A DNA stretch of 64,000 nucleotides from Butyricicoccus faecihominis (GTDB lineage Bacteria; Bacillota; Clostridia; Oscillospirales; Butyricicoccaceae): the NCBI RefSeq assembly GCF_024462775.1, contig NZ_JANGCE010000013.1, positions 1 to 64,000 on the forward strand. Direction: 5' to 3'. Position 1 is the first letter of the stretch. Every line of letters starts with the position of its first letter. The notes beneath the pieces were generated by a model. The model searched no databases. It saw nothing but the letters and a program-made list of their open reading frames with translations, and had not been told where the DNA came from. Positions 1 through 64,000 of this stretch are shown here, one piece after another. Made by a program: the position numbers and the translations under genes.

Positions 1-23
1 CGCGCTTCGCGCGGCCCAGCTTC

Positions 24-113
24 CCCTCGTCGGGGGAAGCCCAAAGGGCGCTCTGTGCGCGCGTTGCTTAAGTTTACGCATTTGCCCTCGTGGGGGGAAG
101 CCCAAAGGGCGCT
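24..113. repeat. Pair of 29-bp direct repeats
   Basis: Near-identical copies lie at 24-52 and 85-113, 61 bp apart (start to start), differing at one base. Each begins CCCTCGT, continues through a G-run and AAGCCCAAAGGGCGCT, and contains a short C-run/G-run hairpin. They lie beyond the 3' end of the minus-strand ATPase gene. Only two copies are visible and the array may continue off the left edge. Confidence 0.6.
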
Positions 114-159
114 TGCCACACAGTTGGTACTTGCTCACTCTTAATCAAATGACACGCTG

Positions 160-190
160 AAGGCCGCTGGATATGTAATCCGGCGGCCTT
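160..190. terminator. Hairpin downstream of the DUF815 gene, possible terminator
   Basis: AAGGCCGC at 160-167 pairs with GCGGCCTT at 183-190, and the inner GGAT/ATCC extends the stem. It sits about 30 bp beyond the stop of the minus-strand ATPase gene. Neither side carries a clear T-run, so a terminator role is only plausible. Confidence 0.4.
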
Positions 191-221
191 GCTGTTTAAA
201 TTGTGGATGTGGAAACGCGGC

Positions 222-1427
222 TTATGTCTTTTCGTACTTTTCAGCCAGCTGCTGGCTGATGAATTGGCGGGCGGCGCGGGGCGAACGGCCGCTGCGGCGT
301 ATCGCAAAGCGCTCGGCCAGCAGGTGAAGCTGTTCCCTGTCCAAATCAAGCTTGTTTTCCGCCGCAAGCTGGTCCACGATGTACAGATATTCGTCCCGAT
401 CGGGCACGGAGAAGGTAATTTCCAGACCGAAGCGGTCGGAAAGGGAGGTCACGGTCTCCAGCGCGTCGCGCGTGGAAACCTCGTCGCCCTGCCGGTCGGC
501 AAAGGTTTCACGGATCAGGTGGCGGCGGTTCGAGGTCGCGTAAAGCACCAGATTGTCCGGCTTGCCCGCGAGTCCGCCCTCGATGAACGCCTTGAGCGCG
601 GCAAAGTTGTCGTCCTCCCGGCTAAAGGAAAGGTCGTCCAGAAAGACGATGAAGCGGAAGGGCGAGCGCAGCGCGGCGGTGAAAATATCGCGGAACACCG
701 TGATGTGCCGGGGCGACATTTCGATGATCTTGAGTCCGCGGTCGGCATATTCGTTGACCACGGCCTTGACCGTGGAGGATTTGCCCGTGCCCTTGTCGCC
801 GTAAAGCAGAATGTTGTTCGCGTCCCGTCCGTCAAGGAAGGCAAGGGTGTTTTTAAGAATGGCGGATTTCTGCCGTTCATACCCCGGCAGGTCGGATAGG
901 CGCACGCTGTCCGGGTTCGGAATGGGCGAAATCACGCCGCCGTCGCCGACCGAAAAGGCCGAGGACTGCGCGAAAAAGCCATAGCCCTGCGCGCGGTAAT
1001 AGCTGGCGAGCGCTGCGCCGTCCGGGAAGGGCAGGGGGGCGCTCGCGGGGAAATCGGGCAGCTCGCGCAGCGCGGGGCGGCTGAAGGCGTTCACGGCCGC
1101 TTCTTTCAGCTGCGCGCCGGTGAGCGCAAGCAAGGCGTTCAGCACGTTTAGGTCGTGCGTGGCGGCGGAAAGCTGCGTGGGGTCGGGCGCGGAGAGCGAA
1201 TCGGTCAGCGTATTGGTATCGAACTGCACCGCGTTTAAAAACGCGCGGTGCACATCGCCCGCGGCAAAGCGCTGCTGGCAAAGCGCGCCGTAGTGGTCGG
1301 CAAAGGCGGGGGCGCTCTCGGTCAAGGCGTCCAGTACCGCGCGGTATGCGCCTACGAGCGGGCCGTCGTTCAAATGGCGCAGCACGGACAGCGCGTGAAT
1401 CCGAAGGGAAAGTGCGGAAAGCTCCAT
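222..1427 (-). CDS. DUF815 family AAA+ ATPase
   Basis: A protein of about 401 residues of the DUF815 (COG2607) ATPase family, whose cellular role is not established. A Walker A motif, YGDKGTGKSS, lies mid-protein. It is followed by an LDDLSFSREDD Walker B-like stretch and a C-terminal helical region rich in Arg. I prefer the ATG at 1427 (MELSALSLR) over upstream in-frame starts to 1475, because AGGAG lies about 12 nt before it and family members usually begin close to this point. It is transcribed alone, away from the DUF3343 gene, from a good promoter at 1508-1536. Family assignment is firm; function is unknown. Confidence 0.85.
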   Translation of the reverse strand: MELSALSLRIHALSVLRHLNDGPLVGAYRAVLDALTESAPAFADHYGALCQQRFAAGDVHRAFLNAVQFDTNTLTDSLSAPDPTQLSAATHDLNVLNALLALTGAQLKEAAVNAFSRPALRELPDFPASAPLPFPDGAALASYYRAQGYGFFAQSSAFSVGDGGVISPIPNPDSVRLSDLPGYERQKSAILKNTLAFLDGRDANNILLYGDKGTGKSSTVKAVVNEYADRGLKIIEMSPRHITVFRDIFTAALRSPFRFIVFLDDLSFSREDDNFAALKAFIEGGLAGKPDNLVLYATSNRRHLIRETFADRQGDEVSTRDALETVTSLSDRFGLEITFSVPDRDEYLYIVDQLAAENKLDLDREQLHLLAERFAIRRSGRSPRAARQFISQQLAEKYEKT

Positions 1428-1507
1428 GGAAAGAGTCATCTCCTGTTTTATCATATTTGGCGCGGAGGCCTTCATAACGGTTTGAAGCCGTGGTTTGAAA
1501 CGAAATC

Positions 1508-1536
1508 ATCATAACACACTTTGGCCCTATTTTCAA
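1508..1536 (-). promoter_or_regulatory. Promoter of the DUF815 gene
   Basis: Read on the minus strand, TTGAAA (1536-1531) and TATGAT (1513-1508) are separated by 17 bp, which matches a housekeeping sigma-A promoter directed at the ATPase gene. Confidence 0.6.
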
Positions 1537-1577
1537 CATAGTATGGGTAGAACCAATTTGGGAGGAGAGGACGACTC

Positions 1578-1805
1578 ATGAGCTACGCTCTTTTAATATG
1601 CCGCAATCAGACCGAAGCGATCGGCCTGCGGCGGCACTTGGGCCAGGCGGGCATCCCGGGCGAGGTCACGCGCCCGCCCCGTCACGAACGCACGGAATCC
1701 TGCTCGTATGCGGTGCGGGTGCCCGGCTCGCAGACGGACGACGCGCTGTACCGCCTGCGCCTGCTTGGTATCACACCCTGCCGCGTGATGATGGAGGGGG
1801 GCTGA
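1578..1805 (+). CDS. DUF3343 putative Se/S carrier-like protein
   Basis: A 75-residue protein beginning MSYALLICRNQTEAIGL and matching the DUF3343 family, described as putative Se/S carrier-like proteins. GGAGGAGAGG before the ATG is a strong ribosome site. The stop is 4 bp before the cysteine desulfurase ATG, so the two are almost certainly co-transcribed. Known context: DUF3343 proteins and EF2568-type desulfurases often occur together in genomes with selenium traits. A role in delivering persulfide or selenide from the desulfurase is inference. Its single cysteine (CSYAV, near residue 41) is not in a recognised active-site motif. Confidence 0.75.
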   Translation: MSYALLICRNQTEAIGLRRHLGQAGIPGEVTRPPRHERTESCSYAVRVPGSQTDDALYRLRLLGITPCRVMMEGG

Positions 1806-1809
1806 ACGA

Positions 1810-2940
1810 ATGATCTATTTGGATAACGCGGCCACCACGCTGTATAAACCGCGCGCGGTGAGCGATGCGGTGCAGCGCGCGCTGCAACAAACGGCGGGCT
1901 ATGCCCGCGGCGGCTATGCGGCGGCCGAACGGGCGGGGGAGACCGTTTATGCCTGCCGCGAGGCCGCCGCCGATCTGTTTGGGCTGGGCGACCCGGCGCG
2001 TGTGGTTTTCACGCTGAACGCCACCCACGCCCTGAACCTTGCCATTCACGCGCTGGCGCGGCCCGGCATGCGGGTAGCCGTGGGCGGGTATGAACACAAC
2101 GCGGTGATGCGGCCGCTCGCATTGCGCGGCATCGAGCCGATCGTGGCCGCCAGTCCCCTGTGGGACGGCGCCGGCATGGTAAGCGCCGTGCGCCGCGCGC
2201 TGGACGAGGGCGCGGCGCTTGTAATCTTGAATCACGTATCCAATGTGTTTGGCTATATCGCGCCGCTGGATGAGATCGCGGCGCTGCTCACAGAGCGGGG
2301 CGTACCGCTTATACTGGACGCTTCCCAGTCCGCGGGCGTCATTCCGCTTGATGTGCGGCGCTATCCCTGCCTTGCGGCGGTGTGCATGCCGGGCCATAAG
2401 GCGCTTTACGGACCGCCGGGCACCGGCATTTTGCTCGCCATAAGCGACGAAATCGCAAAAAGGCCGCTGCTTGCGGGCGGCACGGGCAGCGTTTCGGAAC
2501 AAATGGAGCAGCCGGACTTTCTGCCGGACGCGCTGGAAAGCGGCACGCCCAACGTGACCGGCATCGCGGGCCTCGCGGCGGGGCTGCAATTTGTAAGATC
2601 GATCGGCCCCATGCAAATGCTGGCGCATGAGCGCCCGCTGGTGCAGGAAATGGCCCGCCTGTTGGAAAACGAGCCGCGGGTTGCGTGCTTTGCGGGCGGC
2701 GACGCGCAGGCGGGGGTGCTTTCGGTACGCGTCGAGGGCGCGGCAAGCGAGACCGTGGCGGAAAAATTGGCCGAACGCGGCGTCGCCGTGCGCGCGGGCC
2801 TGCACTGCGCGCCGCTCGCGCACCGTACGGCGGGCACGGAGGATACCGGCACCATCCGTTTTTCGGTTTCCTTTTATACCAACGGCAGGCAGATCGAGCG
2901 CGCAACTGAGATTCTACGCCAAACTGTGAAAAATCTGTGA
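1810..2940 (+). CDS. Cysteine desulfurase-like aminotransferase class V (EF2568 type)
   Basis: A 376-residue PLP enzyme of the NifS/SufS fold. It begins MIYLDNAATT, has the PLP lysine in GHKALYGPPGTG (around residue 198) and ends with the AGLHCAPLAHRT segment that carries the presumed persulfide cysteine. This short-loop layout resembles the EF2568 subfamily linked to labile-selenium metabolism rather than housekeeping IscS/SufS. It would remove sulfur (or selenium) from cysteine (or selenocysteine). No SufU, IscU or MnmA gene is adjacent; the only partner is the DUF3343 protein just upstream. A CTGTGA/TCACAG inverted repeat overlaps the stop codon. Enzyme family is confident; substrate is inferred. 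Confidence 0.85.
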   Translation: MIYLDNAATTLYKPRAVSDAVQRALQQTAGYARGGYAAAERAGETVYACREAAADLFGLGDPARVVFTLNATHALNLAIHALARPGMRVAVGGYEHNAVMRPLALRGIEPIVAASPLWDGAGMVSAVRRALDEGAALVILNHVSNVFGYIAPLDEIAALLTERGVPLILDASQSAGVIPLDVRRYPCLAAVCMPGHKALYGPPGTGILLAISDEIAKRPLLAGGTGSVSEQMEQPDFLPDALESGTPNVTGIAGLAAGLQFVRSIGPMQMLAHERPLVQEMARLLENEPRVACFAGGDAQAGVLSVRVEGAASETVAEKLAERGVAVRAGLHCAPLAHRTAGTEDTGTIRFSVSFYTNGRQIERATEILRQTVKNL

Positions 2941-2956
2941 AAACTCACAGCAATGC

Positions 2957-2985
2957 TATACAGAAGGGCCGAAATGTGGTACTAT
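2957..2985 (+). promoter_or_regulatory. Probable cdaA promoter
   Basis: TATACA (2957-2962), 17 bp, then TACTAT (2980-2985) preceded by TGG, an extended -10. It lies about 80 bp before the cdaA start and is a moderate match only. Confidence 0.4.
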
Positions 2986-3063
2986 TAAAATGCTAAAGAA
3001 CGGCGTGCACGCGCACAGCGGGCGTACCGATAAGTCTATCATAGATTGGATAGGTTGCATTTT

Positions 3064-3951
3064 ATGGATACACTGCAAAAAATTTTTGAGACGGGGAATT
3101 TTGATTGGCGCAAGCTGATTGATTTTGGCTATCTTCGTACCATTTCCTTTGTCGATGTGATCGACATCCTGCTGGTCGCATATATTCTGTACCGCGTGAT
3201 GAAGCTTTTAAAGGATACGAGCGCGGAGCGGCTGGTCAAGGGCATTCTGGTGCTGGCGGTCGCCCTGCTGATCGCCACGCAGGCGCATCTGAATACGATC
3301 AGCTATTTGCTGAAAAGTGTCTTTACCATCGCGCCGTTTATGCTTGTGCTGATCTTTCAGCCCGAGCTGCGCCGTATCATCGAACAGCTGGGCAAGGGAA
3401 ACGTCAGCCGTTTATTTCTCACCACGAGCGACCCGGACGCGACCGCCAAGGCGATCGACGCGACGGTCGCCGCTTGCGGCGACATGTCCAAGACCAAGAC
3501 CGGCGTGCTGATCGTCTTTGAGCGCACGGAGCGTCTGGGCGAGATCGTCGCGACCGGCACGCTGGTGGACGCGGCGCCTTCGCCGGAGCTGCTGAAGAAT
3601 GTGTTTTTCAAAAACAGCCCGCTGCATGACGGCGCGATGATCGTGCGCGACGGCCGCGTTTATGCGGCCGGCTGCGTGCTGCCGCTTTCGGGCAGCCAAA
3701 ACCTGTCCCGCGATCTGGGCACCCGCCACCGCGCCGCCGTCGGCATGAGTGAATCGGCGGACTGCGTGCTCGTCGTCGTGTCCGAGGAAACGGGCGCGAT
3801 TTCGGTCGCGATCGGCGGCATGCTCAAGCGGCACCTTTCCACGGAAACCCTGCAAAAGGTGTTGGAGAGCGAACTGCTGGAAGAAGAAAAACCGGATAAA
3901 AACCGGGTTGCCGCCCTTCGCGATAAATGGAAGGGAGGGTTCGGCAAGTGA
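3064..3951 (+). CDS. cdaA: Membrane diadenylate cyclase CdaA
   Basis: Makes the second messenger c-di-AMP from two ATP. It is about 295 residues. Three N-terminal membrane segments (roughly residues 20-100) precede a DAC domain with both catalytic motifs, DGA near residue 189 (PLHDGAMIV) and RHR near 221 (GTRHRAAVG). The ATG at 3064 is preferred over TTG 3046 because GGATAGG lies 9 nt before it. The stop overlaps the GTG start of cdaR by four bases (GTGA), so the two are translationally coupled, as expected for the membrane-bound CdaA-CdaR regulator pair. The usual third gene, glmM, does not follow. Confidence 0.97.
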   Translation: MDTLQKIFETGNFDWRKLIDFGYLRTISFVDVIDILLVAYILYRVMKLLKDTSAERLVKGILVLAVALLIATQAHLNTISYLLKSVFTIAPFMLVLIFQPELRRIIEQLGKGNVSRLFLTTSDPDATAKAIDATVAACGDMSKTKTGVLIVFERTERLGEIVATGTLVDAAPSPELLKNVFFKNSPLHDGAMIVRDGRVYAAGCVLPLSGSQNLSRDLGTRHRAAVGMSESADCVLVVVSEETGAISVAIGGMLKRHLSTETLQKVLESELLEEEKPDKNRVAALRDKWKGGFGK

Positions 3952-5342
3952 AACACTTTTTGAAAGAGCACGACGTATTGCTGCGCCTGCTGTCCCTCGG
4001 GCTCGCGGTTGTTATTTGGGCGGTCGTCATGGGTATTGATAACCCGGAGCGGCATTACGATTATAACGAGATCCCCATTGTTTTTGAGGGAGAGAGCGCG
4101 CTGGCGGAAAAGACCGGCCTCTCCATCATCGAGGGCAAGAATACCACGATCACGGTGCGCGCGGTGGGTAAGTCCACCGATGTGACCGACGTTAAGAAGA
4201 ATCAGATATCGATTAAGGTGGACGTTTCCGCCCTGCCCGAGGCAGGCGAGTATGATTTGCCGCTCGACGCGGCGATCAGCAAGGTCGGCGTCGATGTGCA
4301 GTCGATCAAGCCGTCCACCGTGCATCTGCGCATCGATAAGATCACGACCAAGCAGGTGCCGGTCCGTTTGGGCGTTACCGGAACGCCCGCGGAAGGCTGC
4401 CTCGCGGGCACGCCGAAATCGCTGACCGAGCAGGTGACCGTGGAAGGTCCGTCCGCCGATCTGGAAGAGGTCGCCTATGCTTACGCCACCATCTCGGTGG
4501 ATGGGAAGGACAGCGCGCTGCAGGAGAACTGCGCCATCACGCTGTGCAACGAAGCGGGCGAGCCGATCGATTCCCCGTATGTATCGAGCAAGACCCAATC
4601 CGTTCGCGTGAAGCTGGCGGTTTATCAGCGCGGCACCGTGCCGCTCACCGTGACGCTGAAGGACGGCGGCACGTCCACCGCAAACCGCGCCACGGTCACG
4701 ATCGACCCGACCGAGGTGCAGGTCTACGGCGATCAGAACATCATTTCGGAGATGAAAGAAATCAACCTTGGCGAGATCGACCTGAGCAGCGCCAAGACGG
4801 GCACGGCCATTGTAAAGACCATCGACCTGCCCGAAGGGGTGCATTTGGCGGATGGGCAACCGAAAACCGCTACCGTGACCGTTGCGATCGACGGCGTGGA
4901 CACCCGCAAGGTGAAGGTGACCGACTTTGTCGTGACCGATACGTCGGATGAAAAGGCAAACTATACGGTAACCACACAGACGGAAAACGTGGAGATCGAG
5001 CTGCGCGGCAACAAATCGGCGCTGGATAAGATCGATGTAAGCAACTTTTCCATCGGACTGACGGTCGATTCCGCTTCGCTGGGCGAGGGCACGCATGAGG
5101 TCAAGGGCGTTGTCGCCGCAACCGGCTTGCCGAGCGGCGTCACACTGGTGGACGAGGATGTACAGGTGACGATCGCCGTTAAACGCAAGGAGTCCGCAAC
5201 GCCTACGCCGCCCACAACCCCGCCGGCCGGTACGGATACGCCCGATGCGACCGAGCCGCCGGCAGACGCCGACACGTCGGCCGAACCGAACACGTCGACG
5301 GACCCGCAAGCGCCGGACGCGGAACAGGGGGACGGCACGTGA
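3948..5342 (+). CDS. cdaR: CdaA regulatory protein CdaR (YbbR domains)
   Basis: A protein of about 464 residues. One N-terminal membrane anchor (LLSLGLAVVIWAVVMG) is followed by a long extracytoplasmic part made of about four YbbR repeats. A low-complexity Thr/Pro/Asp/Glu tail covers roughly the last 50 residues. YbbR proteins modulate CdaA diadenylate cyclase activity at the membrane. The GTG at 3948 is chosen over the internal ATG at 3927 because AGGGAGG lies about 9 nt before it and it gives the classic GTGA overlap with cdaA. The next gene is again coupled through a GTGA overlap at 5339. Confidence 0.93.
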   Translation: MKHFLKEHDVLLRLLSLGLAVVIWAVVMGIDNPERHYDYNEIPIVFEGESALAEKTGLSIIEGKNTTITVRAVGKSTDVTDVKKNQISIKVDVSALPEAGEYDLPLDAAISKVGVDVQSIKPSTVHLRIDKITTKQVPVRLGVTGTPAEGCLAGTPKSLTEQVTVEGPSADLEEVAYAYATISVDGKDSALQENCAITLCNEAGEPIDSPYVSSKTQSVRVKLAVYQRGTVPLTVTLKDGGTSTANRATVTIDPTEVQVYGDQNIISEMKEINLGEIDLSSAKTGTAIVKTIDLPEGVHLADGQPKTATVTVAIDGVDTRKVKVTDFVVTDTSDEKANYTVTTQTENVEIELRGNKSALDKIDVSNFSIGLTVDSASLGEGTHEVKGVVAATGLPSGVTLVDEDVQVTIAVKRKESATPTPPTTPPAGTDTPDATEPPADADTSAEPNTSTDPQAPDAEQGDGT

Positions 5343-6925
5343 GCATCATCGTAAGCAATGTGCGCCTGCCCTTTGATTGCCCCGAGCAGCAAGCGGTGCG
5401 CGAGGCGCTGCGCTTGACCGGCATTGCGGAAGGTTCGGTTCAGGCGGCGGTGTGCCGCGCCAGCATCGACGCGCGGCGCGGCGGCCTCAGCCGGGTTTAT
5501 TCGGTGCGGATAGACGGTATGCAAGACGAAAGGGCATTTGCAGAAAACCTGCAAATGCCATTCGTTCGTTTTAAAGAGGATACGCCGCCCGCGATAAAAC
5601 GCGGGAACAAGAAGCTGGAACACCGGCCCGTGGTGGTCGGTTTTGGCCCCGCCGGGCTGTTTGCGGCTTATACGCTCGCCGGGAACGGCTACGCGCCCAT
5701 CGTGTTGGAGCGCGGCGGCGATCTGGACGCGCGCGACCGCGCGGTCAAGAATTTTTGGGCGGGCGGCGCGCTGGATACCGAATGCAATATTCAATTTGGC
5801 GAGGGCGGCGCGGGCGCTTATTCGGACGGCAAGCTGACCACCCGCATCGGCGATTCGCTGTGCGATACCGTGCTGCAAACGCTGCATTTGTGCGGCGCGC
5901 CCGCGGAGATCCTGCGGCAGGCAAAGCCGCATATCGGCACCGATATACTGAAAAAAGTCGTACGGGAAATGCGGCGGAGTATCATAGCCGCCGGCGGCGA
6001 GGTGCGCTTTGGCGCGAGGCTGACGGGCGTGACCCTGCGAAACGGCGCGCTTCGCGCGGTCGCCGCCGAAGGGGACGAGCTTGCCTGCGAGCGGGCGGTT
6101 CTTGCGATCGGTCATTCGGCGCGCGATACGTTTTTTGCGCTGCATGAAAATGGGGTATACTTGGAGCCGAAGCCCTTTTCCGTCGGCGTGCGCATCGAGC
6201 ACCTGCAAAGCGAGATTGACCGCGCGCTGTACGGTAAGCACGCCGGGCATCCGGCGCTGCCGCCCGCGGAATACAGCCTTTCCCGCCGCGAGGGGGGACG
6301 GGCCTGCTATTCCTTCTGTATGTGTCCGGGCGGCGTGGTCGTCGCCGCGCAGAGCGAGGAAAACACCGTTGTGACGAACGGCATGAGTTATCACGCGCGG
6401 GCCGGGAAAAATGCCAACGCGGCGCTGGCTGTATCGGTCGATCCGGCTGATTTTGCGGATGGCACGCCCTTTGGCGGTATTCACTTGCAGCGACAGATCG
6501 AACGCGCCGCGTTCGCGCAGACCGGCGGCTACCGCGCGCCGTGCCAGCGCGTCGGCGATTTCCTGAGGGACGAGCCAAGCGCGGGCCCGGGGCAGGTCGC
6601 TCCGAGCTACCCGATCGGCGTTTCGTTCGGACAAGCGGCGGCCAGCCTGCCGCCCGCGGCGCGGCAAATGCTGCGGGACAGCCTGCCGTTTTTCGGGAAA
6701 AAGATCAAAGGCTTTGACAGCGCGGACGCGCTGCTCACCGGGCCGGAGACCCGCACCTCTTCCCCCGTGCGCATGAAACGCGGGGACGACCTGTTCAGCC
6801 TTTCCGGCGCGGGGCTTATCCCGTGCGGGGAAGGCGCGGGGTACGCGGGCGGCATCATGTCCGCCGCGGTGGACGGCATCAAAGCGGCGAACAAGATTAT
6901 GGAAGAATTTCAGCCTTTCGTTTAG
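5339..6925 (+). CDS. FAD-dependent dehydrogenase, COG2509 family
   Basis: A 528-residue flavoprotein. An N-terminal region of about 90 residues is followed by an FAD/NAD(P)-binding Rossmann motif (VVGFGPAGLFAAYTLAG), then ERGGDLDARDRAV and the family signature FGEGGAGAYSDGKL. The C-terminal part ends with GEGAGYAGGIMSAAVDG, the second FAD contact seen in this family. The family is common in Clostridia but has no assigned substrate. The GTG start overlaps the cdaR stop (GTGA), making it the third gene of the cdaA transcript. Whether it is functionally linked to c-di-AMP or only co-located cannot be told from sequence. Confidence 0.85.
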   Translation: MSIIVSNVRLPFDCPEQQAVREALRLTGIAEGSVQAAVCRASIDARRGGLSRVYSVRIDGMQDERAFAENLQMPFVRFKEDTPPAIKRGNKKLEHRPVVVGFGPAGLFAAYTLAGNGYAPIVLERGGDLDARDRAVKNFWAGGALDTECNIQFGEGGAGAYSDGKLTTRIGDSLCDTVLQTLHLCGAPAEILRQAKPHIGTDILKKVVREMRRSIIAAGGEVRFGARLTGVTLRNGALRAVAAEGDELACERAVLAIGHSARDTFFALHENGVYLEPKPFSVGVRIEHLQSEIDRALYGKHAGHPALPPAEYSLSRREGGRACYSFCMCPGGVVVAAQSEENTVVTNGMSYHARAGKNANAALAVSVDPADFADGTPFGGIHLQRQIERAAFAQTGGYRAPCQRVGDFLRDEPSAGPGQVAPSYPIGVSFGQAAASLPPAARQMLRDSLPFFGKKIKGFDSADALLTGPETRTSSPVRMKRGDDLFSLSGAGLIPCGEGAGYAGGIMSAAVDGIKAANKIMEEFQPFV

Positions 6926-6950
6926 CGAATCCATAAAACGGAGGTAAGTG

Positions 6951-7124
6951 ATAATTAGTAGTTAGTAATTAGAAATTAGTAATTATGGCGTCCGGGTGAA
7001 CGGGGCGTAACGAGTTTTAGATAAGAGTTAGGAATTGGCCGTGGCGCGCGTAGCGCGCAATTAAATTTAATCGGCCTGCGGCCGATACCGCAATTACTAA
7101 CTACTCATTACTAATTTCTAATTT
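6951..7124. repeat. MITE-like intergenic repeat, family E, copy 1
   Basis: A gene-free interval of about 174 bp bordered by AT-rich arms built from repeated AATTAGTA/TTACTAATT words, which form terminal inverted repeats of roughly 35 bp. The core CGGCCTGCGGCCGATACCGC (7072-7091) and the adjoining arm reappear in reverse complement at 15561-15682. This copy carries about 55 bp of extra interior sequence. No ORF or transposase lies inside. It separates the flavoprotein gene from the RseC-like gene. Confidence 0.75.
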
Positions 7125-7142
7125 TCCAAAGGAGGTTTCTCA

Positions 7143-7556
7143 TTGACTCAAGTTGCAACAGTAAAGCGTCTGCTCTCGGGCCAGATGGCCGAGGTGGAGG
7201 TCGTTCGACGGGGCGCGTGCGCGCATGACTGCGCCAAATGCGGCGGGTGCGACGGCATGGCGAACCAGACCATCGTCGTCACCGCGCGCAACGTGGCGGG
7301 CGCCGCCGTGGGCGACCGCGTCACGATCGAAGGCGAGAGCCGCAAGGTTTTGGGCTACGCGGCGCTGGTATACGCGCTGCCGCTCGTTTTGTTTTTCATT
7401 GGCTACGCGCTGGCGGCGCTGCCAAAGCTTGGCGGCGCGGTATCTGCGCTTGGCGGCGCGGCCGGTTTTGTCATCGGCGTGCTGCTCGCCGTGTGGTATA
7501 GCCGCCGTTTGAAGGCGGAAAGCGCCGTTACCTTCCGCATTACCGGTCTGGTCTAA
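7143..7556 (+). CDS. SoxR-reducing system protein RseC family
   Basis: A 137-residue membrane protein of the RseC/MucC family. The N-terminal part carries a cysteine cluster (CAHDCAKCGGC, residues about 24-34) expected to bind a metal or Fe-S centre. Two hydrophobic segments follow (about residues 75-118). The start is TTG at 7143, supported by AAGGAGG seven to eight bases upstream and no better alternative. In proteobacteria RseC works with Rnf/Rsx electron-transfer complexes; no rnf genes are in this window, so its partner here is unknown. It stands alone between a repeat element and the DUF5685 promoter. Confidence 0.8.
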   Translation: MTQVATVKRLLSGQMAEVEVVRRGACAHDCAKCGGCDGMANQTIVVTARNVAGAAVGDRVTIEGESRKVLGYAALVYALPLVLFFIGYALAALPKLGGAVSALGGAAGFVIGVLLAVWYSRRLKAESAVTFRITGLV

Positions 7557-7595
7557 ACTTTTTGTGAATTTTTGCCCTGTTTGATCGGTTTTCTC

Positions 7596-7624
7596 TTGTC
7601 TTACAGCGGAAAATCCGGTAGAAT
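7596..7624 (+). promoter_or_regulatory. Promoter of the DUF5685/J-domain genes
   Basis: TTGTCT (7596-7601), a 17-bp spacer and TAGAAT (7619-7624), ending 55 bp before the DUF5685 start. Confidence 0.5.
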
Positions 7625-7679
7625 AAAATGAATACGGTAAACTGCCGCGTAACAGGCGCGGCGCGAGAGGAACGGTGCG

Positions 7680-8564
7680 ATGTTCGGCTTTATCCGCCCG
7701 GTGCGCCCTGAGCTGCGCGTTCGGGAGGTCGATCGGTTTCAGCAGGTCTATTGTGGGCTGTGTCATGCGATACGCGGCCGATACGGCCGGTTTTATACGC
7801 TTTTTTTGAGCTATGATATGACCTTTTACGCGCTGGTAATCGGCTGCGGCAGTACGGAGACCCCGCCGCCCTGCGGCAAGCGGTGCGACGCGAGCCCGTT
7901 TCGCAAAAAGGCCTGCGCCGCGCCGGACGAATTTTTGGAGCGGGCGGCCGATGTGAGCGTGCTGCTCACCTACCATAAGCTGCGCGATAGTCTGGCGGAT
8001 GAAAAGGGCGCAAAGCGGCTTTTGGCAAAAACGCTGTGCCACTTGGGGCGAAAGGGCTACGAACAGGCCCGCGCCCGTCTGCCGGAAGCCGACCGGCGCA
8101 TGGTGCGGGCGCTGGAAGACCTGCAAACGCTGGAACAGCAAAACTGCGATTCCATGGACCGCGCGGCCGACGCTTCCGCGCGGCTGACCGCCGCCGCCGT
8201 GCCCCAAACGGGCGACGCGCGCGAGCGCATCCTCACGCAGATGTTTTACCACGTAGGCCGGTGGGTCTACCTGCTGGACGCCTGCGCCGATGTGGCGGAG
8301 GATCTTGTAAGCGGCAACTACAATCCCGTGGTGCGGCGCTATGGCTTGCAGGCCCCGGCCCTGTCCGAGATCAAGCAGCCGCTGGAAACGACGCTCGAAC
8401 GGTCGCTTGTCGACGTGTGTTCGGCTTTCGACTTGCTCCGGCCCGAGCGGGACGAGGGGCTTTTACGCAATATTATATTTTTGGGTATGCCGCTCGTCAC
8501 GAGACAAGTGCTGGACGGAACCTACCAAACGAACGGAGGATGGGGCAAACATGGATCCCTATAA
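7680..8564 (+). CDS. DUF5685 family protein
   Basis: A 294-residue protein matching DUF5685, which has no known function. It starts MFGFIRPVRPEL and has cysteines near the N-terminus (YCGLCHAIRGRYG) and a second cluster (CGKRCDASPFRKKAC, near residue 62) that could coordinate metal. The rest is mostly helical. Its 3' end overlaps the J-domain gene by 14 bp, so the two are translationally coupled. This pairing and the Cys content suggest a shared job in folding or metal handling, which is inference. Confidence 0.75.
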   Translation: MFGFIRPVRPELRVREVDRFQQVYCGLCHAIRGRYGRFYTLFLSYDMTFYALVIGCGSTETPPPCGKRCDASPFRKKACAAPDEFLERAADVSVLLTYHKLRDSLADEKGAKRLLAKTLCHLGRKGYEQARARLPEADRRMVRALEDLQTLEQQNCDSMDRAADASARLTAAAVPQTGDARERILTQMFYHVGRWVYLLDACADVAEDLVSGNYNPVVRRYGLQAPALSEIKQPLETTLERSLVDVCSAFDLLRPERDEGLLRNIIFLGMPLVTRQVLDGTYQTNGGWGKHGSL

Positions 8565-9162
8565 AGTGCTCGGCGTGACGCCGCAGACCAGCGACGACGA
8601 CGTCAAGCGCGCCTATCGCGATCTGGCGCGCAAATACCATCCCGATAATTATATCAATAACCCGCTGTCCGATCTGGCGGAAGCCCGCATGAAGGAGATC
8701 AACGAGGCTTACGACATGATCATGAACGAGCGCGCCGGAAAAAACGGCGGACCGGCTGGACAGCAGGCGGGAGGCGCGCAAAGCGGGCCTGCCGGGCAGC
8801 GGCAGTACACCGGCGCGAACGCCGGCCTGTACAGTCAGGTGCGTCAGGCGATCAATCAGGGTAATCTGGGGCTCGCGGAGTCGCTTTTGCAGCGTATTTC
8901 CGCGCGGGACGCCGAATGGTTTTTCCTGATGGGCACGGTGTATTACCGCAAGGGCTGGTACGATGAAGCGGGCCGCGCCTATACGCAGGCTTGCCAGATG
9001 GACCCGGCCAATGTGGAATACCGCACCGCGCTGAATAATTTGAACATGTCGGGCGGCTACGGCGGCTACCGCCCGATGGCGGAGGCCAACATGTGCGACT
9101 GCTGCATGCAAATGGCCTGTCTTAACTGCTGCCTGAACGCGTGCTGCGGGGGCGGATGCTGA
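8551..9162 (+). CDS. J-domain (DnaJ-like) protein with TPR-like region and Cys-rich tail
   Basis: About 203 residues. The J-domain (residues 1-65, MDPYKVLGV) holds the HPD tripeptide in KYHPDNY, needed to stimulate Hsp70. A Gly/Ala/Gln-rich linker follows, then a two-helix repeat like a tetratricopeptide (YRKGWYDEAGRAYTQACQMD). The last 25 residues are packed with cysteines (CDCCMQMACLNCC, then CCGGGC). The ATG at 8551 has GGAGG upstream and overlaps the DUF5685 gene. The zinc-finger region of true DnaJ is absent, so this is a specialised co-chaperone; the tail may bind metal or be acylated. Confidence 0.85.
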   Translation: MDPYKVLGVTPQTSDDDVKRAYRDLARKYHPDNYINNPLSDLAEARMKEINEAYDMIMNERAGKNGGPAGQQAGGAQSGPAGQRQYTGANAGLYSQVRQAINQGNLGLAESLLQRISARDAEWFFLMGTVYYRKGWYDEAGRAYTQACQMDPANVEYRTALNNLNMSGGYGGYRPMAEANMCDCCMQMACLNCCLNACCGGGC

Positions 9163-9164
9163 AT

Positions 9165-9668
9165 ATGAATACGAAGTTCCTCGCGCGCGGCGGCCTGCTG
9201 ACGGCCGCCGCCGTCGCGCTGCTATACCTCGGCGGTGTTTCGCCGTGGATCGGCGCGGCGGCCGCGATCGCGGCGGGCGTGTGTTCGGCCGTGCCGCTGC
9301 TTCGGCGCGGACGGGTCAGGTGGTCGGTCCTCATGTACGTGGCGGCTTCAATCCTTTCGGCGCTGATCGTGCCGCGCAAGGGACTGGTCGTCGCGTATAT
9401 CGGTTTTGCCGGGCTGTACCCAATCCTGAAATACCTGATCGAGGCGCACACGCCCCGCGGCATGCAGCGTATTTTAAAGCTGCTTTATTTCAATGCGATC
9501 CTCGCGGCGGCGGTATTCGCGGTAGCCGCCGGCCTGTTCCCGCAGCTGGCGCTTCCGGCAACGTGGCGACTGCTCGTCATTTGGATAGGCCTGAACGCTG
9601 TTTTTGAAATTTACGATATCGGCCTGTCTCGGCTGATCGCCACCCTGCGGCGCAACATGCCGCTCTAA
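9165..9668 (+). CDS. Hypothetical integral membrane protein
   Basis: About 167 residues, almost entirely hydrophobic, with five or six predicted membrane segments, starting MNTKFLARGG. I do not recognise a family. The start is ATG 9165, about 9 nt after GGGGGCGG; ATG 9156 is an alternative that overlaps the J-domain stop. It lies directly behind the DUF5685/J-domain pair and 18 bp before yicC, so it probably shares their transcript. It contains no catalytic motif. Confidence 0.7.
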   Translation: MNTKFLARGGLLTAAAVALLYLGGVSPWIGAAAAIAAGVCSAVPLLRRGRVRWSVLMYVAASILSALIVPRKGLVVAYIGFAGLYPILKYLIEAHTPRGMQRILKLLYFNAILAAAVFAVAAGLFPQLALPATWRLLVIWIGLNAVFEIYDIGLSRLIATLRRNMPL

Positions 9669-9686
9669 CGAGGAAGGGATGAAACC

Positions 9687-10562
9687 ATGAAAAGTATGAC
9701 CGGCTACGGGCGGGCCAAGGAAACGGTCGGTAAATTCACCATCACCGCCGAGCTGCGCGCGGTCAATCACCGCTATCTGGATTGCACGGTAAAAGCGCCG
9801 CGCCAGTACGGCTTTCTGGAAGAAGCGGTGAAGAAGGCCGCCTCCGCGCGCATTGCCCGCGGCAAGGTGGAGGTTTACATCGGCGTAGAGGTCGAGGAAG
9901 CCGCCGATCTTGCGGTCACGGTCAACAACGCCGTGGCGGAGCATTATCTGACAGCGCTGCGCGGTCTGGCCGCGCGGTATGACCTGACGGACGACATCAC
10001 GGTCATGGGGCTCGCGTCCCTGCCCGAGGTGCTCGGCGCCGAGCGGGTGGAGCAGGACGCCGCCGAACTGACGGCGGCGGCGCTCACTGTGTTTGAAACA
10101 GCGGCGGCGCATTTCGATGAGATGCGCGCCAGAGAGGGTGAAAAACTCGCGGGCGATGTGCGAAGCCGCTGCGCCGCGATCGAGAAGATGGTCGGCGTGG
10201 TCGAAGAGCGCTCGCCGGAGCGCGTGCGCGAATACCGCGAAAAGCTGCTTGCCCGCATGCAGGAAGTTTTGAAGGATACCGCGATCGACGAGACGCGCAT
10301 CCTGACCGAAGCCGCCATCTATGCCGATAAGACCGCGGTGGATGAGGAGACCGTCCGCTTGCGTTCGCATCTCAACCAGCTCGATCTTATGCTCGGCGAA
10401 ACGGCGGCGGTGGGCCGCAAACTGGACTTTTTGGTGCAGGAGATGAACCGGGAAGCCAACACGATTGGCTCCAAGGCAAACGACGTGGCGCTCGCGCGCA
10501 CCGTGGTCGACATCAAAAGCGAGATCGAAAAGATCCGCGAACAGATTCAGAACATCGAGTAA
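9687..10562 (+). CDS. yicC: YicC/YloC family endoribonuclease
   Basis: A 291-residue protein with the invariant N-terminus MKSMTGYGRAKE and the C-terminal DUF1732-type domain containing EMNREANTIGSKAND. YicC/YloC proteins are endoribonucleases involved in RNA turnover. It leads the conserved Firmicutes string yicC-remA-gmk-rpoZ-coaBC-priA. The SD GAGGAAGGG is well placed. The remA start follows 15 bp after the stop. Confidence 0.92.
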   Translation: MKSMTGYGRAKETVGKFTITAELRAVNHRYLDCTVKAPRQYGFLEEAVKKAASARIARGKVEVYIGVEVEEAADLAVTVNNAVAEHYLTALRGLAARYDLTDDITVMGLASLPEVLGAERVEQDAAELTAAALTVFETAAAHFDEMRAREGEKLAGDVRSRCAAIEKMVGVVEERSPERVREYREKLLARMQEVLKDTAIDETRILTEAAIYADKTAVDEETVRLRSHLNQLDLMLGETAAVGRKLDFLVQEMNREANTIGSKANDVALARTVVDIKSEIEKIREQIQNIE

Positions 10563-10577
10563 AGCGGGGGAGCACAA

Positions 10578-10844
10578 ATGCGGCTTATCAACATTGGTTT
10601 TGGCAACATGGTGGCGGATACGCGTTTGATCGCGATTGTCAGCCCCGAGTCCGCGCCCGTCAAGCGCACCGTGCAGGAGGCGCGCGACCGCGGCATGGTG
10701 GTGGACGGCACCTATGGCCGCCGCACCCGCGCCGTGCTGATCATGGACAGCGACCATGTGGTGCTGTCCGCCTTGCAGCCGGAAACGGTCGCGGCCCGCA
10801 TGGCGGGCGCCGCCGCCGGAGAGGAGGCCGAGGACGATGCCTAA
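10578..10844 (+). CDS. remA: Extracellular matrix regulator RemA-like (DUF370)
   Basis: An 88-residue DUF370 protein ([17 protein letters not shown], then [17 protein letters not shown]). In Bacillus subtilis RemA is a DNA-binding activator of biofilm matrix and osmoprotection genes. In Clostridia the same small gene sits invariably before gmk, as here. Its last eight bases overlap gmk. The tail after residue 75 is an Ala/Glu-rich extension. Which genes it regulates here is unknown. Confidence 0.9.
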
Positions 10845-11403
10845 GGGAACGCTTTATGTATTCACCGGCCCTTCCGGGGCGGGCAAGGGCACGCTTTTAT
10901 CCCGCCTGCTGGGGGAGGACGGCAATCTCTTCCTCTCGGTCTCCGCGACGACGCGCGCGCCGCGTCCGGGCGAAGTCGAAGGGGTGCATTACTACTTCCT
11001 TTCCAAGGCGGATTTTGAAAAGCATATCGCGCAAAACGCTTTTTTGGAATACGCGAAATATGTTGATAACTATTACGGCACGCTGGAGCAGCCGGTAAAC
11101 GACCGGCTCAATGCCGGCCAGGACGTCATCCTCGAGATCGAGGTGCAGGGCGCCATGCAGGTGCGGGCCAAGCGGGCGGACGCCGTGATGGTGTTCATCG
11201 CCCCGCCGAGCTTTGATGAGCTGGCAAGCCGCTTGCGCGGCCGAGGCACGGAAAACGAGGAAAAGGTTCTGAAACGTTTGGAGACCGCCCGGCAGGAGCT
11301 GACGCGCATGAACGAGTTCGACCATGTCGTGGTAAACGATACGGTGGAGCGCGCGGTGCGCGAGCTGCAAGGCATTATTCGTGAAAACCGGCAAAACGCA
11401 TAG
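10837..11403 (+). CDS. gmk: Guanylate kinase
   Basis: Phosphorylates GMP to GDP in purine nucleotide synthesis. It is 188 residues, normal for the family, with the P-loop [10 protein letters not shown] near the N-terminus and [12 protein letters not shown], the GMP-binding stretch. The ATG at 10837 follows GAGGAGG and overlaps the end of remA; longer in-frame extensions upstream are out of character for the family. It is followed by rpoZ after 56 bp. Confidence 0.97.
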
Positions 11404-11459
11404 CTTTTTCGATTTTAGTATATTCATAAAACCACTTACAATCAAAGGAGAAATAGAAG

Positions 11460-11873
11460 ATGCTGAAACCTTCCATGCAAGAACTGATGAAACGGGTGGG
11501 CAACCGCTATCTGCTGGTCAATCTGGCCGCGCAGCGCGCCCGCGATATCGCCGATATTGCGGAAGAAAAGGATGAGCCGCTGAACGATAAGGCGGTAAAG
11601 CTCGCGCTGGACGAGATCGCTGCCGGCACGGTCGTGTACCGGCCCGGCCCGCGCACCGAGGTAATCATCCCGCAGAACAACCCGGTGGCCGCCGCGATCG
11701 TCGATGTGGACGACGCGCTCGTGATGGACGACGAGGACTTTGACGAGGACGCGATCCGCGACGAGGACGACGAGGATGCGGACGACGAGGACGATGCCCG
11801 CAGCCTTTCCGGCGAATACCATGGCGTGGAGGACGACTTTGGCGACGGCGATGTGCCGCCCGAGGATCGATAA
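11460..11873 (+). CDS. rpoZ: RNA polymerase omega subunit with acidic extension
   Basis: A 137-residue omega subunit. Residues 1-65 are the conserved omega fold (MLKPSMQELMKRVGNRYLLV and the AVKLALDEIAAG helix), which helps assemble core polymerase. From about residue 78 the protein becomes an Asp/Glu-rich tail of about 60 residues with long runs such as DEDDEDADDEDD, roughly doubling the normal length. It lies between gmk and coaBC as usual in Firmicutes. The SD AAAGGAG is well spaced. The tail probably is disordered; its role is unknown. Confidence 0.93.
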   Translation: MLKPSMQELMKRVGNRYLLVNLAAQRARDIADIAEEKDEPLNDKAVKLALDEIAAGTVVYRPGPRTEVIIPQNNPVAAAIVDVDDALVMDDEDFDEDAIRDEDDEDADDEDDARSLSGEYHGVEDDFGDGDVPPEDR

Positions 11874-11876
11874 ACC

Positions 11877-13070
11877 ATGGGGCTTACGGGTAAAACGGTC
11901 GTTTTGTGTGTCACGGGCGGTATCGCGGCCTATAAAGCGGCCGATCTGACAAGCAAGCTGCGCGGCGCGGGCGCCGAGGTGCGCGTGCTGATGACGGCTT
12001 CGGCGACTGAATTTATCACCCCTGTCACATTTGAGACGCTTTCGGGCTTTCGCGCGATTGTTGACACGTTCGACCGTGATTTCGCGTGGGAGGTCGAGCA
12101 TATCTCGCTTGCCAAAGCGGCGGATGTGTTCGTGATCGCACCGGCCACGGCCAATGTGATCGCCAAGGCCGCGCACGGGATCGCGGACGACATGGTCACG
12201 ACCACGCTGCTGGCCACGGGCGCGCCGGTCGTGGTCGCGCCCGCGATGAACACCGGCATGTACGATAACCCGGTCACGCAGCAAAACCTAGCCACCCTTC
12301 GCGCGCGGGGCGTTCTGCTGGTGGAACCGGCGGCGGGCCGCCTTGCCTGCGGCGACACCGGACGGGGCAAGCTCGCGGATACCGCCGAGATCATGCACGT
12401 GATCGAACGCGCTTTGACGCGGCAGGACCTTGCGGGCAGGCGCGTGCTGGTCACCGCCGGGCCGACGCAGGAAGCGCTCGATCCGGTACGCTTTCTATCC
12501 AACCATTCCTCCGGCAAAATGGGCTATGCCGTGGCGGCCCGCGCCGCGTTGCGCGGCGCCGAGGTAACATTGGTCTCCGGGCCGACGGCGCTGTCCGCGC
12601 CGTGGGACGTTGCCTTTGTGCCGGTCGCCTCCGCGCGGGATATGTACGACGCGGTGCTGTCGCGCGCGGACGCGCAGGATATCATCGTCAAAGCGGCGGC
12701 CGTGGGCGACTACCGCCCGGCGGAGGAGCACAGTGAAAAGATCAAAAAGGCGGCGGACGATATGACCCTGCCGCTGACGCGTAACCCGGATATTTTGGCC
12801 GCGCTCGGCGGGCGGAAAAAGCCCGGCCAGCTTCTCTGCGGCTTTGCCATGGAAACGCGGGATTTGATTCAGAACGCGCAGGATAAGTTGCGCCGCAAAA
12901 ACTGCGATATGCTGGTCGCCAACAGTCTGCGGGACGCGGGCGCGGGCTTTCAGCACGATACCAACGCGGCGACCCTGCTGTTCGCGGACGGAAGCCGCGA
13001 GACCGCGCCGCTCATGCGGAAAGAGGAACTGGCCGATCTGATTCTGGACCGGCTGCTGGAACTGGCGTAA
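11877..13070 (+). CDS. coaBC: CoaBC: PPC decarboxylase / phosphopantothenate-cysteine ligase
   Basis: A bifunctional enzyme of coenzyme A synthesis, 397 residues. The N-terminal CoaC flavoprotein domain (residues 1-185) shows MNTGMYDNPVTQQN and the ACGDTGRGKL segment with its essential Cys. The C-terminal CoaB ligase domain shows TAGPTQEALDPVRF, SGKMGYAVA and AAAVGDYRPA. It begins 3 bp after rpoZ stops. This is the ordinary fused form for Firmicutes, with nothing unusual. Confidence 0.97.
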   Translation: MGLTGKTVVLCVTGGIAAYKAADLTSKLRGAGAEVRVLMTASATEFITPVTFETLSGFRAIVDTFDRDFAWEVEHISLAKAADVFVIAPATANVIAKAAHGIADDMVTTTLLATGAPVVVAPAMNTGMYDNPVTQQNLATLRARGVLLVEPAAGRLACGDTGRGKLADTAEIMHVIERALTRQDLAGRRVLVTAGPTQEALDPVRFLSNHSSGKMGYAVAARAALRGAEVTLVSGPTALSAPWDVAFVPVASARDMYDAVLSRADAQDIIVKAAAVGDYRPAEEHSEKIKKAADDMTLPLTRNPDILAALGGRKKPGQLLCGFAMETRDLIQNAQDKLRRKNCDMLVANSLRDAGAGFQHDTNAATLLFADGSRETAPLMRKEELADLILDRLLELA

Positions 13071-13093
13071 AATGATTGGAAAGGGGCGTGTTC

Positions 13094-15562
13094 ATGGAAG
13101 AAAACCTAAGGGATAAGATCTGCGCGGTCGCCGTGGACGCGGCCACCTTTGCGATCGACAAATTATATTCGTACCGTGTGCCGGACGAGCTGCGGGGAAG
13201 GGCTGCCATCGGTAGCCGTGTCCTCGTGCCGTTCGGCTTTGGCAATAAACGGGCGGAAGGCGTGGTGCTCGCCTTCCGCGAGGGCCTGCCGGACCGTAAG
13301 CTCAAGCCCGTGATCGAGGTGCTGGACGAACGCCCTATCCTTTCGCGCGAGCAGCTTGCGCTCGCCGCGTGGATGCGGGAGCGGCTGTACTGCACTTTTT
13401 TCGATTGCGTGCGCGTCATGCTGCCCGCGGGCCTGTGGTTCAAACGGCGCGAGACCTATACGCTTTCCCATACGGCCGCGCTGGACGAGCTGCACCGGCG
13501 GGCCGGGCTCACGGGCGAGGTGCTGCTTCTATTCTCCGCGCCGGGGCAAACGCTGGCGCTGGAGGAAATCCGCGGCGCGCTGCCGGGTAAACCGGTGCAG
13601 GGCGTTTTGGACGCGCTCACAGGCGAGGGCGTGCTCCAGTACCGCAGCAATACCGCGCGGCGTTCGGGCGATAAGACCGAAAAGCTGCTATACCTCGCGG
13701 TGGAGGCCGAACAGGCGAGAAACCGCGTGGCCGCCGGGCGCAGCCCGGTGCGGCAGGATGTGGTCGCCGTCCTTTCGGACGGCTTGCGGATGAGCCAAAA
13801 GGAGCTTTGCTATATGACGGGCGCATCAGACGCGACCGTTCGGGATATGGTAAAGAAGGGCATTCTCGCCGTAGACTATGCCGAAACCTTGCGCACACCG
13901 GATTTTTCCGAGATCCCGCCCGTGCCGTCCCCGCTCCTTTCGGGCGAGCAGCAGCGGGCGTATGAGGGACTCGCCGCCCTGCTGCGTGAAAACGAGGCGC
14001 GCGCCGCCCTGCTTTTCGGCGTTACAGGAAGCGGCAAAACACAGGTGTATTTAAAGCTGATCGAGGATGCGCTGGCGCTGGACAAAAGCGCGATCGTGCT
14101 GGTGCCTGAGATCGGGCTGACGCCGCAGGTGCTGCGGCAGTTCGTCGGCCGCTTTGGCGAAACGGTGGCGGTGCAGCACTCGGCTCTTTCGGCGGGCGAG
14201 CGGTACGACAGCTTTAAACTGATCCAGTCGGGCCGCGCGCGCGTGGTCATCGGCACGCGGTCGGCCGTGTTTGCGCCCGTGCGCGATCTGGGCGTACTGA
14301 TCATCGATGAGGAGCAGGACGCCGCCTACCGTTCCGAGCAGACCCCGCGCTACCATGCGCGCGACGTGGCCAAGTACCGCGCCGCAAAGGAAAAGGCGCT
14401 GCTCGTGCTCGGTTCGGCCACGCCCTCGGTGGAAACGTACTGGGGCGCGACGCAGGGCAAATATCCGATTTTCCGGCTTGCCGAGCGTTTCCTCGGCACG
14501 GCGCTGCCCGAGGTGGTCGTCGCCGACCAACGCGGGCTTGTGCGAGAGGGCCGCGCGGGCGTGATCGGCCCGCAGCTGGAAGCCGAGCTCGCGGAAACGC
14601 TGGAAGCGCACAAGCAGGCCATCCTGTTTTTGAACCGCCGGGGCAATAGCCGCGTGATCGGCTGCGCGCTGTGCGGCTGGGTGCCCGAGTGCCCCTCCTG
14701 TTCGACGACGATGACCTATCATTCCGCTTCCGGCCGGGCGATGTGCCACTACTGCGGCGCGTCCGTACGGATCACAGGCGCGTGCCCCGTTTGCGGCGGC
14801 AGCGACCTGTTCACCGAAACGCCGGGCACGCAGCGGGTCGAACAGGAGCTGAATGAAAAATTCCCCACGGCCCGCGTTTTGCGCATGGATGCGGATACCA
14901 TGCATACCAAGGGCGCGCATGAAAAGCTGCTTTCCAAATTTGCGGGCGGCGGGGCGGATATCCTGCTCGGCACCCAAATGGTGACCAAGGGGCTGGATTT
15001 TGAAAACGTTACGCTCGTCGGCGTGTTGGACGCGGACCAAAGCCTTTACGCGCAGGATTACCGCGCAAGGGAGCGCACCTTTTCTTTGATCACGCAGGTG
15101 GTGGGCCGTGCGGGCCGCCGGTTCGATACGGGCCGGGCGATCATTCAAACCTACAGCCCGACGCATCCCGTGATCCTTTCCGCGGCCCGGCAGGACTATG
15201 AAAAGTTTTATGAAAGCGAAATGGAGACCAGACAGGCCTTGCAGTGCCCGCCGGTCGCGGAGCTTACCGTTTTAACGGCTTCGGGCGAGGTGGAGCAACA
15301 GGTGCTGCAATGTCTGCTGCGGCTCAAAACTAGGCTGCTCAGCCTGATGGAAGGGCAATACGCCGATCTAAAGACCCCTGTTTTAGGTCCGGCGGCTGCA
15401 TCCATGGTGCGGGTGATGGGGCGTTACCGTTACCATTTAACCCTGCGCGGCGCGCAAAGCGCGCGCTGGCGCACGCTGATCGCGGGCGTGATCCGCGAAT
15501 TTATGACGGACGGAAAAAACCGGGGCGTTTCGCTTTACGCGGACCAAAACCCCGATCTTTAA
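13094..15562 (+). CDS. priA: Primosomal replication restart helicase PriA
   Basis: A superfamily 2 3'-5' helicase that reloads the replisome at stalled forks. It is about 822 residues. An N-terminal DNA-binding domain is followed by the Walker A motif LLFGVTGSGKTQVY (about residue 310), a DEEQD box and paired zinc-binding motifs (CALCGWVPECPSC and CHYCGASVRITGACPVC). The helicase C domain follows (GTQMVTKGLDFENV, then QVVGRAGR). ATG 13094 is chosen because AAGGGG precedes it by about 8 nt; TTG 13076 adds six unconserved residues. Repeat element E2 begins at the stop codon. Confidence 0.97.
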   Translation: MEENLRDKICAVAVDAATFAIDKLYSYRVPDELRGRAAIGSRVLVPFGFGNKRAEGVVLAFREGLPDRKLKPVIEVLDERPILSREQLALAAWMRERLYCTFFDCVRVMLPAGLWFKRRETYTLSHTAALDELHRRAGLTGEVLLLFSAPGQTLALEEIRGALPGKPVQGVLDALTGEGVLQYRSNTARRSGDKTEKLLYLAVEAEQARNRVAAGRSPVRQDVVAVLSDGLRMSQKELCYMTGASDATVRDMVKKGILAVDYAETLRTPDFSEIPPVPSPLLSGEQQRAYEGLAALLRENEARAALLFGVTGSGKTQVYLKLIEDALALDKSAIVLVPEIGLTPQVLRQFVGRFGETVAVQHSALSAGERYDSFKLIQSGRARVVIGTRSAVFAPVRDLGVLIIDEEQDAAYRSEQTPRYHARDVAKYRAAKEKALLVLGSATPSVETYWGATQGKYPIFRLAERFLGTALPEVVVADQRGLVREGRAGVIGPQLEAELAETLEAHKQAILFLNRRGNSRVIGCALCGWVPECPSCSTTMTYHSASGRAMCHYCGASVRITGACPVCGGSDLFTETPGTQRVEQELNEKFPTARVLRMDADTMHTKGAHEKLLSKFAGGGADILLGTQMVTKGLDFENVTLVGVLDADQSLYAQDYRARERTFSLITQVVGRAGRRFDTGRAIIQTYSPTHPVILSAARQDYEKFYESEMETRQALQCPPVAELTVLTASGEVEQQVLQCLLRLKTRLLSLMEGQYADLKTPVLGPAAASMVRVMGRYRYHLTLRGAQSARWRTLIAGVIREFMTDGKNRGVSLYADQNPDL

Positions 15563-15682
15563 TTAGGAATTAGTAATTAGTAATGAGTAATTGCGGTATC
15601 GGCCGCAGGCCGATGATTAAAATAGTCGCGCGCCGCGCGTATCCTCAATTACTAACTACTAACTACTAATTACTAATTATTC
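15561..15682. repeat. MITE-like intergenic repeat, family E, copy 2
   Basis: AT-rich terminal arms (AATTAGGAATTAGTAATTAG on the left; the complementary TTACTAACTACTAATT word set on the right) flank a GC-rich centre. TAATTGCGGTATCGGCCGCA (15588-15607) followed by GGCCGAT is the exact reverse complement of the core of copy 1 at 6951-7124. It lies between priA and def and has no coding capacity. It is shorter than copy 1 by an interior segment. Confidence 0.75.
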
Positions 15683-15726
15683 ATTGAACCAACTACTGAA
15701 CTTAAAGGATAACAAAGGAGATAAAA

Positions 15727-16239
15727 ATGGCACTTCGTAAGATTTTGACCGAGGAAGACGAGCAGCTCAAAAAGCGCAGCCGCAAGGTGGAAAAGTTCGA
15801 CGACCGGCTGCACCAGTTAATAGACGATATGCGCGAAACGCTGGAAAACGCCGGCGGCGTAGGCTTGGCCGCGCCGCAGGTGGGTATCTTGCGCCGCGTG
15901 GTCGTATTGCTCGACGTCAATCAGGAGCCCGAGGAGGTCGTCGAGCTGGTCAACCCCGAGGTGATCGAAACGCGGGGGGAAGAGCGCGTAATTGAAGGCT
16001 GTTTGTCTGTTCCCGGCCGCTGGGGCTATGTCACCCGGCCCACTTGGGCTAAAATCCGCGCGCAGGACCGCGATGGAAACTGGTTGGAGCGCGAAGGCGA
16101 GGGCATGGTCGCTCAGTGCTTTTGCCATGAAACGGAACATTTAGACGGGCATCTTTTCACGGAAAAGGTGGAAGAATATGTGGATATAGAAGCTTTGCGC
16201 GCGGAGAACGAGGCGGAAGCGGAGGGCGGCGCCGAATGA
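15727..16239 (+). CDS. def: Peptide deformylase
   Basis: Removes the N-formyl group from nascent proteins. It is 170 residues with all three family motifs: GVGLAAPQ, EGCLSVP (metal-binding Cys) and HETEHLDG, the HExxH zinc/iron site. The SD AAGGAG is well placed. Its last four bases overlap the fmt start (ATGA), so removal and addition of the formyl group are encoded in tandem. It resumes the housekeeping block after repeat E2. Confidence 0.97.
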   Translation: MALRKILTEEDEQLKKRSRKVEKFDDRLHQLIDDMRETLENAGGVGLAAPQVGILRRVVVLLDVNQEPEEVVELVNPEVIETRGEERVIEGCLSVPGRWGYVTRPTWAKIRAQDRDGNWLEREGEGMVAQCFCHETEHLDGHLFTEKVEEYVDIEALRAENEAEAEGGAE

Positions 16240-17159
16240 AGATCGTGTTCATGGGCACGCCGGACTTTGCCGAACCAAGTTTGCAGGCGCTGCTCGACGC
16301 GGGCCATGAAGTAGCCGCCGTATACACCCAGCCGGATAAACCGCAGGGCCGCAAGCAGGTGCTGACTGCTCCGCCGGTCAAAGAATTGGCGCTGAAGCAC
16401 GGCGTGCCGGTATATCAGCCGGCCACCCTGCGGGACGAGGCGGAGCAAGCGCGCCTGCGCGAGATCGCGCCGGAGCTGATCGTCGTCGTCGCGTACGGAA
16501 AGCTTTTGCCGGGGGCGGTGCTCGATATCCCGCCGCGCGGCTGCATCAATGTGCACGGCTCGCTATTGCCGCGCTGGCGCGGCGCGGCGCCCATCCAGTG
16601 GGCGGTAATCGCTGGGGACAAAACCGCGGGCGTGACCACCATGCAAATGGCCGAGGGACTGGATACCGGCGATATGCTGCTCACCTATGAGACCAAGATC
16701 GGCGAGCGGGAGACCGCGGGCGAGCTGTTTGACCGGCTTGCCGTCGCGGGCGCGTCGCTGCTGACCGAGACCATTGACCGCCTAAGCGACATCGTGCCCC
16801 GCCCGCAGGACGACAGCCAAAGCTGCTATGCCAAGATGCTGGATAAGCAGTTGGCCGTGATCGATTGGACCAGATCGGCGCGTGAGATCGACTGTCTGGT
16901 GCGCGGCCTGAATCCGTGGCCGGTCGCGCTGACGCTGCTTGCGGGCGAGCGGCTCAAGGTTTATTCCGTCACGCCCTGCGCGGGCTGCGGAGCGCCGGGC
17001 ACGGTGCTGCAGGCAGACCCCAAGGCCGGGCTGACCATTGCCTGCGGCGAAGGCGCGGTGCATTTGGATGAGATCCAACTCGTCGGCGGCAAGCGTATGA
17101 AGAGCGAGGATTTTCTACGGGGCCATCAAGTGACCCAAGGTTCATTATTGGGAATTTAA
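16236..17159 (+). CDS. fmt: Methionyl-tRNA formyltransferase
   Basis: Transfers a formyl group from 10-formyl-THF to initiator Met-tRNA. It is 307 residues. The N-terminal catalytic domain begins MKIVFMGTPDFA and contains the folate-site segment NVHGSLLPRWRGAAPIQWA with the family SLLP signature. The C-terminal OB-like tRNA-binding domain is present. It overlaps def by four bases and is followed 10 bp later by the metallopeptidase gene. Confidence 0.97.
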   Translation: MKIVFMGTPDFAEPSLQALLDAGHEVAAVYTQPDKPQGRKQVLTAPPVKELALKHGVPVYQPATLRDEAEQARLREIAPELIVVVAYGKLLPGAVLDIPPRGCINVHGSLLPRWRGAAPIQWAVIAGDKTAGVTTMQMAEGLDTGDMLLTYETKIGERETAGELFDRLAVAGASLLTETIDRLSDIVPRPQDDSQSCYAKMLDKQLAVIDWTRSAREIDCLVRGLNPWPVALTLLAGERLKVYSVTPCAGCGAPGTVLQADPKAGLTIACGEGAVHLDEIQLVGGKRMKSEDFLRGHQVTQGSLLGI

Positions 17160-17169
17160 GGAGAATAGT

Positions 17170-17880
17170 ATGCCTTATTTCGGATTTTACGGAATCGATA
17201 TGTATTATATCGTGCTGGTTCTGCCGTGCATCGTTTTGGCGATGTGGGCGCAGATGCGGGTGAAAAGTACGTTTAACCAGTATTCGCGCGTGCGCAATGT
17301 GCGCGGCGTGACCGGCGCGCAGGCCGCGGCGGCCGTGCTGCGGCAAAACGGCGTGGGGGATGTGCGCATCGAGCGCGTGGCCGGTAACCTGACCGACCAT
17401 TACGATCCGCGCGCGAATGTGATCCGCCTGTCCGATTCGGTATATGATTCAATCTCTGTCGCTTCGGTCGGCGTGGCGGCGCACGAGGCCGGTCACGCGG
17501 TACAGTACGCGACCGGCTATATGCCCATCCGCCTGCGCGCGGCCATCGTGCCGATCACGCAGATCGGTTCGGGCGCCGCGCTGCCGCTCATCCTTCTGGG
17601 CCTGTTTATGAACAGCGGCATTCTGATCGATATCGGCATTATCGCGTTCGCGCTCGCCACGGTGTTTCAGCTTGTCACGCTGCCGGTTGAGCTGAACGCC
17701 TCGAACCGCGCGCTGGCCGCGATCGAGCAGGGCGGTCTGCTGACGGCGGACGAATACCCCATGGCAAAGAAAACGCTTTGGGCCGCGGCCATGACCTATG
17801 TGGCGGCGCTTGCGGTATCGCTCGCGCAGCTGCTGCGTCTGCTGCTGCTCTTCGGAGGAAGGGGCCGCGATGATCGCTAA
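17170..17880 (+). CDS. Zinc metallopeptidase, YugP family
   Basis: A 236-residue membrane protein of the YugP-type neutral zinc metallopeptidases. An N-terminal hydrophobic segment precedes the catalytic HEAGH motif (VAAHEAGHAVQYATGY, near residue 108), and two or three more membrane segments follow. The substrate is unknown. Genes of this type often sit between fmt and rsmB in Clostridia. Its stop lies inside the start region of rsmB (11-bp overlap), indicating translational coupling. Confidence 0.88.
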   Translation: MPYFGFYGIDMYYIVLVLPCIVLAMWAQMRVKSTFNQYSRVRNVRGVTGAQAAAAVLRQNGVGDVRIERVAGNLTDHYDPRANVIRLSDSVYDSISVASVGVAAHEAGHAVQYATGYMPIRLRAAIVPITQIGSGAALPLILLGLFMNSGILIDIGIIAFALATVFQLVTLPVELNASNRALAAIEQGGLLTADEYPMAKKTLWAAAMTYVAALAVSLAQLLRLLLLFGGRGRDDR

Positions 17881-19219
17881 GCGACCCGCCTCCGCGCGCG
17901 AGGCCGCGGCTTTCTCGCTGTTTTCCATGGCGGAGGAGGGCGCGTGGTCGGATGGCGCGCTGCACCATTATCTGGGCCGGGCGGCCTTGCCTGCGCGGGA
18001 CGCCGCCCTTGCCACGCGCATGGTTTACGGTACGGTGCAAAACCAAATGCTGTGTGATTTTTATCTGCGCCGCTTTTCCAGCGTGCGGCTGAAAAAGATC
18101 GCGCCGCGCGTGCTGGCCTGCCTGCGCATGGGGATCTATCAGCTCGCGCTGATGGATAAGATCCCCGCGCACGCCGCCGTGGATGAAACGGTCGCGCTCG
18201 TGCGGCGGTACTGTCACGCGAACGACCGCACGGTCGCTTTTGCCAACGCGGTGCTGAGAAACGCGGCAAACGCCGTGCAAAGCGATACTTTGCCCCGGCT
18301 GGACTGCCCGGATAAGGAAAGCTACTACGCGCTGCGATACAGCCATCCCGAATGGCTGGTGCGGCTGCTCGCGGCGCAATACGGCCTGAAGGAGACCGAG
18401 CAGATCGTGAGGGCGAACAACGCGGACGCGCCGCTTTCCGCGCGCGTCAATCTGCTGAAAGCCGCGCCGGCCGACGCGCTGCGCGAGCTGGCGGCGGCGG
18501 GGATCACGGCGGAGCCGCACCCGGCTTTTCCGGCGATCTTGCTGTGCTCCGGCGGCGATGTGGCCGCGACAAGCGCGTTTAACGAAGGGCGAATGACCAT
18601 TCAGGACGCCGCCAGCGCGCTCGCGGCCGAGGTTGCGGACCCGGAGCCGGGGCAGACCGTTTTGGACTGCTGCGCCGCGCCGGGCGGCAAAAGCTTTGCC
18701 ATGGCGGAGCGGATGCAAAATACGGGCCGCGTGGTATCCTGCGATATTTACGAACATAAGCTTACGAGAATCGCCGAAGGCGCGAAGCGGCTGGGCCTTT
18801 CCATCATCGAGCCGGTCTTGCAGGACGCCGCCGCACCGCGCGCGGCGTTTCTCGGGCAGGCCGACGTCGTGCTGTGCGACGTGCCCTGTTCCGGGCTCGG
18901 CATCATTCGGAAAAAGCCGGAGATCCGCTATAAGGACGAGCGCGCGATCGAAGCGCTGCCCGCCGTTCAGGCCGCGATTCTTCAAAACTGCGCGCAGTAC
19001 GTAAAGCCCGGCGGCACGCTGGTGTACTCCACCTGCACGATCTTGGCGCGCGAAAACGAACAGATCGTTCGCGCCTTTTTGACGAAAAACCCCGCCTTCG
19101 AGGCGGTACCATGGAAGCACCCCGCCTGCGGCGAGCAGGCGGACGGCATGGCGACGATGCTGCCGCACCGTAACCGGATGGACGGCTTTTTCATCGCCAA
19201 AATGAGGAAGAAAGCATGA
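17870..19219 (+). CDS. rsmB: 16S rRNA (cytosine967-C5)-methyltransferase
   Basis: About 449 residues. The N-terminal NusB-like RNA-binding domain (residues 1-140) joins an S-adenosylmethionine methyltransferase domain with the cofactor motif DCCAAPGGKSF and the catalytic DVPCSGLGIIRKKPEI segment. STCTI, carrying the second cysteine, follows. ATG 17870 is preferred over the upstream in-frame start because GGAGGAAGGGG is directly before it. It overlaps rlmN by four bases (ATGA). Confidence 0.95.
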   Translation: MIAKRPASAREAAAFSLFSMAEEGAWSDGALHHYLGRAALPARDAALATRMVYGTVQNQMLCDFYLRRFSSVRLKKIAPRVLACLRMGIYQLALMDKIPAHAAVDETVALVRRYCHANDRTVAFANAVLRNAANAVQSDTLPRLDCPDKESYYALRYSHPEWLVRLLAAQYGLKETEQIVRANNADAPLSARVNLLKAAPADALRELAAAGITAEPHPAFPAILLCSGGDVAATSAFNEGRMTIQDAASALAAEVADPEPGQTVLDCCAAPGGKSFAMAERMQNTGRVVSCDIYEHKLTRIAEGAKRLGLSIIEPVLQDAAAPRAAFLGQADVVLCDVPCSGLGIIRKKPEIRYKDERAIEALPAVQAAILQNCAQYVKPGGTLVYSTCTILARENEQIVRAFLTKNPAFEAVPWKHPACGEQADGMATMLPHRNRMDGFFIAKMRKKA

Positions 19220-20241
19220 CGGAAATCAAAAGCCTGACAATCGAAGAGCTGCGGCAGGCCATGGCCGCTTTGGGGGAAAAGCCCTTTCGCGCGGGACAGA
19301 TCTACAAGTGGCTGCACGAAGGCGTGACCTCGTTCGACGAGATGACAAACCTTTCAAAGCCCCTGCGCGAAAAGCTGAAAACCGAATTTGTGCTCACCGT
19401 GCCCGAGCTGGCGCGCAAGCAGGTATCAAAGGTGGACGGCACGGTAAAGTACCTCTGGAAAATGCGGGACGGCCAAGCGGTCGAATCGGTTTTGATGCGT
19501 TATGAGCACGGCGTTTCGGCCTGTGTATCCACGCAGGCGGGCTGCCGGATGGGGTGCAAATTTTGCGCTTCCGGCCTCGGCGGGCTCAAGCGCCATCTTT
19601 CGCCGGGCGAAATACTGGACGAGATCTTGTTCATGCAGCGGGACGCGGGCGAGCGTATCCACAGCCTTGTGCTGATGGGTACGGGCGAGCCGCTGGATAA
19701 TTACGATAATGTGCTAAAATTCTTACAGCTTGTGAGCAGCCCGGAGGGACTGAACCTAGGTCAGCGTCATATTTCCTTGTCAACGAGCGGAATTGCTGAT
19801 AAAATAGAGTTGCTTGCAAAGGAGAAATTACAGCTCACGCTTTCGATTTCCCTGCACGCGCCGGATAACGAAACGCGTACTTCTCTGATGCCGGTGAACG
19901 ACGCGTTTCCCGTGGAGCGCCTGATGCGCGCCTGCCGCACGTATTTTGAAACGACCGGGCGGCGTATCTCTTACGAGTATATGATGGCGCAAGGCGTGAC
20001 CGACCGCCCTTGGCAGGCGGAGCGGCTGCTCACGCTGTTGGCAAGACCGGCGCATGTCAACCTGATCCCGCTCAACGAGGTGGCGGAAAGCCCGCTGAAG
20101 CCCTCGACCAAAGAAGCGGTGCGGCGCTTTCAGCAGATTTTGGAGCGGGGCGGCGTGACCGCGACCGTGCGCCGCCGTCTTGGCCCCGATATCGACGCGG
20201 CCTGCGGCCAGCTCCGCCGCCGCGAGCTGCAGCAGCCTTAG
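19216..20241 (+). CDS. rlmN: Dual-specificity rRNA/tRNA adenine-C2 methyltransferase RlmN
   Basis: A radical-SAM enzyme that methylates A2503 of 23S rRNA and A37 of some tRNAs. It is 341 residues with the Fe-S motif CRMGCKFC (CxxxCxxC, around residue 110) and a C-terminal AACGQL cysteine that forms the methyl-transfer intermediate. The N-terminal helical domain (IEELRQAMAALGEKPFRAGQ) is complete. It is followed by the structured repeat element F1 before prpC. Confidence 0.96.
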   Translation: MTEIKSLTIEELRQAMAALGEKPFRAGQIYKWLHEGVTSFDEMTNLSKPLREKLKTEFVLTVPELARKQVSKVDGTVKYLWKMRDGQAVESVLMRYEHGVSACVSTQAGCRMGCKFCASGLGGLKRHLSPGEILDEILFMQRDAGERIHSLVLMGTGEPLDNYDNVLKFLQLVSSPEGLNLGQRHISLSTSGIADKIELLAKEKLQLTLSISLHAPDNETRTSLMPVNDAFPVERLMRACRTYFETTGRRISYEYMMAQGVTDRPWQAERLLTLLARPAHVNLIPLNEVAESPLKPSTKEAVRRFQQILERGGVTATVRRRLGPDIDAACGQLRRRELQQP

Positions 20242-20248
20242 CACTCCT

Positions 20249-20410
20249 CGCGCCGCAGCGCGCATTTTAAAAGAAAAGCACGGCTTGCCGTGATTTTCAT
20301 CAAAAGTGCGAGCTTTGCCCGTGCTTTTGATACAAACCGCCGGAGAAGTGTGCCCACAGGGCGCGCGCCGTAGGCGGAATCCTCGATCGCAAGCGTGCTT
20401 GTGATCGAAT
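20249..20410 (+). repeat. Structured intergenic element, family F, copy 1
   Basis: A multi-hairpin element between rlmN and prpC. In order: CGCGC-CGCA-GCGCG (20249-20262); CACGG/CCGTG (20279-20292); ATCAAAAG/CTTTTGAT (20299-20306 and 20324-20331); a linker with AAACCGCCGG, GTGTGCCC and GGGCGCGCGCC (20332-20382); and a 12-bp stem TCGATCGCAAGC/GCTTGTGATCGA (20383-20408). The reverse complement of 40316-40480 has the same order and linkers but different stem sequences that still pair. It ends 16 bp before the prpC ATG. No ORF fits. Confidence 0.75.
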
Positions 20411-20426
20411 AAATCCGGAGGTTCCT

Positions 20427-21188
20427 ATGGAATGGTTTGGCTTGACAGATAAAGGACGCGTGCGTCCGACCAATCAGGATATTTTTAAGATCGATACGAA
20501 GGAGGACGCGCATACCGCGCTTCTCGTCGTGTGCGACGGTATGGGCGGCGCGAACGCCGGCAACGTGGCCAGCCGCTTTGCGGCGCAGTCCTTTGCCGAG
20601 GCGGTAACGCCCGCCCTTGAAACCGAGCTGCCCGCTGAAAAACGGCAGGCGCTTTTAAAAGATGCGCTCGTCAGGGCCAACGACACGGTATTCGAGCTTG
20701 CCGGTAGGCAGCCCGAATTTCGCGGCATGGGCACAACGCTGGTCGCCGCCCTGATATGGAACGATCAGGCGACGTTGCTGAACGTGGGCGACAGCCGCGG
20801 CTATCTGTTCGACGGGGAGACCCTGCATCAGGTGACAGAGGATCACTCCTATGTGGAGGAGATGCTCCGTCAGGGCAGGATTACCGCTGCCGACGCACGC
20901 ACCCATCCGCAAAAAAACCTGATCACGCGCGCGGTTGGCGTCGATATCGACGTGGAGGGCGACCTGTTTGAGGTAAACCTGAAGCCGGGCGAGATCTTGC
21001 TGCTCTGTACCGACGGACTGACCGGCATGGTGGAGGACGGCGATATCGCCGAAACGCTTCGCCGTGCCGCATCGCTGCCGCTCATGGGCGATCAGCTGCT
21101 GAGTCAGGCACTGGCGGGCGGCGGAAGGGATAACATTACCGTAGCATTGTTCCGCCCCTGCGGGGAACCGGCAAAAGAGGAGGCTTGA
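20427..21188 (+). CDS. prpC: PP2C-type Ser/Thr phosphatase (PrpC/Stp)
   Basis: Dephosphorylates targets of the adjacent PASTA kinase. It is 253 residues with the PP2C motifs in order: RPTNQD, DGMGG (metal-binding Asp), GMGTTLV, VGDSRGYL, DHSYVEEM, TDGLTGM and GGRDNITV. All metal ligands appear present. GGAGG sits before the ATG. It is 5 bp from the kinase start, the conserved prpC-prkC pair. Confidence 0.95.
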   Translation: MEWFGLTDKGRVRPTNQDIFKIDTKEDAHTALLVVCDGMGGANAGNVASRFAAQSFAEAVTPALETELPAEKRQALLKDALVRANDTVFELAGRQPEFRGMGTTLVAALIWNDQATLLNVGDSRGYLFDGETLHQVTEDHSYVEEMLRQGRITAADARTHPQKNLITRAVGVDIDVEGDLFEVNLKPGEILLLCTDGLTGMVEDGDIAETLRRAASLPLMGDQLLSQALAGGGRDNITVALFRPCGEPAKEEA

Positions 21189-21193
21189 CCCTG

Positions 21194-23245
21194 ATGGACA
21201 AATACATAGGCAAGCTGCTCGGCGGCCGGTATGAGATTATCGACGTCGTCGGCGTTGGCGGTATGGCCATGGTATACCGCGCGCGCTGCCATGTGCTCAA
21301 CCGCTATGTGGCCGTTAAAATTTTAAAAGATGAATTCGCGAAGGACCCCGATATCCGCCGCCGCTTTTCCATTGAATCGCAGGCGGTCGCCAAGCTTTCG
21401 CATCACAATATTGTTTCCGTGTACGACGTTGGCAACGACAACGGCGTGGACTATATCGTGATGGAGCTGATGGAGGGCGTCACGCTAAAAGAATATTTGC
21501 AGAAAAAGGGCCACCTGTCTTGGCAGGAATCGCTGTTTTTCGCGCAGCAGATCGCGCGCGCGCTGGTGCACGCGCATTCGCGCGGCATCATCCATCAGGA
21601 TATCAAGCCGCAAAATGTGATCATCCTCCGGGACGGGACGGCCAAGCTGACGGATTTCGGCATCGCCTCCTTTGCCACCACGCAGGAGACCAAGGTCGTG
21701 CAGGAGGCCATCGGCTCGGTGCACTATATTTCGCCCGAGCAGGCCAAGGGCTCGTCCATCGATTACCGGACGGATATTTATTCGCTCGGCGTCGTGATGT
21801 ACGAGATGGTGACCGGAAAGCTGCCCTTTGAAGGGGAAACTGCCATTCAGGTGGTCATGCAGCATTTAAACGCCGTGCCTCTGCCGCCCAGCGAGCTTGC
21901 GCCCGAGGTGCCGCACGGCTTTGATGAGATCATTATGCACGCGATGTGCGCGAACATCAATAAGCGCTACGCTTCGGCGGAGGAGCTTTATACCGATTTG
22001 GAGCGCCTGAAAAGCGACGTGGATGCTGCCTTCCATTACGACGCGGGCTGCGGCGATGGAGAAACGCAGGTGCTTGGGCACGATGTGGTGGAGGCCGCGC
22101 GCCGTACCCCGGTGGCGGCCGACCGCGACCGCGCCGTACAGGTCCGCCGAACGGCGGTCGAAACCCGCGAACCGGAAACCTTTTTTGAGCGGCTCGGCGA
22201 GCGGCCCGCGCTGGCCGCGACCGTGGCGGTCGTCGTGTTCGCGGTGATCGCGCTGGTCGTCGCGGGCGCGCTGATCCTGACCGGCAACAAGGGGGAAAAG
22301 ATAAGCGTGCCGGCGTTTGTCGGCTACTATTATGAAGATGTGATGAAGAACGCCGAATGGACGGAGAACTTCACGATCAAGGAAGCGGAAAAGCGGGTGG
22401 AATCCAGCCAGCCCGTGGGCATGGTGCTGGACCAGAGCGTCGACCCTTACAGCAAGGTGACGCGCGGCACCAATATTGTGCTTACCGTGTCCGCGGGCGG
22501 ACCGGAAGCGGACAACAGCTATACGATTTCCGAATTCAAGGGCAAAACGATGGAATACGTCCAAACCGTGCTGGACCGGCACAACGTCAGCTATAAAACG
22601 GAAACCGAATATTCGGAGGAGCAGGAAAAGGATTTGGTCATCCGCACCCAGCCGGCCGCGGGCCAAAAGCTGGCCGAGGGCGAAACGCTGACGGTCTTCA
22701 TCAGTCTGGGCAAGGAAGTCAAGCAGGTCGACGTGCCGAGTCTGTATGGGCAGAGCCAGAGCAAGGCGGAAAAGACGCTCAACGCGGTAAACCTTGCCCT
22801 AGGCGGCATTACCCAAATCGATAGCGACCAGCCGCAGGGCACTGTGGTCAGCCAATCGCCGAAGGCCGGCGAAAAGCTGGAGGAGGGAAAGTCGGTCGAT
22901 ATTCAGATCTCCTCGGGCAAAACGGTGAAGCCGCCGGAGACTAACGAGCCTGAACCGCCGGATGAACCCGAGCCGGACGGCGGCGAGACCGGCGGCGACG
23001 AGCCTGAGCCGGAACCCACGGAGCCGACTGTCGGCACCGCCCGCATCCCGGTCGTTATGCCGCCCGATACCGAAAGCGCGCAGGTGACCATCACGCTGGA
23101 CGGTCAGACGCTGTATGACCAAACGGTCTCCTCGGCAAGCGGCTCGGTCGCGGTAACGGTCACCGGCCCGGCCGGCACGCACGAGGTACAGGTAAGCGTA
23201 GGCGGGGGAGCGCCCCAGCCCTACACAGCCACGTTCAATTCGTAA
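21194..23245 (+). CDS. prkC: PASTA-domain Ser/Thr protein kinase PrkC/PknB
   Basis: A membrane receptor kinase sensing peptidoglycan fragments, about 683 residues. The cytoplasmic kinase domain (about residues 10-275) has VAVKILKD (ATP lysine), the catalytic loop HQDIKPQN and DFG. The usual Arg before the catalytic Asp is Gln, a non-RD form. One membrane segment near residue 350 leads to three PASTA domains, then a Pro/Glu/Asp-rich linker and a small C-terminal beta domain. ATG 21194 is preferred (GAGGAGG 10 nt upstream) over TTG 21185. Confidence 0.95.
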   Translation: MDKYIGKLLGGRYEIIDVVGVGGMAMVYRARCHVLNRYVAVKILKDEFAKDPDIRRRFSIESQAVAKLSHHNIVSVYDVGNDNGVDYIVMELMEGVTLKEYLQKKGHLSWQESLFFAQQIARALVHAHSRGIIHQDIKPQNVIILRDGTAKLTDFGIASFATTQETKVVQEAIGSVHYISPEQAKGSSIDYRTDIYSLGVVMYEMVTGKLPFEGETAIQVVMQHLNAVPLPPSELAPEVPHGFDEIIMHAMCANINKRYASAEELYTDLERLKSDVDAAFHYDAGCGDGETQVLGHDVVEAARRTPVAADRDRAVQVRRTAVETREPETFFERLGERPALAATVAVVVFAVIALVVAGALILTGNKGEKISVPAFVGYYYEDVMKNAEWTENFTIKEAEKRVESSQPVGMVLDQSVDPYSKVTRGTNIVLTVSAGGPEADNSYTISEFKGKTMEYVQTVLDRHNVSYKTETEYSEEQEKDLVIRTQPAAGQKLAEGETLTVFISLGKEVKQVDVPSLYGQSQSKAEKTLNAVNLALGGITQIDSDQPQGTVVSQSPKAGEKLEEGKSVDIQISSGKTVKPPETNEPEPPDEPEPDGGETGGDEPEPEPTEPTVGTARIPVVMPPDTESAQVTITLDGQTLYDQTVSSASGSVAVTVTGPAGTHEVQVSVGGGAPQPYTATFNS

Positions 23246-23267
23246 AACGGGAACAGGGGAAACTTCA

Positions 23268-24164
23268 TTGACAACAGGAATCATCCTGAAAGGGATCGGC
23301 GGATTCTACTATGTGGGCACCGCCGATGGAATTATTGAATGCAAGGCGCGCGGTCGGTTCCGCAAAACCGTGGGCAAGCCGATCATCGGCGACCGCGTCA
23401 CGCTGGAGCTTCAACCGGACGGCACGGGCTACCTGCAGGAGATCGGCGAGCGGCGGAACTCGCTCGTGCGGCCGGCGGTCGCGAACCTCGACCTATTGGT
23501 CGCGGTCGCTTCCGCCGCGCCGCCGCAGACCGATCCCTTCTTGATCGACAAGGTCACGGCGATCGCGGTGCACAAGGGGATCGATCCGCTTGTGGTCATC
23601 AATAAGACCGACCTTGATCCGGGGGACGAGCTGTACGGCATCTATAAAAAAAGCGGACTGGAAACGTTGCGCGTCAGCGCGGAGACCGGTGAGGGCATCG
23701 AGCTGCTGCGCGCGCGCATTGCGGGCAAGGTGGCGGCGTTCGCGGGCAATTCGGGCGTGGGCAAGTCGAGCGTGCTCAACTGTCTGGACCCCGGCTTTTT
23801 CGCCGAGGTGGGCGAGATATCCGACCGCATCGGCCGGGGGCGGCACACGACGCGCCACGTCGAGCTGCGGCCCATGCCGGGCGGCGGCTATATCGCGGAT
23901 ACGCCGGGTTTTTCCTCGTTTGAAACCGAGCAGATGGATCTGGTCATGGCGGATCAGCTGCAATATGCCTTCCCGGAATTTGAGCCTTATTTGGGCGGGT
24001 GTCAATTCACAGGCTGCGCGCATGTCAAGGAAAAGGGCTGCGCGGTGCGGCAGGCCGTCGCCGACGGACACATCGCCGAAAGCCGTCACGCAAGCTATGT
24101 GCGGCTTTATGAAAGCGTAAAGGATTTGAAGGAATGGGAGATTTCAAAGGGCGGTGCGCGCTGA
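23268..24164 (+). CDS. rsgA: Ribosome small-subunit biogenesis GTPase RsgA
   Basis: A circularly permuted GTPase that checks 30S subunit maturation. It is 298 residues: an OB domain (residues 1-65), the permuted G motifs with NKTD first, GNSGVGKSS, then DTPGFSSF, and a C-terminal zinc site (CQFTGCAHVKEKGC). The start is TTG 23268, about 8 nt after an AGGGGA site; no ATG fits. It overlaps thiN by 31 bp. The rpe gene that often sits between rsgA and thiN is absent. Confidence 0.95.
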   Translation: MTTGIILKGIGGFYYVGTADGIIECKARGRFRKTVGKPIIGDRVTLELQPDGTGYLQEIGERRNSLVRPAVANLDLLVAVASAAPPQTDPFLIDKVTAIAVHKGIDPLVVINKTDLDPGDELYGIYKKSGLETLRVSAETGEGIELLRARIAGKVAAFAGNSGVGKSSVLNCLDPGFFAEVGEISDRIGRGRHTTRHVELRPMPGGGYIADTPGFSSFETEQMDLVMADQLQYAFPEFEPYLGGCQFTGCAHVKEKGCAVRQAVADGHIAESRHASYVRLYESVKDLKEWEISKGGAR

Positions 24165-24778
24165 TCCTTGCGGCCGCGCCCGAAACGGAGTACGGTTATG
24201 TTAAGGGCTTGCTGCGCGCGCACCCGGACGCGTTGATCGCCTGTGCGGACGGCGGCCTGCGCCATGCGCGCAGGCTGGGGCTCACGCCGGATTTTATGGT
24301 ATCGGACTGCGACTCCATGCCGGAGACCGAGGGGGCGGAGGTGCTCCGCCTGCCGCCGGAGAAGGACGATACCGATACCCAGACCTGCCTGCGCGAGGTG
24401 TTTCGCCGCGGCTGCCGCGAGGCGTATCTCGTTTGCGCCACCGGCGGACGGCTCGATCATATGCTCGCCAACCTTTCGCTTTTGGAGGAAGCGCGCGCCC
24501 TTGGCGGCAGGCTGACCGTGCAGGACAAGCAAAACCGTGTGGTTTTGCATGAAGGCGGGCGGCAGATATTCAAAATTGAGCCGGAGGATCGCTATTTCTC
24601 CATCGTGCCGCTGGATGAAACGCTTAGGGGCGTGACGATAGAAAACGCCAAGTATCCGCTTTGCGATGCGCTGGTGCGCCGCGCGGGCATGATCACTATC
24701 TCTAACGAGGCTTTGGGGCCGGAAATCGCCATTACCATCGCGCGGGGTCGCGCGCTGATCGTTTTTACGCATGATTAA
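24134..24778 (+). CDS. thiN: Thiamine pyrophosphokinase
   Basis: Converts thiamine to thiamine pyrophosphate using ATP. It is 214 residues with the family motifs ADGGLRHARRLGL, PDFMVSDCDSM and DDTDTQTCL in the catalytic domain, and a smaller C-terminal thiamine-binding domain. It is the last gene of the block and overlaps rsgA by 31 bp. A strong terminator follows 28 bp after the stop. Confidence 0.93.
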   Translation: MGDFKGRCALILAAAPETEYGYVKGLLRAHPDALIACADGGLRHARRLGLTPDFMVSDCDSMPETEGAEVLRLPPEKDDTDTQTCLREVFRRGCREAYLVCATGGRLDHMLANLSLLEEARALGGRLTVQDKQNRVVLHEGGRQIFKIEPEDRYFSIVPLDETLRGVTIENAKYPLCDALVRRAGMITISNEALGPEIAITIARGRALIVFTHD

Positions 24779-24805
24779 GCCCCAGTTTTTGTGAAAGTTC
24801 GACAC

Positions 24806-24834
24806 CTTGGCCGCCGCCCTTGGCGGCTTTTTTC
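24806..24834 (+). terminator. Rho-independent terminator after thiN
   Basis: GCCGCC (24810-24815), a six-base loop, GGCGGC (24822-24827) and a run of six T. It closes the def-to-thiN transcript. Confidence 0.85.
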
Positions 24835-24869
24835 TACTAAGGTGTTTTTGCAATTTTTTAATCGCAGAC

Positions 24870-24898
24870 TTGCAAACTGCCTGCCGAGGGCATATAAT
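24870..24898 (+). promoter_or_regulatory. Promoter of the aspartate aminotransferase gene
   Basis: TTGCAA (24870-24875), 17 bp, TATAAT (24893-24898), about 30 bp before the start codon. Confidence 0.7.
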
Positions 24899-24929
24899 AA
24901 ACCGTAGAGAGATGTGAGGAGTGAATGGA

Positions 24930-26129
24930 GTGGAATTAAAACCGATTTCCAAGATCGCGGCAGGGGTGCACCCGTCTACCACGCTGACGATCGACGCGCT
25001 GTTCAAACAAATGAAAGCAGAGGGCAAGGATGTGGTCGGCTTCGGCGCGGGCGAGCCTGATTTCCCTACGCCCGAGCATATCAAGCAGGCCGGTATTGAT
25101 GCGATTGAAAACAACCTGACGCGCTACACGCCCGCGGCGGGGCTGATGGATCTGCGTAAAGCGGCCAGCGACCGGCTCGACCAAGATTTCGGCCTTGATT
25201 ACGCGCCCGACCAGATCGTGGTCGCCTCCGGCGCCAAGCACTCGATCTTTATCGCCTTGCAAACCCTGTGCGACGCGGGCGACGAGGTCGTGATCGCCGC
25301 GCCCTACTGGGTCTCGTACAGCGAAATGGTGCAGCAGGCCGGGGCCGTCCCCGTCGTCGTCACCGCGAGCGAGGAGCAGGATTTTAAGATCACCGCCGCC
25401 CAACTGGACGCCGCCGTGACCGATAAGACCAAATGCTTTATGCTCAATTCGCCCTGCAACCCGACCGGCATGGTCTACACGAAGGATGAACTGGCCGCCA
25501 TCGCCGAGGTCTGCACCCGCCGCAATCTTTATGTGATCGCGGATGAGATCTACTGCAACCTTGTTTACGACAACCGCGAATTCACTTCCTTTGCCTCGCT
25601 GTCCGAGGATATCCGCGAGCGCACCATACTGGTGAACGGCGTGTCCAAATCTTACGCCATGACCGGCTGGCGCATCGGTTACTCCGCGTCGAGCCGCTAT
25701 TTGGCCCGTATGATGGCAAACTACCTCAGCCACTCCACCTCGGCCCCGTGTACGATCTCGCAGCACGCGGCGATCACGGCGCTGATCGGCCCGCAGGAGG
25801 ATATGATCGCCATGCGCGGCGCTTTTGAAAAACGCCGCGATCATCTGGTCGAGCGTATGAATAAGGTGCCGGGCGTATCCTGCATCAAACCGGAGGGCGC
25901 CTTCTACGTCATGATGAACATGAAGCAATTCTTGGGCAAAACGATGTATGGCAAGCGCGTCGAAAGCGCGGAGGATTTCGCGCAGCTCTTCCTTGAAAAG
26001 GGACTCGTGGCTACCGTGCCCTGCACCGCGTTTGCCGCGCCGGGCTTTGTGCGCTGGAGTTATGCAACTTCCATGCAGGAGATCGACAAAGGTCTCGATC
26101 GTTTGGAAGAGTTTATAAAAAACGCCTGA
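24930..26129 (+). CDS. aspC: Pyridoxal-phosphate aminotransferase, aspartate type
   Basis: A class I aminotransferase, about 399 residues, most like aspartate aminotransferases of Bacillus/Clostridium (AspB/AspC). Seen: GAGEPDFPTPEH, NSPCNPTGMVY and the PLP lysine in SKSYAMTGWRIGY. GTG 24930 is preferred over GTG 24921 because GAGGAG (24915-24920) is 9 nt from the former and abuts the latter. It has its own promoter. Substrate preference beyond the family (aspartate/2-oxoglutarate) is inferred. Confidence 0.88.
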   Translation: MELKPISKIAAGVHPSTTLTIDALFKQMKAEGKDVVGFGAGEPDFPTPEHIKQAGIDAIENNLTRYTPAAGLMDLRKAASDRLDQDFGLDYAPDQIVVASGAKHSIFIALQTLCDAGDEVVIAAPYWVSYSEMVQQAGAVPVVVTASEEQDFKITAAQLDAAVTDKTKCFMLNSPCNPTGMVYTKDELAAIAEVCTRRNLYVIADEIYCNLVYDNREFTSFASLSEDIRERTILVNGVSKSYAMTGWRIGYSASSRYLARMMANYLSHSTSAPCTISQHAAITALIGPQEDMIAMRGAFEKRRDHLVERMNKVPGVSCIKPEGAFYVMMNMKQFLGKTMYGKRVESAEDFAQLFLEKGLVATVPCTAFAAPGFVRWSYATSMQEIDKGLDRLEEFIKNA

Positions 26130-26154
26130 AACCGGCGAAAACGCGAAGTTTTCC

Positions 26155-26183
26155 TTGATAACAGCGTTTTAAAATGATAAAAT
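26155..26183 (+). promoter_or_regulatory. Probable purB promoter
   Basis: TTGATA (26155-26160), 17 bp, TAAAAT (26178-26183). The predicted start of transcription falls inside the inverted repeat at 26181-26212. Confidence 0.45.
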
Positions 26184-26212
26184 AAGAGCGGACTGCGAAG
26201 TCCGCTCTTATT
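26181..26212. other. Perfect 14-bp inverted repeat before purB
   Basis: AATAAGAGCGGACT (26181-26194), GCGA, then AGTCCGCTCTTATT (26199-26212). There is no T-run on the plus strand. On the minus strand the stem is followed by a broken T-run. It could end the aminotransferase transcript or act as an operator for purB. Confidence 0.6.
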
Positions 26213-26266
26213 GCGTTAAAAAAGAAAAAAGCGATATAAAAAATGGCAAACGAAAGGAAAGAGAGC

Positions 26267-27697
26267 ATGAGCAACGTGTATGAAAGCCCGTTTTCCGCGC
26301 GGTACGCCTCGGATGAGATGCTGTATATTTTCTCCTCCGATATGAAGTTTTCGACTTGGCGGCGGCTGTGGATCTCGCTGGCAAAAGCGGAAATGGCACT
26401 CGGCCTGCCCATCACCGAGGAACAGGTGCGGGAGATGGAGGCCCACGTAAACGATATTGATTTCGACATGGCCCGCGCCCGTGAAAAAGAGGTGCGGCAC
26501 GATGTGATGGCCCATGTATATACCTTTGGCAAAGCCGCGCCGAAGGCCGCCGGTATCATCCATCTGGGCGCGACGAGCGCCTATGTGGGCGATAACACCG
26601 ATATCATCCAGATCCGCGAGGGTCTGCTGCTCGTGCGGAAAAAGCTGGCCGCCGTACTGGACAAGCTTTCCGTATTCGCGGACGCGCATAAGGCGCAGCC
26701 GACGCTGGGCTTCACCCACTTCCAGCCCGCGCAGCTGACGACTGTCGGCAAGCGCGCGACGCTGTGGATGAACGAACTGCTGATGGACCTTGAAGAGGTC
26801 GAATACCGCCTGAGTACCCTTAAAATGCTCGGCTCCAAGGGCACGACCGGCACGCAGGCTTCCTTTATGGAGCTGTTCGACGGTGATGAGAGCAAGGTGA
26901 AGGAACTGGAAAAGCGCATTGCGGACGATTTCGGCTTTTCGGGCGTGCAGCCTGTTTCGGGCCAGACCTATTCCCGCAAGGTGGACGCGCAGGCGCTTGC
27001 GACGATGTCGGGCATCGCCCAGTCGGCGGGCAAGTTTGCCACCGACCTGCGCCTTTTGCAGCACCTGAAGGAGATCGAGGAGCCGTTCGAGGCGCACCAG
27101 ATCGGTTCCTCCGCCATGCCATACAAGCGCAACCCCATGAGAAGCGAACGAATCTGCGCGTTGGCGCGCTATGTGATCTGCGACAGCCTGAACCCCGCCT
27201 TTACCGCGTACGGCCAGTGGTTCGAGCGCACGCTGGACGATTCGGCGAACAAGCGCGTATCCGTTCCCGAAGCGTTCCTCGCGGTCGACGCGATCCTGAA
27301 CATCATGCTGAACGTCGTTTCCGGCCTTGTCGTTTACCCCAAGGTTATTCACCAACGCGTGATGAACGAGCTGCCCTTTATGGCCACCGAAAACATCATG
27401 ATGAGCGCGGTCAAGCGCGGCGGCGACCGGCAGGAGCTGCACGAGCGTATCCGCGAGCATTCGATGGCCGCCGGCAAGCGCATCAAGGAGGAAGGTCTCG
27501 ACAACGATCTGATTGACCGGATCGCGGCCGATCCCATGTTCGGCATGACCCGCGAGGAAATTGAAGCCGAGCTCGATCCCGCGAATTATATCGGCCGCTG
27601 CCCCTCGCAGGTGGACGAGTTCCTTGCTGAGTGCGTCCGCCCCGCGATCTCGCCCTATCTGGACGGCGAAGAAATCCGCGCGGAGATCAACTTATAA
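26267..27697 (+). CDS. purB: Adenylosuccinate lyase
   Basis: Splits fumarate from SAICAR and from adenylosuccinate in purine synthesis. It is about 476 residues of the fumarase/aspartase superfamily, with the signature loop SSAMPYKRNPMRSE and the earlier HLGATSAYVGDN and TLGFTHFQPAQ stretches. ATG 26267 has AAAGGAAAG upstream; the ORF extends to 26243 but those residues are unconserved. It is monocistronic, away from other pur genes. Confidence 0.95.
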   Translation: MSNVYESPFSARYASDEMLYIFSSDMKFSTWRRLWISLAKAEMALGLPITEEQVREMEAHVNDIDFDMARAREKEVRHDVMAHVYTFGKAAPKAAGIIHLGATSAYVGDNTDIIQIREGLLLVRKKLAAVLDKLSVFADAHKAQPTLGFTHFQPAQLTTVGKRATLWMNELLMDLEEVEYRLSTLKMLGSKGTTGTQASFMELFDGDESKVKELEKRIADDFGFSGVQPVSGQTYSRKVDAQALATMSGIAQSAGKFATDLRLLQHLKEIEEPFEAHQIGSSAMPYKRNPMRSERICALARYVICDSLNPAFTAYGQWFERTLDDSANKRVSVPEAFLAVDAILNIMLNVVSGLVVYPKVIHQRVMNELPFMATENIMMSAVKRGGDRQELHERIREHSMAAGKRIKEEGLDNDLIDRIAADPMFGMTREEIEAELDPANYIGRCPSQVDEFLAECVRPAISPYLDGEEIRAEINL

Positions 27698-27702
27698 TTT
27701 CC

Positions 27703-27751
27703 ACGCGCCGCAGCGCGTATGGAATCGAAAATCAAAACAGAGCGTTTTGAT
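27703..27751 (+). repeat. Fragment related to structured element family F
   Basis: Begins with ACGCGC-CGCA-GCGCGT (27703-27718), the same GC hairpin and loop that opens copy F1 and (reverse complemented) F2. It is followed by ATCAAAAC/GTTTTGAT (27731-27751), a hairpin like F1 hairpin 2. The linker and third stem are missing. It lies between purB and the secD promoter. Confidence 0.5.
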
Positions 27752-27765
27752 CAAATCAATCGTGT

Positions 27766-27794
27766 TTGACTTTTTGCGGCAAAAAAGTTATACT
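27766..27794 (+). promoter_or_regulatory. secDF promoter
   Basis: TTGACT (27766-27771), 17 bp, TATACT (27789-27794), 42 bp before the secD start. Confidence 0.7.
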
Positions 27795-27836
27795 GTACTT
27801 TATGCTGTGTAAAGAAACGAAGGAGGCTGTAAAACA

Positions 27837-29114
27837 TTGAAGAAGAGTGTGATTTCCTTTATCGCAGTCATGCTCGTGATCGCGATTCTCGCGGTCTTTG
27901 CGGTATCGGGATTAACGATTGCCGGTCATGTGATCATTCCAAAGGTGACCGACACGGAAAACGGGATCCGGCTGGGTCTCGATCTGGTGGGCGGCTCGTC
28001 CATCACCTATGAGGCGATCTTGCCGGAGGGCTACTCGGGCGATTTGGCAAATGATATGAAGATCGCGCAGACGATGATCCGGGAACGTCTGACGCGTAAG
28101 GGCTTTACCGAAGCGACCGTCGCGCTGAAGGGCGACAACCGCATCACGGTGGAGATCCCGCAGATCACCAACCCGGAAGAAGCGGTGCAGACGCTCGGCA
28201 CGACCGCGCAGCTGACCTTTGTCGATATGGACGGCAAGGAATGGCTGACCGGTCAGGATATCAAAAAGGCGACCGCCGCGTACGGCACGCCGAACAACGA
28301 ACCGATCGCGATCAACTACGTTCAGGTGGAGTTCACCACGGACGGCGCGAAGAAGTTTGCCGAGGCGACCGAAACGATCGCCGGTATGGCGGCGGAGGGT
28401 AAGAACTACCTCGGCATTGTCATGGACGGCGAAGCGATTTCCACCCCCGGCGTCAACCAGAAGATCGACAGCGATTCCTGCGTCATCTCCGGTTCCTTTA
28501 CGGCGGAAAGCGCCAAGGAACTGGCCGACCTGATCAACGTCGGTCAGATGCCGTTCAGCTTAAAGCAGGTCGAGCTTCGCTCGGTCGGCCCGCAGCTCGG
28601 CGCGGACGCAATGCAGACCAGCCTGCTCGCCGGTGCGATCGGCGTGGCGCTGGTGTGCCTGTTCATGCTGATTATGTACCGTATTCCCGGCCTTGTCGCG
28701 TGCCTTGCGCTGGGCTTCTATATTGTGATCGAGGCCGTTATCTTCGGCCTGATCCGCGTCAACCTGTCCCTGCCGGGCATCGCGGGCATTATTCTGTCGA
28801 TCGGCATGGCGGTGGACGCCAACGTCGTCATTTTCGAGCGCATCAAGGAAGAACTGCGCGCGGGCAAGACGGTCAAGAGCGCAATCGATTCCGGCTTTAA
28901 GCGCGCCTTTACGGCAATTTTGGACTCTAACGTCACCACGCTGATCGCGGCGGCGGTGCTGTTCTGGCTGGGCACGGGCACGATCGTCGGCTTTGCGACG
29001 ACGCTTGGCCTCGGTGTTATCGTTTCGATGTTCACCGCGCTGACCATCACGCACTTCCTGCTCAACCGCATGGTCGATTTCCACATCCGTAACCCCAAGG
29101 CTTACGGCGCATAA
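27837..29114 (+). CDS. secD: Protein translocase subunit SecD
   Basis: A membrane subunit that uses the proton motive force to help SecYEG release exported proteins. It is 425 residues. One N-terminal membrane segment precedes GLDLVGGSSITYEA (family signature), a periplasm-side P1 domain, and five C-terminal membrane segments containing SIGMAVDANVVIFERIKEEL. The start is TTG 27837, 10 nt after AAGGAGG. secF follows after 19 bp, as separate genes rather than a fusion. Confidence 0.95.
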   Translation: MKKSVISFIAVMLVIAILAVFAVSGLTIAGHVIIPKVTDTENGIRLGLDLVGGSSITYEAILPEGYSGDLANDMKIAQTMIRERLTRKGFTEATVALKGDNRITVEIPQITNPEEAVQTLGTTAQLTFVDMDGKEWLTGQDIKKATAAYGTPNNEPIAINYVQVEFTTDGAKKFAEATETIAGMAAEGKNYLGIVMDGEAISTPGVNQKIDSDSCVISGSFTAESAKELADLINVGQMPFSLKQVELRSVGPQLGADAMQTSLLAGAIGVALVCLFMLIMYRIPGLVACLALGFYIVIEAVIFGLIRVNLSLPGIAGIILSIGMAVDANVVIFERIKEELRAGKTVKSAIDSGFKRAFTAILDSNVTTLIAAAVLFWLGTGTIVGFATTLGLGVIVSMFTALTITHFLLNRMVDFHIRNPKAYGA

Positions 29115-29133
29115 GAAAGGAGGAGATCAATTT

Positions 29134-30045
29134 ATGAAAGCAAAGTTCCCGATTTTAAAGAATTTCAAAATTTTCGGCATTATCTCCATCCTGCTGTGCG
29201 CGACCGGTCTGGTCGGCCTGCTGGCGCTGCCGTTCGGACAGAATCTGTTCAATTTGGACATCGATTTTGCCGGCGGCACCGAAATGGAGTTCAATATGCA
29301 TCAAACGGTGACGCAGGATATCCAGAACGAGGTGACCGCCCTGTTCAAGGAAGCCACCGGCACGGATGCTTCCTCCGTCACCTCGGCGGGCGATAAGGAC
29401 GAGCTGGTCTCCATCCGTTCCTCCTCCATCGATTCGGAGAAGCGCGCCGCCGTGATCAAGGCGATGCTCGAAAAGTACAGCCTCGATGAAAAGACCGATA
29501 TCAACAAGAACGACGACGTCAGCCCTTCGGTCGGCAGCGATTTGCAAAAGGCCGCGTTCCTGTGCGCGATCGTCGCCATCGTTCTGATGATGATCTATAT
29601 CACCATCCGGTTCGAACTGACCTCCGGTCTCGCGGCGGTCTGCTGTCTGGTGCACGATCTGCTGATCATGCTCACCTGTTATGTGGTGTTCCAGCTGCCG
29701 CTGAACGTAAACTTCATCGCGGCGGCGCTCACCATCCTCGGTTACTCTATCAACGCGTCGATCATCGTGTTCGACCGTATCCGTGAAAATCTGCGCACCG
29801 CGCGTAAGGAGCCGTTCGAGTCCGTGGCCGAGCGTTCGGTCTGGCAGACAATGGGCCGTACGATCAACACCACGCTGACCACGCTGTTCACCGTCGGTAT
29901 GATCTTTATCCTCGGCGTGCCGAGCCTCAAGCAGTTCACGCTGCCGCTGATCATCGGCATTATCGCGGGCGGTTATTCTTCCATCTTCATGTCCGCATCT
30001 CTGTGGAACTTCTTCCGCAAGCATATGCGCAAGAAGAAGGCGTAA
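29134..30045 (+). CDS. secF: Protein translocase subunit SecF
   Basis: Partner of SecD, 303 residues. An N-terminal membrane helix is followed by DIDFAGGTEMEF (family signature), a short outer domain and five membrane segments with GYSINASIIVFDRIREN. The ATG has AAGGAGGAG upstream. A perfect terminator hairpin lies 13 bp beyond the stop. Confidence 0.95.
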   Translation: MKAKFPILKNFKIFGIISILLCATGLVGLLALPFGQNLFNLDIDFAGGTEMEFNMHQTVTQDIQNEVTALFKEATGTDASSVTSAGDKDELVSIRSSSIDSEKRAAVIKAMLEKYSLDEKTDINKNDDVSPSVGSDLQKAAFLCAIVAIVLMMIYITIRFELTSGLAAVCCLVHDLLIMLTCYVVFQLPLNVNFIAAALTILGYSINASIIVFDRIRENLRTARKEPFESVAERSVWQTMGRTINTTLTTLFTVGMIFILGVPSLKQFTLPLIIGIIAGGYSSIFMSASLWNFFRKHMRKKKA

Positions 30046-30058
30046 AAAGCATATACTG

Positions 30059-30088
30059 CAAAGGAGGATGCCGCGGCATCCTCCTTTG
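30059..30088 (+). terminator. Terminator after secF
   Basis: CAAAGGAGGATGCC (30059-30072), GC, then GGCATCCTCCTTTG (30075-30088): an almost uninterrupted palindrome with a short T-run in its 3' arm. It incidentally contains an AAGGAGG word and an ATG. Confidence 0.7.
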
Positions 30089-30115
30089 TCCATTACCGGA
30101 AGGGAGCTGAATTCA

Positions 30116-30910
30116 ATGGTTCGCATCGGCATTTCGACCGCATGCTTTTATCCTGAACCGATCGAGGAGGCGCTGCCCGTGATAGCCGGGCTCGGCGTGC
30201 ACGCGATCGAGGTGTTCGTCAACACAGAAAGCGAATTTTCGCCTGCGTTCGCACAGAGCTTTGGCGCGCAGGCGCGCTCGCTGGGGCTGGATATCGTATC
30301 CGTACACCCGTTCACCTCGCTGATGGAGGGGATATTGCTGTTTTCCGATTACAGCCGCCGCACGGACGACGGCATGCGGCAGTATGAACGGTATTTTACC
30401 TTTGCCGAGAGCTTGGGCGCGCGCTTTCTCACCTTTCATGGAGAACGCGACATGGGCGGTCCGGACGATCCCGCGCGGTTTGCGCATAAGGCGGAGATAT
30501 ACCGCCGCCTATGCGCGCTCGGCGCGTCGCACGGTGTGACGCTTGCGCAGGAGAATGTGGCGTGGTGCAAATCAAAGAACCCTGCCTTTCTGCGCAATCT
30601 GTATGAAGCCGTGCCCGAATTGCACTTCACGCTCGATATCAAGCAGGCCCGGCGCGCGGGGCGCGACCCGCGCGAATTTATCGAAGCGGTGGGCGAGCGG
30701 ATCGTCAATATCCATATCAACGACTTTGATGCAAACGAAAGCTGCCTGCTGCCTGGCGCGGGCAATATGGATTACGGCGACTTTTTCAGCCGTATGCGCG
30801 CGGTCCATTACGATGGGCACGCGCTGATCGAGGTATACCGCTCGAATTTCCACGATCCGGCCGAGTTCACAAGATCCCTTCGCGTGCTTTCCCGTTACGG
30901 CACCGTGTAG
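30116..30910 (+). CDS. Sugar phosphate isomerase/epimerase family TIM-barrel protein
   Basis: About 264 residues of the AP-endonuclease-2 / xylose-isomerase-like TIM-barrel family (starts MVRIGISTACFYPEPIEEAL; contains LTFHGERDMGG and VNIHINDFDAN). His and Asp/Glu residues in these strands are the usual metal ligands. The substrate cannot be predicted. ATG 30116 has GAAGGGAG 9 nt upstream; the in-frame ATG at 30068 lies inside the secF terminator and is rejected. It appears monocistronic. Confidence 0.8.
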   Translation: MVRIGISTACFYPEPIEEALPVIAGLGVHAIEVFVNTESEFSPAFAQSFGAQARSLGLDIVSVHPFTSLMEGILLFSDYSRRTDDGMRQYERYFTFAESLGARFLTFHGERDMGGPDDPARFAHKAEIYRRLCALGASHGVTLAQENVAWCKSKNPAFLRNLYEAVPELHFTLDIKQARRAGRDPREFIEAVGERIVNIHINDFDANESCLLPGAGNMDYGDFFSRMRAVHYDGHALIEVYRSNFHDPAEFTRSLRVLSRYGTV

Positions 30911-30919
30911 CAAAGCTGT

Positions 30920-30972
30920 TTGACAGATGCACACGAGACGTGGTATAATAGCTATAAAGTAGCTATTATACC
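30920..30972 (+). promoter_or_regulatory. Strong promoter with superimposed hairpin upstream of nrdR
   Basis: TTGACA (30920-30925), 18 bp, TATAAT (30944-30949). The -10 is inside a perfect 13-bp inverted repeat, GGTATAATAGCTA (30942-30954) / TAGCTATTATACC (30960-30972). It begins about 180 bp before nrdR and nothing codes in between. Confidence 0.65.
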
Positions 30973-31041
30973 CGGATTAAATTAATTATACCATCAGCGG
31001 CGCCTATCGGAACCCTGACACCTTTCGGTTGTTTGCCGCTG

Positions 31042-31050
31042 TGGTATAAT
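31042..31050 (+). promoter_or_regulatory. Second, extended -10 promoter before nrdR
   Basis: TGGTATAAT, an extended -10 with no good -35. The surrounding GTGGTATAATA word matches the promoter at 30940. It lies 75 bp before the nrdR ATG. Confidence 0.45.
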
Positions 31051-31125
31051 ATAGCATAAAACAAAAGGGTTCTTTCGAAAGCGTGGTTTCGATCGAATCG
31101 CTGTTATAGAGAGGGGAATACCTCG

Positions 31126-31581
31126 ATGAAGTGTCCATTTTGCGGGTTTGGGGACAGTAAAGTGGTCGATTCCAGACCGACCGACGAGGGGACGAGCATC
31201 CGCCGCCGCCGTGAATGTCTGCAATGCTTAAAGCGATTCACCACCTATGAGACCGTTGAGCGGATGCCGCTTATGCTCATCAAGCGGGATGGCACGCGTC
31301 AGGCTTATGACCGGCAGAAATTGCTGAATGGTCTGATCAAGGCGTGCGAAAAGCGTCCGGTGTCGCTGATGCAGCTCGAACAGATCGTAGACAATGTGGA
31401 GCAAAAGGTGTTCAGCTCGCTGGAAAACGAAATTTCCAGCATGGTCATCGGCGAGCTTGTGATGGATCAGCTGCGGCTGGTGGACGAGATCGCGTACGTG
31501 CGCTTTGCCTCGGTCTATCGTCAGTTTAAGGATATCAGCTCCTTTATGGACGAGCTGAATACCCTGATACGCGAAAAATAA
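31126..31581 (+). CDS. nrdR: Ribonucleotide reductase repressor NrdR
   Basis: A nucleotide-sensing repressor of ribonucleotide reductase genes, 151 residues. The N-terminal zinc ribbon ([15 protein letters not shown], then [12 protein letters not shown]) is followed by an ATP-cone domain ([17 protein letters not shown]). I see no NrdR-box pair in its own upstream region. No nrd structural gene is nearby. Confidence 0.96.
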
Positions 31582-31585
31582 AGTC

Positions 31586-31614
31586 TTGACAAACGGCCAT
31601 GAAGGGGCTAAACT
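31586..31614 (+). promoter_or_regulatory. Promoter of the metNIQ leader transcript
   Basis: TTGACA (31586-31591), exactly 17 bp, TAAACT (31609-31614). Predicted transcription start is near 31621, about 48 nt before the leader-peptide ATG. Confidence 0.75.
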
Positions 31615-31668
31615 ATAAACCACGAAAGTAATCACTATTGAAACCGTAGGAAAAGGAGGAAAACCGTT

Positions 31669-31746
31669 ATGACAGCACTGCGAATGTACATGGCAAGCGG
31701 TTTTGCTCGTATTTCTGCCGCGAAGGGGCGAATGTGCCTTTCGTAA
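31669..31746 (+). CDS. Putative 25-residue Met-containing leader peptide of metNIQ
   Basis: A short ORF, MTALRMYMASGF followed by ARISAAKGRMCLS, with an ideal ribosome site (AAAAGGAGG, 9 nt before the ATG). Four of 25 residues are Met (1, 6, 8 and 22), with a Met-Tyr-Met group, and Cys follows Met22. It lies between a good promoter and a terminator directly ahead of the methionine transporter, so a regulatory leader is far more likely than a functional small protein. The last codons form one arm of a hairpin (31721-31743). No canonical SAM-I riboswitch or T-box motif is visible in the leader. Confidence 0.7.
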   Translation: MTALRMYMASGFARISAAKGRMCLS

Positions 31747-31829
31747 CAGACGCGGGCCGCTTTCCATGCGGTTTTGCGTTTTCTTAGAAAAACGAGCGGA
31801 AAGCAAATTGGCTTTCCGCTTTTATTTTG
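31721..31829 (+). promoter_or_regulatory. Terminator/antiterminator attenuator before metN
   Basis: The terminator is GCGGAAAGC (31796-31804), a six-base loop, GCTTTCCGC (31811-31819) and TTTTATTTT. An upstream GCTTTCC (31759-31765) can pair with GGAAAGC (31798-31804) and block it. That upstream arm can instead be held in hairpin CCGC/GCGG (31757-31760 and 31768-31771, extendable to 31751-31778). A small hairpin 31777-31794 lies between the antiterminator arms. Hairpin CGAAGGG/CCTTTCG (31721-31743) abuts the leader stop codon. Confidence 0.7.
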
Positions 31830-31849
31830 AATTCAAGGGGGAATGAGGT

Positions 31850-32869
31850 TTGGAACAGGACGCGATCGTCCGCATCCGGGATCTAAACAAGACCTTCCGG
31901 ACGAAAACAAACACCGTCGTTGCGCTCGACGGCGTCAGCCTCGATGTGACGCGGGGTGAAATATTCGGCATTATCGGCCTTTCCGGCGCGGGCAAGTCGA
32001 CGCTTGTGCGCTGTATCAATTTTTTGGAAACGCCGACGGCCGGTACCGTTGAAGTGGACGGGCGCGAGTTGGGCGCGCTCTCCAAAAAGGAGCTGCTCGA
32101 AGCCAGACGCTCGATGGGCATGATCTTTCAGCAGTTCAACCTATTGCAGCAGCGCACGGCGCTGCAAAACATCTGTTTCCCGTTGGAGATCGCGGGCGTT
32201 AAAAAGGATGAAGCGGAAAAACGGGCGAGAGAGCTGCTGGGGATCGTCGGTCTGACCGAACGGGCGGAGGCGTATCCGGCGCAGATGTCGGGCGGCCAAC
32301 AGCAGCGCGTGGCGATCGCCAGAGCGCTTGCGACGAACCCCAAAATCCTGCTCTGCGACGAGGCGACCTCCGCGCTTGACCCGACGACCACCCGGTCGAT
32401 CCTCGCGCTGCTGAAAGAAATCAATAAAAATCTGGGTATCACCGTGATCATCATCACGCACGAAATGGCGGTTATTGAAGAAATCTGCCAGCGCGTCGCC
32501 ATTATCGATTCCAGCCGCATCGCGGAGATCGGCACGGTCGAGCAGGTGTTTACCCGACCGAAGTCCGCCATGGCCAAGCAGCTGATCTACCCGAACGGCG
32601 AGCGGGACCGCCTTGCGACAGGCAAGCGCTATTGCCGCATCGTGTTCGACGGCAACTCGTCCTTTGAGCCGGTGGTGTCCAATATGGTGCTCGAATGCAA
32701 GGCGGCGGTCAATATCATGTTTGCGGATACCAAGGATATTGACGGCAAGGCCTACGGCCAAATGATCTTGCAGCTGCCCGAGGACGAACGCGCCGCGTCG
32801 CGCGCGCTGGCGTACCTCGAAACACAGAATGTGCATGTGGAGGAGGTGGACAACGATGCTTACGCCTGA
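31850..32869 (+). CDS. metN: Methionine ABC transporter ATP-binding protein MetN
   Basis: The ATPase of the D/L-methionine importer, 339 residues. Walker A GLSGAGKSTL, signature MSGGQQQRVAIARAL and Walker B ILLCDEATSALD are followed by a C-terminal NIL domain (about residues 262-339), which senses methionine in this family and supports the substrate assignment. The start is TTG 31850 with AGGGGG about 10 nt before it. It overlaps metI by 14 bp. Expression is probably set by the attenuator upstream. Confidence 0.95.
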   Translation: MEQDAIVRIRDLNKTFRTKTNTVVALDGVSLDVTRGEIFGIIGLSGAGKSTLVRCINFLETPTAGTVEVDGRELGALSKKELLEARRSMGMIFQQFNLLQQRTALQNICFPLEIAGVKKDEAEKRARELLGIVGLTERAEAYPAQMSGGQQQRVAIARALATNPKILLCDEATSALDPTTTRSILALLKEINKNLGITVIIITHEMAVIEEICQRVAIIDSSRIAEIGTVEQVFTRPKSAMAKQLIYPNGERDRLATGKRYCRIVFDGNSSFEPVVSNMVLECKAAVNIMFADTKDIDGKAYGQMILQLPEDERAASRALAYLETQNVHVEEVDNDAYA

Positions 32870-33518
32870 ACTCTGGGGCCTAATGGGCACTAGCCTGCTG
32901 GAAACCCTGTATATGGTCATTCTGGCTACCGCTTTTTCCTATTTGATCGGCTTGCCAATCGGCCTTGCGCTCGTTGCCACCGAGCGGGACGGTATTCGCC
33001 CGCTGCCGGCGTTTAATAAGGTGCTGGGCTTTGTGGTCAATATTTTGCGTTCGGTACCGTTTTTGATTTTGCTGGTTTATGTTCAGCCGTTGACCCGCGC
33101 GATTGTGGGCACCTCGATAGGTTCGACGGCGACCATCGTGCCGTTGGTCATCGCCGCGGCTCCCTATGTGGGGCGTATGGTCGAAAGTTCGATCAAAGAA
33201 GTCAGCTTTGGCGTGATCGAAGCCGCACAGTCGATGGGAGCAAGCCCGTGGCAGATCGTAACCAAAGTTCTTGTGCCCGAGGCCAAGCCGTCGCTGCTGG
33301 TCGGCGCGGCGATCTCGATCGTCACGATTTTAAGCTATTCCGCCATGGCCGGTTTTGTTGCGGGCGGCGGTCTTGGTACGGTTGCTATCAACTATGGCTA
33401 CAACCGCTATCAGTTCGATATCATGACCGTCGCAGTTGTCATCATTGTTATCGTGGTGCAAATTTTTCAGGAGTGCGGACTGTGGCTGGCTAAAAAGCTG
33501 GATAAACGCAACCGTTAA
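32856..33518 (+). CDS. metI: Methionine ABC transporter permease MetI
   Basis: About 220 residues with five or six membrane segments and the permease-ATPase coupling region EAAQSMGASPWQIVTKVLVP. ATG 32856 follows GGAGGAGG and overlaps the end of metN. The order metN-metI-metQ is the usual one. Confidence 0.95.
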   Translation: MLTPELWGLMGTSLLETLYMVILATAFSYLIGLPIGLALVATERDGIRPLPAFNKVLGFVVNILRSVPFLILLVYVQPLTRAIVGTSIGSTATIVPLVIAAAPYVGRMVESSIKEVSFGVIEAAQSMGASPWQIVTKVLVPEAKPSLLVGAAISIVTILSYSAMAGFVAGGGLGTVAINYGYNRYQFDIMTVAVVIIVIVVQIFQECGLWLAKKLDKRNR

Positions 33519-33567
33519 CAAAGATATCAAAAAAATAATATAGAAGCATTAGAAGGAGAGATTTATC

Positions 33568-34392
33568 ATGAAGAAGAAAATTGCAGCCCTGCTGGCATGC
33601 ACGCTATGCCTGTCGGCCCTTGCCGCCTGCGGTGGCAATGACGCTAAGGGCGAAGAAGACAAGACGATCACCGTCGGTGCCTCGCCTACACCCCATGCGG
33701 AGATCCTAAACGCCGCCAAGGACGTGTTGGCCGAACAGGGGTATACGCTGGTCGTGAAGGAATTTTCCGATTACGTCATTCCGAACACGGCATTGGTAGA
33801 CGGTGAGCTGGATGCGAACTACTTCCAGCATACACCGTACCTCAATACCTTTAATCAGGAAAACAGCGCAGATCTGGCTGTGGCGGTAGAGATGCACTAT
33901 GAGCCGTTTGGCGTGTATCCCGGCAAGACTGCTTCGCTGGATGAGTTAAAGGATGGCGCGACAGTGGCTATTCCCAACGACGGCTCAAACGAAGCGCGCG
34001 CGCTGCTGCTGTTGCAGGACGCTGGGCTGATCAAGCTGAAGGACGGCATTGATCCGACCTCCAAAGATGCTACCGTACTTTCTATTGTAGAGAATCCGAA
34101 GAATTTGAAGATTTCGGAGATCGCCGCCGAACAGTTGCCGCGCTCTCTGCAGGATGTTGATATTGCGGTCATTAACGGCAACTATGCGCTGCAGGCCGGA
34201 CTGAACGCGAACGACAACGCGATCGCTACCGAAACCCCGGATTACGGCAAGGTATACGTCAATGTTGTTGCTTGCCGCTCCGAAGATAAGGATTCGGATA
34301 AAATGAAGGCGCTCGCCGACGCGCTGCACTCCGATACGGTAAAGAAATTTATCGAGGACACCTATCAGGGCGCGGTCGTTCCCACGTTTTAA
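33568..34392 (+). CDS. metQ: Methionine-binding lipoprotein MetQ
   Basis: The extracellular substrate-binding component, 274 residues of the NlpA family. A lipoprotein signal with lipobox LAAC (Cys at residue 20) is followed by ITVGASPTPHAEIL, the typical start of mature MetQ, and DGELDANYFQHTPYL with ligand-contact residues. A strong terminator follows 17 bp after the stop, ending the metNIQ operon. Confidence 0.95.
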   Translation: MKKKIAALLACTLCLSALAACGGNDAKGEEDKTITVGASPTPHAEILNAAKDVLAEQGYTLVVKEFSDYVIPNTALVDGELDANYFQHTPYLNTFNQENSADLAVAVEMHYEPFGVYPGKTASLDELKDGATVAIPNDGSNEARALLLLQDAGLIKLKDGIDPTSKDATVLSIVENPKNLKISEIAAEQLPRSLQDVDIAVINGNYALQAGLNANDNAIATETPDYGKVYVNVVACRSEDKDSDKMKALADALHSDTVKKFIEDTYQGAVVPTF

Positions 34393-34409
34393 AAGAAAAA
34401 AGTAAAACC

Positions 34410-34447
34410 AAGGAGCTGTATCAAACCTTTGATACAGCTCCTTTTTG
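34410..34447 (+). terminator. Terminator of metNIQ
   Basis: AAGGAGCTGTATCAAA (34410-34425), CC, TTTGATACAGCTCCTT (34428-34443), then more T. Confidence 0.9.
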
Positions 34448-34471
34448 TAAATTTGTACAAAAAAATCATGA

Positions 34472-34500
34472 TTGACATGGGAGATATGTGCGGTTATACT
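34472..34500 (+). promoter_or_regulatory. Promoter of the WG/SLH protein gene
   Basis: TTGACA (34472-34477), 17 bp, TATACT (34495-34500), 50 bp before the ATG. Confidence 0.75.
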
Positions 34501-34550
34501 AATAAATAGCGGTAACCTTTTATATTCACGATATAAAGGAGAAGGGTAGT

Positions 34551-36482
34551 ATGAAAAAGTTTTTGTCCGTTTTTTTAGCGGCGCTTCTGGTGACAACGTC
34601 GCCGGCGGCTCTTGCGGCCAGTTTTGAGATTGAGGCACTGGTCAAACCTACGTATGAGGAAGTATCCAGTTTTTCGGACGGTTGGGCTGCGGTTAAGCAA
34701 AATGGCAAGTGGGGCTATATCAATGAAAGCGGCGATATGGTGATCCAGCCCAAATATGATTGGGCCGGTCCGTTCGGCGAAGGCGTCGCGGTTGTTGGCC
34801 TGCTCGCTACGGAAACCTATGGTGCGGGTACCGATTACGAGAGCACCGCGGACTATTACGAATTGTATCTGCTCAGTGAAAACGGCTCGGCCAAGCAGCT
34901 GATGAGCGATCCCTTCGGAGAGGGCGCGACACCGATGCAGTACTATGTCGACGGAATCGAGGGCGGGTCGATCGAGTCGGACGGCTACGAATGGTTTTGT
35001 CAGAACGGTGTGATCAATGTCAACGGCACGCCCTTTGACGCGAATGGAAACGAGATAAAGGTCAACGGCACGCTGGATGACCAATATATTGAATTTTATA
35101 CGATGACCGGCCCATGTGTCGGCGGCGTGATTCCAATGTATGGGGACAGTGCGGTGGAAGGCGGCGGTCAGGCGTTTTTTATGGACAAAAACGGCAAGAT
35201 TACACGCAAATTTCCACGCTATAGTGAAAGTAATATCACCGTGGTCTACGCGCCGGAGCAGGATCGGATCGTTGCCGCCAAGGGCAGATATGATGAGGAG
35301 GGCAACTGGATCGGCGGCTGGGGTGCAATGGATATGAACGGCAACTGGGCCGTGCAGCCGGTGTATGACGGATTCCGCTATATGATGCGGGGACAGTTTT
35401 TCTGCGACGGCCTAATGGTCGTCAATGACGCGAGCGGCAAGTACGGCGCGATCGATCGGAACGGCAAGGTCGTCATTCCGCTACAGTATGAGTTTATGTC
35501 CTCGTTCAGCGAAGGCATGTGCGCCGTCAAGCAGAACGGCACGTTCTATTACATTGACGTGACAGGCAAAAAGTATTCGATAGGCGCGCTTTCGGGCGGC
35601 GCAGCTTCCCGCGTGGACGCGGCGTCCTTGATGAGCGGTGGCATTTCCCCGGTCTACATTGCGGCGAACGGACAGGCATATTGCGTGCAGAATGTGCCCA
35701 AGAATGGTGTGCTGCCCGCAGTGACGGGTACGGAAAACCTCGCGCGCGAAGTGTATTTTCCGGAGTACGATGCAGGATCGGATAATCTGGGCAGGCTTAC
35801 CACGCTTGGCGACATCATCGCGGTTAAGGAAAACGGTAAGTGGGGCTTCTCCAAGTTGACCTTCCACCTTGATTTGCCCGACGAAAACGCGATGGATTCA
35901 TGGGCGTACGACGAGGTATGCAAGGCGATCGAAGCGGGGTTGGTGCCGAACGAGCTGCAAAACCAGTACCGCTCGAACATAACGCGCGGCGATTTCGCGC
36001 TGCTGCTGACCGAGGTCGCCTGCACGATCACGGAAAAGGATATCGAAACGCTGGTCAGGGATACGACGGGCAAGGAGCTGGACGCGTTGGTGAAGGCGCT
36101 GCCGTTCACCGATACGAACAGCGCGGCCGTCGTGGCGGCGAACGCCCTTGGCATTTTAAATGGCTACGGAGACGGCAAATTTGGCCCGTACGATACGATC
36201 AGCCGGCAGGACGCGGCAACCATGCTGCTGCGCGCGGCGACCGCGATCAAGGCGGACGCACTGGAAGGCTGGGGCGACAAGATCGCCGCGGCGAACGTAC
36301 AGTTTGCGGACGGCGCGGCTTTCTCCGCTTACGCCAAGGAGGCGATTCAGGTTATGGCTGCCCTCGACGTAATGAAGGGCACCGGCAACAATCAGTTTTC
36401 GCCAAAGGAGACCTATACACGTCAGCAGTCGTTTATGACGGTTTACCGTTTGATGACGCAGATACTGGATCAGGCGGCCTAA
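34551..36482 (+). CDS. Secreted WG-repeat protein with C-terminal SLH domains
   Basis: A 643-residue exported protein. A signal peptide with an ALAA cleavage region (about residue 24) is followed by several WG repeats (e.g. GWAAVKQNGKWGYINESGD, KYGAIDRNGKVVIPL) and an intervening non-repeat segment. The last 190 residues contain S-layer homology motifs (FGPYDTISRQDAATMLLRA; FSPKETYTRQQSFM). SLH domains anchor proteins to the cell wall; WG repeats are presumed interaction modules. It stands alone, with its own promoter and a shared terminator with fabD. The specific role is unknown. Confidence 0.88.
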   Translation: MKKFLSVFLAALLVTTSPAALAASFEIEALVKPTYEEVSSFSDGWAAVKQNGKWGYINESGDMVIQPKYDWAGPFGEGVAVVGLLATETYGAGTDYESTADYYELYLLSENGSAKQLMSDPFGEGATPMQYYVDGIEGGSIESDGYEWFCQNGVINVNGTPFDANGNEIKVNGTLDDQYIEFYTMTGPCVGGVIPMYGDSAVEGGGQAFFMDKNGKITRKFPRYSESNITVVYAPEQDRIVAAKGRYDEEGNWIGGWGAMDMNGNWAVQPVYDGFRYMMRGQFFCDGLMVVNDASGKYGAIDRNGKVVIPLQYEFMSSFSEGMCAVKQNGTFYYIDVTGKKYSIGALSGGAASRVDAASLMSGGISPVYIAANGQAYCVQNVPKNGVLPAVTGTENLAREVYFPEYDAGSDNLGRLTTLGDIIAVKENGKWGFSKLTFHLDLPDENAMDSWAYDEVCKAIEAGLVPNELQNQYRSNITRGDFALLLTEVACTITEKDIETLVRDTTGKELDALVKALPFTDTNSAAVVAANALGILNGYGDGKFGPYDTISRQDAATMLLRAATAIKADALEGWGDKIAAANVQFADGAAFSAYAKEAIQVMAALDVMKGTGNNQFSPKETYTRQQSFMTVYRLMTQILDQAA

Positions 36483-36488
36483 ACGCAT

Positions 36489-36522
36489 AAAAAGAGGAGG
36501 ACTTTTTCGTCCTCCTCTTTTT
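36489..36522. terminator. Bidirectional terminator between WG/SLH gene and fabD
   Basis: AAAAAGAGGAGGAC (36489-36502), a six-base loop, GTCCTCCTCTTTTT (36509-36522). T-runs on both strands serve the two converging genes. Confidence 0.9.
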
Positions 36523-36549
36523 ATGTGCTTTATTCGTTGGCGCGGGGAG

Positions 36550-37467
36550 TTATTCCGCTGCGTCCTGCACGCCCGCCATGTCGGCGACCGGCTTGCAGAC
36601 GAGTTCTTTGCTGATCTTGCCGGCAAAGCCGGTCAAGGTCTTGCCGGGGCCGACCTCGCACGCGGTCGTCAGGCCCGCCGCCATGCCGTTCGCAACCAAT
36701 GTCTTCCAGCGAACGGGGGAGACCATGTGCTGCTCTAGGTGAGCGGGCAGGTCGGTTAAAGAAAGCTTCTTGCCGTCTAAATTGGAGTAGATATCCATTG
36801 TGGGCGCGTGGAAGGTAAAATCGGCGACAAACGCGCGCAACTCCTTTGCGGCCTCCGCCATCAGCGGCGTGTGGAACGCGCCCGAAACGGCAAGCGGCAC
36901 CGCGCGGCGCGCGCCCGCGGCTTTGCAGTTCTCCATCGCCTGTTCCAGCGCCCCGCGCTCGCCCGCTATGACGAGCTGGCCGGGACAGTTGTAGTTGACC
37001 GGGCGAACGATACCGCAGGTGACCGCATTGCAGGCCTGCTCGATCTTTTCATCGTCCAGCCCCATGATGGCGGCCATGCCGCCGTCGATCGAATCCGCCG
37101 CTTGCTGCATCAGCCTGCCGCGCATGGATACAATCTTGATGCCGTCCGCCAGCGATACCACGCCCGCCGCGGCCAGCGCGGTGTATTCGCCGAGCGAAAA
37201 ACCGGCGGCGGCCTTAAAAGATACGCCTGCTTCCCGCAGCGCGGCAAGCGCCGCCATGGAATGCGTAAAAATAGCGATCTGGCTGTTTTCCGTGCGGGAG
37301 AGCACGTCCTTTTCGCTGTCAAAGCAAAGCTTTGCCACGTCGCGCCCGGCGCCCTCGCTCGCTTCCTCAAAAACCGCTCTGGCAGCGGCGCTGCTCTCAA
37401 ATAAATCCTTGCCCATACCCGGCGCCTGCGCGCCCTGACCGGGGAAAAATGCAAAGCCGTATTCCAT
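36550..37467 (-). CDS. fabD: Malonyl-CoA:ACP transacylase FabD
   Basis: Loads malonyl groups onto acyl carrier protein. It is about 305 residues with FFPGQGAQAPGMGKD at the N-terminus, the nucleophile serine in AGFSLGEYTALAAAG and the catalytic His in VSGAFHTPLM. The ATG at 37467 has GGAGGAAAAAAG before it; the longer open frame upstream is antisense to fabH. fabD normally lies between fabK and fabG on the same strand. Here it is divergent from fabH and driven by a promoter that overlaps the fabH promoter. Confidence 0.96.
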   Translation of the reverse strand: MEYGFAFFPGQGAQAPGMGKDLFESSAAARAVFEEASEGAGRDVAKLCFDSEKDVLSRTENSQIAIFTHSMAALAALREAGVSFKAAAGFSLGEYTALAAAGVVSLADGIKIVSMRGRLMQQAADSIDGGMAAIMGLDDEKIEQACNAVTCGIVRPVNYNCPGQLVIAGERGALEQAMENCKAAGARRAVPLAVSGAFHTPLMAEAAKELRAFVADFTFHAPTMDIYSNLDGKKLSLTDLPAHLEQHMVSPVRWKTLVANGMAAGLTTACEVGPGKTLTGFAGKISKELVCKPVADMAGVQDAAE

Positions 37468-37506
37468 CTTTTTTCCTCCCATGTTAGTCCGTTCCGCGGG
37501 AAACGG

Positions 37507-37556
37507 TTGACAATTACTCTGCCATTCATTATAATAGACAGAGATTACTTTGTCAA
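37507..37556. promoter_or_regulatory. Overlapping divergent promoters of fabD and fabH operon
   Basis: Plus strand: TTGACA (37507-37512), 17 bp, TATAAT (37530-37535). Minus strand: TTGACA (37556-37551), 17 bp, TATAAT (37533-37528). The two -10 boxes share ATTATAAT and each -35 lies just past the other start site, so polymerase can occupy only one at a time. The arms also form an imperfect inverted repeat (TTGACAA...CTCTG). Confidence 0.8.
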
Positions 37557-37614
37557 TCAAACTATTGTCGCTTTTCCACGGATCTGGGAGGGCGATTTCG
37601 ATTTTACAAGGAGC

Positions 37615-38604
37615 GTGGAAATCATCAATAGTCAAATTATCGGCACCGGCTCGTATGTTCCGGATTTTGTGCTCACCAATAAAATCTTGGAGCAGCTCGT
37701 CGACACGAACGACGAATGGATCGTCAAACGCACGGGCATCCGTGAACGCCGCATCGCAAAGGGCATGCGCACGTGGGAACTCGGCCTGAAAGCCGCCGAG
37801 CGCGCGCTGGAAAACGCCGGCATCACCGCGGATGAGCTCGATATGATCATCGTGACCACCTGCTCGCCGGATTTCTTTTCCCCGATCGAGGCAAGCGTCA
37901 TTCAGGACAAGCTGGGCGCGAAATGCGCGGCCATGGATCTGAACACCTGCTGCTCGGGCTTTGTCTATGCGTCCGATGTGGCCGATAGTTTTATTAGGTG
38001 CGGCAAAGCCAAAACGGTTCTGGTTATTTCGGCCGAGACGCTGTCGCGCGTGACCGATTACACCGACCGCGGCGTGTGCGTGCTGCTGGGCGACGGCGCG
38101 GGCGCGGTCGTCTATCGCGCGATCGATGACGCGGGCAAGGGCATTCAGGCCTCGTTCCTCGCATCCGACGGATCGGGCGCGGACCACCTTTATATGGAGG
38201 CGCTGCCGCTGGAGGAAGATCCGCTGCAAGCTGACCGAAGCTACGATCAGTCCAAGCGCTTTCTCAAAATGGCGGGCGCGCCGGTTGTGCGCTTTACGGC
38301 GTGGGCCGTTCCAATGGCAATCGACGAGGCGCTCACGCGCGCGGGCGTTTCCGCGGCGGATATTGACTGGGTGGTGCCGCATCAGGCCAACCTGCGCATC
38401 CTCGACGTGATTGCGAAGAAATACAACCTGCCGAAGGAAAAAATCTACGTCAACCTTGACCGGTTCGGCAATACCTCGTCTGCCAGCATTCCGCTGGCGC
38501 TGGACGAGATGCGGCAGAAGGGCCTGCTGCACGAAGGACAGACCATTGTGTGCACGGGGTTTGGCGGCGGCCTTACTTACGGCGCGTTTGTCATAAAACT
38601 GTAA
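37615..38604 (+). CDS. fabH: Beta-ketoacyl-ACP synthase III FabH
   Basis: Starts fatty-acid chains by condensing acyl-CoA with malonyl-ACP. It is about 329 residues with the active-site Cys in DLNTCCSGFVYA, the His in VPHQANLRI and the Asn in FGNTSSASIPLAL. The start is uncertain. GTG 37615 gives the expected N-terminus before QIIGTGSYVP but has AAGGAG only one base upstream; a rare ATC at 37621 would have ideal spacing. It is the first gene of the large fab-acc operon. Confidence 0.93.
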   Translation: MEIINSQIIGTGSYVPDFVLTNKILEQLVDTNDEWIVKRTGIRERRIAKGMRTWELGLKAAERALENAGITADELDMIIVTTCSPDFFSPIEASVIQDKLGAKCAAMDLNTCCSGFVYASDVADSFIRCGKAKTVLVISAETLSRVTDYTDRGVCVLLGDGAGAVVYRAIDDAGKGIQASFLASDGSGADHLYMEALPLEEDPLQADRSYDQSKRFLKMAGAPVVRFTAWAVPMAIDEALTRAGVSAADIDWVVPHQANLRILDVIAKKYNLPKEKIYVNLDRFGNTSSASIPLALDEMRQKGLLHEGQTIVCTGFGGGLTYGAFVIKL

Positions 38605-38621
38605 AAGGGGAACAAATAGTT

Positions 38622-39569
38622 ATGAATACCAAGATCACAAAACTGCTCGGCATTGAGTATCCGATTGTACAGGGCGCGATGGCGTGGATCGCCGAGCATC
38701 ATCTGGCGGCGGCCGTATCAAAGGCCGGCGGCCTTGGCATCATCGCGGGCGGCGCCGCGCCGGTGGACTATATCCGGGATGAGATACGCAAGGCGCGCGC
38801 TATTACGGACAAGCCCCTTGGCATGAACATCATGCTGCTTTCGCCCAACGCGGACGACCTCGCGCAGCTCGCGATCGACGAAAAGATCGAAGTGCTGACG
38901 ACCGGCGCGGGCAATCCGGGCAAGTATATGGAAAGCTGGAAGAACGCGGGCATCAAGGTAATGCCGGTCGTCGCTTCCGTGGCGCTGGCCAAGCGCATGG
39001 AGCGGGCGGGCGCGGACGCGGTCATCGCGGAAGGCATGGAAGGCGGCGGCCATATCGGCGAGGCCACAACGATGAGCCTGCTGCCGCAGGTGATCGACGC
39101 GGTCGATATTCCGGTCATCGGCGCGGGCGGCGTTGCGGATGGCCGCGGCATGGCGGCGCTGCTGCTGTTGGGCGCGGAAGGCGTGCAGTGTGGCACGGTG
39201 TTCCTTGCTACGCCGGAATGCCAGATTTCCGATAAATATAAGGAACTGGTCCTCAAGGCGACCGATATTTCGACCGTTGTGACCGGGCGCCCGTCCGGAC
39301 ACCCGGTGCGCTCGCTCAAGACCCCGATGGCGCGCAAATGCTTGGAGCTGGAGAAGATCAATACAGAGCAGTCGCTGGAAGAGCTCGAGGCCGCGACCGC
39401 GGGCTCGCTGCGCAAAGCCGTGCAGGACGGCAACTATGAAGAGGGCACCTTTATGTCCGGACAGATCGCGGGCATGCTGAAAGAGCTGCGGCCGTGCGAG
39501 GACGTGATCAAGGGTATGACCGCTAAGGCGGAAGAACTGCTCAAAAACGCTTACAAGCGCTTTGAATAA
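38622..39569 (+). CDS. fabK: FMN-dependent enoyl-ACP reductase FabK
   Basis: The reductase that completes each elongation cycle, 315 residues of the nitronate-monooxygenase-like TIM-barrel family. Seen: QGAMAWIAEHHLAAAVSKAGG, EGMEGGGHIGE and GAGGVADGRGMAALLLLGA (FMN phosphate site). FabK replaces FabI in many Firmicutes and is known not to bind triclosan like FabI. No fabI is in the window. ATG 38622 is preceded by AAAAGGGG at slightly long spacing. Confidence 0.94.
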   Translation: MNTKITKLLGIEYPIVQGAMAWIAEHHLAAAVSKAGGLGIIAGGAAPVDYIRDEIRKARAITDKPLGMNIMLLSPNADDLAQLAIDEKIEVLTTGAGNPGKYMESWKNAGIKVMPVVASVALAKRMERAGADAVIAEGMEGGGHIGEATTMSLLPQVIDAVDIPVIGAGGVADGRGMAALLLLGAEGVQCGTVFLATPECQISDKYKELVLKATDISTVVTGRPSGHPVRSLKTPMARKCLELEKINTEQSLEELEAATAGSLRKAVQDGNYEEGTFMSGQIAGMLKELRPCEDVIKGMTAKAEELLKNAYKRFE

Positions 39570-39581
39570 GGAGAATACAGC

Positions 39582-40310
39582 ATGGGAATTGCAATCGTAA
39601 CCGGCGCGTCGCGCGGTATCGGCGCGGCGATCGCGGAAAAGCTGGCCGCGGAAGGCCATGACGTGGTTCTAAACTGTGCGTCAAACGCGGCGAAAGCCGA
39701 GGCGGTCGCGGAAAAGTGCCGCGCCCATGGGGGAAAAGCCCTTGTCAAGGTTTGGGACGTTTCCGACCACGCGGCCTGTGAAAAGGCCGTGCAGGAGGTC
39801 AAGGAGGAGCTTGGCGTTCCGTCCATCCTCGTCAATAACGCGGGCATCACCCGCGACGGCCTGATGGTTCGCATGAAGGAAGACCAGTTCGACGAGGTCA
39901 TCCGCATCAACCTGAAGGGCGCTTACAATATGCTGCAGGTGTGCGGCGCCATGATGATGCGCGCCAAGGCCGGGCGGATCGTCAACATATCTTCGATCTC
40001 CGGCATGGTGGGCAACGCGGGTCAGATCAACTACTGCGCGGCCAAGGCCGGTCTGATCGGCATGACCAAGACCGCGGCCAAGGAGCTCGGCCCGCGCGGC
40101 GTGACCGTCAACGCGGTAGCGCCCGGCTTTATCGATACCGATATGACCGAGGGGCTGGCCGACGCACTCAAGGAAAACGCGAAAAAGCAGATCTCGCTCG
40201 GCCGCTTCGGCAAGCCGGAGGAGATCGCGGAGGCGGTGGCTTTCCTCGCTTCCGATAAGGCCAGCTTTGTCACGGGTCAGGTGCTCGTGGTGGACGGCGG
40301 CATGATATAA
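39582..40310 (+). CDS. fabG: 3-oxoacyl-ACP reductase FabG
   Basis: An NADPH-dependent short-chain dehydrogenase, 242 residues. The cofactor motif is TGASRGIG, followed by NNAGITRD and the catalytic Ser-Tyr-Lys (SSISGMVGNAGQINYCAAKAG). GGAG sits well before the ATG. The gene ends at the edge of structured element F2, which separates it from fabF. Confidence 0.96.
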   Translation: MGIAIVTGASRGIGAAIAEKLAAEGHDVVLNCASNAAKAEAVAEKCRAHGGKALVKVWDVSDHAACEKAVQEVKEELGVPSILVNNAGITRDGLMVRMKEDQFDEVIRINLKGAYNMLQVCGAMMMRAKAGRIVNISSISGMVGNAGQINYCAAKAGLIGMTKTAAKELGPRGVTVNAVAPGFIDTDMTEGLADALKENAKKQISLGRFGKPEEIAEAVAFLASDKASFVTGQVLVVDGGMI

Positions 40311-40315
40311 AAATT

Positions 40316-40480
40316 TCGATCGAAACAAAGCCCCATTTCGATCGAGCGTTCCGGCACTGGCGCGCGCCCTACGGGCACACTTAGCCGCCGGTTTGTTCAA
40401 AAACCGAGATACATGCTCCCGGTTTTTGGTCAACTTGAAGCAGCGCTTCAAGTTTCCATTTGATTGCGCGCTGCGGCGCG
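40316..40480 (-). repeat. Structured intergenic element, family F, copy 2 (inverted)
   Basis: Same architecture as 20249-20410 but on the minus strand. Plus coordinates: stem TCGATCGAAA/TTTCGATCGA (40316-40325 and 40336-40345); the conserved linker with GGCGCGCGCCC, GGGCACAC and CCGCCGG (40346-40397); CAAAAACCG/CGGTTTTTG (40398-40428); AACTTGAAGC/GCTTCAAGTT (40432-40454); and CGCGC-TGCG-GCGCG (40467-40480). On the plus strand the last hairpin is followed by GGGGTTTTT, a possible weak terminator inside the fab operon. Confidence 0.75.
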
Positions 40481-40550
40481 GGGGTTTTTCATTCCGCTGC
40501 ACCATATCAAGATATTGGCGCAGTATATTTGAGGTGAAGGAGTTGTTAGG

Positions 40551-41780
40551 ATGGAACGAGTAGTCATTACTGGTATGGGCGCGATCACGCCCGTAGGCAA
40601 TGATGTGGAAACGTTTTGGGAATCGCTTAAAAACGGTAAGTGCGGCATTGGGCCGATCACGCGGTTTGATACGGCTGATTTTAAAGTAAAGCTGGCCGCC
40701 GAAGTCAAGGACTTTCAGGTAGAGGATTATATCGATAAGCGCGAAGCGCGCCGCATGGATTTAAACTGCCACTTTGCGATCGCGGCGGCCCAGCAGGCGG
40801 TCGATCAGGCCGGTCTGACCGAGGGTAGCTTTGATCCCTTCCGCACGGGCGTGATCTTCGGCTCGGGTGTGGGCGGTCTTAAGGTCGCGGAAGATGAAGT
40901 GACCAAGATGAACGAAAAGGGGCCGGGCCGCGTTTCCCCGGTCTGCATTCCGCAGATGATCGCCAACATGGCGGCCGCGCACATTTCCATGCGGTTTGGT
41001 TTCAAGGGCGAGAATTTCTGCCCGGTCTCCGCTTGCGCGACGGGCAACCACGCGATCGGCGAGGCCATGCGCGCCATCCGTCACGGCTATCAGGATATCG
41101 TCCTTTGCGGCGGCACGGAAAACGGCATCATTCCGATCTCCATGGCGGGCTTCCAGAACATGAAGGCCGTGCACACGGGCGAAGACCCGACGTGCGCTTC
41201 GGTTCCGTTTGACGCGCGCCGTTCGGGCTTTGTCATGGGCGAGGGCGCGGGGTGCCTCGTGCTTGAAAGCCTGTCGCACGCCAAGGCGCGCGGCGCCACG
41301 ATCTTGGCCGAGGTGGCCGGCTACGGCGCTTCGGGCGACGCTTACCACATCACCAGCCCCGACCCCTCGGGCGAAGCGGCTTCCCGCGCCATTCTCGGCG
41401 CGATCACGGACGCGGGCCTCGCCCCAGCGGATGTCGACTATATCAACGCGCACGGCACCTCCACCCCGATCAACGAAAAGTATGAAACGATCGCGATCAA
41501 AAAGGCGTTCGGCGACGAGGCGTATAAGGTCAAGGTATCCTCCACCAAGTCGATGACCGGCCACCTGCTGGGCGGCGCGGCCGCGATTGAAGCGATCGCC
41601 TGCGTTTTGGCGATCCGCGACGGGATCATCCCGCCGACGATCGGCTACAAGGAGCCCGACCCGGATTGCGACCTCGATATCACGCCCAATGAGGCGGTGG
41701 AGGGCAAGGTGGACGTCGCGATCTCCAATTCGCTCGGCTTTGGCGGGCACAACGCCTGCATACTGATCAGGAAGGTGTAA
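40551..41780 (+). CDS. fabF: Beta-ketoacyl-ACP synthase II FabF
   Basis: Elongating condensing enzyme, 409 residues. The nucleophile Cys is in PVSACATGNHAIG; the two catalytic His are in NAHGTSTPINEKYE and SSTKSMTGHLLGGAAA. The start MERVVITGMGAITPVG is typical. GTGAAGGAG precedes the ATG. It follows fabG after 240 bp of structured element and is 3 bp from accB. Confidence 0.96.
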   Translation: MERVVITGMGAITPVGNDVETFWESLKNGKCGIGPITRFDTADFKVKLAAEVKDFQVEDYIDKREARRMDLNCHFAIAAAQQAVDQAGLTEGSFDPFRTGVIFGSGVGGLKVAEDEVTKMNEKGPGRVSPVCIPQMIANMAAAHISMRFGFKGENFCPVSACATGNHAIGEAMRAIRHGYQDIVLCGGTENGIIPISMAGFQNMKAVHTGEDPTCASVPFDARRSGFVMGEGAGCLVLESLSHAKARGATILAEVAGYGASGDAYHITSPDPSGEAASRAILGAITDAGLAPADVDYINAHGTSTPINEKYETIAIKKAFGDEAYKVKVSSTKSMTGHLLGGAAAIEAIACVLAIRDGIIPPTIGYKEPDPDCDLDITPNEAVEGKVDVAISNSLGFGGHNACILIRKV

Positions 41781-41783
41781 AGC

Positions 41784-42254
41784 ATGGATATCAAGGAACT
41801 GAAGGACGTCGCCGTAGAGCTGATGGACGCCTTGCAGGCGCGCGGCCTCGGCGAAGTCGAGATAGAGGCGGAGGATGTGCGCGTCTGCATCTGCGCCAAG
41901 GAGCCCGCGCCGGTCATGGCGGTGTCTGGCCCCGCGGCGGCGGCCTCCGCGCCGGCGGCTTCGACCGCCGCTCCCACGGAAGAAGCAGCCCCCGCGTCGT
42001 CCGACGGCCTGCCCGCGGGCACCCGGGTGGAAGCGCCGCTTGTCGGCGTGTTCTATTCCGCGCCCACGCCGGACGCGCCGCCGTTCGTGCTGGTCGGGCA
42101 AAAGGTGAAGAAGGGCGACACGCTCTTTATCATCGAAGCGATGAAGACCATGAACGAGATCAAGGCCCCGTGCGACGGCACGGTCGTGCGCATCCTCGCG
42201 CAGCCCGGCGATTTGGTGGAATACAAGCAGGTCGTCGTCGTGATCGAGGAGTAA
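41784..42254 (+). CDS. accB: Biotin carboxyl carrier protein AccB
   Basis: The carrier subunit of acetyl-CoA carboxylase, 156 residues. A short N-terminal helical region, an Ala/Pro-rich flexible linker (about residues 50-75) and a C-terminal biotinyl domain are seen; the modified lysine is in IIEAMKTMNEIKAP. The more common motif is EAMKMM; the Met-to-Thr change after the lysine is tolerated in the family. Confidence 0.95.
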   Translation: MDIKELKDVAVELMDALQARGLGEVEIEAEDVRVCICAKEPAPVMAVSGPAAAASAPAASTAAPTEEAAPASSDGLPAGTRVEAPLVGVFYSAPTPDAPPFVLVGQKVKKGDTLFIIEAMKTMNEIKAPCDGTVVRILAQPGDLVEYKQVVVVIEE

Positions 42255-42296
42255 GCCAAAAAAAGGGTTGCGTTTTGACAGGAGAGGGTTTATACT

Positions 42297-42722
42297 ATGC
42301 TGAACAGAGAACAGATTATGGAGATCATCCCGCACCGCCCGCCGATGCTGCTGGTCGATGAGATCACAGAGCTTTCGGAAGAGGGTGCTACCGGCACGCT
42401 CCATTTAACGGGGGAAGAGTTTTTCTTTCAGGGGCACTTCCCCGGCAACCCCATCATGCCCGCCGTTTTCCGGCTGGAAGCGCTCGCGCAGGTAGGCGCG
42501 GTGGCGTTGCTTTCCATCCCGGAGTATAAGGGCAAAACGGCGGTGTATACCGGCATCGACAAGGCGAAGTTCCGCGCGATGGCCGTTCCGGGGGATACGC
42601 TGCGCATGGAGATCAAGTTCGTCAAACGGCGCGGCCCGATGGCCGTGGCCGAAGGCGTGGTCTGGGTCGGCGATCAAAAGGCGGCCGAGGCTGAGATCAA
42701 ATGCGCGGTCATTCTAGACTGA
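42297..42722 (+). CDS. fabZ: 3-hydroxyacyl-ACP dehydratase FabZ
   Basis: A hot-dog fold dehydratase, 141 residues. IIPHRPPMLLVDEI and the catalytic HFPGNPIMPAVFRLEALAQ (His and Glu) are intact. GGAGAGGG precedes the ATG. Its place between accB and accC is the usual Firmicutes arrangement. Confidence 0.96.
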   Translation: MLNREQIMEIIPHRPPMLLVDEITELSEEGATGTLHLTGEEFFFQGHFPGNPIMPAVFRLEALAQVGAVALLSIPEYKGKTAVYTGIDKAKFRAMAVPGDTLRMEIKFVKRRGPMAVAEGVVWVGDQKAAEAEIKCAVILD

Positions 42723-42737
42723 GGCGAAAGAGGAAAC

Positions 42738-44084
42738 ATGTTTCAAAAGGTATTAATCGCGAACCGCGGCGAGATCGCGGTTCGCATCATTCAGGCCTGC
42801 CGCGATCTGGGTATCGTATCGGTCGCGGTCTATTCCGAGGCTGACCGTGAAGCGCTGCACGCACAGATCGCGGACGAAGCCGTGTGCATTGGCCCGGCCG
42901 GCGCGGCGGGTAGCTATCTGAATATGGACAACATCATATCGGCGGCCATTGCTTCCGGCTGTCAGGCGATCCATCCGGGCTTTGGCTTTTTATCCGAAAA
43001 CCCGGATTTCGCGGAAAAGACGACCGAAGCGGGGCTGGCCTTCATCGGGCCTACCGCCGCGACCATCCGCCTGATGGGCGACAAGGCCGAAGCCAAGCGC
43101 AACGCGATCGAAGCGGGCGTGCCCGTCGCCCTTGGCACGGACGGCACGGTGGCCGATTTTGACGAAGCCGTGCGCGAAGCTGCGCGCATCGGCTTTCCGA
43201 TCATGCTCAAGGCCGCGTCCGGCGGCGGCGGCAAGGGAATTCGCATTGCGATGGACCCGTCCGAGCTGCAGGCGGCGTATGATAACGCCTCCTCCGAGGC
43301 GGAAGCCAATTTCGGCGACGGCCGCCTGTACATGGAACGCTATATCCACAACCCGCGCCATATCGAGGTGCAGATCTTGGGCGACCAGTTCGGCAACGTT
43401 GTGCACCTGTTTGAGCGCGAGTGCTCGGTACAGCGCCGCCACCAAAAGCTGATCGAGGAATCGCCCTCCGCCTTTGTGGACGACGAGCTGCGCGCGCGCA
43501 TGACAAAGGCCGCGGTCGATCTGGCCAAACGCGTCGGCTACCGCAACGCGGGCACGATTGAATTCTTGGTCGATAACGACAAGAATTTCTACTTCTGCGA
43601 AATGAACACGCGCATTCAGGTAGAGCATCCGGTAACCGAGCAGGTGACCGGGGTCGATCTGGTGTGCGAGCAGATTCGGGTCGCGGCGGGCGAGCCGCTT
43701 TCCTTCACACAGGAGGAGCTGACCCTGCGCGGCCACGCGATCGAATGCCGCATCAACGCGGAGGACCCCTCGCGCGATTTTGCGCCCTGTCCGGGCGCCA
43801 TCGTTTCCATGCACCTGCCGGGCGGGCCCGGCGTGCGGATGGATACGGCGGCCTATCAGGGCTACCGCATCCCGCCTTATTACGATTCGATGATCGGCAA
43901 GCTGATCGCTTACGGCGCGGATCGGCGGCAGGCCATTGCCCGCATGCGCCGCGCGCTGACCGAAACGCTGTTTGAAGGCGTTGTGACCGGTACGGACTAT
44001 CAAATGCATATTCTGCGCTCAAAGGCGTTCGAGGACGCGGCTTTTCACGTCAACTCGATCGCGGACGGCGACTTTGACCGATAA
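42738..44084 (+). CDS. accC: Biotin carboxylase AccC
   Basis: The ATP-dependent carboxylase subunit of acetyl-CoA carboxylase, 448 residues. ATP-grasp features: [14 protein letters not shown] (glycine-rich loop), [14 protein letters not shown] and the [12 protein letters not shown] stretch. Length is normal. It starts 15 bp after fabZ. Confidence 0.97.
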
Positions 44085-44102
44085 CGAAAAGGGGGGACGC
44101 AC

Positions 44103-44972
44103 ATGCTGATCGATCTGTTCCAAAAGACGCGCGAAGCGTCGCTCGAAATGAAGCCCAAGGACGAGGGCGGCGTGAAAGTAGTCACTTGTAAGGGCTGCGG
44201 GGCCGAACTGAAGGCCTATACCTACGGCCGCAATCTGTACGTCTGCCCGAACTGCGGACGGTATGGCCGCCTGCTCGCGCGCACCCGCATCCGTCAGATC
44301 GCGGATAAGGATACGTTCCAGCCGCTCTTCGCCGACCTCGCGCCCGGCGATCCGATCGATTTTCCCGGCTACGCGGAAAAGACCGCCGTGCTCGCGGAAA
44401 AGGTGGGCATGCCGGATGCTGTTTCCACCGGCGTTTGCAAGATCGGCGGGGTAGAGACCTGCCTTGGCGTGATGGACAGCCACTTTCTGATGGCTTCAAT
44501 GGGCTCGGTCGTCGGCGAGAAGCTGACGCGCCTTTTCGAGTATGCGACGGAAAAAATGCTGCCCGTCGTATTGTTCACGTGCTCAGGCGGCGCGCGTATG
44601 CAGGAGGGCATGTTCTCCCTTTTGCAGATGGCCAAGGTGTCCGCCGCGGCCCGGCGGCATTCCGATAAGGGCCTGTTGTATATCACCGTGCTGACCGATC
44701 CGACCACGGGCGGCGTGACCGCTTCGTTTGCCATGCTGGGCGATATCATCCTCGCCGAGCCGCGCACGACGATCGGCTTTGCCGGACGCCGCGTGATCGA
44801 AGGCACGATCGGCGAGACCCTGCCCGATGATTTTCAGTCGTCGGAGTTCTTGCTATCGCATGGATTCTGTGATAAAATAGTTCCGCGCAATATGCTGAAG
44901 GGAACGCTGGAAAAGCTGCTGAAAATGCACCGCCAGCCCAAAACAAAGAAAAGGCAGGTGTTTAAGCAGTGA
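44103..44972 (+). CDS. accD: Acetyl-CoA carboxylase carboxyltransferase beta subunit
   Basis: 289 residues. The N-terminal zinc finger (CKGCGAELK and YVCPNCGRY) is complete, followed by the crotonase-like carboxyltransferase domain with CSGGARMQEGMFSLLQMAK. Its stop overlaps the accA GTG start (GTGA), which supports balanced synthesis of the alpha and beta subunits. Confidence 0.96.
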   Translation: MLIDLFQKTREASLEMKPKDEGGVKVVTCKGCGAELKAYTYGRNLYVCPNCGRYGRLLARTRIRQIADKDTFQPLFADLAPGDPIDFPGYAEKTAVLAEKVGMPDAVSTGVCKIGGVETCLGVMDSHFLMASMGSVVGEKLTRLFEYATEKMLPVVLFTCSGGARMQEGMFSLLQMAKVSAAARRHSDKGLLYITVLTDPTTGGVTASFAMLGDIILAEPRTTIGFAGRRVIEGTIGETLPDDFQSSEFLLSHGFCDKIVPRNMLKGTLEKLLKMHRQPKTKKRQVFKQ

Positions 44973-45784
44973 GCGTGAAACCCGCATCGGAAAAAATGCG
45001 TATTATCCATGATCCCAAGCGTCCCGTGATCGACGATTATATCGCCGAGCTGTTCGATGATTTTATCGAGCTGCACGGTGACCGATACTTCGCCGAGGAT
45101 CACGCGGTCTGCGCGGGCGTCGGCCTGTTTTGCGGCAAACCGGTCACGGTGATCGGCCTGCGCAAGGGCAAAACGACCGAAGAGAACCTTGCCGCGAATT
45201 TCGGCATGGCCCATCCGGAGGGCTACCGCAAAGCGCTACGGCTTGCCCATCAGGCGGAAAAGTTCCACCGTCCGGTCATCTGCTTTGTCGATACGCCGGG
45301 CGCGTTCTGCGGCGTCGGAGCGGAGGAACGCGGGCAGGGCGAGGCGATCGCCCGCTGCCTATATGAGTTTATTGAGCTGAAAACCCCGGTGATCTCCATT
45401 GTCACGGGCGAAGGCGGTTCGGGCGGCGCGCTGGCGCTGGCCGTGGCCGACCGCGTGCTGATGCTTGAAAACGCGCTGTATTCGGTGATTTCACCGCGCG
45501 GCTGCGCCTCCATCCTGTGGAAGGACGCTTCGCGCGAAGCCGAGGCGGCCGACCAGCTGCGCATCACCGCCGAGGATCTCTACAGCTTCGGCATGATCGA
45601 AGGCATCATCCCCGAGGGCATGGGGGGCGGTCAGATATTCCGGAGCGTCAAGCGCACCATTGGCGAAATGCTGACCGAGCTCGGAAACGAGCCCAATATG
45701 GACGTCATGCTCCAAAAACGGTATGAAAAATTCCGCAAGATCGGAGTTTTCAGAGAAATAAATCAAAATAACGAAGGAGAGTAA
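44969..45784 (+). CDS. accA: Acetyl-CoA carboxylase carboxyltransferase alpha subunit
   Basis: 271 residues, shorter at both ends than the enterobacterial protein but normal for Firmicutes. Contains ELHGDRYFAED, CFVDTPGAFCGVGAEERGQ and GEGGSGGALALAVADRVLM, which forms the oxyanion hole. GTG start, coupled to accD. acpP follows 5 bp later. Confidence 0.96.
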   Translation: MSVKPASEKMRIIHDPKRPVIDDYIAELFDDFIELHGDRYFAEDHAVCAGVGLFCGKPVTVIGLRKGKTTEENLAANFGMAHPEGYRKALRLAHQAEKFHRPVICFVDTPGAFCGVGAEERGQGEAIARCLYEFIELKTPVISIVTGEGGSGGALALAVADRVLMLENALYSVISPRGCASILWKDASREAEAADQLRITAEDLYSFGMIEGIIPEGMGGGQIFRSVKRTIGEMLTELGNEPNMDVMLQKRYEKFRKIGVFREINQNNEGE

Positions 45785-45789
45785 CCCCA

Positions 45790-46014
45790 ATGTTTGAAAA
45801 GATTTGCGAGCTGCTGGCCGATAAGTTCGACGCCGACGCTTCCACCATGACCATGGACACCAAGATCAAGGATGATCTGAACGCCGATTCCCTCGACGTA
45901 GTGGAACTGATGATGGACCTCGAAGAGAGCTTTGGCATCACCATTTCCGACGAGGAAGCCACCCAGATGAGCACCATCGGCGATATCGTCAAGTATATCG
46001 AAGCCAACCAGTAA
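45790..46014 (+). CDS. acpP: Acyl carrier protein
   Basis: 74 residues, acidic and helical, with the phosphopantetheine serine in ADSLDVVELMM (around residue 35). AAGGAGAG precedes the ATG. ACP is the last gene of the operon rather than next to fabH or fabD, and a strong terminator follows directly. Confidence 0.97.
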   Translation: MFEKICELLADKFDADASTMTMDTKIKDDLNADSLDVVELMMDLEESFGITISDEEATQMSTIGDIVKYIEANQ

Positions 46015-46023
46015 GAAACAGCC

Positions 46024-46061
46024 AAAACCCCTTGAAGCCGAATCGGTTTCAAGGGGTTTTT
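46024..46061 (+). terminator. Terminator of the fab-acc operon
   Basis: AAAACCCCTTGAA (46024-46036) pairs with TTCAAGGGGTTTT (46048-46060), with an inner CCG/CGG, followed by T. Confidence 0.88.
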
Positions 46062-46077
46062 GTTATTGGTAGGAGCG

Positions 46078-46106
46078 TTTACAATTACTCCCCAATGGAA
46101 TATAAT
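46078..46106 (+). promoter_or_regulatory. Promoter of the esterase-like lipoprotein gene
   Basis: TTTACA (46078-46083), 17 bp, TATAAT (46101-46106). Its spacer begins AATTACTC, the same as the fabH promoter, and 26 of 34 aligned positions agree. Confidence 0.75.
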
Positions 46107-46154
46107 AGTCAAAAGGGCCCGAAGCGTAGAGACAAGAAAACGAGGGACGATCGA

Positions 46155-47501
46155 ATGAAAAAACGGCTTATCGCACTGTTGTGTTTGGCAGGGATACTAC
46201 TTACCGCTTGTGACAGTGAATCGAGCGAGGAACAAACGGCGCTTTTGTCCTACACGTCTGCGATCGGAGGCGTGCGGATCCCGGAAGGCGTGCAGGTGGT
46301 TTCTCTGGGTGAATCCTCGCATGGGACGAAGGAATACCACACCATGCGAAAGGACGTGTTTGCTTACCTGATGGAGCAATACGGGTGTCACACGTTTATA
46401 CTGGAAGCAGCGTTCGGCGCCTGCCTAACGGTTAATGATTATATTCTGGGCAAGGCGGATATCACGGCGGGCGAGGCGTTACAAGAGTTGGGATTTTGGG
46501 TGTATCAGACCGCCGAATTTGAGCAGCTTCTCGAGTGGATGCACGATTATAACCAGACCGCGCCGGAGCAGGAGAAGATCCGCTTTTACGGTGTAGATAT
46601 GCAAGAGGGCGACAGCACAAGGAAGCGTCTGCTGACCTATCTGAGGTCGGTGGCGCCTGAGCAAGCCGCGGCCTATGAGCGGCTGCTGAAGCCGCTGAGA
46701 GGACAGGGTTACGACTACACGGAAGCGGAATTGCAGGCGGAACGGCTGGAACCCATTGTCCGCGCGATTGATCAGCTCGCAGAGGAAATGGATTTGCAAA
46801 GGGAGCCGTATACCGCGATTAGCGGGGCGTATGATTTTATGATCGCACGCGAGTGCGTGAACGCTCTGCGGGAATACGTGCAGTCGCTGCAGCTGCTACA
46901 GGAGTACGCCGGGGATGAAATGAAGCTGCTTGTCGCGAGCTGTGAGCAGCGCGACGCCTTTATGGCGGGCCGCGTCGAAACAATCCGCCAAATAGACGGC
47001 GCGCAGCTTGTCTTTTTAACGGCGCATAATATGCATGTAGCCCGCCGCGTGCAGCAGACCGAAGGGATACCGCAGGTAGGGACGATGGGCAGTTACCTGT
47101 CCGACCGTCTGGGGGACGCTTACTTTGCCATCGGTACGGCGTTTTGCAAGGGAACACTCACCGCGGTGCACTATGAGCAAAACGTGATACGGACGTTTTC
47201 GGTCAAGGAAAAGCACCCGTTCATCCGGCTGTTCGAGGGCCTGCCCGGGGATAGCTGGTATATTGATATAGCGCGCGCCAAAGCGGACGCGCGACTTGCC
47301 CCCTATTTGGAAAAGCCGTATTCATTTTTGGATATCGGCGCGGTTTACAGTAAGGCGCTTGATTCCGATAAGAATCAATCCAACAGCATGTATCCGCGCC
47401 ATCCGGCGGTCCTTGCGGATTCGTGGGACGGTATGCTGATTTTTCAGCGGACACATCCCACGCAACTGCTGCCGCAAAGCGATACGGATGAAGCGGCATA
47501 A
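46155..47501 (+). CDS. Erythromycin esterase-like lipoprotein
   Basis: About 448 residues. A lipoprotein signal (MKKRLIALLCLAGILLTACD, lipobox Cys at residue 20) is followed by an erythromycin-esterase-like domain. LGESSHGTKEYH holds the family Glu and His; FILEAAFGA, FYGVDMQ and FLTAHNMHVAR follow. Soluble Ere enzymes open macrolide lactones. Most homologues have other or unknown substrates, so resistance should not be assumed for this surface-anchored form. ATG 46155 is chosen for the signal peptide; its SD (GAGGGA) is weak. Confidence 0.85.
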   Translation: MKKRLIALLCLAGILLTACDSESSEEQTALLSYTSAIGGVRIPEGVQVVSLGESSHGTKEYHTMRKDVFAYLMEQYGCHTFILEAAFGACLTVNDYILGKADITAGEALQELGFWVYQTAEFEQLLEWMHDYNQTAPEQEKIRFYGVDMQEGDSTRKRLLTYLRSVAPEQAAAYERLLKPLRGQGYDYTEAELQAERLEPIVRAIDQLAEEMDLQREPYTAISGAYDFMIARECVNALREYVQSLQLLQEYAGDEMKLLVASCEQRDAFMAGRVETIRQIDGAQLVFLTAHNMHVARRVQQTEGIPQVGTMGSYLSDRLGDAYFAIGTAFCKGTLTAVHYEQNVIRTFSVKEKHPFIRLFEGLPGDSWYIDIARAKADARLAPYLEKPYSFLDIGAVYSKALDSDKNQSNSMYPRHPAVLADSWDGMLIFQRTHPTQLLPQSDTDEAA

Positions 47502-47502
47502 A

Positions 47503-47544
47503 AACCCCTTGGCGGCCGGTATGGCAACCGGCCGCCAAGGGGTT
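47503..47544. terminator. Bidirectional terminator between lipoprotein and XRE genes
   Basis: AACCCCTTGGCGGCCGGT (47503-47520) pairs with ACCGGCCGCCAAGGGGTT (47527-47544), an 18-bp perfect stem between two converging genes. Confidence 0.85.
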
Positions 47545-47548
47545 CGCG

Positions 47549-48085
47549 TTATTCCTCGGCCAGCGCCTGATAATACTCGCTCAGGCGCGCGGTTTGCGCG
47601 GTGAGCAGTAAAATCGCTTCGCTGCGCAGCGCTTCGTTTGCATACAGTCCCTTGCCGGCGTGGTCGATCGCGCGGCGGATCAGCGCGGTCACGTCGTTTG
47701 GCGCGCCGTCTTTTTCCGCGTCGGCTTCGGCCAAACAAAGGCAGGCGCGCGCGGAAAGCGCATACAATTCATCCTCCACCGAGGCGGGGAAACGGCTTTC
47801 CTCGGTCGGTACATCCGCATATTTTCCCGCGCGAAACGCAGCCTTGGCCTCGCAAAGCACGCGGTATGCGTCATCTAATACGGGTTCCGGCGCGATGAGC
47901 TGGTCGGGCGACAGGCCGAGCACGCCCGCCAGATAGCTTAAGGTCTTTACCGAGGGCATGGCGGCGCCGCTTTCGATCTGGCTCAGCATATTGCGGGTGA
48001 TAAAATCCCCGACGACCTCGGCCTGCGTCATTTTCTTGGCAAGGCGCGCCTCTTTTATTTTTTTTCCTAGCTCGCTAGCATCCAT
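47549..48085 (-). CDS. XRE-family transcriptional regulator
   Basis: 178 residues. The N-terminal helix-turn-helix (residues 8-62: KIKEARLAKKMTQAEVV, RNMLSQIESG, LSYLAGVLGLSPDQL) is of the Xre/Cro type. The remaining 115 residues are helical and TPR-like, as in regulators that sense a ligand or peptide. It is divergent from the NfeD/flotillin operon. A copy of GTAAAT-N3-ATTTAC sits at its own predicted start of transcription and a second at that of the operon, so autorepression plus operon repression is the simple model. Confidence 0.88.
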   Translation of the reverse strand: MDASELGKKIKEARLAKKMTQAEVVGDFITRNMLSQIESGAAMPSVKTLSYLAGVLGLSPDQLIAPEPVLDDAYRVLCEAKAAFRAGKYADVPTEESRFPASVEDELYALSARACLCLAEADAEKDGAPNDVTALIRRAIDHAGKGLYANEALRSEAILLLTAQTARLSEYYQALAEE

Positions 48086-48114
48086 TGCTCTTTCCTCGTT
48101 GTGATGTCCGGAAT

Positions 48115-48129
48115 GTAAATATTATTTAC
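48115..48129. promoter_or_regulatory. Operator copy 1 (XRE gene side)
   Basis: GTAAAT ATT ATTTAC, a perfect 6-3-6 palindrome 29 bp upstream of the XRE ATG, just downstream of its -10 box. Confidence 0.65.
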
Positions 48130-48133
48130 TTAC

Positions 48134-48162
48134 ATTGTAACAGGCCCTGTGTGAAATTACAA
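48134..48162 (-). promoter_or_regulatory. Promoter of the XRE regulator gene
   Basis: Minus strand TTGTAA (48162-48157), 17 bp, TACAAT (48139-48134). Transcription would start inside or next to operator copy 1. Confidence 0.55.
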
Positions 48163-48196
48163 TACGGTACGGAGAAAAATATTTTTAATAGACGGA

Positions 48197-48224
48197 TTGA
48201 CAAGTTTAAACAGAATGCTATAAT
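48197..48224 (+). promoter_or_regulatory. Promoter of the NfeD/flotillin operon
   Basis: TTGACA (48197-48202), 16 bp, TATAAT (48219-48224). Transcription would start near 48231, the first base of operator copy 2. Confidence 0.75.
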
Positions 48225-48230
48225 GGTGGT

Positions 48231-48245
48231 GTAAATATAATTTAC
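48231..48245. promoter_or_regulatory. Operator copy 2 (flotillin operon side)
   Basis: GTAAAT ATA ATTTAC, a perfect 6-3-6 palindrome with the same half-sites as 48115-48129, lying at the predicted +1. Confidence 0.65.
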
Positions 48246-48273
48246 ATAATAAATAACCGGGGAGGGGATACCC

Positions 48274-48951
48274 ATGGCGGAGTGGTGGAACGGTCTGGAT
48301 AGCGTGCTGCGCGCGCTGTACTGCATCGCGGTGCCTGCAACGCTGCTTTTTTTCATTCAAACGATCTTAGCCGTCGTAGGCGGATTTGGAGACGGCGGCG
48401 AAGGCGTCAATTTCAGCGATACATCCGGGCTTGATTTGCCGGATGGGGGAGACGGCGGAACCGATCTTGCCGATCTGAGCGACGCGGATTTCGACGATCT
48501 GGCCGCCGCGCACCATACCGACGGCAGCGGCGTTCACGATGCTTCAACGCTGCGGCTGTTGTCGCTGCAAACCGTCGTCGCATTCCTGACCGTGTTCGGC
48601 TGGTCCTCCATCGTGGCGATCAGCTCGGGTTCGGACGAGGCGATCAGCCTGATCGTCGGTCTGGCGCTCGGCCTGCTGGCTATGTTTTTGGTGGCGAAGC
48701 TGGTACAGGTATCGCGGAGGCTCGCGGAAAACGGCACGCTCAACCCGCGCAACGCGATCGGGGAGAGCGGCAAGGTCTATTTGCCCATCCCGCCGAACGG
48801 TCAGGGCGAGGGCAAGGTCATGCTCGAGGTACAGGGGCAGCTGCACGAATTTGAAGCGGTCACGCTTGGGTCGGTCACGCTGAAAACCGGCTCTATGGTG
48901 CGGGTGACCGATCTGCGCGGCGAAACGCTTGTCGTAGAGCCCGAACAGTAA
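48274..48951 (+). CDS. NfeD-like membrane protein with OB-fold tail
   Basis: 225 residues. An N-terminal membrane segment, an acidic Gly/Asp-rich linker (about residues 45-85), two further membrane segments and a C-terminal beta-rich OB-like domain (about 150-225: IGESGKVYLPIPPNGQGEGKV). This is the architecture of NfeD/YuaF-type partners of flotillins, which tune membrane-domain function. It begins the operon and is 27 bp from the flotillin gene. Confidence 0.8.
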   Translation: MAEWWNGLDSVLRALYCIAVPATLLFFIQTILAVVGGFGDGGEGVNFSDTSGLDLPDGGDGGTDLADLSDADFDDLAAAHHTDGSGVHDASTLRLLSLQTVVAFLTVFGWSSIVAISSGSDEAISLIVGLALGLLAMFLVAKLVQVSRRLAENGTLNPRNAIGESGKVYLPIPPNGQGEGKVMLEVQGQLHEFEAVTLGSVTLKTGSMVRVTDLRGETLVVEPEQ

Positions 48952-48978
48952 GCAATTTATTTAAGGGAGGATAAAAAT

Positions 48979-50418
48979 ATGCCATTACAAATGCTCATTA
49001 CGGTATGCATCATCGTGGTCGTACTGTTTGCGGCGCTGCTCGCCATTCTGGGGCGCTACCGTAAATGTCCCGCGGACAAGATCCTAGTGGTTTACGGTAA
49101 GGTGGGCTCCAATAAGGACGGCACGGCCCGCACGGCCAAGTGTATCCATGGCGGCGCGGCGTTCATCGTGCCGGTCATCCAGTCCTATCAGTACTTAGAT
49201 CTGACGCCGATCTCGATCAGCGCGGATTTGAAAAACGCGCTGTCCAAGCAGAATATCCGTATCGATGTGCCCAGCCGTTTTACCGTCGGTATCTCGACCG
49301 AGCCGGGCATCATGCAGAACGCGGCCGAGCGACTCCTCGGCCTAAAGCTTTCTGAAATTCAGGAACTGGCCAAGGATATCATCTTCGGTCAGCTGCGTCT
49401 GGTCGTCGCGACGATGGACATCGAGGAGATCAACACCGACCGCGACAAGTTCCTCGCCTCCGTGTCGAACAACGTGGAGATCGAACTGAAGAAAATCGGC
49501 CTGCGGCTTATCAACGTCAACGTGACCGATATTAATGATGAATCCGGCTATATCGACGCGCTTGGTAAGGAAGCCGCCGCCAAGGCGATCAACGACGCGA
49601 AGAAGTCGGTCGCCGAAAAGAACCGCGACGGTGAGATCGGTCAGGCCAACGCACAGCGCGATCAGCGCGTGCAGGTCGCGGCGGCGAACGCCACCGCGAT
49701 TGACGGCGAAAACGCGGCCAAGATCGATGTGGCCCAGTCGGAAGCCAACCGCCGCGAAAAGGAAGCGGAATCGCTGCGTCTGGCTACGGCGGCGGAAGCC
49801 GTGCAGGCGGCCAAGGCCAAGCAGGAAGCCTACGTTGCCCAGCAGTTGGCGGAAAAAACCCGCGCGGAGCTGGAAAAGGCAACGCAGGAAGCAGACGTTA
49901 TTGTAAAGGCGGAAATCGATAAGGAACAAGCCGAGATTCAGGCCGAAGCCGAAGCCGAGGTCATGCGTCGTAAGGCGCGCGGCGAAGCGGACGCGATCTA
50001 CGCCAAGATGGAAGCGCAGGCGCGCGGCGCCAAGGAGATCTTGGAGCGGCAGGCGGAAGGTATCCGCGCGCTGGTCGAAGCGGCCGCGGGCGACCCGAAG
50101 GCCGCGGTACAGCTGATGATCGCCGACAAGCTGGAAGAACTGGTCAAGATTCAGGTCGAAGCGATCAAGAACCTCAAGATCGACAAGGTCACGGTCTGGG
50201 ATTCGGGCGCGGGCGGCAAGGGCGAGGGAAAATCGTCCACCGCAAACTTTGTGTCCGGCCTGATGGCTTCGATCCCGCCGCTGCATGAACTGTTCAAGCA
50301 GGCCGGTCTCGACATGCCGAGCTATCTGGGAACCGAGAGCAAACCGGAGGCGGAAACGATCGTGGCCGTGGACACAGCGCCGACCCAGCAGGAGGAGCAG
50401 GACCTACCGGAGGCGTAA
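48979..50418 (+). CDS. floT: Flotillin-family SPFH protein
   Basis: 479 residues. An N-terminal membrane insertion (residues 5-25) is followed by an SPFH domain (about 35-210) and a long Ala/Glu/Lys-rich coiled coil with repeated AEAEAEVMRRKARGEAD-type heptads (to about 385). A C-terminal oligomerisation segment follows. Flotillins scaffold functional membrane microdomains in Firmicutes. The gene sits between an NfeD-like partner and two paralogous membrane proteins, under the XRE operator. Gene symbol by similarity to Bacillus FloT/YuaG. Confidence 0.92.
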   Translation: MPLQMLITVCIIVVVLFAALLAILGRYRKCPADKILVVYGKVGSNKDGTARTAKCIHGGAAFIVPVIQSYQYLDLTPISISADLKNALSKQNIRIDVPSRFTVGISTEPGIMQNAAERLLGLKLSEIQELAKDIIFGQLRLVVATMDIEEINTDRDKFLASVSNNVEIELKKIGLRLINVNVTDINDESGYIDALGKEAAAKAINDAKKSVAEKNRDGEIGQANAQRDQRVQVAAANATAIDGENAAKIDVAQSEANRREKEAESLRLATAAEAVQAAKAKQEAYVAQQLAEKTRAELEKATQEADVIVKAEIDKEQAEIQAEAEAEVMRRKARGEADAIYAKMEAQARGAKEILERQAEGIRALVEAAAGDPKAAVQLMIADKLEELVKIQVEAIKNLKIDKVTVWDSGAGGKGEGKSSTANFVSGLMASIPPLHELFKQAGLDMPSYLGTESKPEAETIVAVDTAPTQQEEQDLPEA

Positions 50419-50436
50419 TGCCGGGAGGAGGTACAG

Positions 50437-51021
50437 ATGAATGAAAATCTGTCCAAACCGCTTTCGCTATTTTTGTATGCCAGTGTTTTCTCGCTGGTAA
50501 TCAATCTGCTCGCGCTGACCGGCATTGCGCAGGGTGCACTCGCAAGCATTGCCGTGTTGATCGCGCTGATCGTGCAGATCAATGCTGTATCCCGCATGCG
50601 GCGGGCGCACATGCGGCTGGGCAAGGCATACGGCTTCTTGATCGCCGAATTGATCGTTACCGTCTTTGCGGTGCTGCTTGCAGTGATTGGGGTCGTAGGC
50701 GGCGAGGCGATGGGCGCGGCAGCGCTCGCGTTTATGTTGCTGCTCTGCGGGATCGTGCTAGATGTGCTGTATGACTTCAATCTCTACTGGGCGCTCGATG
50801 CACTGAACAATGAAAAACAGTACGGCTATCCGAATGGACGCATCCGCTGGTGCTTTTATCTTTCGCTCATCGGCGCCGGTTCGGCGTTCCTGTTGAATTT
50901 GGTCGGGACGACGTTTCCGACTGAGCTGATCGCGTCGCTGTTCGCTATCCCGGCGCTGGTGCTGCTGTGGCAATACATCACCGCACTGCGAGCATGGGAA
51001 CAGCGGCCGCCGTTGCTATAA
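50437..51021 (+). CDS. Hypothetical four-to-six-pass membrane protein, paralogue 1
   Basis: 194 residues, hydrophobic, no recognised family. Contains YDFNLYWALDALNNEKQYGY followed by PNGRIRWCFYL. The matching stretch FYWALDELRDANGYDY followed by PDGRIRWCFYL is in the next gene, so the two arose by tandem duplication. GGGAGGAGG precedes the ATG. Position in the flotillin operon suggests clients or partners of the SPFH scaffold (inference). Confidence 0.75.
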   Translation: MNENLSKPLSLFLYASVFSLVINLLALTGIAQGALASIAVLIALIVQINAVSRMRRAHMRLGKAYGFLIAELIVTVFAVLLAVIGVVGGEAMGAAALAFMLLLCGIVLDVLYDFNLYWALDALNNEKQYGYPNGRIRWCFYLSLIGAGSAFLLNLVGTTFPTELIASLFAIPALVLLWQYITALRAWEQRPPLL

Positions 51022-51046
51022 GGCGTATGAAAAGGAGTGGCGTATC

Positions 51047-51631
51047 ATGAAACTATATAAATGGCTGCTTTGGTACTGGGTCGCGATGGTGGCAAGCATG
51101 GTGCTTGGCCTGTTCGATCAAACGGTGCTCATGATTTTCTCGCTGGCCGCTTCGGTTGTACAGCTCTATGCGCTGGCAAAGCTGCGCCCATTCCATGAAC
51201 GCATACAGAAGTCCTTTACCTATACGATCATTTGTCTGGTTCTGATGATCGTAACGCTGCTGGCGGCGTTGCTCGGCATTTCAACGATGACGACGGGGAG
51301 CGGCGCGTGGGTCGTGCTGCTGCTGGCCGTGCTGGTCGCGTCGGCGGTGTTCGCCCTGCTTTCCTCGTATCACTTCTATTGGGCGCTGGACGAACTGCGG
51401 GATGCAAACGGCTATGATTATCCGGACGGACGCATCCGCTGGTGCTTTTATCTGGCCATCATCAGTGTGGGCGTAACCTTTGTGGTGCAGCAGATAAGCT
51501 ATGGTTCCTTCCTCTATTACTTTGTATCGATTGGCTTCCAGATTGCGATACTGGTGCTGCTTTGGCGCTATATTAAGGCCGTGCAGCTGCGGGAGGAACA
51601 GGAAAACGATCCGACTTGGCCCGAGCTGTAA
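51047..51631 (+). CDS. Hypothetical membrane protein, paralogue 2
   Basis: 194 residues, the same length as its upstream neighbour, sharing the WALD...P(D/N)GRIRWCFYL core and the overall pattern of membrane segments but diverged elsewhere. The C-terminus is more charged (VQLREEQENDPTWPEL). It is the last gene of the operon; a bidirectional terminator follows 7 bp after the stop. Confidence 0.75.
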   Translation: MKLYKWLLWYWVAMVASMVLGLFDQTVLMIFSLAASVVQLYALAKLRPFHERIQKSFTYTIICLVLMIVTLLAALLGISTMTTGSGAWVVLLLAVLVASAVFALLSSYHFYWALDELRDANGYDYPDGRIRWCFYLAIISVGVTFVVQQISYGSFLYYFVSIGFQIAILVLLWRYIKAVQLREEQENDPTWPEL

Positions 51632-51638
51632 TAACAAA

Positions 51639-51680
51639 AAAAGTGGCTGCGACGAAACGCAAATCGTCGCAGCCACTTTT
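51639..51680. terminator. Bidirectional terminator between flotillin operon and hydrolase operon
   Basis: AAAAGTGGCTGCGACGA (51639-51655) pairs with TCGTCGCAGCCACTTTT (51664-51680), a 17-bp perfect stem with A- and T-runs. Confidence 0.9.
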
Positions 51681-51684
51681 ATGC

Positions 51685-52548
51685 TTATACGGTTTCCGGT
51701 ACTAGATCCTCTAGGAAAAAGTCCGCGGCGATCTGCGCCAGCTTTTCCGGCATTTCGTTTGGCACCTCGTGCGAGATGCCGGGCAGGACCACATAGGGGG
51801 CATCTGGCAGCGCCTGCCGCACCTCGTCCTGATAGTCGGCGGCGAGCACGTCGTCCCGATCGCCCCACAGGATGAGGAGAGGCGCTTTGATAAACTGCAC
51901 GAAGCCGCGGTTATCGGCTTGATGAACGCCGAACCAAGCGGCGCGCAGCGACGTTGCGCTTAAGCCGCGCAGCGTTGTGAAGTAGCCCATCGGGAAACCG
52001 GCGTCGCGGCAGTTTTCGGGATACGGGAGAAAACGCTCCTGCATCTCGGCGGGCGGCATGGCGGCAAGATCCATGGTCGCATACAGATCGTATTGCTCGG
52101 CCAGCGACGCCGCGGTATCGTGTCCGCGCAGCATGGCGGCAGCCAGCAGGAGCTTTTTGACGCGGCTGGGGTGCAGGAATGCGAACGTTTGCGCGATCAT
52201 GGTGCCCATCGAGTGCGCCAACACGTAAGCGGATGGGACGCCCACGGCATCCAAAAACGCGGCGAGATCATCCGCATGCTCCTTGGGGGTGTACAGAAAG
52301 TCTTTCGGCTGGTCGGTCTGGCCAAAGCCGCGCAGGTCTACCGCGAAGATATGGAAGCGATCGCCCAGCGCGCAGATCGTTTGCCGCCAGATGCGGCTGG
52401 AATCGGTAAAGCCGTGAATGAGCAGCAGCGGCTCCGCGTCCTTTACGCCGGCTTCCATGTAATGCATGGTGATGCCGGTGCGCAGCGCGGCGGACTGGGT
52501 ATGCGCGTGCCAGTCTCGGTGCGTCGGTACGGGTAACGTAGGATTCAT
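51685..52548 (-). CDS. Alpha/beta hydrolase
   Basis: 287 residues. LLLIHGFTDSSRIW carries the oxyanion-hole HGF, the nucleophile Ser is in LAHSMGTMIAQ, the acid is in LLILWGDRDDVL and the His in LPGISHEVPNEM, so the catalytic triad is complete. The substrate is unknown; with a sugar transporter and mutarotase beside it, deacylation of a sugar ester is one possibility. Its start overlaps the transporter stop by four bases (ATGA). Confidence 0.85.
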   Translation of the reverse strand: MNPTLPVPTHRDWHAHTQSAALRTGITMHYMEAGVKDAEPLLLIHGFTDSSRIWRQTICALGDRFHIFAVDLRGFGQTDQPKDFLYTPKEHADDLAAFLDAVGVPSAYVLAHSMGTMIAQTFAFLHPSRVKKLLLAAAMLRGHDTAASLAEQYDLYATMDLAAMPPAEMQERFLPYPENCRDAGFPMGYFTTLRGLSATSLRAAWFGVHQADNRGFVQFIKAPLLILWGDRDDVLAADYQDEVRQALPDAPYVVLPGISHEVPNEMPEKLAQIAADFFLEDLVPETV

Positions 52549-53927
52549 CGTAGGGCCTCCTTTTGTTTGCGCGCCTCCAGATCAAGCATGATCTGCGGCA
52601 TTTCTTTATCGAGCTTGTAAAACAGCATTAAAAGAGCGATAACGCCAAAGCAAAGCGCGGGGGTGAGCAGATAAATACGGGAGATCATGGTGTTGGCGGT
52701 TGCGGTCTGCACGGCGGCCAAGCCGTCGTAGCCCGCGGAGTCGAGCAGCCCGCCCACAATCGCGCTGGCCACGCCCTGACCGAATTTCTGCCCGACCGTG
52801 GCCGCGCAAAAAATAACGCCCTCGGTGCGCAGGCTGCTTTTCCAATGCCCATATTCCACACAATCCGCGATCATGGCGAACAGCACGGCAAAGCAGGGGG
52901 CGATGCCCGCGCCGCGCAGCACGGCCGCCACCGTGGCGACTGTCAGGTTGAGCGGCGCCGCCAGCGTGATCAGATGTCCGACTGTGACGACGCACGCGCC
53001 GGCCAGCATCATATTGCGCTTGCCAAGCCGGGGGATCATAAACGGCACCGCGATTGCGGTCAGTACGATGGTGGATAGCTTTTCCGCGGTGGTGAGCACG
53101 CTCATATAGTTGACGTTGTGCATCAGGTACTGGCAATAGTAGGATAGATTGGTGCCGGAGATCGTCAGGTAAAAGGTCGCCATGATCCACACGATCAGGC
53201 AGATGAACCAGTACTTATTGCGCAAAAGCGCGCGGAACGCCTTGCCGACGGGAACGGCTTCCGTGCTTTCGCCGCGTTCCTCCGGCGCGGTCTCCTTGGC
53301 CCAGAAAAAACACAGGAGATAGCACAGCGTCGCAATGGCGGAAAAACAGAGGATGACGAGGAGCCACGCTCTTTGGTCGCCGCCTAAGCGGTTGGCGACC
53401 GGAATGGTGAGCGCGGAGATGGCAAGCTCCATGACCGGCGCGCCGAATTGGCGCAGCGCGTTGAGCTGGCTGCGTTCCACGGGATCGCGCGTCATCAGAG
53501 AGTTGAGCGAGCTGAGCGCAAGGCCCGCCATTGTGTTGACAATGGTATTGGCAAAGTTATAGGCGACAAAGATATAGATCAGCTGTGCGAACTCGGACAC
53601 GGGCGGCACCGCGAACATCGCGATCAGGCCGACAAAATGCGGCAGCGCCATGCGCAGCAGCCAAGGGCGCGCCTTGCCGTACTTAGAATGCGTGCGGTCG
53701 ATGATAACGCCCGCGATAATATCGCTCGCGCCGTCGAAAAGACGGCTGATCAGCATGATCAAGGCAACCTTGGCAATGTTGATGCCCATAACGTTGGTGT
53801 AGAAATAAGTAAGGACTACGTTGATCAGGGTAACGATCGTCGTCTGCGCCGCACCGCCGCACATATAACCGGCGCGTGCGCGCAGGGTGAGTTTATTCTG
53901 GGGTGGATTCATATCCCGCGATGGCAT
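52545..53927 (-). CDS. GPH-family sugar:cation symporter (MFS)
   Basis: 460 residues, twelve membrane segments, of the glycoside-pentoside-hexuronide (GPH/MelB-like) family. Seen: the N-terminal YMCGGAAQTTIVTLINV and the loop DGASDIIAGVIIDRTHSKYGKARPW with the family DxxxGxxxDRT cation-site signature. The start could be ATG 53927 or 53912; neither has a good SD. It is cotranscribed with the downstream hydrolase. A pentoside or xyloside substrate would fit the adjacent AraC-GH39 regulator (inference). Confidence 0.87.
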   Translation of the reverse strand: MPSRDMNPPQNKLTLRARAGYMCGGAAQTTIVTLINVVLTYFYTNVMGINIAKVALIMLISRLFDGASDIIAGVIIDRTHSKYGKARPWLLRMALPHFVGLIAMFAVPPVSEFAQLIYIFVAYNFANTIVNTMAGLALSSLNSLMTRDPVERSQLNALRQFGAPVMELAISALTIPVANRLGGDQRAWLLVILCFSAIATLCYLLCFFWAKETAPEERGESTEAVPVGKAFRALLRNKYWFICLIVWIMATFYLTISGTNLSYYCQYLMHNVNYMSVLTTAEKLSTIVLTAIAVPFMIPRLGKRNMMLAGACVVTVGHLITLAAPLNLTVATVAAVLRGAGIAPCFAVLFAMIADCVEYGHWKSSLRTEGVIFCAATVGQKFGQGVASAIVGGLLDSAGYDGLAAVQTATANTMISRIYLLTPALCFGVIALLMLFYKLDKEMPQIMLDLEARKQKEALR

Positions 53928-53990
53928 GGCGGCGCCGGGTCCGCGCCACCATGCGCTCCTTCCTGTGTATGATGTTGGGAATGGGCGGCC

Positions 53991-54482
53991 TCAGCCGCGG
54001 TCCTTTTTCGGCACGGTGGTGAACTTCTTTTTGCCGAGCACCACGTCAAGTTCGATATCCGCGCTCGGATAACCCGCGATCAGCACGGCCTGCGCGTGGA
54101 TGCCGGTGTCGCCTGTCTGAATGACCGCCTTGCAGCGGTCGCGCAGCTCGTAGTATTCCGGGGCGTAGTTGATCTGGCGCACCTTGTTTTCACCGAACAG
54201 CTCCACAAGGGTGCCGTAATCCTTAGCGTTTTGGTCGGGCATATCCTCGGTGATGATCGCGCCTTCAAAATCGCCGGCCTCGGCAAGTGTGCGGACGATG
54301 TCTTCAAAGGTGGGCGAGCCGGTCACGACCTCCACATCCAGATACTCCACGCTCGGGTCGAGCGGGTACAGGGCTTTGGAGCAAGTGCCGCTGCCGGAAT
54401 CGGCAATAAAAAGCATTTCTCCGTGGCGGATGCTGGCGACGATAGCGGCGAGCCGTTCGTTCAGAATTCTTCTTTTCATCAT
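53991..54482 (-). CDS. RbsD/FucU-family sugar mutarotase-like protein
   Basis: 163 residues. LNERLAAIVASIRHGEMLFIADSG matches the RbsD/FucU N-terminus with its His and Asp, and VIQTGDTGIHAQAVLIAG matches the C-terminal signature. The family interconverts pyranose anomers or ring forms of ribose and fucose. The motif here reads HGE rather than HGD, so sugar specificity may differ. The start is ATGATG at 54482, with AAAGGA upstream. It is first in the minus-strand sugar operon, 63 bp before the transporter. Confidence 0.82.
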   Translation of the reverse strand: MMKRRILNERLAAIVASIRHGEMLFIADSGSGTCSKALYPLDPSVEYLDVEVVTGSPTFEDIVRTLAEAGDFEGAIITEDMPDQNAKDYGTLVELFGENKVRQINYAPEYYELRDRCKAVIQTGDTGIHAQAVLIAGYPSADIELDVVLGKKKFTTVPKKDRG

Positions 54483-54595
54483 TCAGGTTCCTTTCCTACG
54501 TTGTTTTTTTGTCTGATGCAGGAACGCTTCGTGTTCCTTGCCGGTTTTGCTATCATCAGTATAACGGATCGTAACAGCGCCCGCTCGCGCATAAC

Positions 54596-54613
54596 TGCGG
54601 GATTTATCCCGCA
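54596..54613. promoter_or_regulatory. Candidate operator in the rbsD-like/AraC intergenic region
   Basis: TGCGGGAT TT ATCCCGCA, a perfect 8-2-8 palindrome in the 295-bp divergent spacer. TGCGGGAT recurs at 54681-54688. On the minus strand it lies just upstream of a TATACT -10 with no clear -35, as expected for an activated promoter. Confidence 0.5.
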
Positions 54614-54725
54614 TAACGATGGGCGTGTGATACGGCTCTGCCGACGCTGCCTGATCAACACGCGATAAAAAACGAAGAAATGCGGGATAAAATGATCCGG
54701 CCTGCCGTCGTATAGGGAGTTTCTC

Positions 54726-54754
54726 TTGTAAAAAGGAGTTTTATATATTACAAT
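54726..54754 (+). promoter_or_regulatory. Probable promoter of the AraC-GH39 gene
   Basis: TTGTAA (54726-54731), 17 bp, TACAAT (54749-54754), followed by an AT-only stretch to the start codon. The mRNA would begin only about 15-30 nt before the ATG. Confidence 0.5.
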
Positions 54755-54777
54755 ATATATTATATATATAAAATGAA

Positions 54778-57237
54778 ATGAAGGCAATTGAAATGCAGGA
54801 ATTACTATACTGCGCGGGCGTTCGCGTAACCTATGAAACCGAACCTTCCCGCAAGATACACTGGCACGATACGCTACAGATCGTCTATCAGCTTTCGGGT
54901 AAATCCCGTGTGGTCCTGCGGGGGCGGCAATACGTGCTGCACGAAGCGGATCTCCTTGTGGTCAATCCGTATGAGCTGCATAATGTCGAACTGCTCGGCT
55001 CTTCCGCCGCATTGTCCTTTTGCTTTGCGCAGCCGCTGCTGTCGCGGCTCAAGGGGGCGCGGTTCGACTGCGTTTCTTGCTTGCATACCAAGTGGGAGCA
55101 AGCGAAGTTCACGCTGCTTCGCGCCGAGCTTGCCGCGCTGTTCCAGCACTACTACAGCGAACAGGAAGAACGGGAGCTGGAGCTGCTGAGTCACGCCTAT
55201 TCGCTGTTTCATTTGCTTTTGACCGGCTTCCGCAGCGATACCGACAGCGAAGGCGGCGTGGATCAGTCGCGCGTGTCGCGCATCATGCAGTACTTGCACA
55301 CGCACTACACGGAGGAAATAACGCTTCGTGATCTTGCGCAGCGGGAATACCTGACCCCAAACTATCTTTCCCAGTTTTTTCGCAATAAGCTGGGCACCAC
55401 CTTTACCCAATACTTAAATGAAATTCGGTTGGACCACTGCTTTTTTGAACTGTGCAGTTCATCCAAAACTGTGACGGAAATCGCGCTTGACAACGGCTTT
55501 GGCCGGGTCGATACGTTTATCGAGCACTTCCGGCGCAAGTATGAGATCACGCCGGGCAAATTCCGCAAGGGCTTACAGAACATCGACTGCACCGATCCCA
55601 AACTGGTGCCGCAGTCCGCGCTGGAAAAACGCTTCGAGCCGCTGCTGCGCTACGCGGCCGCGACCGCGCAGGAGACCGTAACGGAAAAGCCGCTGCAAAA
55701 GCGGCGGCTCATGGTGGAGGCGGGCGGCGGGGGCGCGCCGGTCGTGCAGGATTGGCGCACGATCGTGAACGCGGGCTATGCGGATGATTGCTTTACCGCC
55801 GAGGTGCAGCAGCAGCTTGCCGTGTTGCAGCGCGCGGTTGGCTTTACCTATGTACGCTTTCACGGCATCTTCAGCGATACCATGCATGTGTATCAGGAGG
55901 ACGCCGGCGGCAACCCCGCGCCGCGCTTCACCTGCGTGGACTTGCTGCTGGACCGGCTGCTCGCCATGGGGCTCAAGCCTTATATTGAATTTGGTTTTTT
56001 GCCCCGGCTTTTGGCGGGCAGGCAAAAGCCGGTGTATCAAAACCAAAGCTATATCGGCTTTCCTTCGGATCTGCATAAATGGACGCGGCTTGTTGAAGCA
56101 TTCCTGCGCCATTGCATCCGCCGTTACGGACGGTCGGCCGTATGCACGTGGCGGTTTACCCTGTTCAGCATCAGTTTCTCATTATACGGTTTTCTGTCGG
56201 CCGAGGAATACGGTACGCTGTATCGGGAAACGCAGCGCACGGTCAAGCGGGTGGACGCAGGCTTACGGTTCGGCGGGCCGGGCATCGAAGGCAGCCTGCT
56301 GCTGGATGGGGAAGAATCTATCCTGACCGGTTTTTTGGAGGATTGCCGCCGGCAAGCTTGCTTGCCGGATTTTGTGACCATGCATTCTTTCCCGCATTCG
56401 TTCCGCGAGATCGCGATGGATTTTAACCGCATGGTGCACCGGAGCGATAGCAGCGCCACGTTCAAGCTGAGCGAGAACGAGCGCTTCATGGGCGACTGTA
56501 TCGCCGCCATGGACAAAACGCTGCGGGCGCTTTGCTTAGATGAATTGCCGGTGCTGATCGATGAATGGAACGCCACCATCTGGCAGCGCGACCTATGCAG
56601 CGATACCTGCTATAAGGCGGTGCACGTCGTCAAAAATCTGGTGGAAAACATGGGGCGAACGGCGGGCAAGGCGTATTGGACGGTCAGCGACCTGATCAAC
56701 GACTGGAAGCTGGCGGATACGCTGTTCCACGGCGGACACGGCATGTTCACCTGCAACGGCATACCCAAGCCGGTATTTTACGCCTATCAGCTTCTCAGCC
56801 GCATGGGAGACCGGCTGCTTGCGAGCGGGGACGGTTGGTATATCACCCGCGGCAAAGGCGGCGTTCAAATTCTGCTGTATAACTACTGCCACTATAATAC
56901 GATGTACCGCATGCTTTCCGCGTTTCAGGACCCGAGCGACCGGTACAGCGCGTTTCGGCAGGGCGGGCCGGTGGAATATCATATCTCGGTGGAGGGGCTC
57001 GCGGGCGGCGGCTTTCGCTGCGAGACTGTTCGTCTCGGAAGGGAGAGCGGCAGCGCCTACGATGAATGGCTGCGCCTTGGCGCGCCCGAGGAATTGACGG
57101 CAATGGAAATCGACTATTTGAAGCAAAAAGCCGAGCCGGTGCGCCGCATCGAGCAGCGCGTTTCGCTGCGGGATATGCAAATCAGACTGGAAGCGCTGGA
57201 GGTCGTGCAGATGCTGATCGAGCCGATGGATCGGTAG
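54778..57237 (+). CDS. AraC-family regulator fused to a degenerate GH39 domain
   Basis: 819 residues. An N-terminal cupin-like region (1-150) and an AraC helix-turn-helix pair (about 165-265: YLTPNYLSQFFRNKLGTTF, EIALDNGFGRVDTF) are followed by a glycoside-hydrolase-39-like barrel (about 310-740). The nucleophile region VLIDEWNA is present (Glu near 597). The acid/base motif WxFxVWNEP is replaced by WRFTLFSIS, with Ile465 in place of Glu, so the barrel probably binds but does not cleave a glycoside. An alternative start is ATG 54793. It is divergent from the mutarotase/transporter/hydrolase genes it probably controls. Confidence 0.88.
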   Translation: MKAIEMQELLYCAGVRVTYETEPSRKIHWHDTLQIVYQLSGKSRVVLRGRQYVLHEADLLVVNPYELHNVELLGSSAALSFCFAQPLLSRLKGARFDCVSCLHTKWEQAKFTLLRAELAALFQHYYSEQEERELELLSHAYSLFHLLLTGFRSDTDSEGGVDQSRVSRIMQYLHTHYTEEITLRDLAQREYLTPNYLSQFFRNKLGTTFTQYLNEIRLDHCFFELCSSSKTVTEIALDNGFGRVDTFIEHFRRKYEITPGKFRKGLQNIDCTDPKLVPQSALEKRFEPLLRYAAATAQETVTEKPLQKRRLMVEAGGGGAPVVQDWRTIVNAGYADDCFTAEVQQQLAVLQRAVGFTYVRFHGIFSDTMHVYQEDAGGNPAPRFTCVDLLLDRLLAMGLKPYIEFGFLPRLLAGRQKPVYQNQSYIGFPSDLHKWTRLVEAFLRHCIRRYGRSAVCTWRFTLFSISFSLYGFLSAEEYGTLYRETQRTVKRVDAGLRFGGPGIEGSLLLDGEESILTGFLEDCRRQACLPDFVTMHSFPHSFREIAMDFNRMVHRSDSSATFKLSENERFMGDCIAAMDKTLRALCLDELPVLIDEWNATIWQRDLCSDTCYKAVHVVKNLVENMGRTAGKAYWTVSDLINDWKLADTLFHGGHGMFTCNGIPKPVFYAYQLLSRMGDRLLASGDGWYITRGKGGVQILLYNYCHYNTMYRMLSAFQDPSDRYSAFRQGGPVEYHISVEGLAGGGFRCETVRLGRESGSAYDEWLRLGAPEELTAMEIDYLKQKAEPVRRIEQRVSLRDMQIRLEALEVVQMLIEPMDR

Positions 57238-57250
57238 CGTGCTGAAATTA

Positions 57251-57304
57251 AAACGGTCCGGGCGGGGTCGGCTGCTTCATGAGCCGGACCCGCCCGGACC
57301 GTTT
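57251..57304. terminator. Bidirectional terminator between AraC-GH39 and anti-sigma-like genes
   Basis: AAACGGTCCGGGCGGG (57251-57266) pairs with CCCGCCCGGACCGTTT (57289-57304), with an inner CGGCT/AGCCG stem. Confidence 0.9.
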
Positions 57305-57314
57305 ATTTTTAGCG

Positions 57315-58355
57315 TCATGCGCCGTGCGGCAAGCGGAAGGTGACGCGCCAGTCGCCCTCGATCATCGTGTCCGCGGTATACAGGCTGCCGGTCAGCTTGC
57401 AGGCGGGCAGATCGAGGTAGGATACGTCGTAGATAAATTCGCTGTACTGCGTATCATCGCCGTCCGTTTGATACATCAGGGTCATGGCCGGCGAAACCTC
57501 GGTTCCGTCCGGGGCGGTGAGCTGGAACCAGCCGTGGTTATCATGCGCAAGGCGGCCCGTGGTGGCGTACAGCGCGTGCAGCTTGCCGCCCCGGTAGCCA
57601 AGGGCGGAGAGGGAGAAAACGCTGTCCTCGCTCTGCCAGAGCGCCTCCTGCGGCTTTAAGAAATCGTAAGTGTCGGGGATGTCGACCGTGGCGTCCGGCG
57701 TGCTCGCGCCGTTCACATACTGCTGCTCGGTGGGCGGGTCGAGCGGTACCTCGCCCAGTCCGTCTAAGATGACAACGTCAGTTTGCTCCCGCTGGCTGGT
57801 CAAGAGCTGGCGAACGGAAAAGGTGTACTTGCTTCCCCCAAATACTTCGCCGTCCATATTGGTGATCTCGATCAGGAAGGTCGCGGTCTTGGTCTCGTCA
57901 TCGTATGCGACGAGCGAGCAGCCGCTCATCTGCCCGGTGCGCGCCGGATAGTGCAGCGAATAGCTGTCGTACAGGTCGAGCGAACCGTTGAAGCGCTCGC
58001 CGGTCAGGTCTTGCATGGTGAGATACACGCCCGCGGTGTCGCCGCGCACATAGGCGGAAACGACCTCCATTTTAACGCCGCTTGATTCCGATACCTCGTT
58101 CACCGGCATGAAAAACTGCGCGGTCGCGGGGGAGAGGAGATAGAGCGTTTCGTATACGCCGGGCACATTCGCCGCCAGCGCGGGCGTGCCGCAGCCGATG
58201 ACCAGCGCGGCCGCGGCTGCAATGGCGATCGTACGGCGCATCCTTCGCGCGGGGCGGTTTTTTTGCGCGCTATGCATTTTCGCGGCGGTGGCGGCGAGCA
58301 GTTCGCCCGCCGGGGCGATCTCCTCATTCATTTTGCGGTAGTGTTCTTGAAACAT
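57315..58355 (-). CDS. DUF4179-like membrane anti-sigma factor
   Basis: 346 residues. A cytoplasmic N-terminus of about 40 residues is followed by a single membrane segment (TIAIAAAAALVIGCGTPALA) and a large outer domain of the DUF4179 type, rich in beta structure. Its start lies 32 bp inside the ECF sigma gene, the standard sigma/anti-sigma coupling, so it most likely holds that sigma at the membrane until an envelope signal arrives. The signal is unknown. Confidence 0.82.
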   Translation of the reverse strand: MFQEHYRKMNEEIAPAGELLAATAAKMHSAQKNRPARRMRRTIAIAAAAALVIGCGTPALAANVPGVYETLYLLSPATAQFFMPVNEVSESSGVKMEVVSAYVRGDTAGVYLTMQDLTGERFNGSLDLYDSYSLHYPARTGQMSGCSLVAYDDETKTATFLIEITNMDGEVFGGSKYTFSVRQLLTSQREQTDVVILDGLGEVPLDPPTEQQYVNGASTPDATVDIPDTYDFLKPQEALWQSEDSVFSLSALGYRGGKLHALYATTGRLAHDNHGWFQLTAPDGTEVSPAMTLMYQTDGDDTQYSEFIYDVSYLDLPACKLTGSLYTADTMIEGDWRVTFRLPHGA

Positions 58356-58821
58356 CCTCGGCGTCTCCTTTCAGAATATCACGTAGCTTATAGCGGGCGC
58401 GGGTGAGCCGCGTGCGCACGGTCGAGGGCTTTTCGCCAAGCATTCCCGCGATCTCTTCCGCGGAATATCCCTCGTAGTAAAATAAATGGATCACCGCGCG
58501 GTATTTGGCCGGCAGCTTGCCGAGCGCTTCGTCCAGCCCTTGGTTTTCCGGGTCGGTAAAAGCGATCTGATCGTCAAGCGGCGCAGCAAGCAGCAGCCGC
58601 GCGCGCAGGAAATGGCTTTTGGTACAGTTGATCGTCACGCGCAGCAGCCACGCCTTTTCATGCGCCGCGCTTTCAAACTGCGGGCGCTTGCGCACCACGC
58701 GCAAAAACACCTCTTGAAAAATATCGTCCGCATCGCTCCGGGCGCGCGTTTGCGCGTACGCCAGCCGGTAGACCATATCGCCGTAGGCCTGAACGAGCTG
58801 TTCGGCGGTTTTGTTCTCCAA
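58324..58821 (-). CDS. ECF RNA polymerase sigma factor
   Basis: About 165 residues. Region 2 (DMVYRLAYAQTRARSDADDIFQ) and region 4 (LPAKYRAVIHLFYYEGYSAEE, then STVRTRLTRARYKL) are both complete. The start is probably TTG 58821, with AAAGGAGG 9 nt upstream; the GTG at 58863 gives a longer, unconserved N-terminus. It is paired with the anti-sigma-like gene downstream. No obvious ECF-type autoregulated promoter was identified. Confidence 0.9.
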   Translation of the reverse strand: MENKTAEQLVQAYGDMVYRLAYAQTRARSDADDIFQEVFLRVVRKRPQFESAAHEKAWLLRVTINCTKSHFLRARLLLAAPLDDQIAFTDPENQGLDEALGKLPAKYRAVIHLFYYEGYSAEEIAGMLGEKPSTVRTRLTRARYKLRDILKGDAEDVSRTLPQNE

Positions 58822-58897
58822 TTCCCTCACCCTCCTTTCACCTGTAATACTCTGTGAAACCACGATTCGCTACAACCGATAGAAAAAAGGCTGTAAA

Positions 58898-59066
58898 AAA
58901 ACTGTTGCAAAATAGAAGAGTACCCAAATGTCATTCTGAACGAAGTGAAGAATCTCGCGCGAACGCGCGTTCCCAGCGTAACTTCCGCGCGTTGGCACGA
59001 GATTCTTCGTCGCTTCGCTCCTCAGAATGACAAAATTGGTAGCATTCTTCGCTTTGCAACAGTTTT
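58898..59066. repeat. Nested palindromic repeat element
   Basis: Outer arms AAAACTGTTGCAAA (58898-58911) and TTTGCAACAGTTTT (59053-59066) enclose inner arms TGTCATTCTGAACGAAGTGA (from 58929) and TCGCTCCTCAGAATGACA (to 59032). AGAATCTCG/CGAGATTCT lies closer in, around a small centre. The inner TCATTCTGA/GAATCTC part is a type of dispersed repeat known from gut Firmicutes. It abuts the DUF1653 stop codon and may also terminate transcription. Confidence 0.75.
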
Positions 59067-59282
59067 CTATTCACCGATATAAGTAAAGCGGGGGCCGTGA
59101 TAACCGTCGCGGTCGACCGTTTCGCTCCACATGGCGGCGGGACGGACCCATAGGCCGCGCTCGCCGTACAGCGCGCGGTAGACCACCATGGGTTCCCTCG
59201 TCTCCGAATGCCGGGCAAGTCCCAGCACTTCGTATTCATTGCCCTTGAAGTGCCGGTACCGGCCGGGGCGGATATCCGTCAC
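59067..59282 (-). CDS. DUF1653 family protein
   Basis: 71 residues starting MTDIRPGRYRHFKGNEYEVLGLARH, with the family pattern of a small beta-barrel-like domain (EPMVVYRALYGERGLWVRP). The function is unknown. It lies 1 bp after the ridA stop codon and is probably cotranscribed. Its stop codon is directly against the nested palindromic repeat. Confidence 0.85.
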   Translation of the reverse strand: MTDIRPGRYRHFKGNEYEVLGLARHSETREPMVVYRALYGERGLWVRPAAMWSETVDRDGYHGPRFTYIGE

Positions 59283-59283
59283 G

Positions 59284-59670
59284 TCACACCTTAATCGCGA
59301 TTACTTCGACCTCGACCTTGGCGCCGAGGGGAAGGGCCGCTACCTGCACGCAGGAACGAGCCGGCGCCTTTTCCGGGAAGTACTGGGCGTAAACGCCGTT
59401 GAAAGCGGCGAAGTCGTTCATGTCCGCGAGGAAGCAGGTGGTTTTGATGACGCGGTCCAAGCCGACGCCCGCCTGCGCGAGAACGACCTTCAGGTTGTAC
59501 ATCACCTGCGCGGTCTGCTCCTCAATGGTGGTCGCGACGATCTTGCCCACCTTGGGATCGATCGGTACCTGACCGGAGGTGAACACCATGCCGCCGGCTT
59601 CGATCGCCTGCGAGTACGGGCCGACGGCTTCGGGAGCCATATCGGTGTAAATTACGTTTTTGATAGCCAT
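59284..59670 (-). CDS. ridA: RidA family enamine/imine deaminase
   Basis: 128 residues of the YjgF/YER057c/UK114 family, which hydrolyses reactive 2-aminoacrylate and related imines from PLP enzymes. Seen: AVGPYSQAIEAGGMVFTSGQ and PARSCVQVAALPLGAKVEVE with the catalytic Arg. AAAGGAG precedes the ATG. It lies between typA and the DUF1653 gene. Confidence 0.93.
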   Translation of the reverse strand: MAIKNVIYTDMAPEAVGPYSQAIEAGGMVFTSGQVPIDPKVGKIVATTIEEQTAQVMYNLKVVLAQAGVGLDRVIKTTCFLADMNDFAAFNGVYAQYFPEKAPARSCVQVAALPLGAKVEVEVIAIKV

Positions 59671-59707
59671 GGAAAAACAATCTCCTTTTGTAATAAAATT
59701 AACTGGA

Positions 59708-61534
59708 TTACTTTTTGCCGCCCTTGACCTTTTTCAGGCGCTCGGTGTTGGATAGGATCTTTTTGCGGATTCGCACCGATTGCGGCGTGATTTCAAGCAG
59801 CTCGTCGTCGCCGAGGAACTCAAGCGCGGCCTCGATCGACATCTGGCGCGGCGGGATCAGGCGCAGCGCGTCGTCCGAACCGGAGGCGCGGGTGTTCGTC
59901 AGCTGCTTTTTCTTGCAGATGTTCACGGCCATGTCCTCGCCCCTCGGGTTTTCGCCGATGACCATGCCTTCGTACACGGGCGTGCCCGCGCCGATGAACA
60001 GCGTGCCGCGCTCCTGCGCGTTATACAGGCCGTAGGTGATGGATTCGCCGGACTCAAACGCGATCAGCGAGCCGGTCGAGCGCTTGGACACATCGCCCTT
60101 GTACGGCTGATAGCTGTGGAAGACGGAGGACAGCACGCCTTCGCCCTTGGTATCGGTCAGGAATTCCGTGCGGTAGCCGAACAGGCCGCGCGCCGGAACC
60201 AGAAACTCCATACGCATACGGTCGGAGCCCTTGGGGTTCATCGAGATCAATTCGCCCTTGCGGGAGCCCATCTTTTCCATGACCGAGCCGACCGCTTCCT
60301 GCGGTACGTCGGCAATCATGCGCTCGATCGGCTCGCACTTGACGCCGTCGATCTCGCGGAACAGCGCCTTGGGCGCGCCCACCTGAAATTCATAGCCTTC
60401 GCGGCGCAGGTTTTCGATCAGGATGGAAAGGTGCATCTCGCCGCGTCCGCATACGCGGAACGCGTCGGTCGTGTCGGTTTCGTTGACACGCAGCGAAACA
60501 TCCTTCAAAAGCTCGCGGAACAGGCGCTCGCGCAGGTGGCGCGAGGTGACGAACTTGCCTTCGCGTCCGGCGAAGGGGGAATCGTTGACCGAGAAGGTCA
60601 TTTCGACCGTCGGCTCGGAGATCTTGACAAAGGGCAGCGGCTCCACGTGCTCGGGGTCGCACAGCGTTTCGCCGATCGTTACGTTCTCAATGCCGGAGAA
60701 GCAGACGATCTCGCCCGCGCGGGCTTCCTCGGCGGGCTGGCGCTGCAGGTCCTCGATCGTGTAAAGCGTGACGACCTTGGCGTTGTAGGGCTTGGTCGCG
60801 CCGTGGTAATCGCACACGGTGACGGTTTGTCCGACTTTCATCGAGCCGCGCTCGATACGGCCGATGCCGATACGGCCGACATATTCGTTGTAATCGATGG
60901 AGGAGACCAGCATCTGCGCCGGGCCGTCCGTATCGACCTGCGGGGCGGGGATGTGCTCAAGGATCTGCTCAAACAGGGGGGTCAGATCCTCGCCCTCCAC
61001 GTTCGGGCTCATCGACGCCGTGCCCGCGCGGCCCGAGCAGTAGACGATGGGGCTGTCAAGCTGCTCGTCGGTCGCGTCGAGGTTCAGGAGCAGCTCGAGC
61101 ACTTCGTCGCCGATCTCGTTCAGGCGCGCGTCCGGTCGGTCGATCTTGTTGACCGCGATGATGATTTTGTGGCCGAACTCCAGCGCCTTTTGCAGCACGA
61201 AGCGGGTCTGGGGCATCGGGCCCTCGGCCGCGTCCACTAGCAGAACGACGCCGTCCACCATTTTTAGGATGCGTTCAACCTCGCCGGAAAAGTCGGCGTG
61301 GCCGGGGGTGTCTACAATATTGATCTTGACGTCCTTATAATGGACGGAGGTGTTTTTTGCTAAAATTGTGATGCCGCGCTCGCGTTCGATATCGCCCGAG
61401 TCCATCACGCGCTCTTCCACTACCTGATTCTCGCGGAACGCGCCTGCTTGCTTGAGCATTTGATCGACCAGCGTCGTCTTGCCGTGGTCAACGTGCGCAA
61501 TGATCGCAATATTGCGCAGATCGTTTCTTACCAT
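59708..61534 (-). CDS. typA: Ribosome-associated GTPase TypA/BipA
   Basis: 608 residues, a translational GTPase related to EF-G that assists 50S assembly under stress. G motifs HVDHGKTTL, DTPGHADF and NKID are intact; EF-G-like domains III and V follow, then the BipA-specific C-terminal domain (DDALRLIPPRQMSIEAALEF). The ATG has AGGAGG before it. The promoter is at 61572-61600. Confidence 0.97.
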   Translation of the reverse strand: MVRNDLRNIAIIAHVDHGKTTLVDQMLKQAGAFRENQVVEERVMDSGDIERERGITILAKNTSVHYKDVKINIVDTPGHADFSGEVERILKMVDGVVLLVDAAEGPMPQTRFVLQKALEFGHKIIIAVNKIDRPDARLNEIGDEVLELLLNLDATDEQLDSPIVYCSGRAGTASMSPNVEGEDLTPLFEQILEHIPAPQVDTDGPAQMLVSSIDYNEYVGRIGIGRIERGSMKVGQTVTVCDYHGATKPYNAKVVTLYTIEDLQRQPAEEARAGEIVCFSGIENVTIGETLCDPEHVEPLPFVKISEPTVEMTFSVNDSPFAGREGKFVTSRHLRERLFRELLKDVSLRVNETDTTDAFRVCGRGEMHLSILIENLRREGYEFQVGAPKALFREIDGVKCEPIERMIADVPQEAVGSVMEKMGSRKGELISMNPKGSDRMRMEFLVPARGLFGYRTEFLTDTKGEGVLSSVFHSYQPYKGDVSKRSTGSLIAFESGESITYGLYNAQERGTLFIGAGTPVYEGMVIGENPRGEDMAVNICKKKQLTNTRASGSDDALRLIPPRQMSIEAALEFLGDDELLEITPQSVRIRKKILSNTERLKKVKGGKK

Positions 61535-61571
61535 ATGAACCTCCTGATTTGGTCATTTTCCTACGGTTATT

Positions 61572-61600
61572 ATTATACTTTTTTTTGCGGCCTATTTCCA
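61572..61600 (-). promoter_or_regulatory. typA promoter
   Basis: Minus strand TATAAT (61577-61572) with TGGAAA 17 bp upstream (61600-61595); the -35 is weak. Confidence 0.5.
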
Positions 61601-61675
61601 GCTATTTAATGTTCAAAAAACCGGCTCGCAGCGGGGTGAAAACTGTGTGAATTTGCGGATTATCGTGTTTTTGTG

Positions 61676-62215
61676 TCACAGCACGATCTGTGCGGCGCCG
61701 AGGACCAGCATCAGCAGGCCGGAAAGACGGTTCAATCGCTTTCCGCTGACGAGCAGGCCGGCCCGCAGGCCAAGCGCGTTGCCAAGGCCGACGGTCAGAA
61801 CGCTGGCCGCGCCGACGGCGACCCCGGCCCAAACCGGCGGCACGCCGGCAAGCCCCGCGCCGAACGAAAGGCCGATGCAGTTGGCCGCGAGCGCCGCGCC
61901 GAGCAGAACGGCGTCGCGTATCGACAGGCGGCCCCGCGCCGCGCCTTCCTCCGGCGTTTCCGGCTCGGGCTCCAGCATGGCGCGCACGCCGAGCGCGATG
62001 ATCAGTAAGCCGCCCAGCACGTGCGTCAACCGTCCCCAGCCGAGCAGGAACGAGGCCGCGCCGCAGCACAGAAACGTCGCCACGGCGGAAAACAGGCCGA
62101 TCAATATGTTGCAGCCCAGTGTGATGCGCCGATTTTGTATGCCAAAGGACATACCGAGAAACAGGTTATCAAGGTTTGCCGAGATGCTCAGCAGAAGCGC
62201 TGATAGGATCTCCAT
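61676..62215 (-). CDS. MntP/YtaF-type membrane protein (putative manganese efflux or sporulation)
   Basis: 179 residues, six membrane segments in two homologous halves. Each half has the family signature: SANLDNLFLGMSFGIQ and ALAANCIGLSFGAGL. MntP exports Mn2+, while YtaF of Bacillus is a sporulation membrane protein of the same fold. The Asn-Leu-Asp core and Clostridial setting favour the YtaF branch, but I cannot settle which. GGAGGAAAAACT precedes the ATG. It is downstream of the tRNA-Gln terminator. Confidence 0.75.
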   Translation of the reverse strand: MEILSALLLSISANLDNLFLGMSFGIQNRRITLGCNILIGLFSAVATFLCCGAASFLLGWGRLTHVLGGLLIIALGVRAMLEPEPETPEEGAARGRLSIRDAVLLGAALAANCIGLSFGAGLAGVPPVWAGVAVGAASVLTVGLGNALGLRAGLLVSGKRLNRLSGLLMLVLGAAQIVL

Positions 62216-62289
62216 AGTTTTTCCTCCCGAATTGCATGCTATTCCAAACTATGGCGGCGGGAGAAAAAGCGTGCGGCGGGGGAAAGCAA

Positions 62290-62313
62290 AAACCGTCTCG
62301 AATGAGACGGTTT
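62290..62313 (-). terminator. Terminator of tRNA-Gln
   Basis: AAACCGTCTC (62290-62299), GAAT, GAGACGGTTT (62304-62313). Read on the minus strand it ends in a run of five T. Confidence 0.85.
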
Positions 62314-62319
62314 CATCTT

Positions 62320-62393
62320 TGGCAGCCGGAGAAGGATTCGAACCCTCACAAACAGAGTCAGAGTCTGTCGTGCTACCTTTACACAATCCGGCT
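62320..62393 (-). tRNA. tRNA-Gln (anticodon CUG)
   Basis: On the minus strand, acceptor AGCCGGA pairs with TCCGGCT. The anticodon stem ACAGA/TCTGT encloses loop CTCTGAC, giving anticodon CTG (codon CAG). The T arm contains GTTCGAATC and the 3' CCA is encoded. The gene is followed by a terminator and preceded by its own promoter. The G after the acceptor stem is the discriminator base, typical of tRNA-Gln. Confidence 0.93.
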
Positions 62394-62424
62394 ATATCAA
62401 CTTTTTTGCTAAACTGCAAGAGTT

Positions 62425-62454
62425 ATTATACAGTATACTCTGCCAGAAAGTCAA
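62425..62454 (-). promoter_or_regulatory. Promoter of tRNA-Gln
   Basis: Minus strand TTGACT (62454-62449), 18 bp, TATAAT (62430-62425), about 32 bp before the tRNA. Confidence 0.7.
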
Positions 62455-62602
62455 GGGTTTTATTCGGGAAATCGGAAAAATTTTAAAAAGTTTGCTATCG
62501 CGCCCTGCATTGGGCGGGCGGTCCAGCGACCGACGTGCGCGATGGGGGCATGTTTGCCCCTGTCCGCGCATAAGATTTACCGTGTGAAAGGAGGCGGTGC
62601 GC
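62455..62602. other. Gene-free interval between tRNA-Gln and spoIVFA-like gene
   Basis: Short GC-rich inverted repeats are visible (GGGGGCATGTTTGCCCC at 62545-62561, flanked by GCGCG and CGCGC). I see no ORF or clear promoter; the pair of genes downstream must be transcribed from somewhere within it. Confidence 0.4.
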
Positions 62603-63367
62603 ATGACGGGCAGAAGGCCGGTGCGTAAGCATGGCGGAGGTGGCGGCAAGGGTCTGCTGATCTGCATGCTGCTCATTATTGGCTTATTTGTGCTGAAATA
62701 TGCCGATACGCCATTTGCGCGTTCTGCGCGGGAAAAAGCGGCGGAGGTATTCGGCGGTTTTGGGATGGAGCACGTGCTGGCGGCGCTGGGCGGCGCGGAG
62801 AAGGACGAGGGTGCTGAAAACGTGTTTTCCGCCCAGACCGGCGCCGATACGGGGGCGGGCAAAACGGATAAAACCGACAAAGCGGATTACGCGGCGTCCT
62901 CCGGCGGCGCGGACGACATTTTGGGGCGGGAACAGACCCTGTTTCCCGACACTGTGGATGAAACGGTGTATCCCATGAAGTTCGAGCACAAGCAGCCGGC
63001 GGACGGCACGCTTACCTCGTCCTTCGGCAGCCGGCTCAGCCCGATCACGGGACAGCCCGGCTTCCATTACGGGCTGGATATCGCGGCGGACGAAGGCGTG
63101 CCGATCGGCGCGTTCGCGGACGGCACGGTGCGCGAGGTGGGCGAATCGAGCTACGGCAAGTATTTGATCATGGACCACGCGGACGGCTTTTCCACGCTCT
63201 ACGCCCATTGCAGCAGCATTTCCGCCAAGGTGGGCGATACGTTTACCTGCGGGCAGGAGATCGCCCGTGTCGGGCAGACCGGCAACGCGACCGGCCCGCA
63301 CCTGCATTTGGAGCTTTGGAAGGATGGGGCCGCGCTTGACCCGACGAGCTACCTGACCGCCGCGTGA
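62603..63367 (+). CDS. spoIVFA: SpoIVFA-like M23-family membrane protein
   Basis: About 254 residues. One membrane segment (LLICMLLIIGLFVLKYA) is followed by a low-complexity linker and a C-terminal LytM/M23 domain (about 130-254: SSFGSRLSPITGQPGFHYGLDI, GNATGPHLHLELW). The HxLD and HLH metal positions are present. Because a SpoIVFB-like protease follows with a GTGA overlap, it is probably SpoIVFA, the inhibitor of that protease during sporulation, rather than a wall hydrolase. ATG 62603 has AAAGGAGG 8 nt upstream. Confidence 0.8.
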   Translation: MTGRRPVRKHGGGGGKGLLICMLLIIGLFVLKYADTPFARSAREKAAEVFGGFGMEHVLAALGGAEKDEGAENVFSAQTGADTGAGKTDKTDKADYAASSGGADDILGREQTLFPDTVDETVYPMKFEHKQPADGTLTSSFGSRLSPITGQPGFHYGLDIAADEGVPIGAFADGTVREVGESSYGKYLIMDHADGFSTLYAHCSSISAKVGDTFTCGQEIARVGQTGNATGPHLHLELWKDGAALDPTSYLTAA

Positions 63368-63927
63368 GACTGGGCCGTTTGGAGGTGCGCGACGGTTTTT
63401 TCGTCACGCTGGCGGCCCTGCACTTGGCCGACGGGGCGGGCGTGCTGCCGCTGTTCCTGCTGGCCGCCGCGCTGCACGAATTGGGGCACGCGCTGACGCT
63501 GTACCTTGCGGGCGGCCGTCTGGACCGGCTGACGCTCACCGCCTGCGGCGCGGTGATGCGCTGCCGCTTGCCCGAGGGGCGCTGCGCCCGCGCGGCGATT
63601 TGTTTGGCGGGGCCGGCGGCAAGCTTTCTGCTCGCGGCAGCGGCCATGGCGGCGGGGGCGTATGTGCTCGCGGGCGCAAGCGTGCTGCTGGGCCTGTTCA
63701 ATCTGCTGCCCATGCCGCCGCTGGACGGCGGTATGGCGCTGGCGCATCTGCTGGACGGAAGGCTGCCGCGCGCGCGGCGCGGCATCGCGCTGGCCGCCGC
63801 GTTGGCGGTGCTCGCGCTCGGCCTTGGTCTGGCGCGAATTGGCGGCGGCGTTTGGCTGCTGCTCATCGGTATCGCCGTGTCCGTACAGGCGGGGAAAAGC
63901 CTTGCCAAAAGGCCGGTGCCGGTGTAA
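63364..63927 (+). CDS. spoIVFB: SpoIVFB-like M50 intramembrane metalloprotease
   Basis: 187 residues, very hydrophobic. The zinc site HELGH is in ALHELGHALTLYLAGG (about residue 40), and the third ligand is in FNLLPMPPLDGGMAL (about residue 121). In Bacillus SpoIVFB cleaves pro-sigma-K in the outer forespore membrane. At 187 residues it is shorter than the Bacillus enzyme (about 288), mostly by lacking the C-terminal CBS domain. It starts with GTG, coupled to the SpoIVFA-like gene. Confidence 0.85.
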   Translation: MRLGRLEVRDGFFVTLAALHLADGAGVLPLFLLAAALHELGHALTLYLAGGRLDRLTLTACGAVMRCRLPEGRCARAAICLAGPAASFLLAAAAMAAGAYVLAGASVLLGLFNLLPMPPLDGGMALAHLLDGRLPRARRGIALAAALAVLALGLGLARIGGGVWLLLIGIAVSVQAGKSLAKRPVPV

Positions 63928-63968
63928 AATAGAAATAACAACATAAAACAGACGGGATCGGAGGATTC

Positions 63969-64000
63969 ATGTTTCGGATCGGCGACAAGATCGTACATCC
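63969..64000 (+). CDS. CarD-like regulator, first codons only
   Basis: Eleven codons, MFRIGDKIVHP, after a good SD (GGAGG) 6 nt upstream, running off the window. FxIGDKIVHP is the typical start of CarD/CdnL-type RNA polymerase-binding proteins. The call rests on those few residues and the ribosome site. Confidence 0.6.
   Translation, partial: MFRIGDKIVH

Follow-up and report, generated by a model that had tools for sequence, protein, structure and literature searches.

A probable ribosome-mediated attenuator with methionine codons ahead of metNIQ

Organization of the metNIQ leader

The window, i.e. the whole 64,000-nucleotide stretch of DNA that was analysed, carries the genes of a methionine importer on its forward strand. 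These are metN (31850–32869), encoding a methionine ABC transporter ATPase with a NIL domain (TIGR02314, 359 bits, below the cut-off of 499.7; Pfam NIL, 83 bits); metI (32856–33518), encoding a permease (NF008049, 199.8 bits, below the cut-off of 212; Pfam BPD_transp_1); and metQ (33568–34392), encoding an NlpA-type substrate-binding lipoprotein (Pfam Lipoprotein_9, 306 bits). An initial annotation had proposed a NIL-domain methionine importer downstream of a methionine attenuator, and the importer is thus confirmed. The gap between nrdR and metN is 268 bases long and holds a promoter, a leader ORF, a hairpin at its stop codon, a middle hairpin and a terminator, all on the forward strand.

The putative promoter is of the sigma-70 type, TTGACA-17-TAAACT (31586–31614), with TTGACA at 31586–31591, a spacer of 17 nt and TAAACT ending at 31614, so that 10 of the 12 bases match the consensus. 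One promoter-like site was found in 31400–32000, compared to 0.4 expected in shuffles, and in the upstream sequences of relatives the promoter position is occupied by TTGACAAA. The leader peptide ORF (31669–31746) has 25 codons, MTALRMYMASGFARISAAKGRMCLS, with methionine at positions 1, 6, 8 and 22, and follows an AAGGAGG ribosome site. The hairpin at its stop codon (31720–31744) was found in the window fold and covaries in relatives. It is followed by the middle hairpin (31748–31781), with the conserved sequence GGGCCG...TGCGG, where five consensus pairs hold in 100% of alignment cells. An intrinsic terminator appears to lie between the leader ORF and metN (31794–31829), as judged from its match to the consensus and its conservation: a stem at 31794–31821, in which 97.9% of cells are paired in relatives, precedes the T-rich tail TTATTTTG, and GGAAAGC in its 5′ arm is at 31798–31804. 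The initial annotation had described the promoter, the ORF with its ideal ribosome site and four methionines, the stop-codon hairpin and the terminator, and each was found where it had been placed.

Four regions of the leader can be defined by their pairing partners. Region 1 (31646–31668), GTAGGAAAAGGAGGAAAACCGTT, holds the ribosome site of the leader ORF and is predicted to pair with region 2, both in the window fold and as helix 1 of the RNAalifold consensus. Region 2 (31697–31718), GCGGTTTTGCTCGTATTTCTGC, lies within the leader ORF and, from the alignment and the fold, may pair either with region 1 or with region 3. Region 3 (31788–31804), AAAAACGAGCGGAAAGC, comprises the 5′ arm of the terminator and an upstream extension; its possible partners are region 2, giving an antiterminator, or region 4 (31811–31821), the 3′ arm of the terminator stem. 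The leader RNA folds better than all 200 of 200 dinucleotide shuffles (z −4.07; 3′ part, z −4.43). The minimum-energy fold pairs the transcript's 5′ end (31625–31631) with the U-rich tail of the terminator (31822–31828).

An Rfam scan of the leader returned no family at the gathering score; the best sub-threshold match at E ≤ 10 was L20_leader, with 22.5 bits against a cut-off of 58.7. A SAM riboswitch of the families in Rfam 15 and a T-box were each rejected for this operon, as no covariance model matched the leader, in agreement with the view of the initial annotation that metNIQ has neither. SAM-I gave one match per genome in each of the 25 genomes of the genus, taken to be Agathobaculum. 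In the window's own genome, the sole match (L124, G000:C3:15818–15930) lies ahead of a metK-like gene, so named from its sequence. At E ≤ 0.001, T-box matches numbered 7 to 13 per genus genome, and those of the window's own genome lie elsewhere than at this operon. Therefore, the cell has both systems, but not at the metNIQ leader.

Conservation of the leader and its helices in Agathobaculum

When 60 genomes, the window's own and relatives, were searched at the DNA level, the leader turned up in 22 that belong to the same genus, and one genome of another family gave short matches. An alignment of 22 leaders was made from 26 loci with metN matches at E ≤ 1e−20, leaving out L029–L032 (second matches of the same places, or a contig-end fragment); the same-species copy in G060 does not belong to this alignment. 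The RNA model built from these 22 leaders, R1, matched 23 of the 25 genus genomes at E below 1e−30, and metN was found (E below 1e−180) in exactly the same 23. Both leader and metN were absent from the other two, G002 (99% complete) and G016 (78% complete). A. butyriciproducens carries the leader (L208). In G003, leader sequence, whole or partial, and metN sequence are present on two contigs, C65 and C13, reflecting either a split assembly or two copies.

The typical peptide of the relatives is MLSIRMNMCMMCGFARFSAMQR, most of them reading M..R.xMCMMCGFARFSA. Where they have M.MCMMCGFAR, the window species has MYMASGFAR; the other genome of this species, G060, encodes an identical peptide. On comparison of these sequences, the window copy is a divergent one that appears to have been shortened in frame by two codons, losing both core cysteines, and has fewer methionines in this part. 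It contains four Met and Cys residues besides the start, a number matched by none of 100 shuffles of its own (p 0.01); taken alone, the window's leader ORF is a modest case of Met/Cys enrichment.

The reading frame is open through MCMMC/GFAR in all 22 aligned leaders, one of which (L022) has a GTG start. Arg5 is kept in 21 of 22, encoded by CGA, CGG or CGT, so that the rare CGA codons, which the initial annotation had considered as a possible signal, are not supported as one. Cys9 and Cys12 are likewise each present in 21 of 22 leaders, as TGC or TGT, as are Met8 and Met11, while codon 7 varies freely. Codons 15–16 are GCT CGT in 22 of 22, with zero synonymous change, and Ala19 is encoded by GCC, GCG or GCA. 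The silent changes in codons 5–12 and their absence in codons 15–16 suggest that the first part is constrained as codons or peptide, the second as RNA. The open frame in 22 of 22 leaders and the synonymous variation at Arg5 and the cysteines support a translated leader ORF with its own ribosome site. The initial annotation had made its proposal depend on conservation of the ORF and its methionine codons in relatives; both are conserved, in favour of the proposal. The signal is probably wider than methionine, since 21 of the 22 aligned leaders carry the two core cysteine codons that the window species has lost: it is likely to be methionine in the window species, and methionine together with cysteine in most relatives.

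Further copies of the device in the genus were sought with a gapped pattern (ribosome site, ATG, ATGTGCATG), which misses divergent copies such as the window's. It matched at 21 places in 18 of the 25 genomes, with one match on the backwards control. Eighteen of these places are known leaders, and the remaining three were taken for coding sequence, judging from their letters. A looser pattern gave 13 matches in the window's own genome, compared to 3 on the backwards control.

Without guidance, RNAalifold predicts helix 1:2, the stop hairpin, the middle hairpin and the terminator. Across the consensus pairs, 96.8% of 945 alignment cells are paired, a level reached by none of 500 shuffles. Two-sided changes occur at nine pairs, six of which make up all the pairs of the stop hairpin (6/6). 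The middle hairpin GGGCCG...UGCGG ranks with the best conserved elements of the leader, although the attenuation model gives it no part. Helix 1:2 has 19 pairs, with 96.2% of cells paired. Helix 2:3, between the ORF segment GCTCGTTTT and the terminator 5′ arm with its AAAAC extension, has 14 pairs, with 98.1% of 308 cells paired; when the partners were slid by 1 to 3 columns, this fell to 57–68%. The alignment shows no two-sided (compensatory) change in helix 2:3, its changes being one-sided and mostly to G-U, and shuffling the 2:3 partners gave the same paired fraction because region 2 hardly varies. The window species has an A-A mismatch in both helices. Over the 22 leaders, the energies range from −14.6 to −25.0 kcal/mol for helix 1:2, from −14.5 to −20.4 for 2:3 and from −17.5 to −22.4 for the terminator; the corresponding window values are −23.2, −14.5 and −17.7 kcal/mol.

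The effect of a ribosome on these helices was modelled by masking everything up to the front of the stalled ribosome. Region 1 was masked by assumption, because helix 1:2 should not form while a ribosome occupies the ∼40-nt loop separating the two regions; with a bare 30-nt footprint mask alone, helix 1:2 stays at 0.60. Before region 4 is made, the mean probability of 2:3 is 0.95 in this stall model compared to 0.29 in free RNA, and for the window RNA 0.97 compared to 0.02. In free RNA before region 4, some relatives (e.g. L009, L019, L024) favour 2:3 over 1:2. At full-length equilibrium with a stalled ribosome, 2:3 averages 0.77 and 3:4 averages 0.79, with 2:3 taking just the base of the terminator. 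The counted terminator pairs are thus largely kept beside 2:3, and antitermination would need either a kinetic basis or a separation of hairpin and U-tract. With the ribosome at the stop codon, 2:3 is still 0.35 before termination, and the terminator averages 1.0 once made. Given the masking assumption, the retained terminator and the 0.35 in the stop state, we regard 2:3 as a likely, not a proven, antiterminator.

The initial annotation had assigned the antiterminator arm to GCTTTCC, pairing with GGAAAGC of the terminator. This element is present at 31759–31765, and the pairing is plausible in the window RNA (−10.4 kcal/mol; probability 0.53 in the stop state before region 4), but the role is not conserved. 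Over the 22 leaders, 90.2% of 153 cells are paired and the energy ranges from −2.1 to −11.9 kcal/mol; the central pair is broken in 11 of the 22 relatives, and the mean probability is at most 0.04 in any state. We therefore rejected GCTTTCC as the antiterminator arm.

Regions upstream of metN in other Clostridia

Other genera of the family contributed 17 metN upstream regions, five of which have Met/Cys-rich ORFs dissimilar to that of the window (G034, G028, G094, G091 and G025). By eye, six are T-box-like (L107, L108 and L112–L115), five contain metQ-like coding sequence and G083 shows none of these. To these regions we added an order sample of 78 metN upstream regions, the non-family part of the 97 genomes with a match among 394, and a named sample of 80 public metN loci, the best by similarity to this MetN among the matches listed. 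An ORF was scored if it had an ATG start, 12–45 codons and a ribosome site ahead of it, a pattern that misses some leaders, e.g. those of G028, G094 and G025, which were read by eye. Regions below the length needed had been excluded at the start, and dropping 15 near-duplicates kept 166 of 181 regions.

At least six Met and Cys residues besides the start were found in 40 of the 166 regions, which are not independent since related species remain among them, compared to 0.13 expected (100 shuffles each); none was found on the reverse strand. Together with the M-C-M-M-C of the relatives, these counts point to an excess of codons for the operon's own amino acid. Thirty-two of the 40 come from outside Agathobaculum, and several of these are related to one another. 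One of the 40, L159, is doubtful as a case, as it has a T-box-like motif by text pattern (with no Rfam match at gathering). The leader peptide of Clostridium sp. MCC353 is MRNSKAMQMNMYMMNGMMDMCRMFMCIKTS; that of a Christensenella MAG begins MKNFAMAMCGMMMCGSMSF and that of a Herbinix MAG MRTSFKAMCFNMCGMCSM. Of the ORFs with at least four internal methionines, 38 of 39 contain cysteine, a share that is partly selected because the ORF had been chosen by its Met+Cys count. In one group of MAGs (L223, L227, L233, L238, L240 and L243), two tRNA genes precede the Met/Cys leader at a distance of at most a few hundred bases.

No such ORF was found on either strand in 124 kb from loci retrieved for their SAM-I or T-box matches, or in 127 kb flanking the named metN loci. 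The 64-kb window has two, one ending at 9162 and one at about 14981. The former was rejected as a leader, being the Cys-rich tail of a J-domain-like protein. Judged from sequence, this protein lies at about 8520–9162 (+) and has a very Cys-rich C-terminal tail, MCDCCMQMACLNCCLNACCGGGC. A pattern match in G020 (C7:10709) has a similar start, MCDMCM.

A terminator-like hairpin with a T-rich tail was observed, without a shuffle control, behind the ORF in all 15 loci scored out of 17 selected (L277 and L260 left out). At Rfam gathering scores, 20 of the 21 named non-Agathobaculum loci picked for such ORFs were without a cis-regulatory match (L237 left out), and 20 other named loci gave two T-boxes. 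The 78 order loci gave four T-boxes, all in loci without Met/Cys ORFs, and no SAM riboswitch. Six named loci have SAM-I-like sequence ahead of metN, by text pattern alone. Most of the surveyed loci show neither nameable kind of leader.

Conservation of the RNA itself is confined to the genus and a weak R1 match in G034. Seven of the weak R1 matches elsewhere in the family (E 1e−5 to 1e−2; L059–L065) were looked at by eye: six were rejected as leader copies, showing just a terminator-like hairpin, and L060, in G034, lies upstream of metN. G034 belongs to another genus, with a metN 81% identical to the window's, and its leader encodes MMMQCAMMCRMSAMMCGFFQF.... Here too the ribosome site is predicted to pair with the codons that follow the last MMC, a pairing equalled by 0.7% of shuffles; the 2:3 duplex of G034 does not stand out from shuffles, 37.5% of which equal it. 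For two other aligned clades, the consensus folds show terminators and ORF-internal hairpins, with no clear alternative antiterminator.

Interpretation and related systems

The conserved leader ORF with its methionine codons, and the absence of a SAM riboswitch or T-box match at this operon, bear out the core proposal of the initial annotation, and we consider it quite probable that the leader is a ribosome-mediated (trp-type) transcription attenuator of metNIQ, sensing the charging of Met tRNA (and of Cys tRNA in most relatives). The leader ORF, with Met codons, or Met and Cys codons in nearly all aligned relatives, would be translated during transcription. Where charged Met-tRNA (or Cys-tRNA) is scarce, the ribosome would stall on these codons and keep helix 1:2 open. 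The freed region 2 (UUUUGCUCGUUUU) could then pair with region 3 (AAAACGAGCGGAA), the base of the terminator 5′ arm, weakening the terminator and allowing metNIQ to be transcribed. Where the amino acids are plentiful, the ribosome would reach the stop codon, region 2 would be masked or re-paired with region 1, and terminator 3:4 would form. If the leader is not translated, 1:2 would form and hide the leader's own ribosome site, and transcription would also stop.

The same RNA switch might instead be driven by a sensory arrest peptide, a class that includes TnaC and SpeFL, with the nascent MCMMCGFARF stalling the ribosome together with a small molecule inside the tunnel, be it free methionine, SAM, cysteine or a drug. 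Arg5, the MCMMC core and GFARF are indeed conserved in Agathobaculum, but the peptides of other genera differ, sharing mainly their Met and Cys content, and the AR of GFARF would be conserved because of RNA pairing, as even the silent positions are fixed there. We consider an arrest peptide improbable. Somewhat less credit still is given to an undescribed metabolite-binding riboswitch or a protein-bound leader, with the short ORF incidental: no Rfam family matched, and beyond the genus the family yielded no more than a weak match to the RNA, in G034, whereas Met/Cys-rich ORFs recur. What speaks for such an element is the middle hairpin, strongly conserved and without a role in the attenuation model.

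The conserved CMMC motif of Agathobaculum could also belong to a functional small Met/Cys-rich protein, e.g. a metal-binding CxxC peptide, with the terminator a plain one between two genes. However, the window copy has lost CxxC, the peptides differ among genera, the stop-codon hairpin covaries and bases of the ORF pair with the terminator, and this explanation seems to us very improbable. Finally, the window alone, with just four Met codons and one Cys codon and with nrdR directly upstream, might suggest a short ORF present by chance in the nrdR tail and terminator. Chance is, in our view, refuted by the conservation: the leader is present in each of the 23 genus genomes with metN, Met/Cys-rich ORFs far exceed the shuffled expectation in the wider survey, and nrdR is in the fetched flank of just three genomes (G000, G009 and G010).

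If metNIQ is controlled by attenuation as proposed, leader peptides would be a third RNA solution, common on this operon in the Clostridia sampled, that appears to alternate with T-boxes, which makes a single operon available for studying how sensors replace one another. For a leader peptide, methionine is an unusual signal because translation initiation uses it too, and how a Met-sensing leader stays active in starvation is a directly testable question. Met/Cys leader ORFs would also help to tell which operons of gut anaerobes import sulfur amino acids. A broader reading is tentative, and we hold it with more doubt than confidence: a class of attenuators widespread among Clostridia might read interleaved Met and Cys codons and be exchanged with T-box and SAM-I leaders on metNIQ, the Streptomyces leader described below being convergent; and in Agathobaculum the helix that hides the leader ribosome site might make Met-dependent initiation part of the sensor, such that mild starvation induces the operon and severe starvation shuts it.

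The enterobacterial trp, his and leu attenuators consist of a leader ORF with control codons, alternative 1:2, 2:3 and 3:4 helices and an intrinsic terminator, and the leader described here resembles them in its ORF, its alternative helices and its terminator. It differs in its putative signal, Met (and Cys in relatives), and in that region 1 holds the ribosome site of the leader instead of lying within the control codons. In Firmicutes, SAM riboswitches or Met T-boxes are the usual assumption for methionine control, and T-box and SAM-I leaders sense tRNA or SAM without a translated ORF. In other genera, T-box leaders are found at the corresponding position upstream of metN (two named and four order loci by Rfam); neither they nor SAM-I (S-box) leaders match on the window's operon.

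Naville and Gautheret reportedly described a His leader peptide in bacilli. In the available excerpt of one study, such a peptide in bacilli is presented with none known earlier outside Proteobacteria and Actinobacteria except ermC (PMC2965389). Excerpts of others describe His attenuators in C. difficile and relatives (PMC9413887) and a Leu-rich leader attenuator in S. aureus (PMC5794164). As far as these excerpts go, the His and Leu/Ile attenuators of Firmicutes share the phylum, the leader peptide and the terminator/antiterminator arrangement with the leader described here, and differ in amino acid and operon (PMC2965389, PMC9413887, PMC5794164).

For Actinobacteria, the part of a comparative study available to us, in which the S-box is named for methionine control, states that no conserved RNA regulatory structure was found for methionine operons (PMC1262725). 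A Met/Cys leader ahead of metNIQ has already been predicted in Streptomyces lividans; for Clostridia, the open-licence literature searched yielded no account of a Met leader peptide. According to the accessible portion of that work, the S. lividans metL belongs to another phylum, is transcribed leaderless and is given there with no alternative pairing, a typical Rho-independent terminator not having been found; it has no relation by eye to the sequence described here (PMC8079986). The same portion shows what the two have in common: metL is a predicted Met leader peptide ahead of the same operon, metNIQ, and its end, RCMCRRMCAF, likewise mixes Met codons with Cys (PMC8079986).
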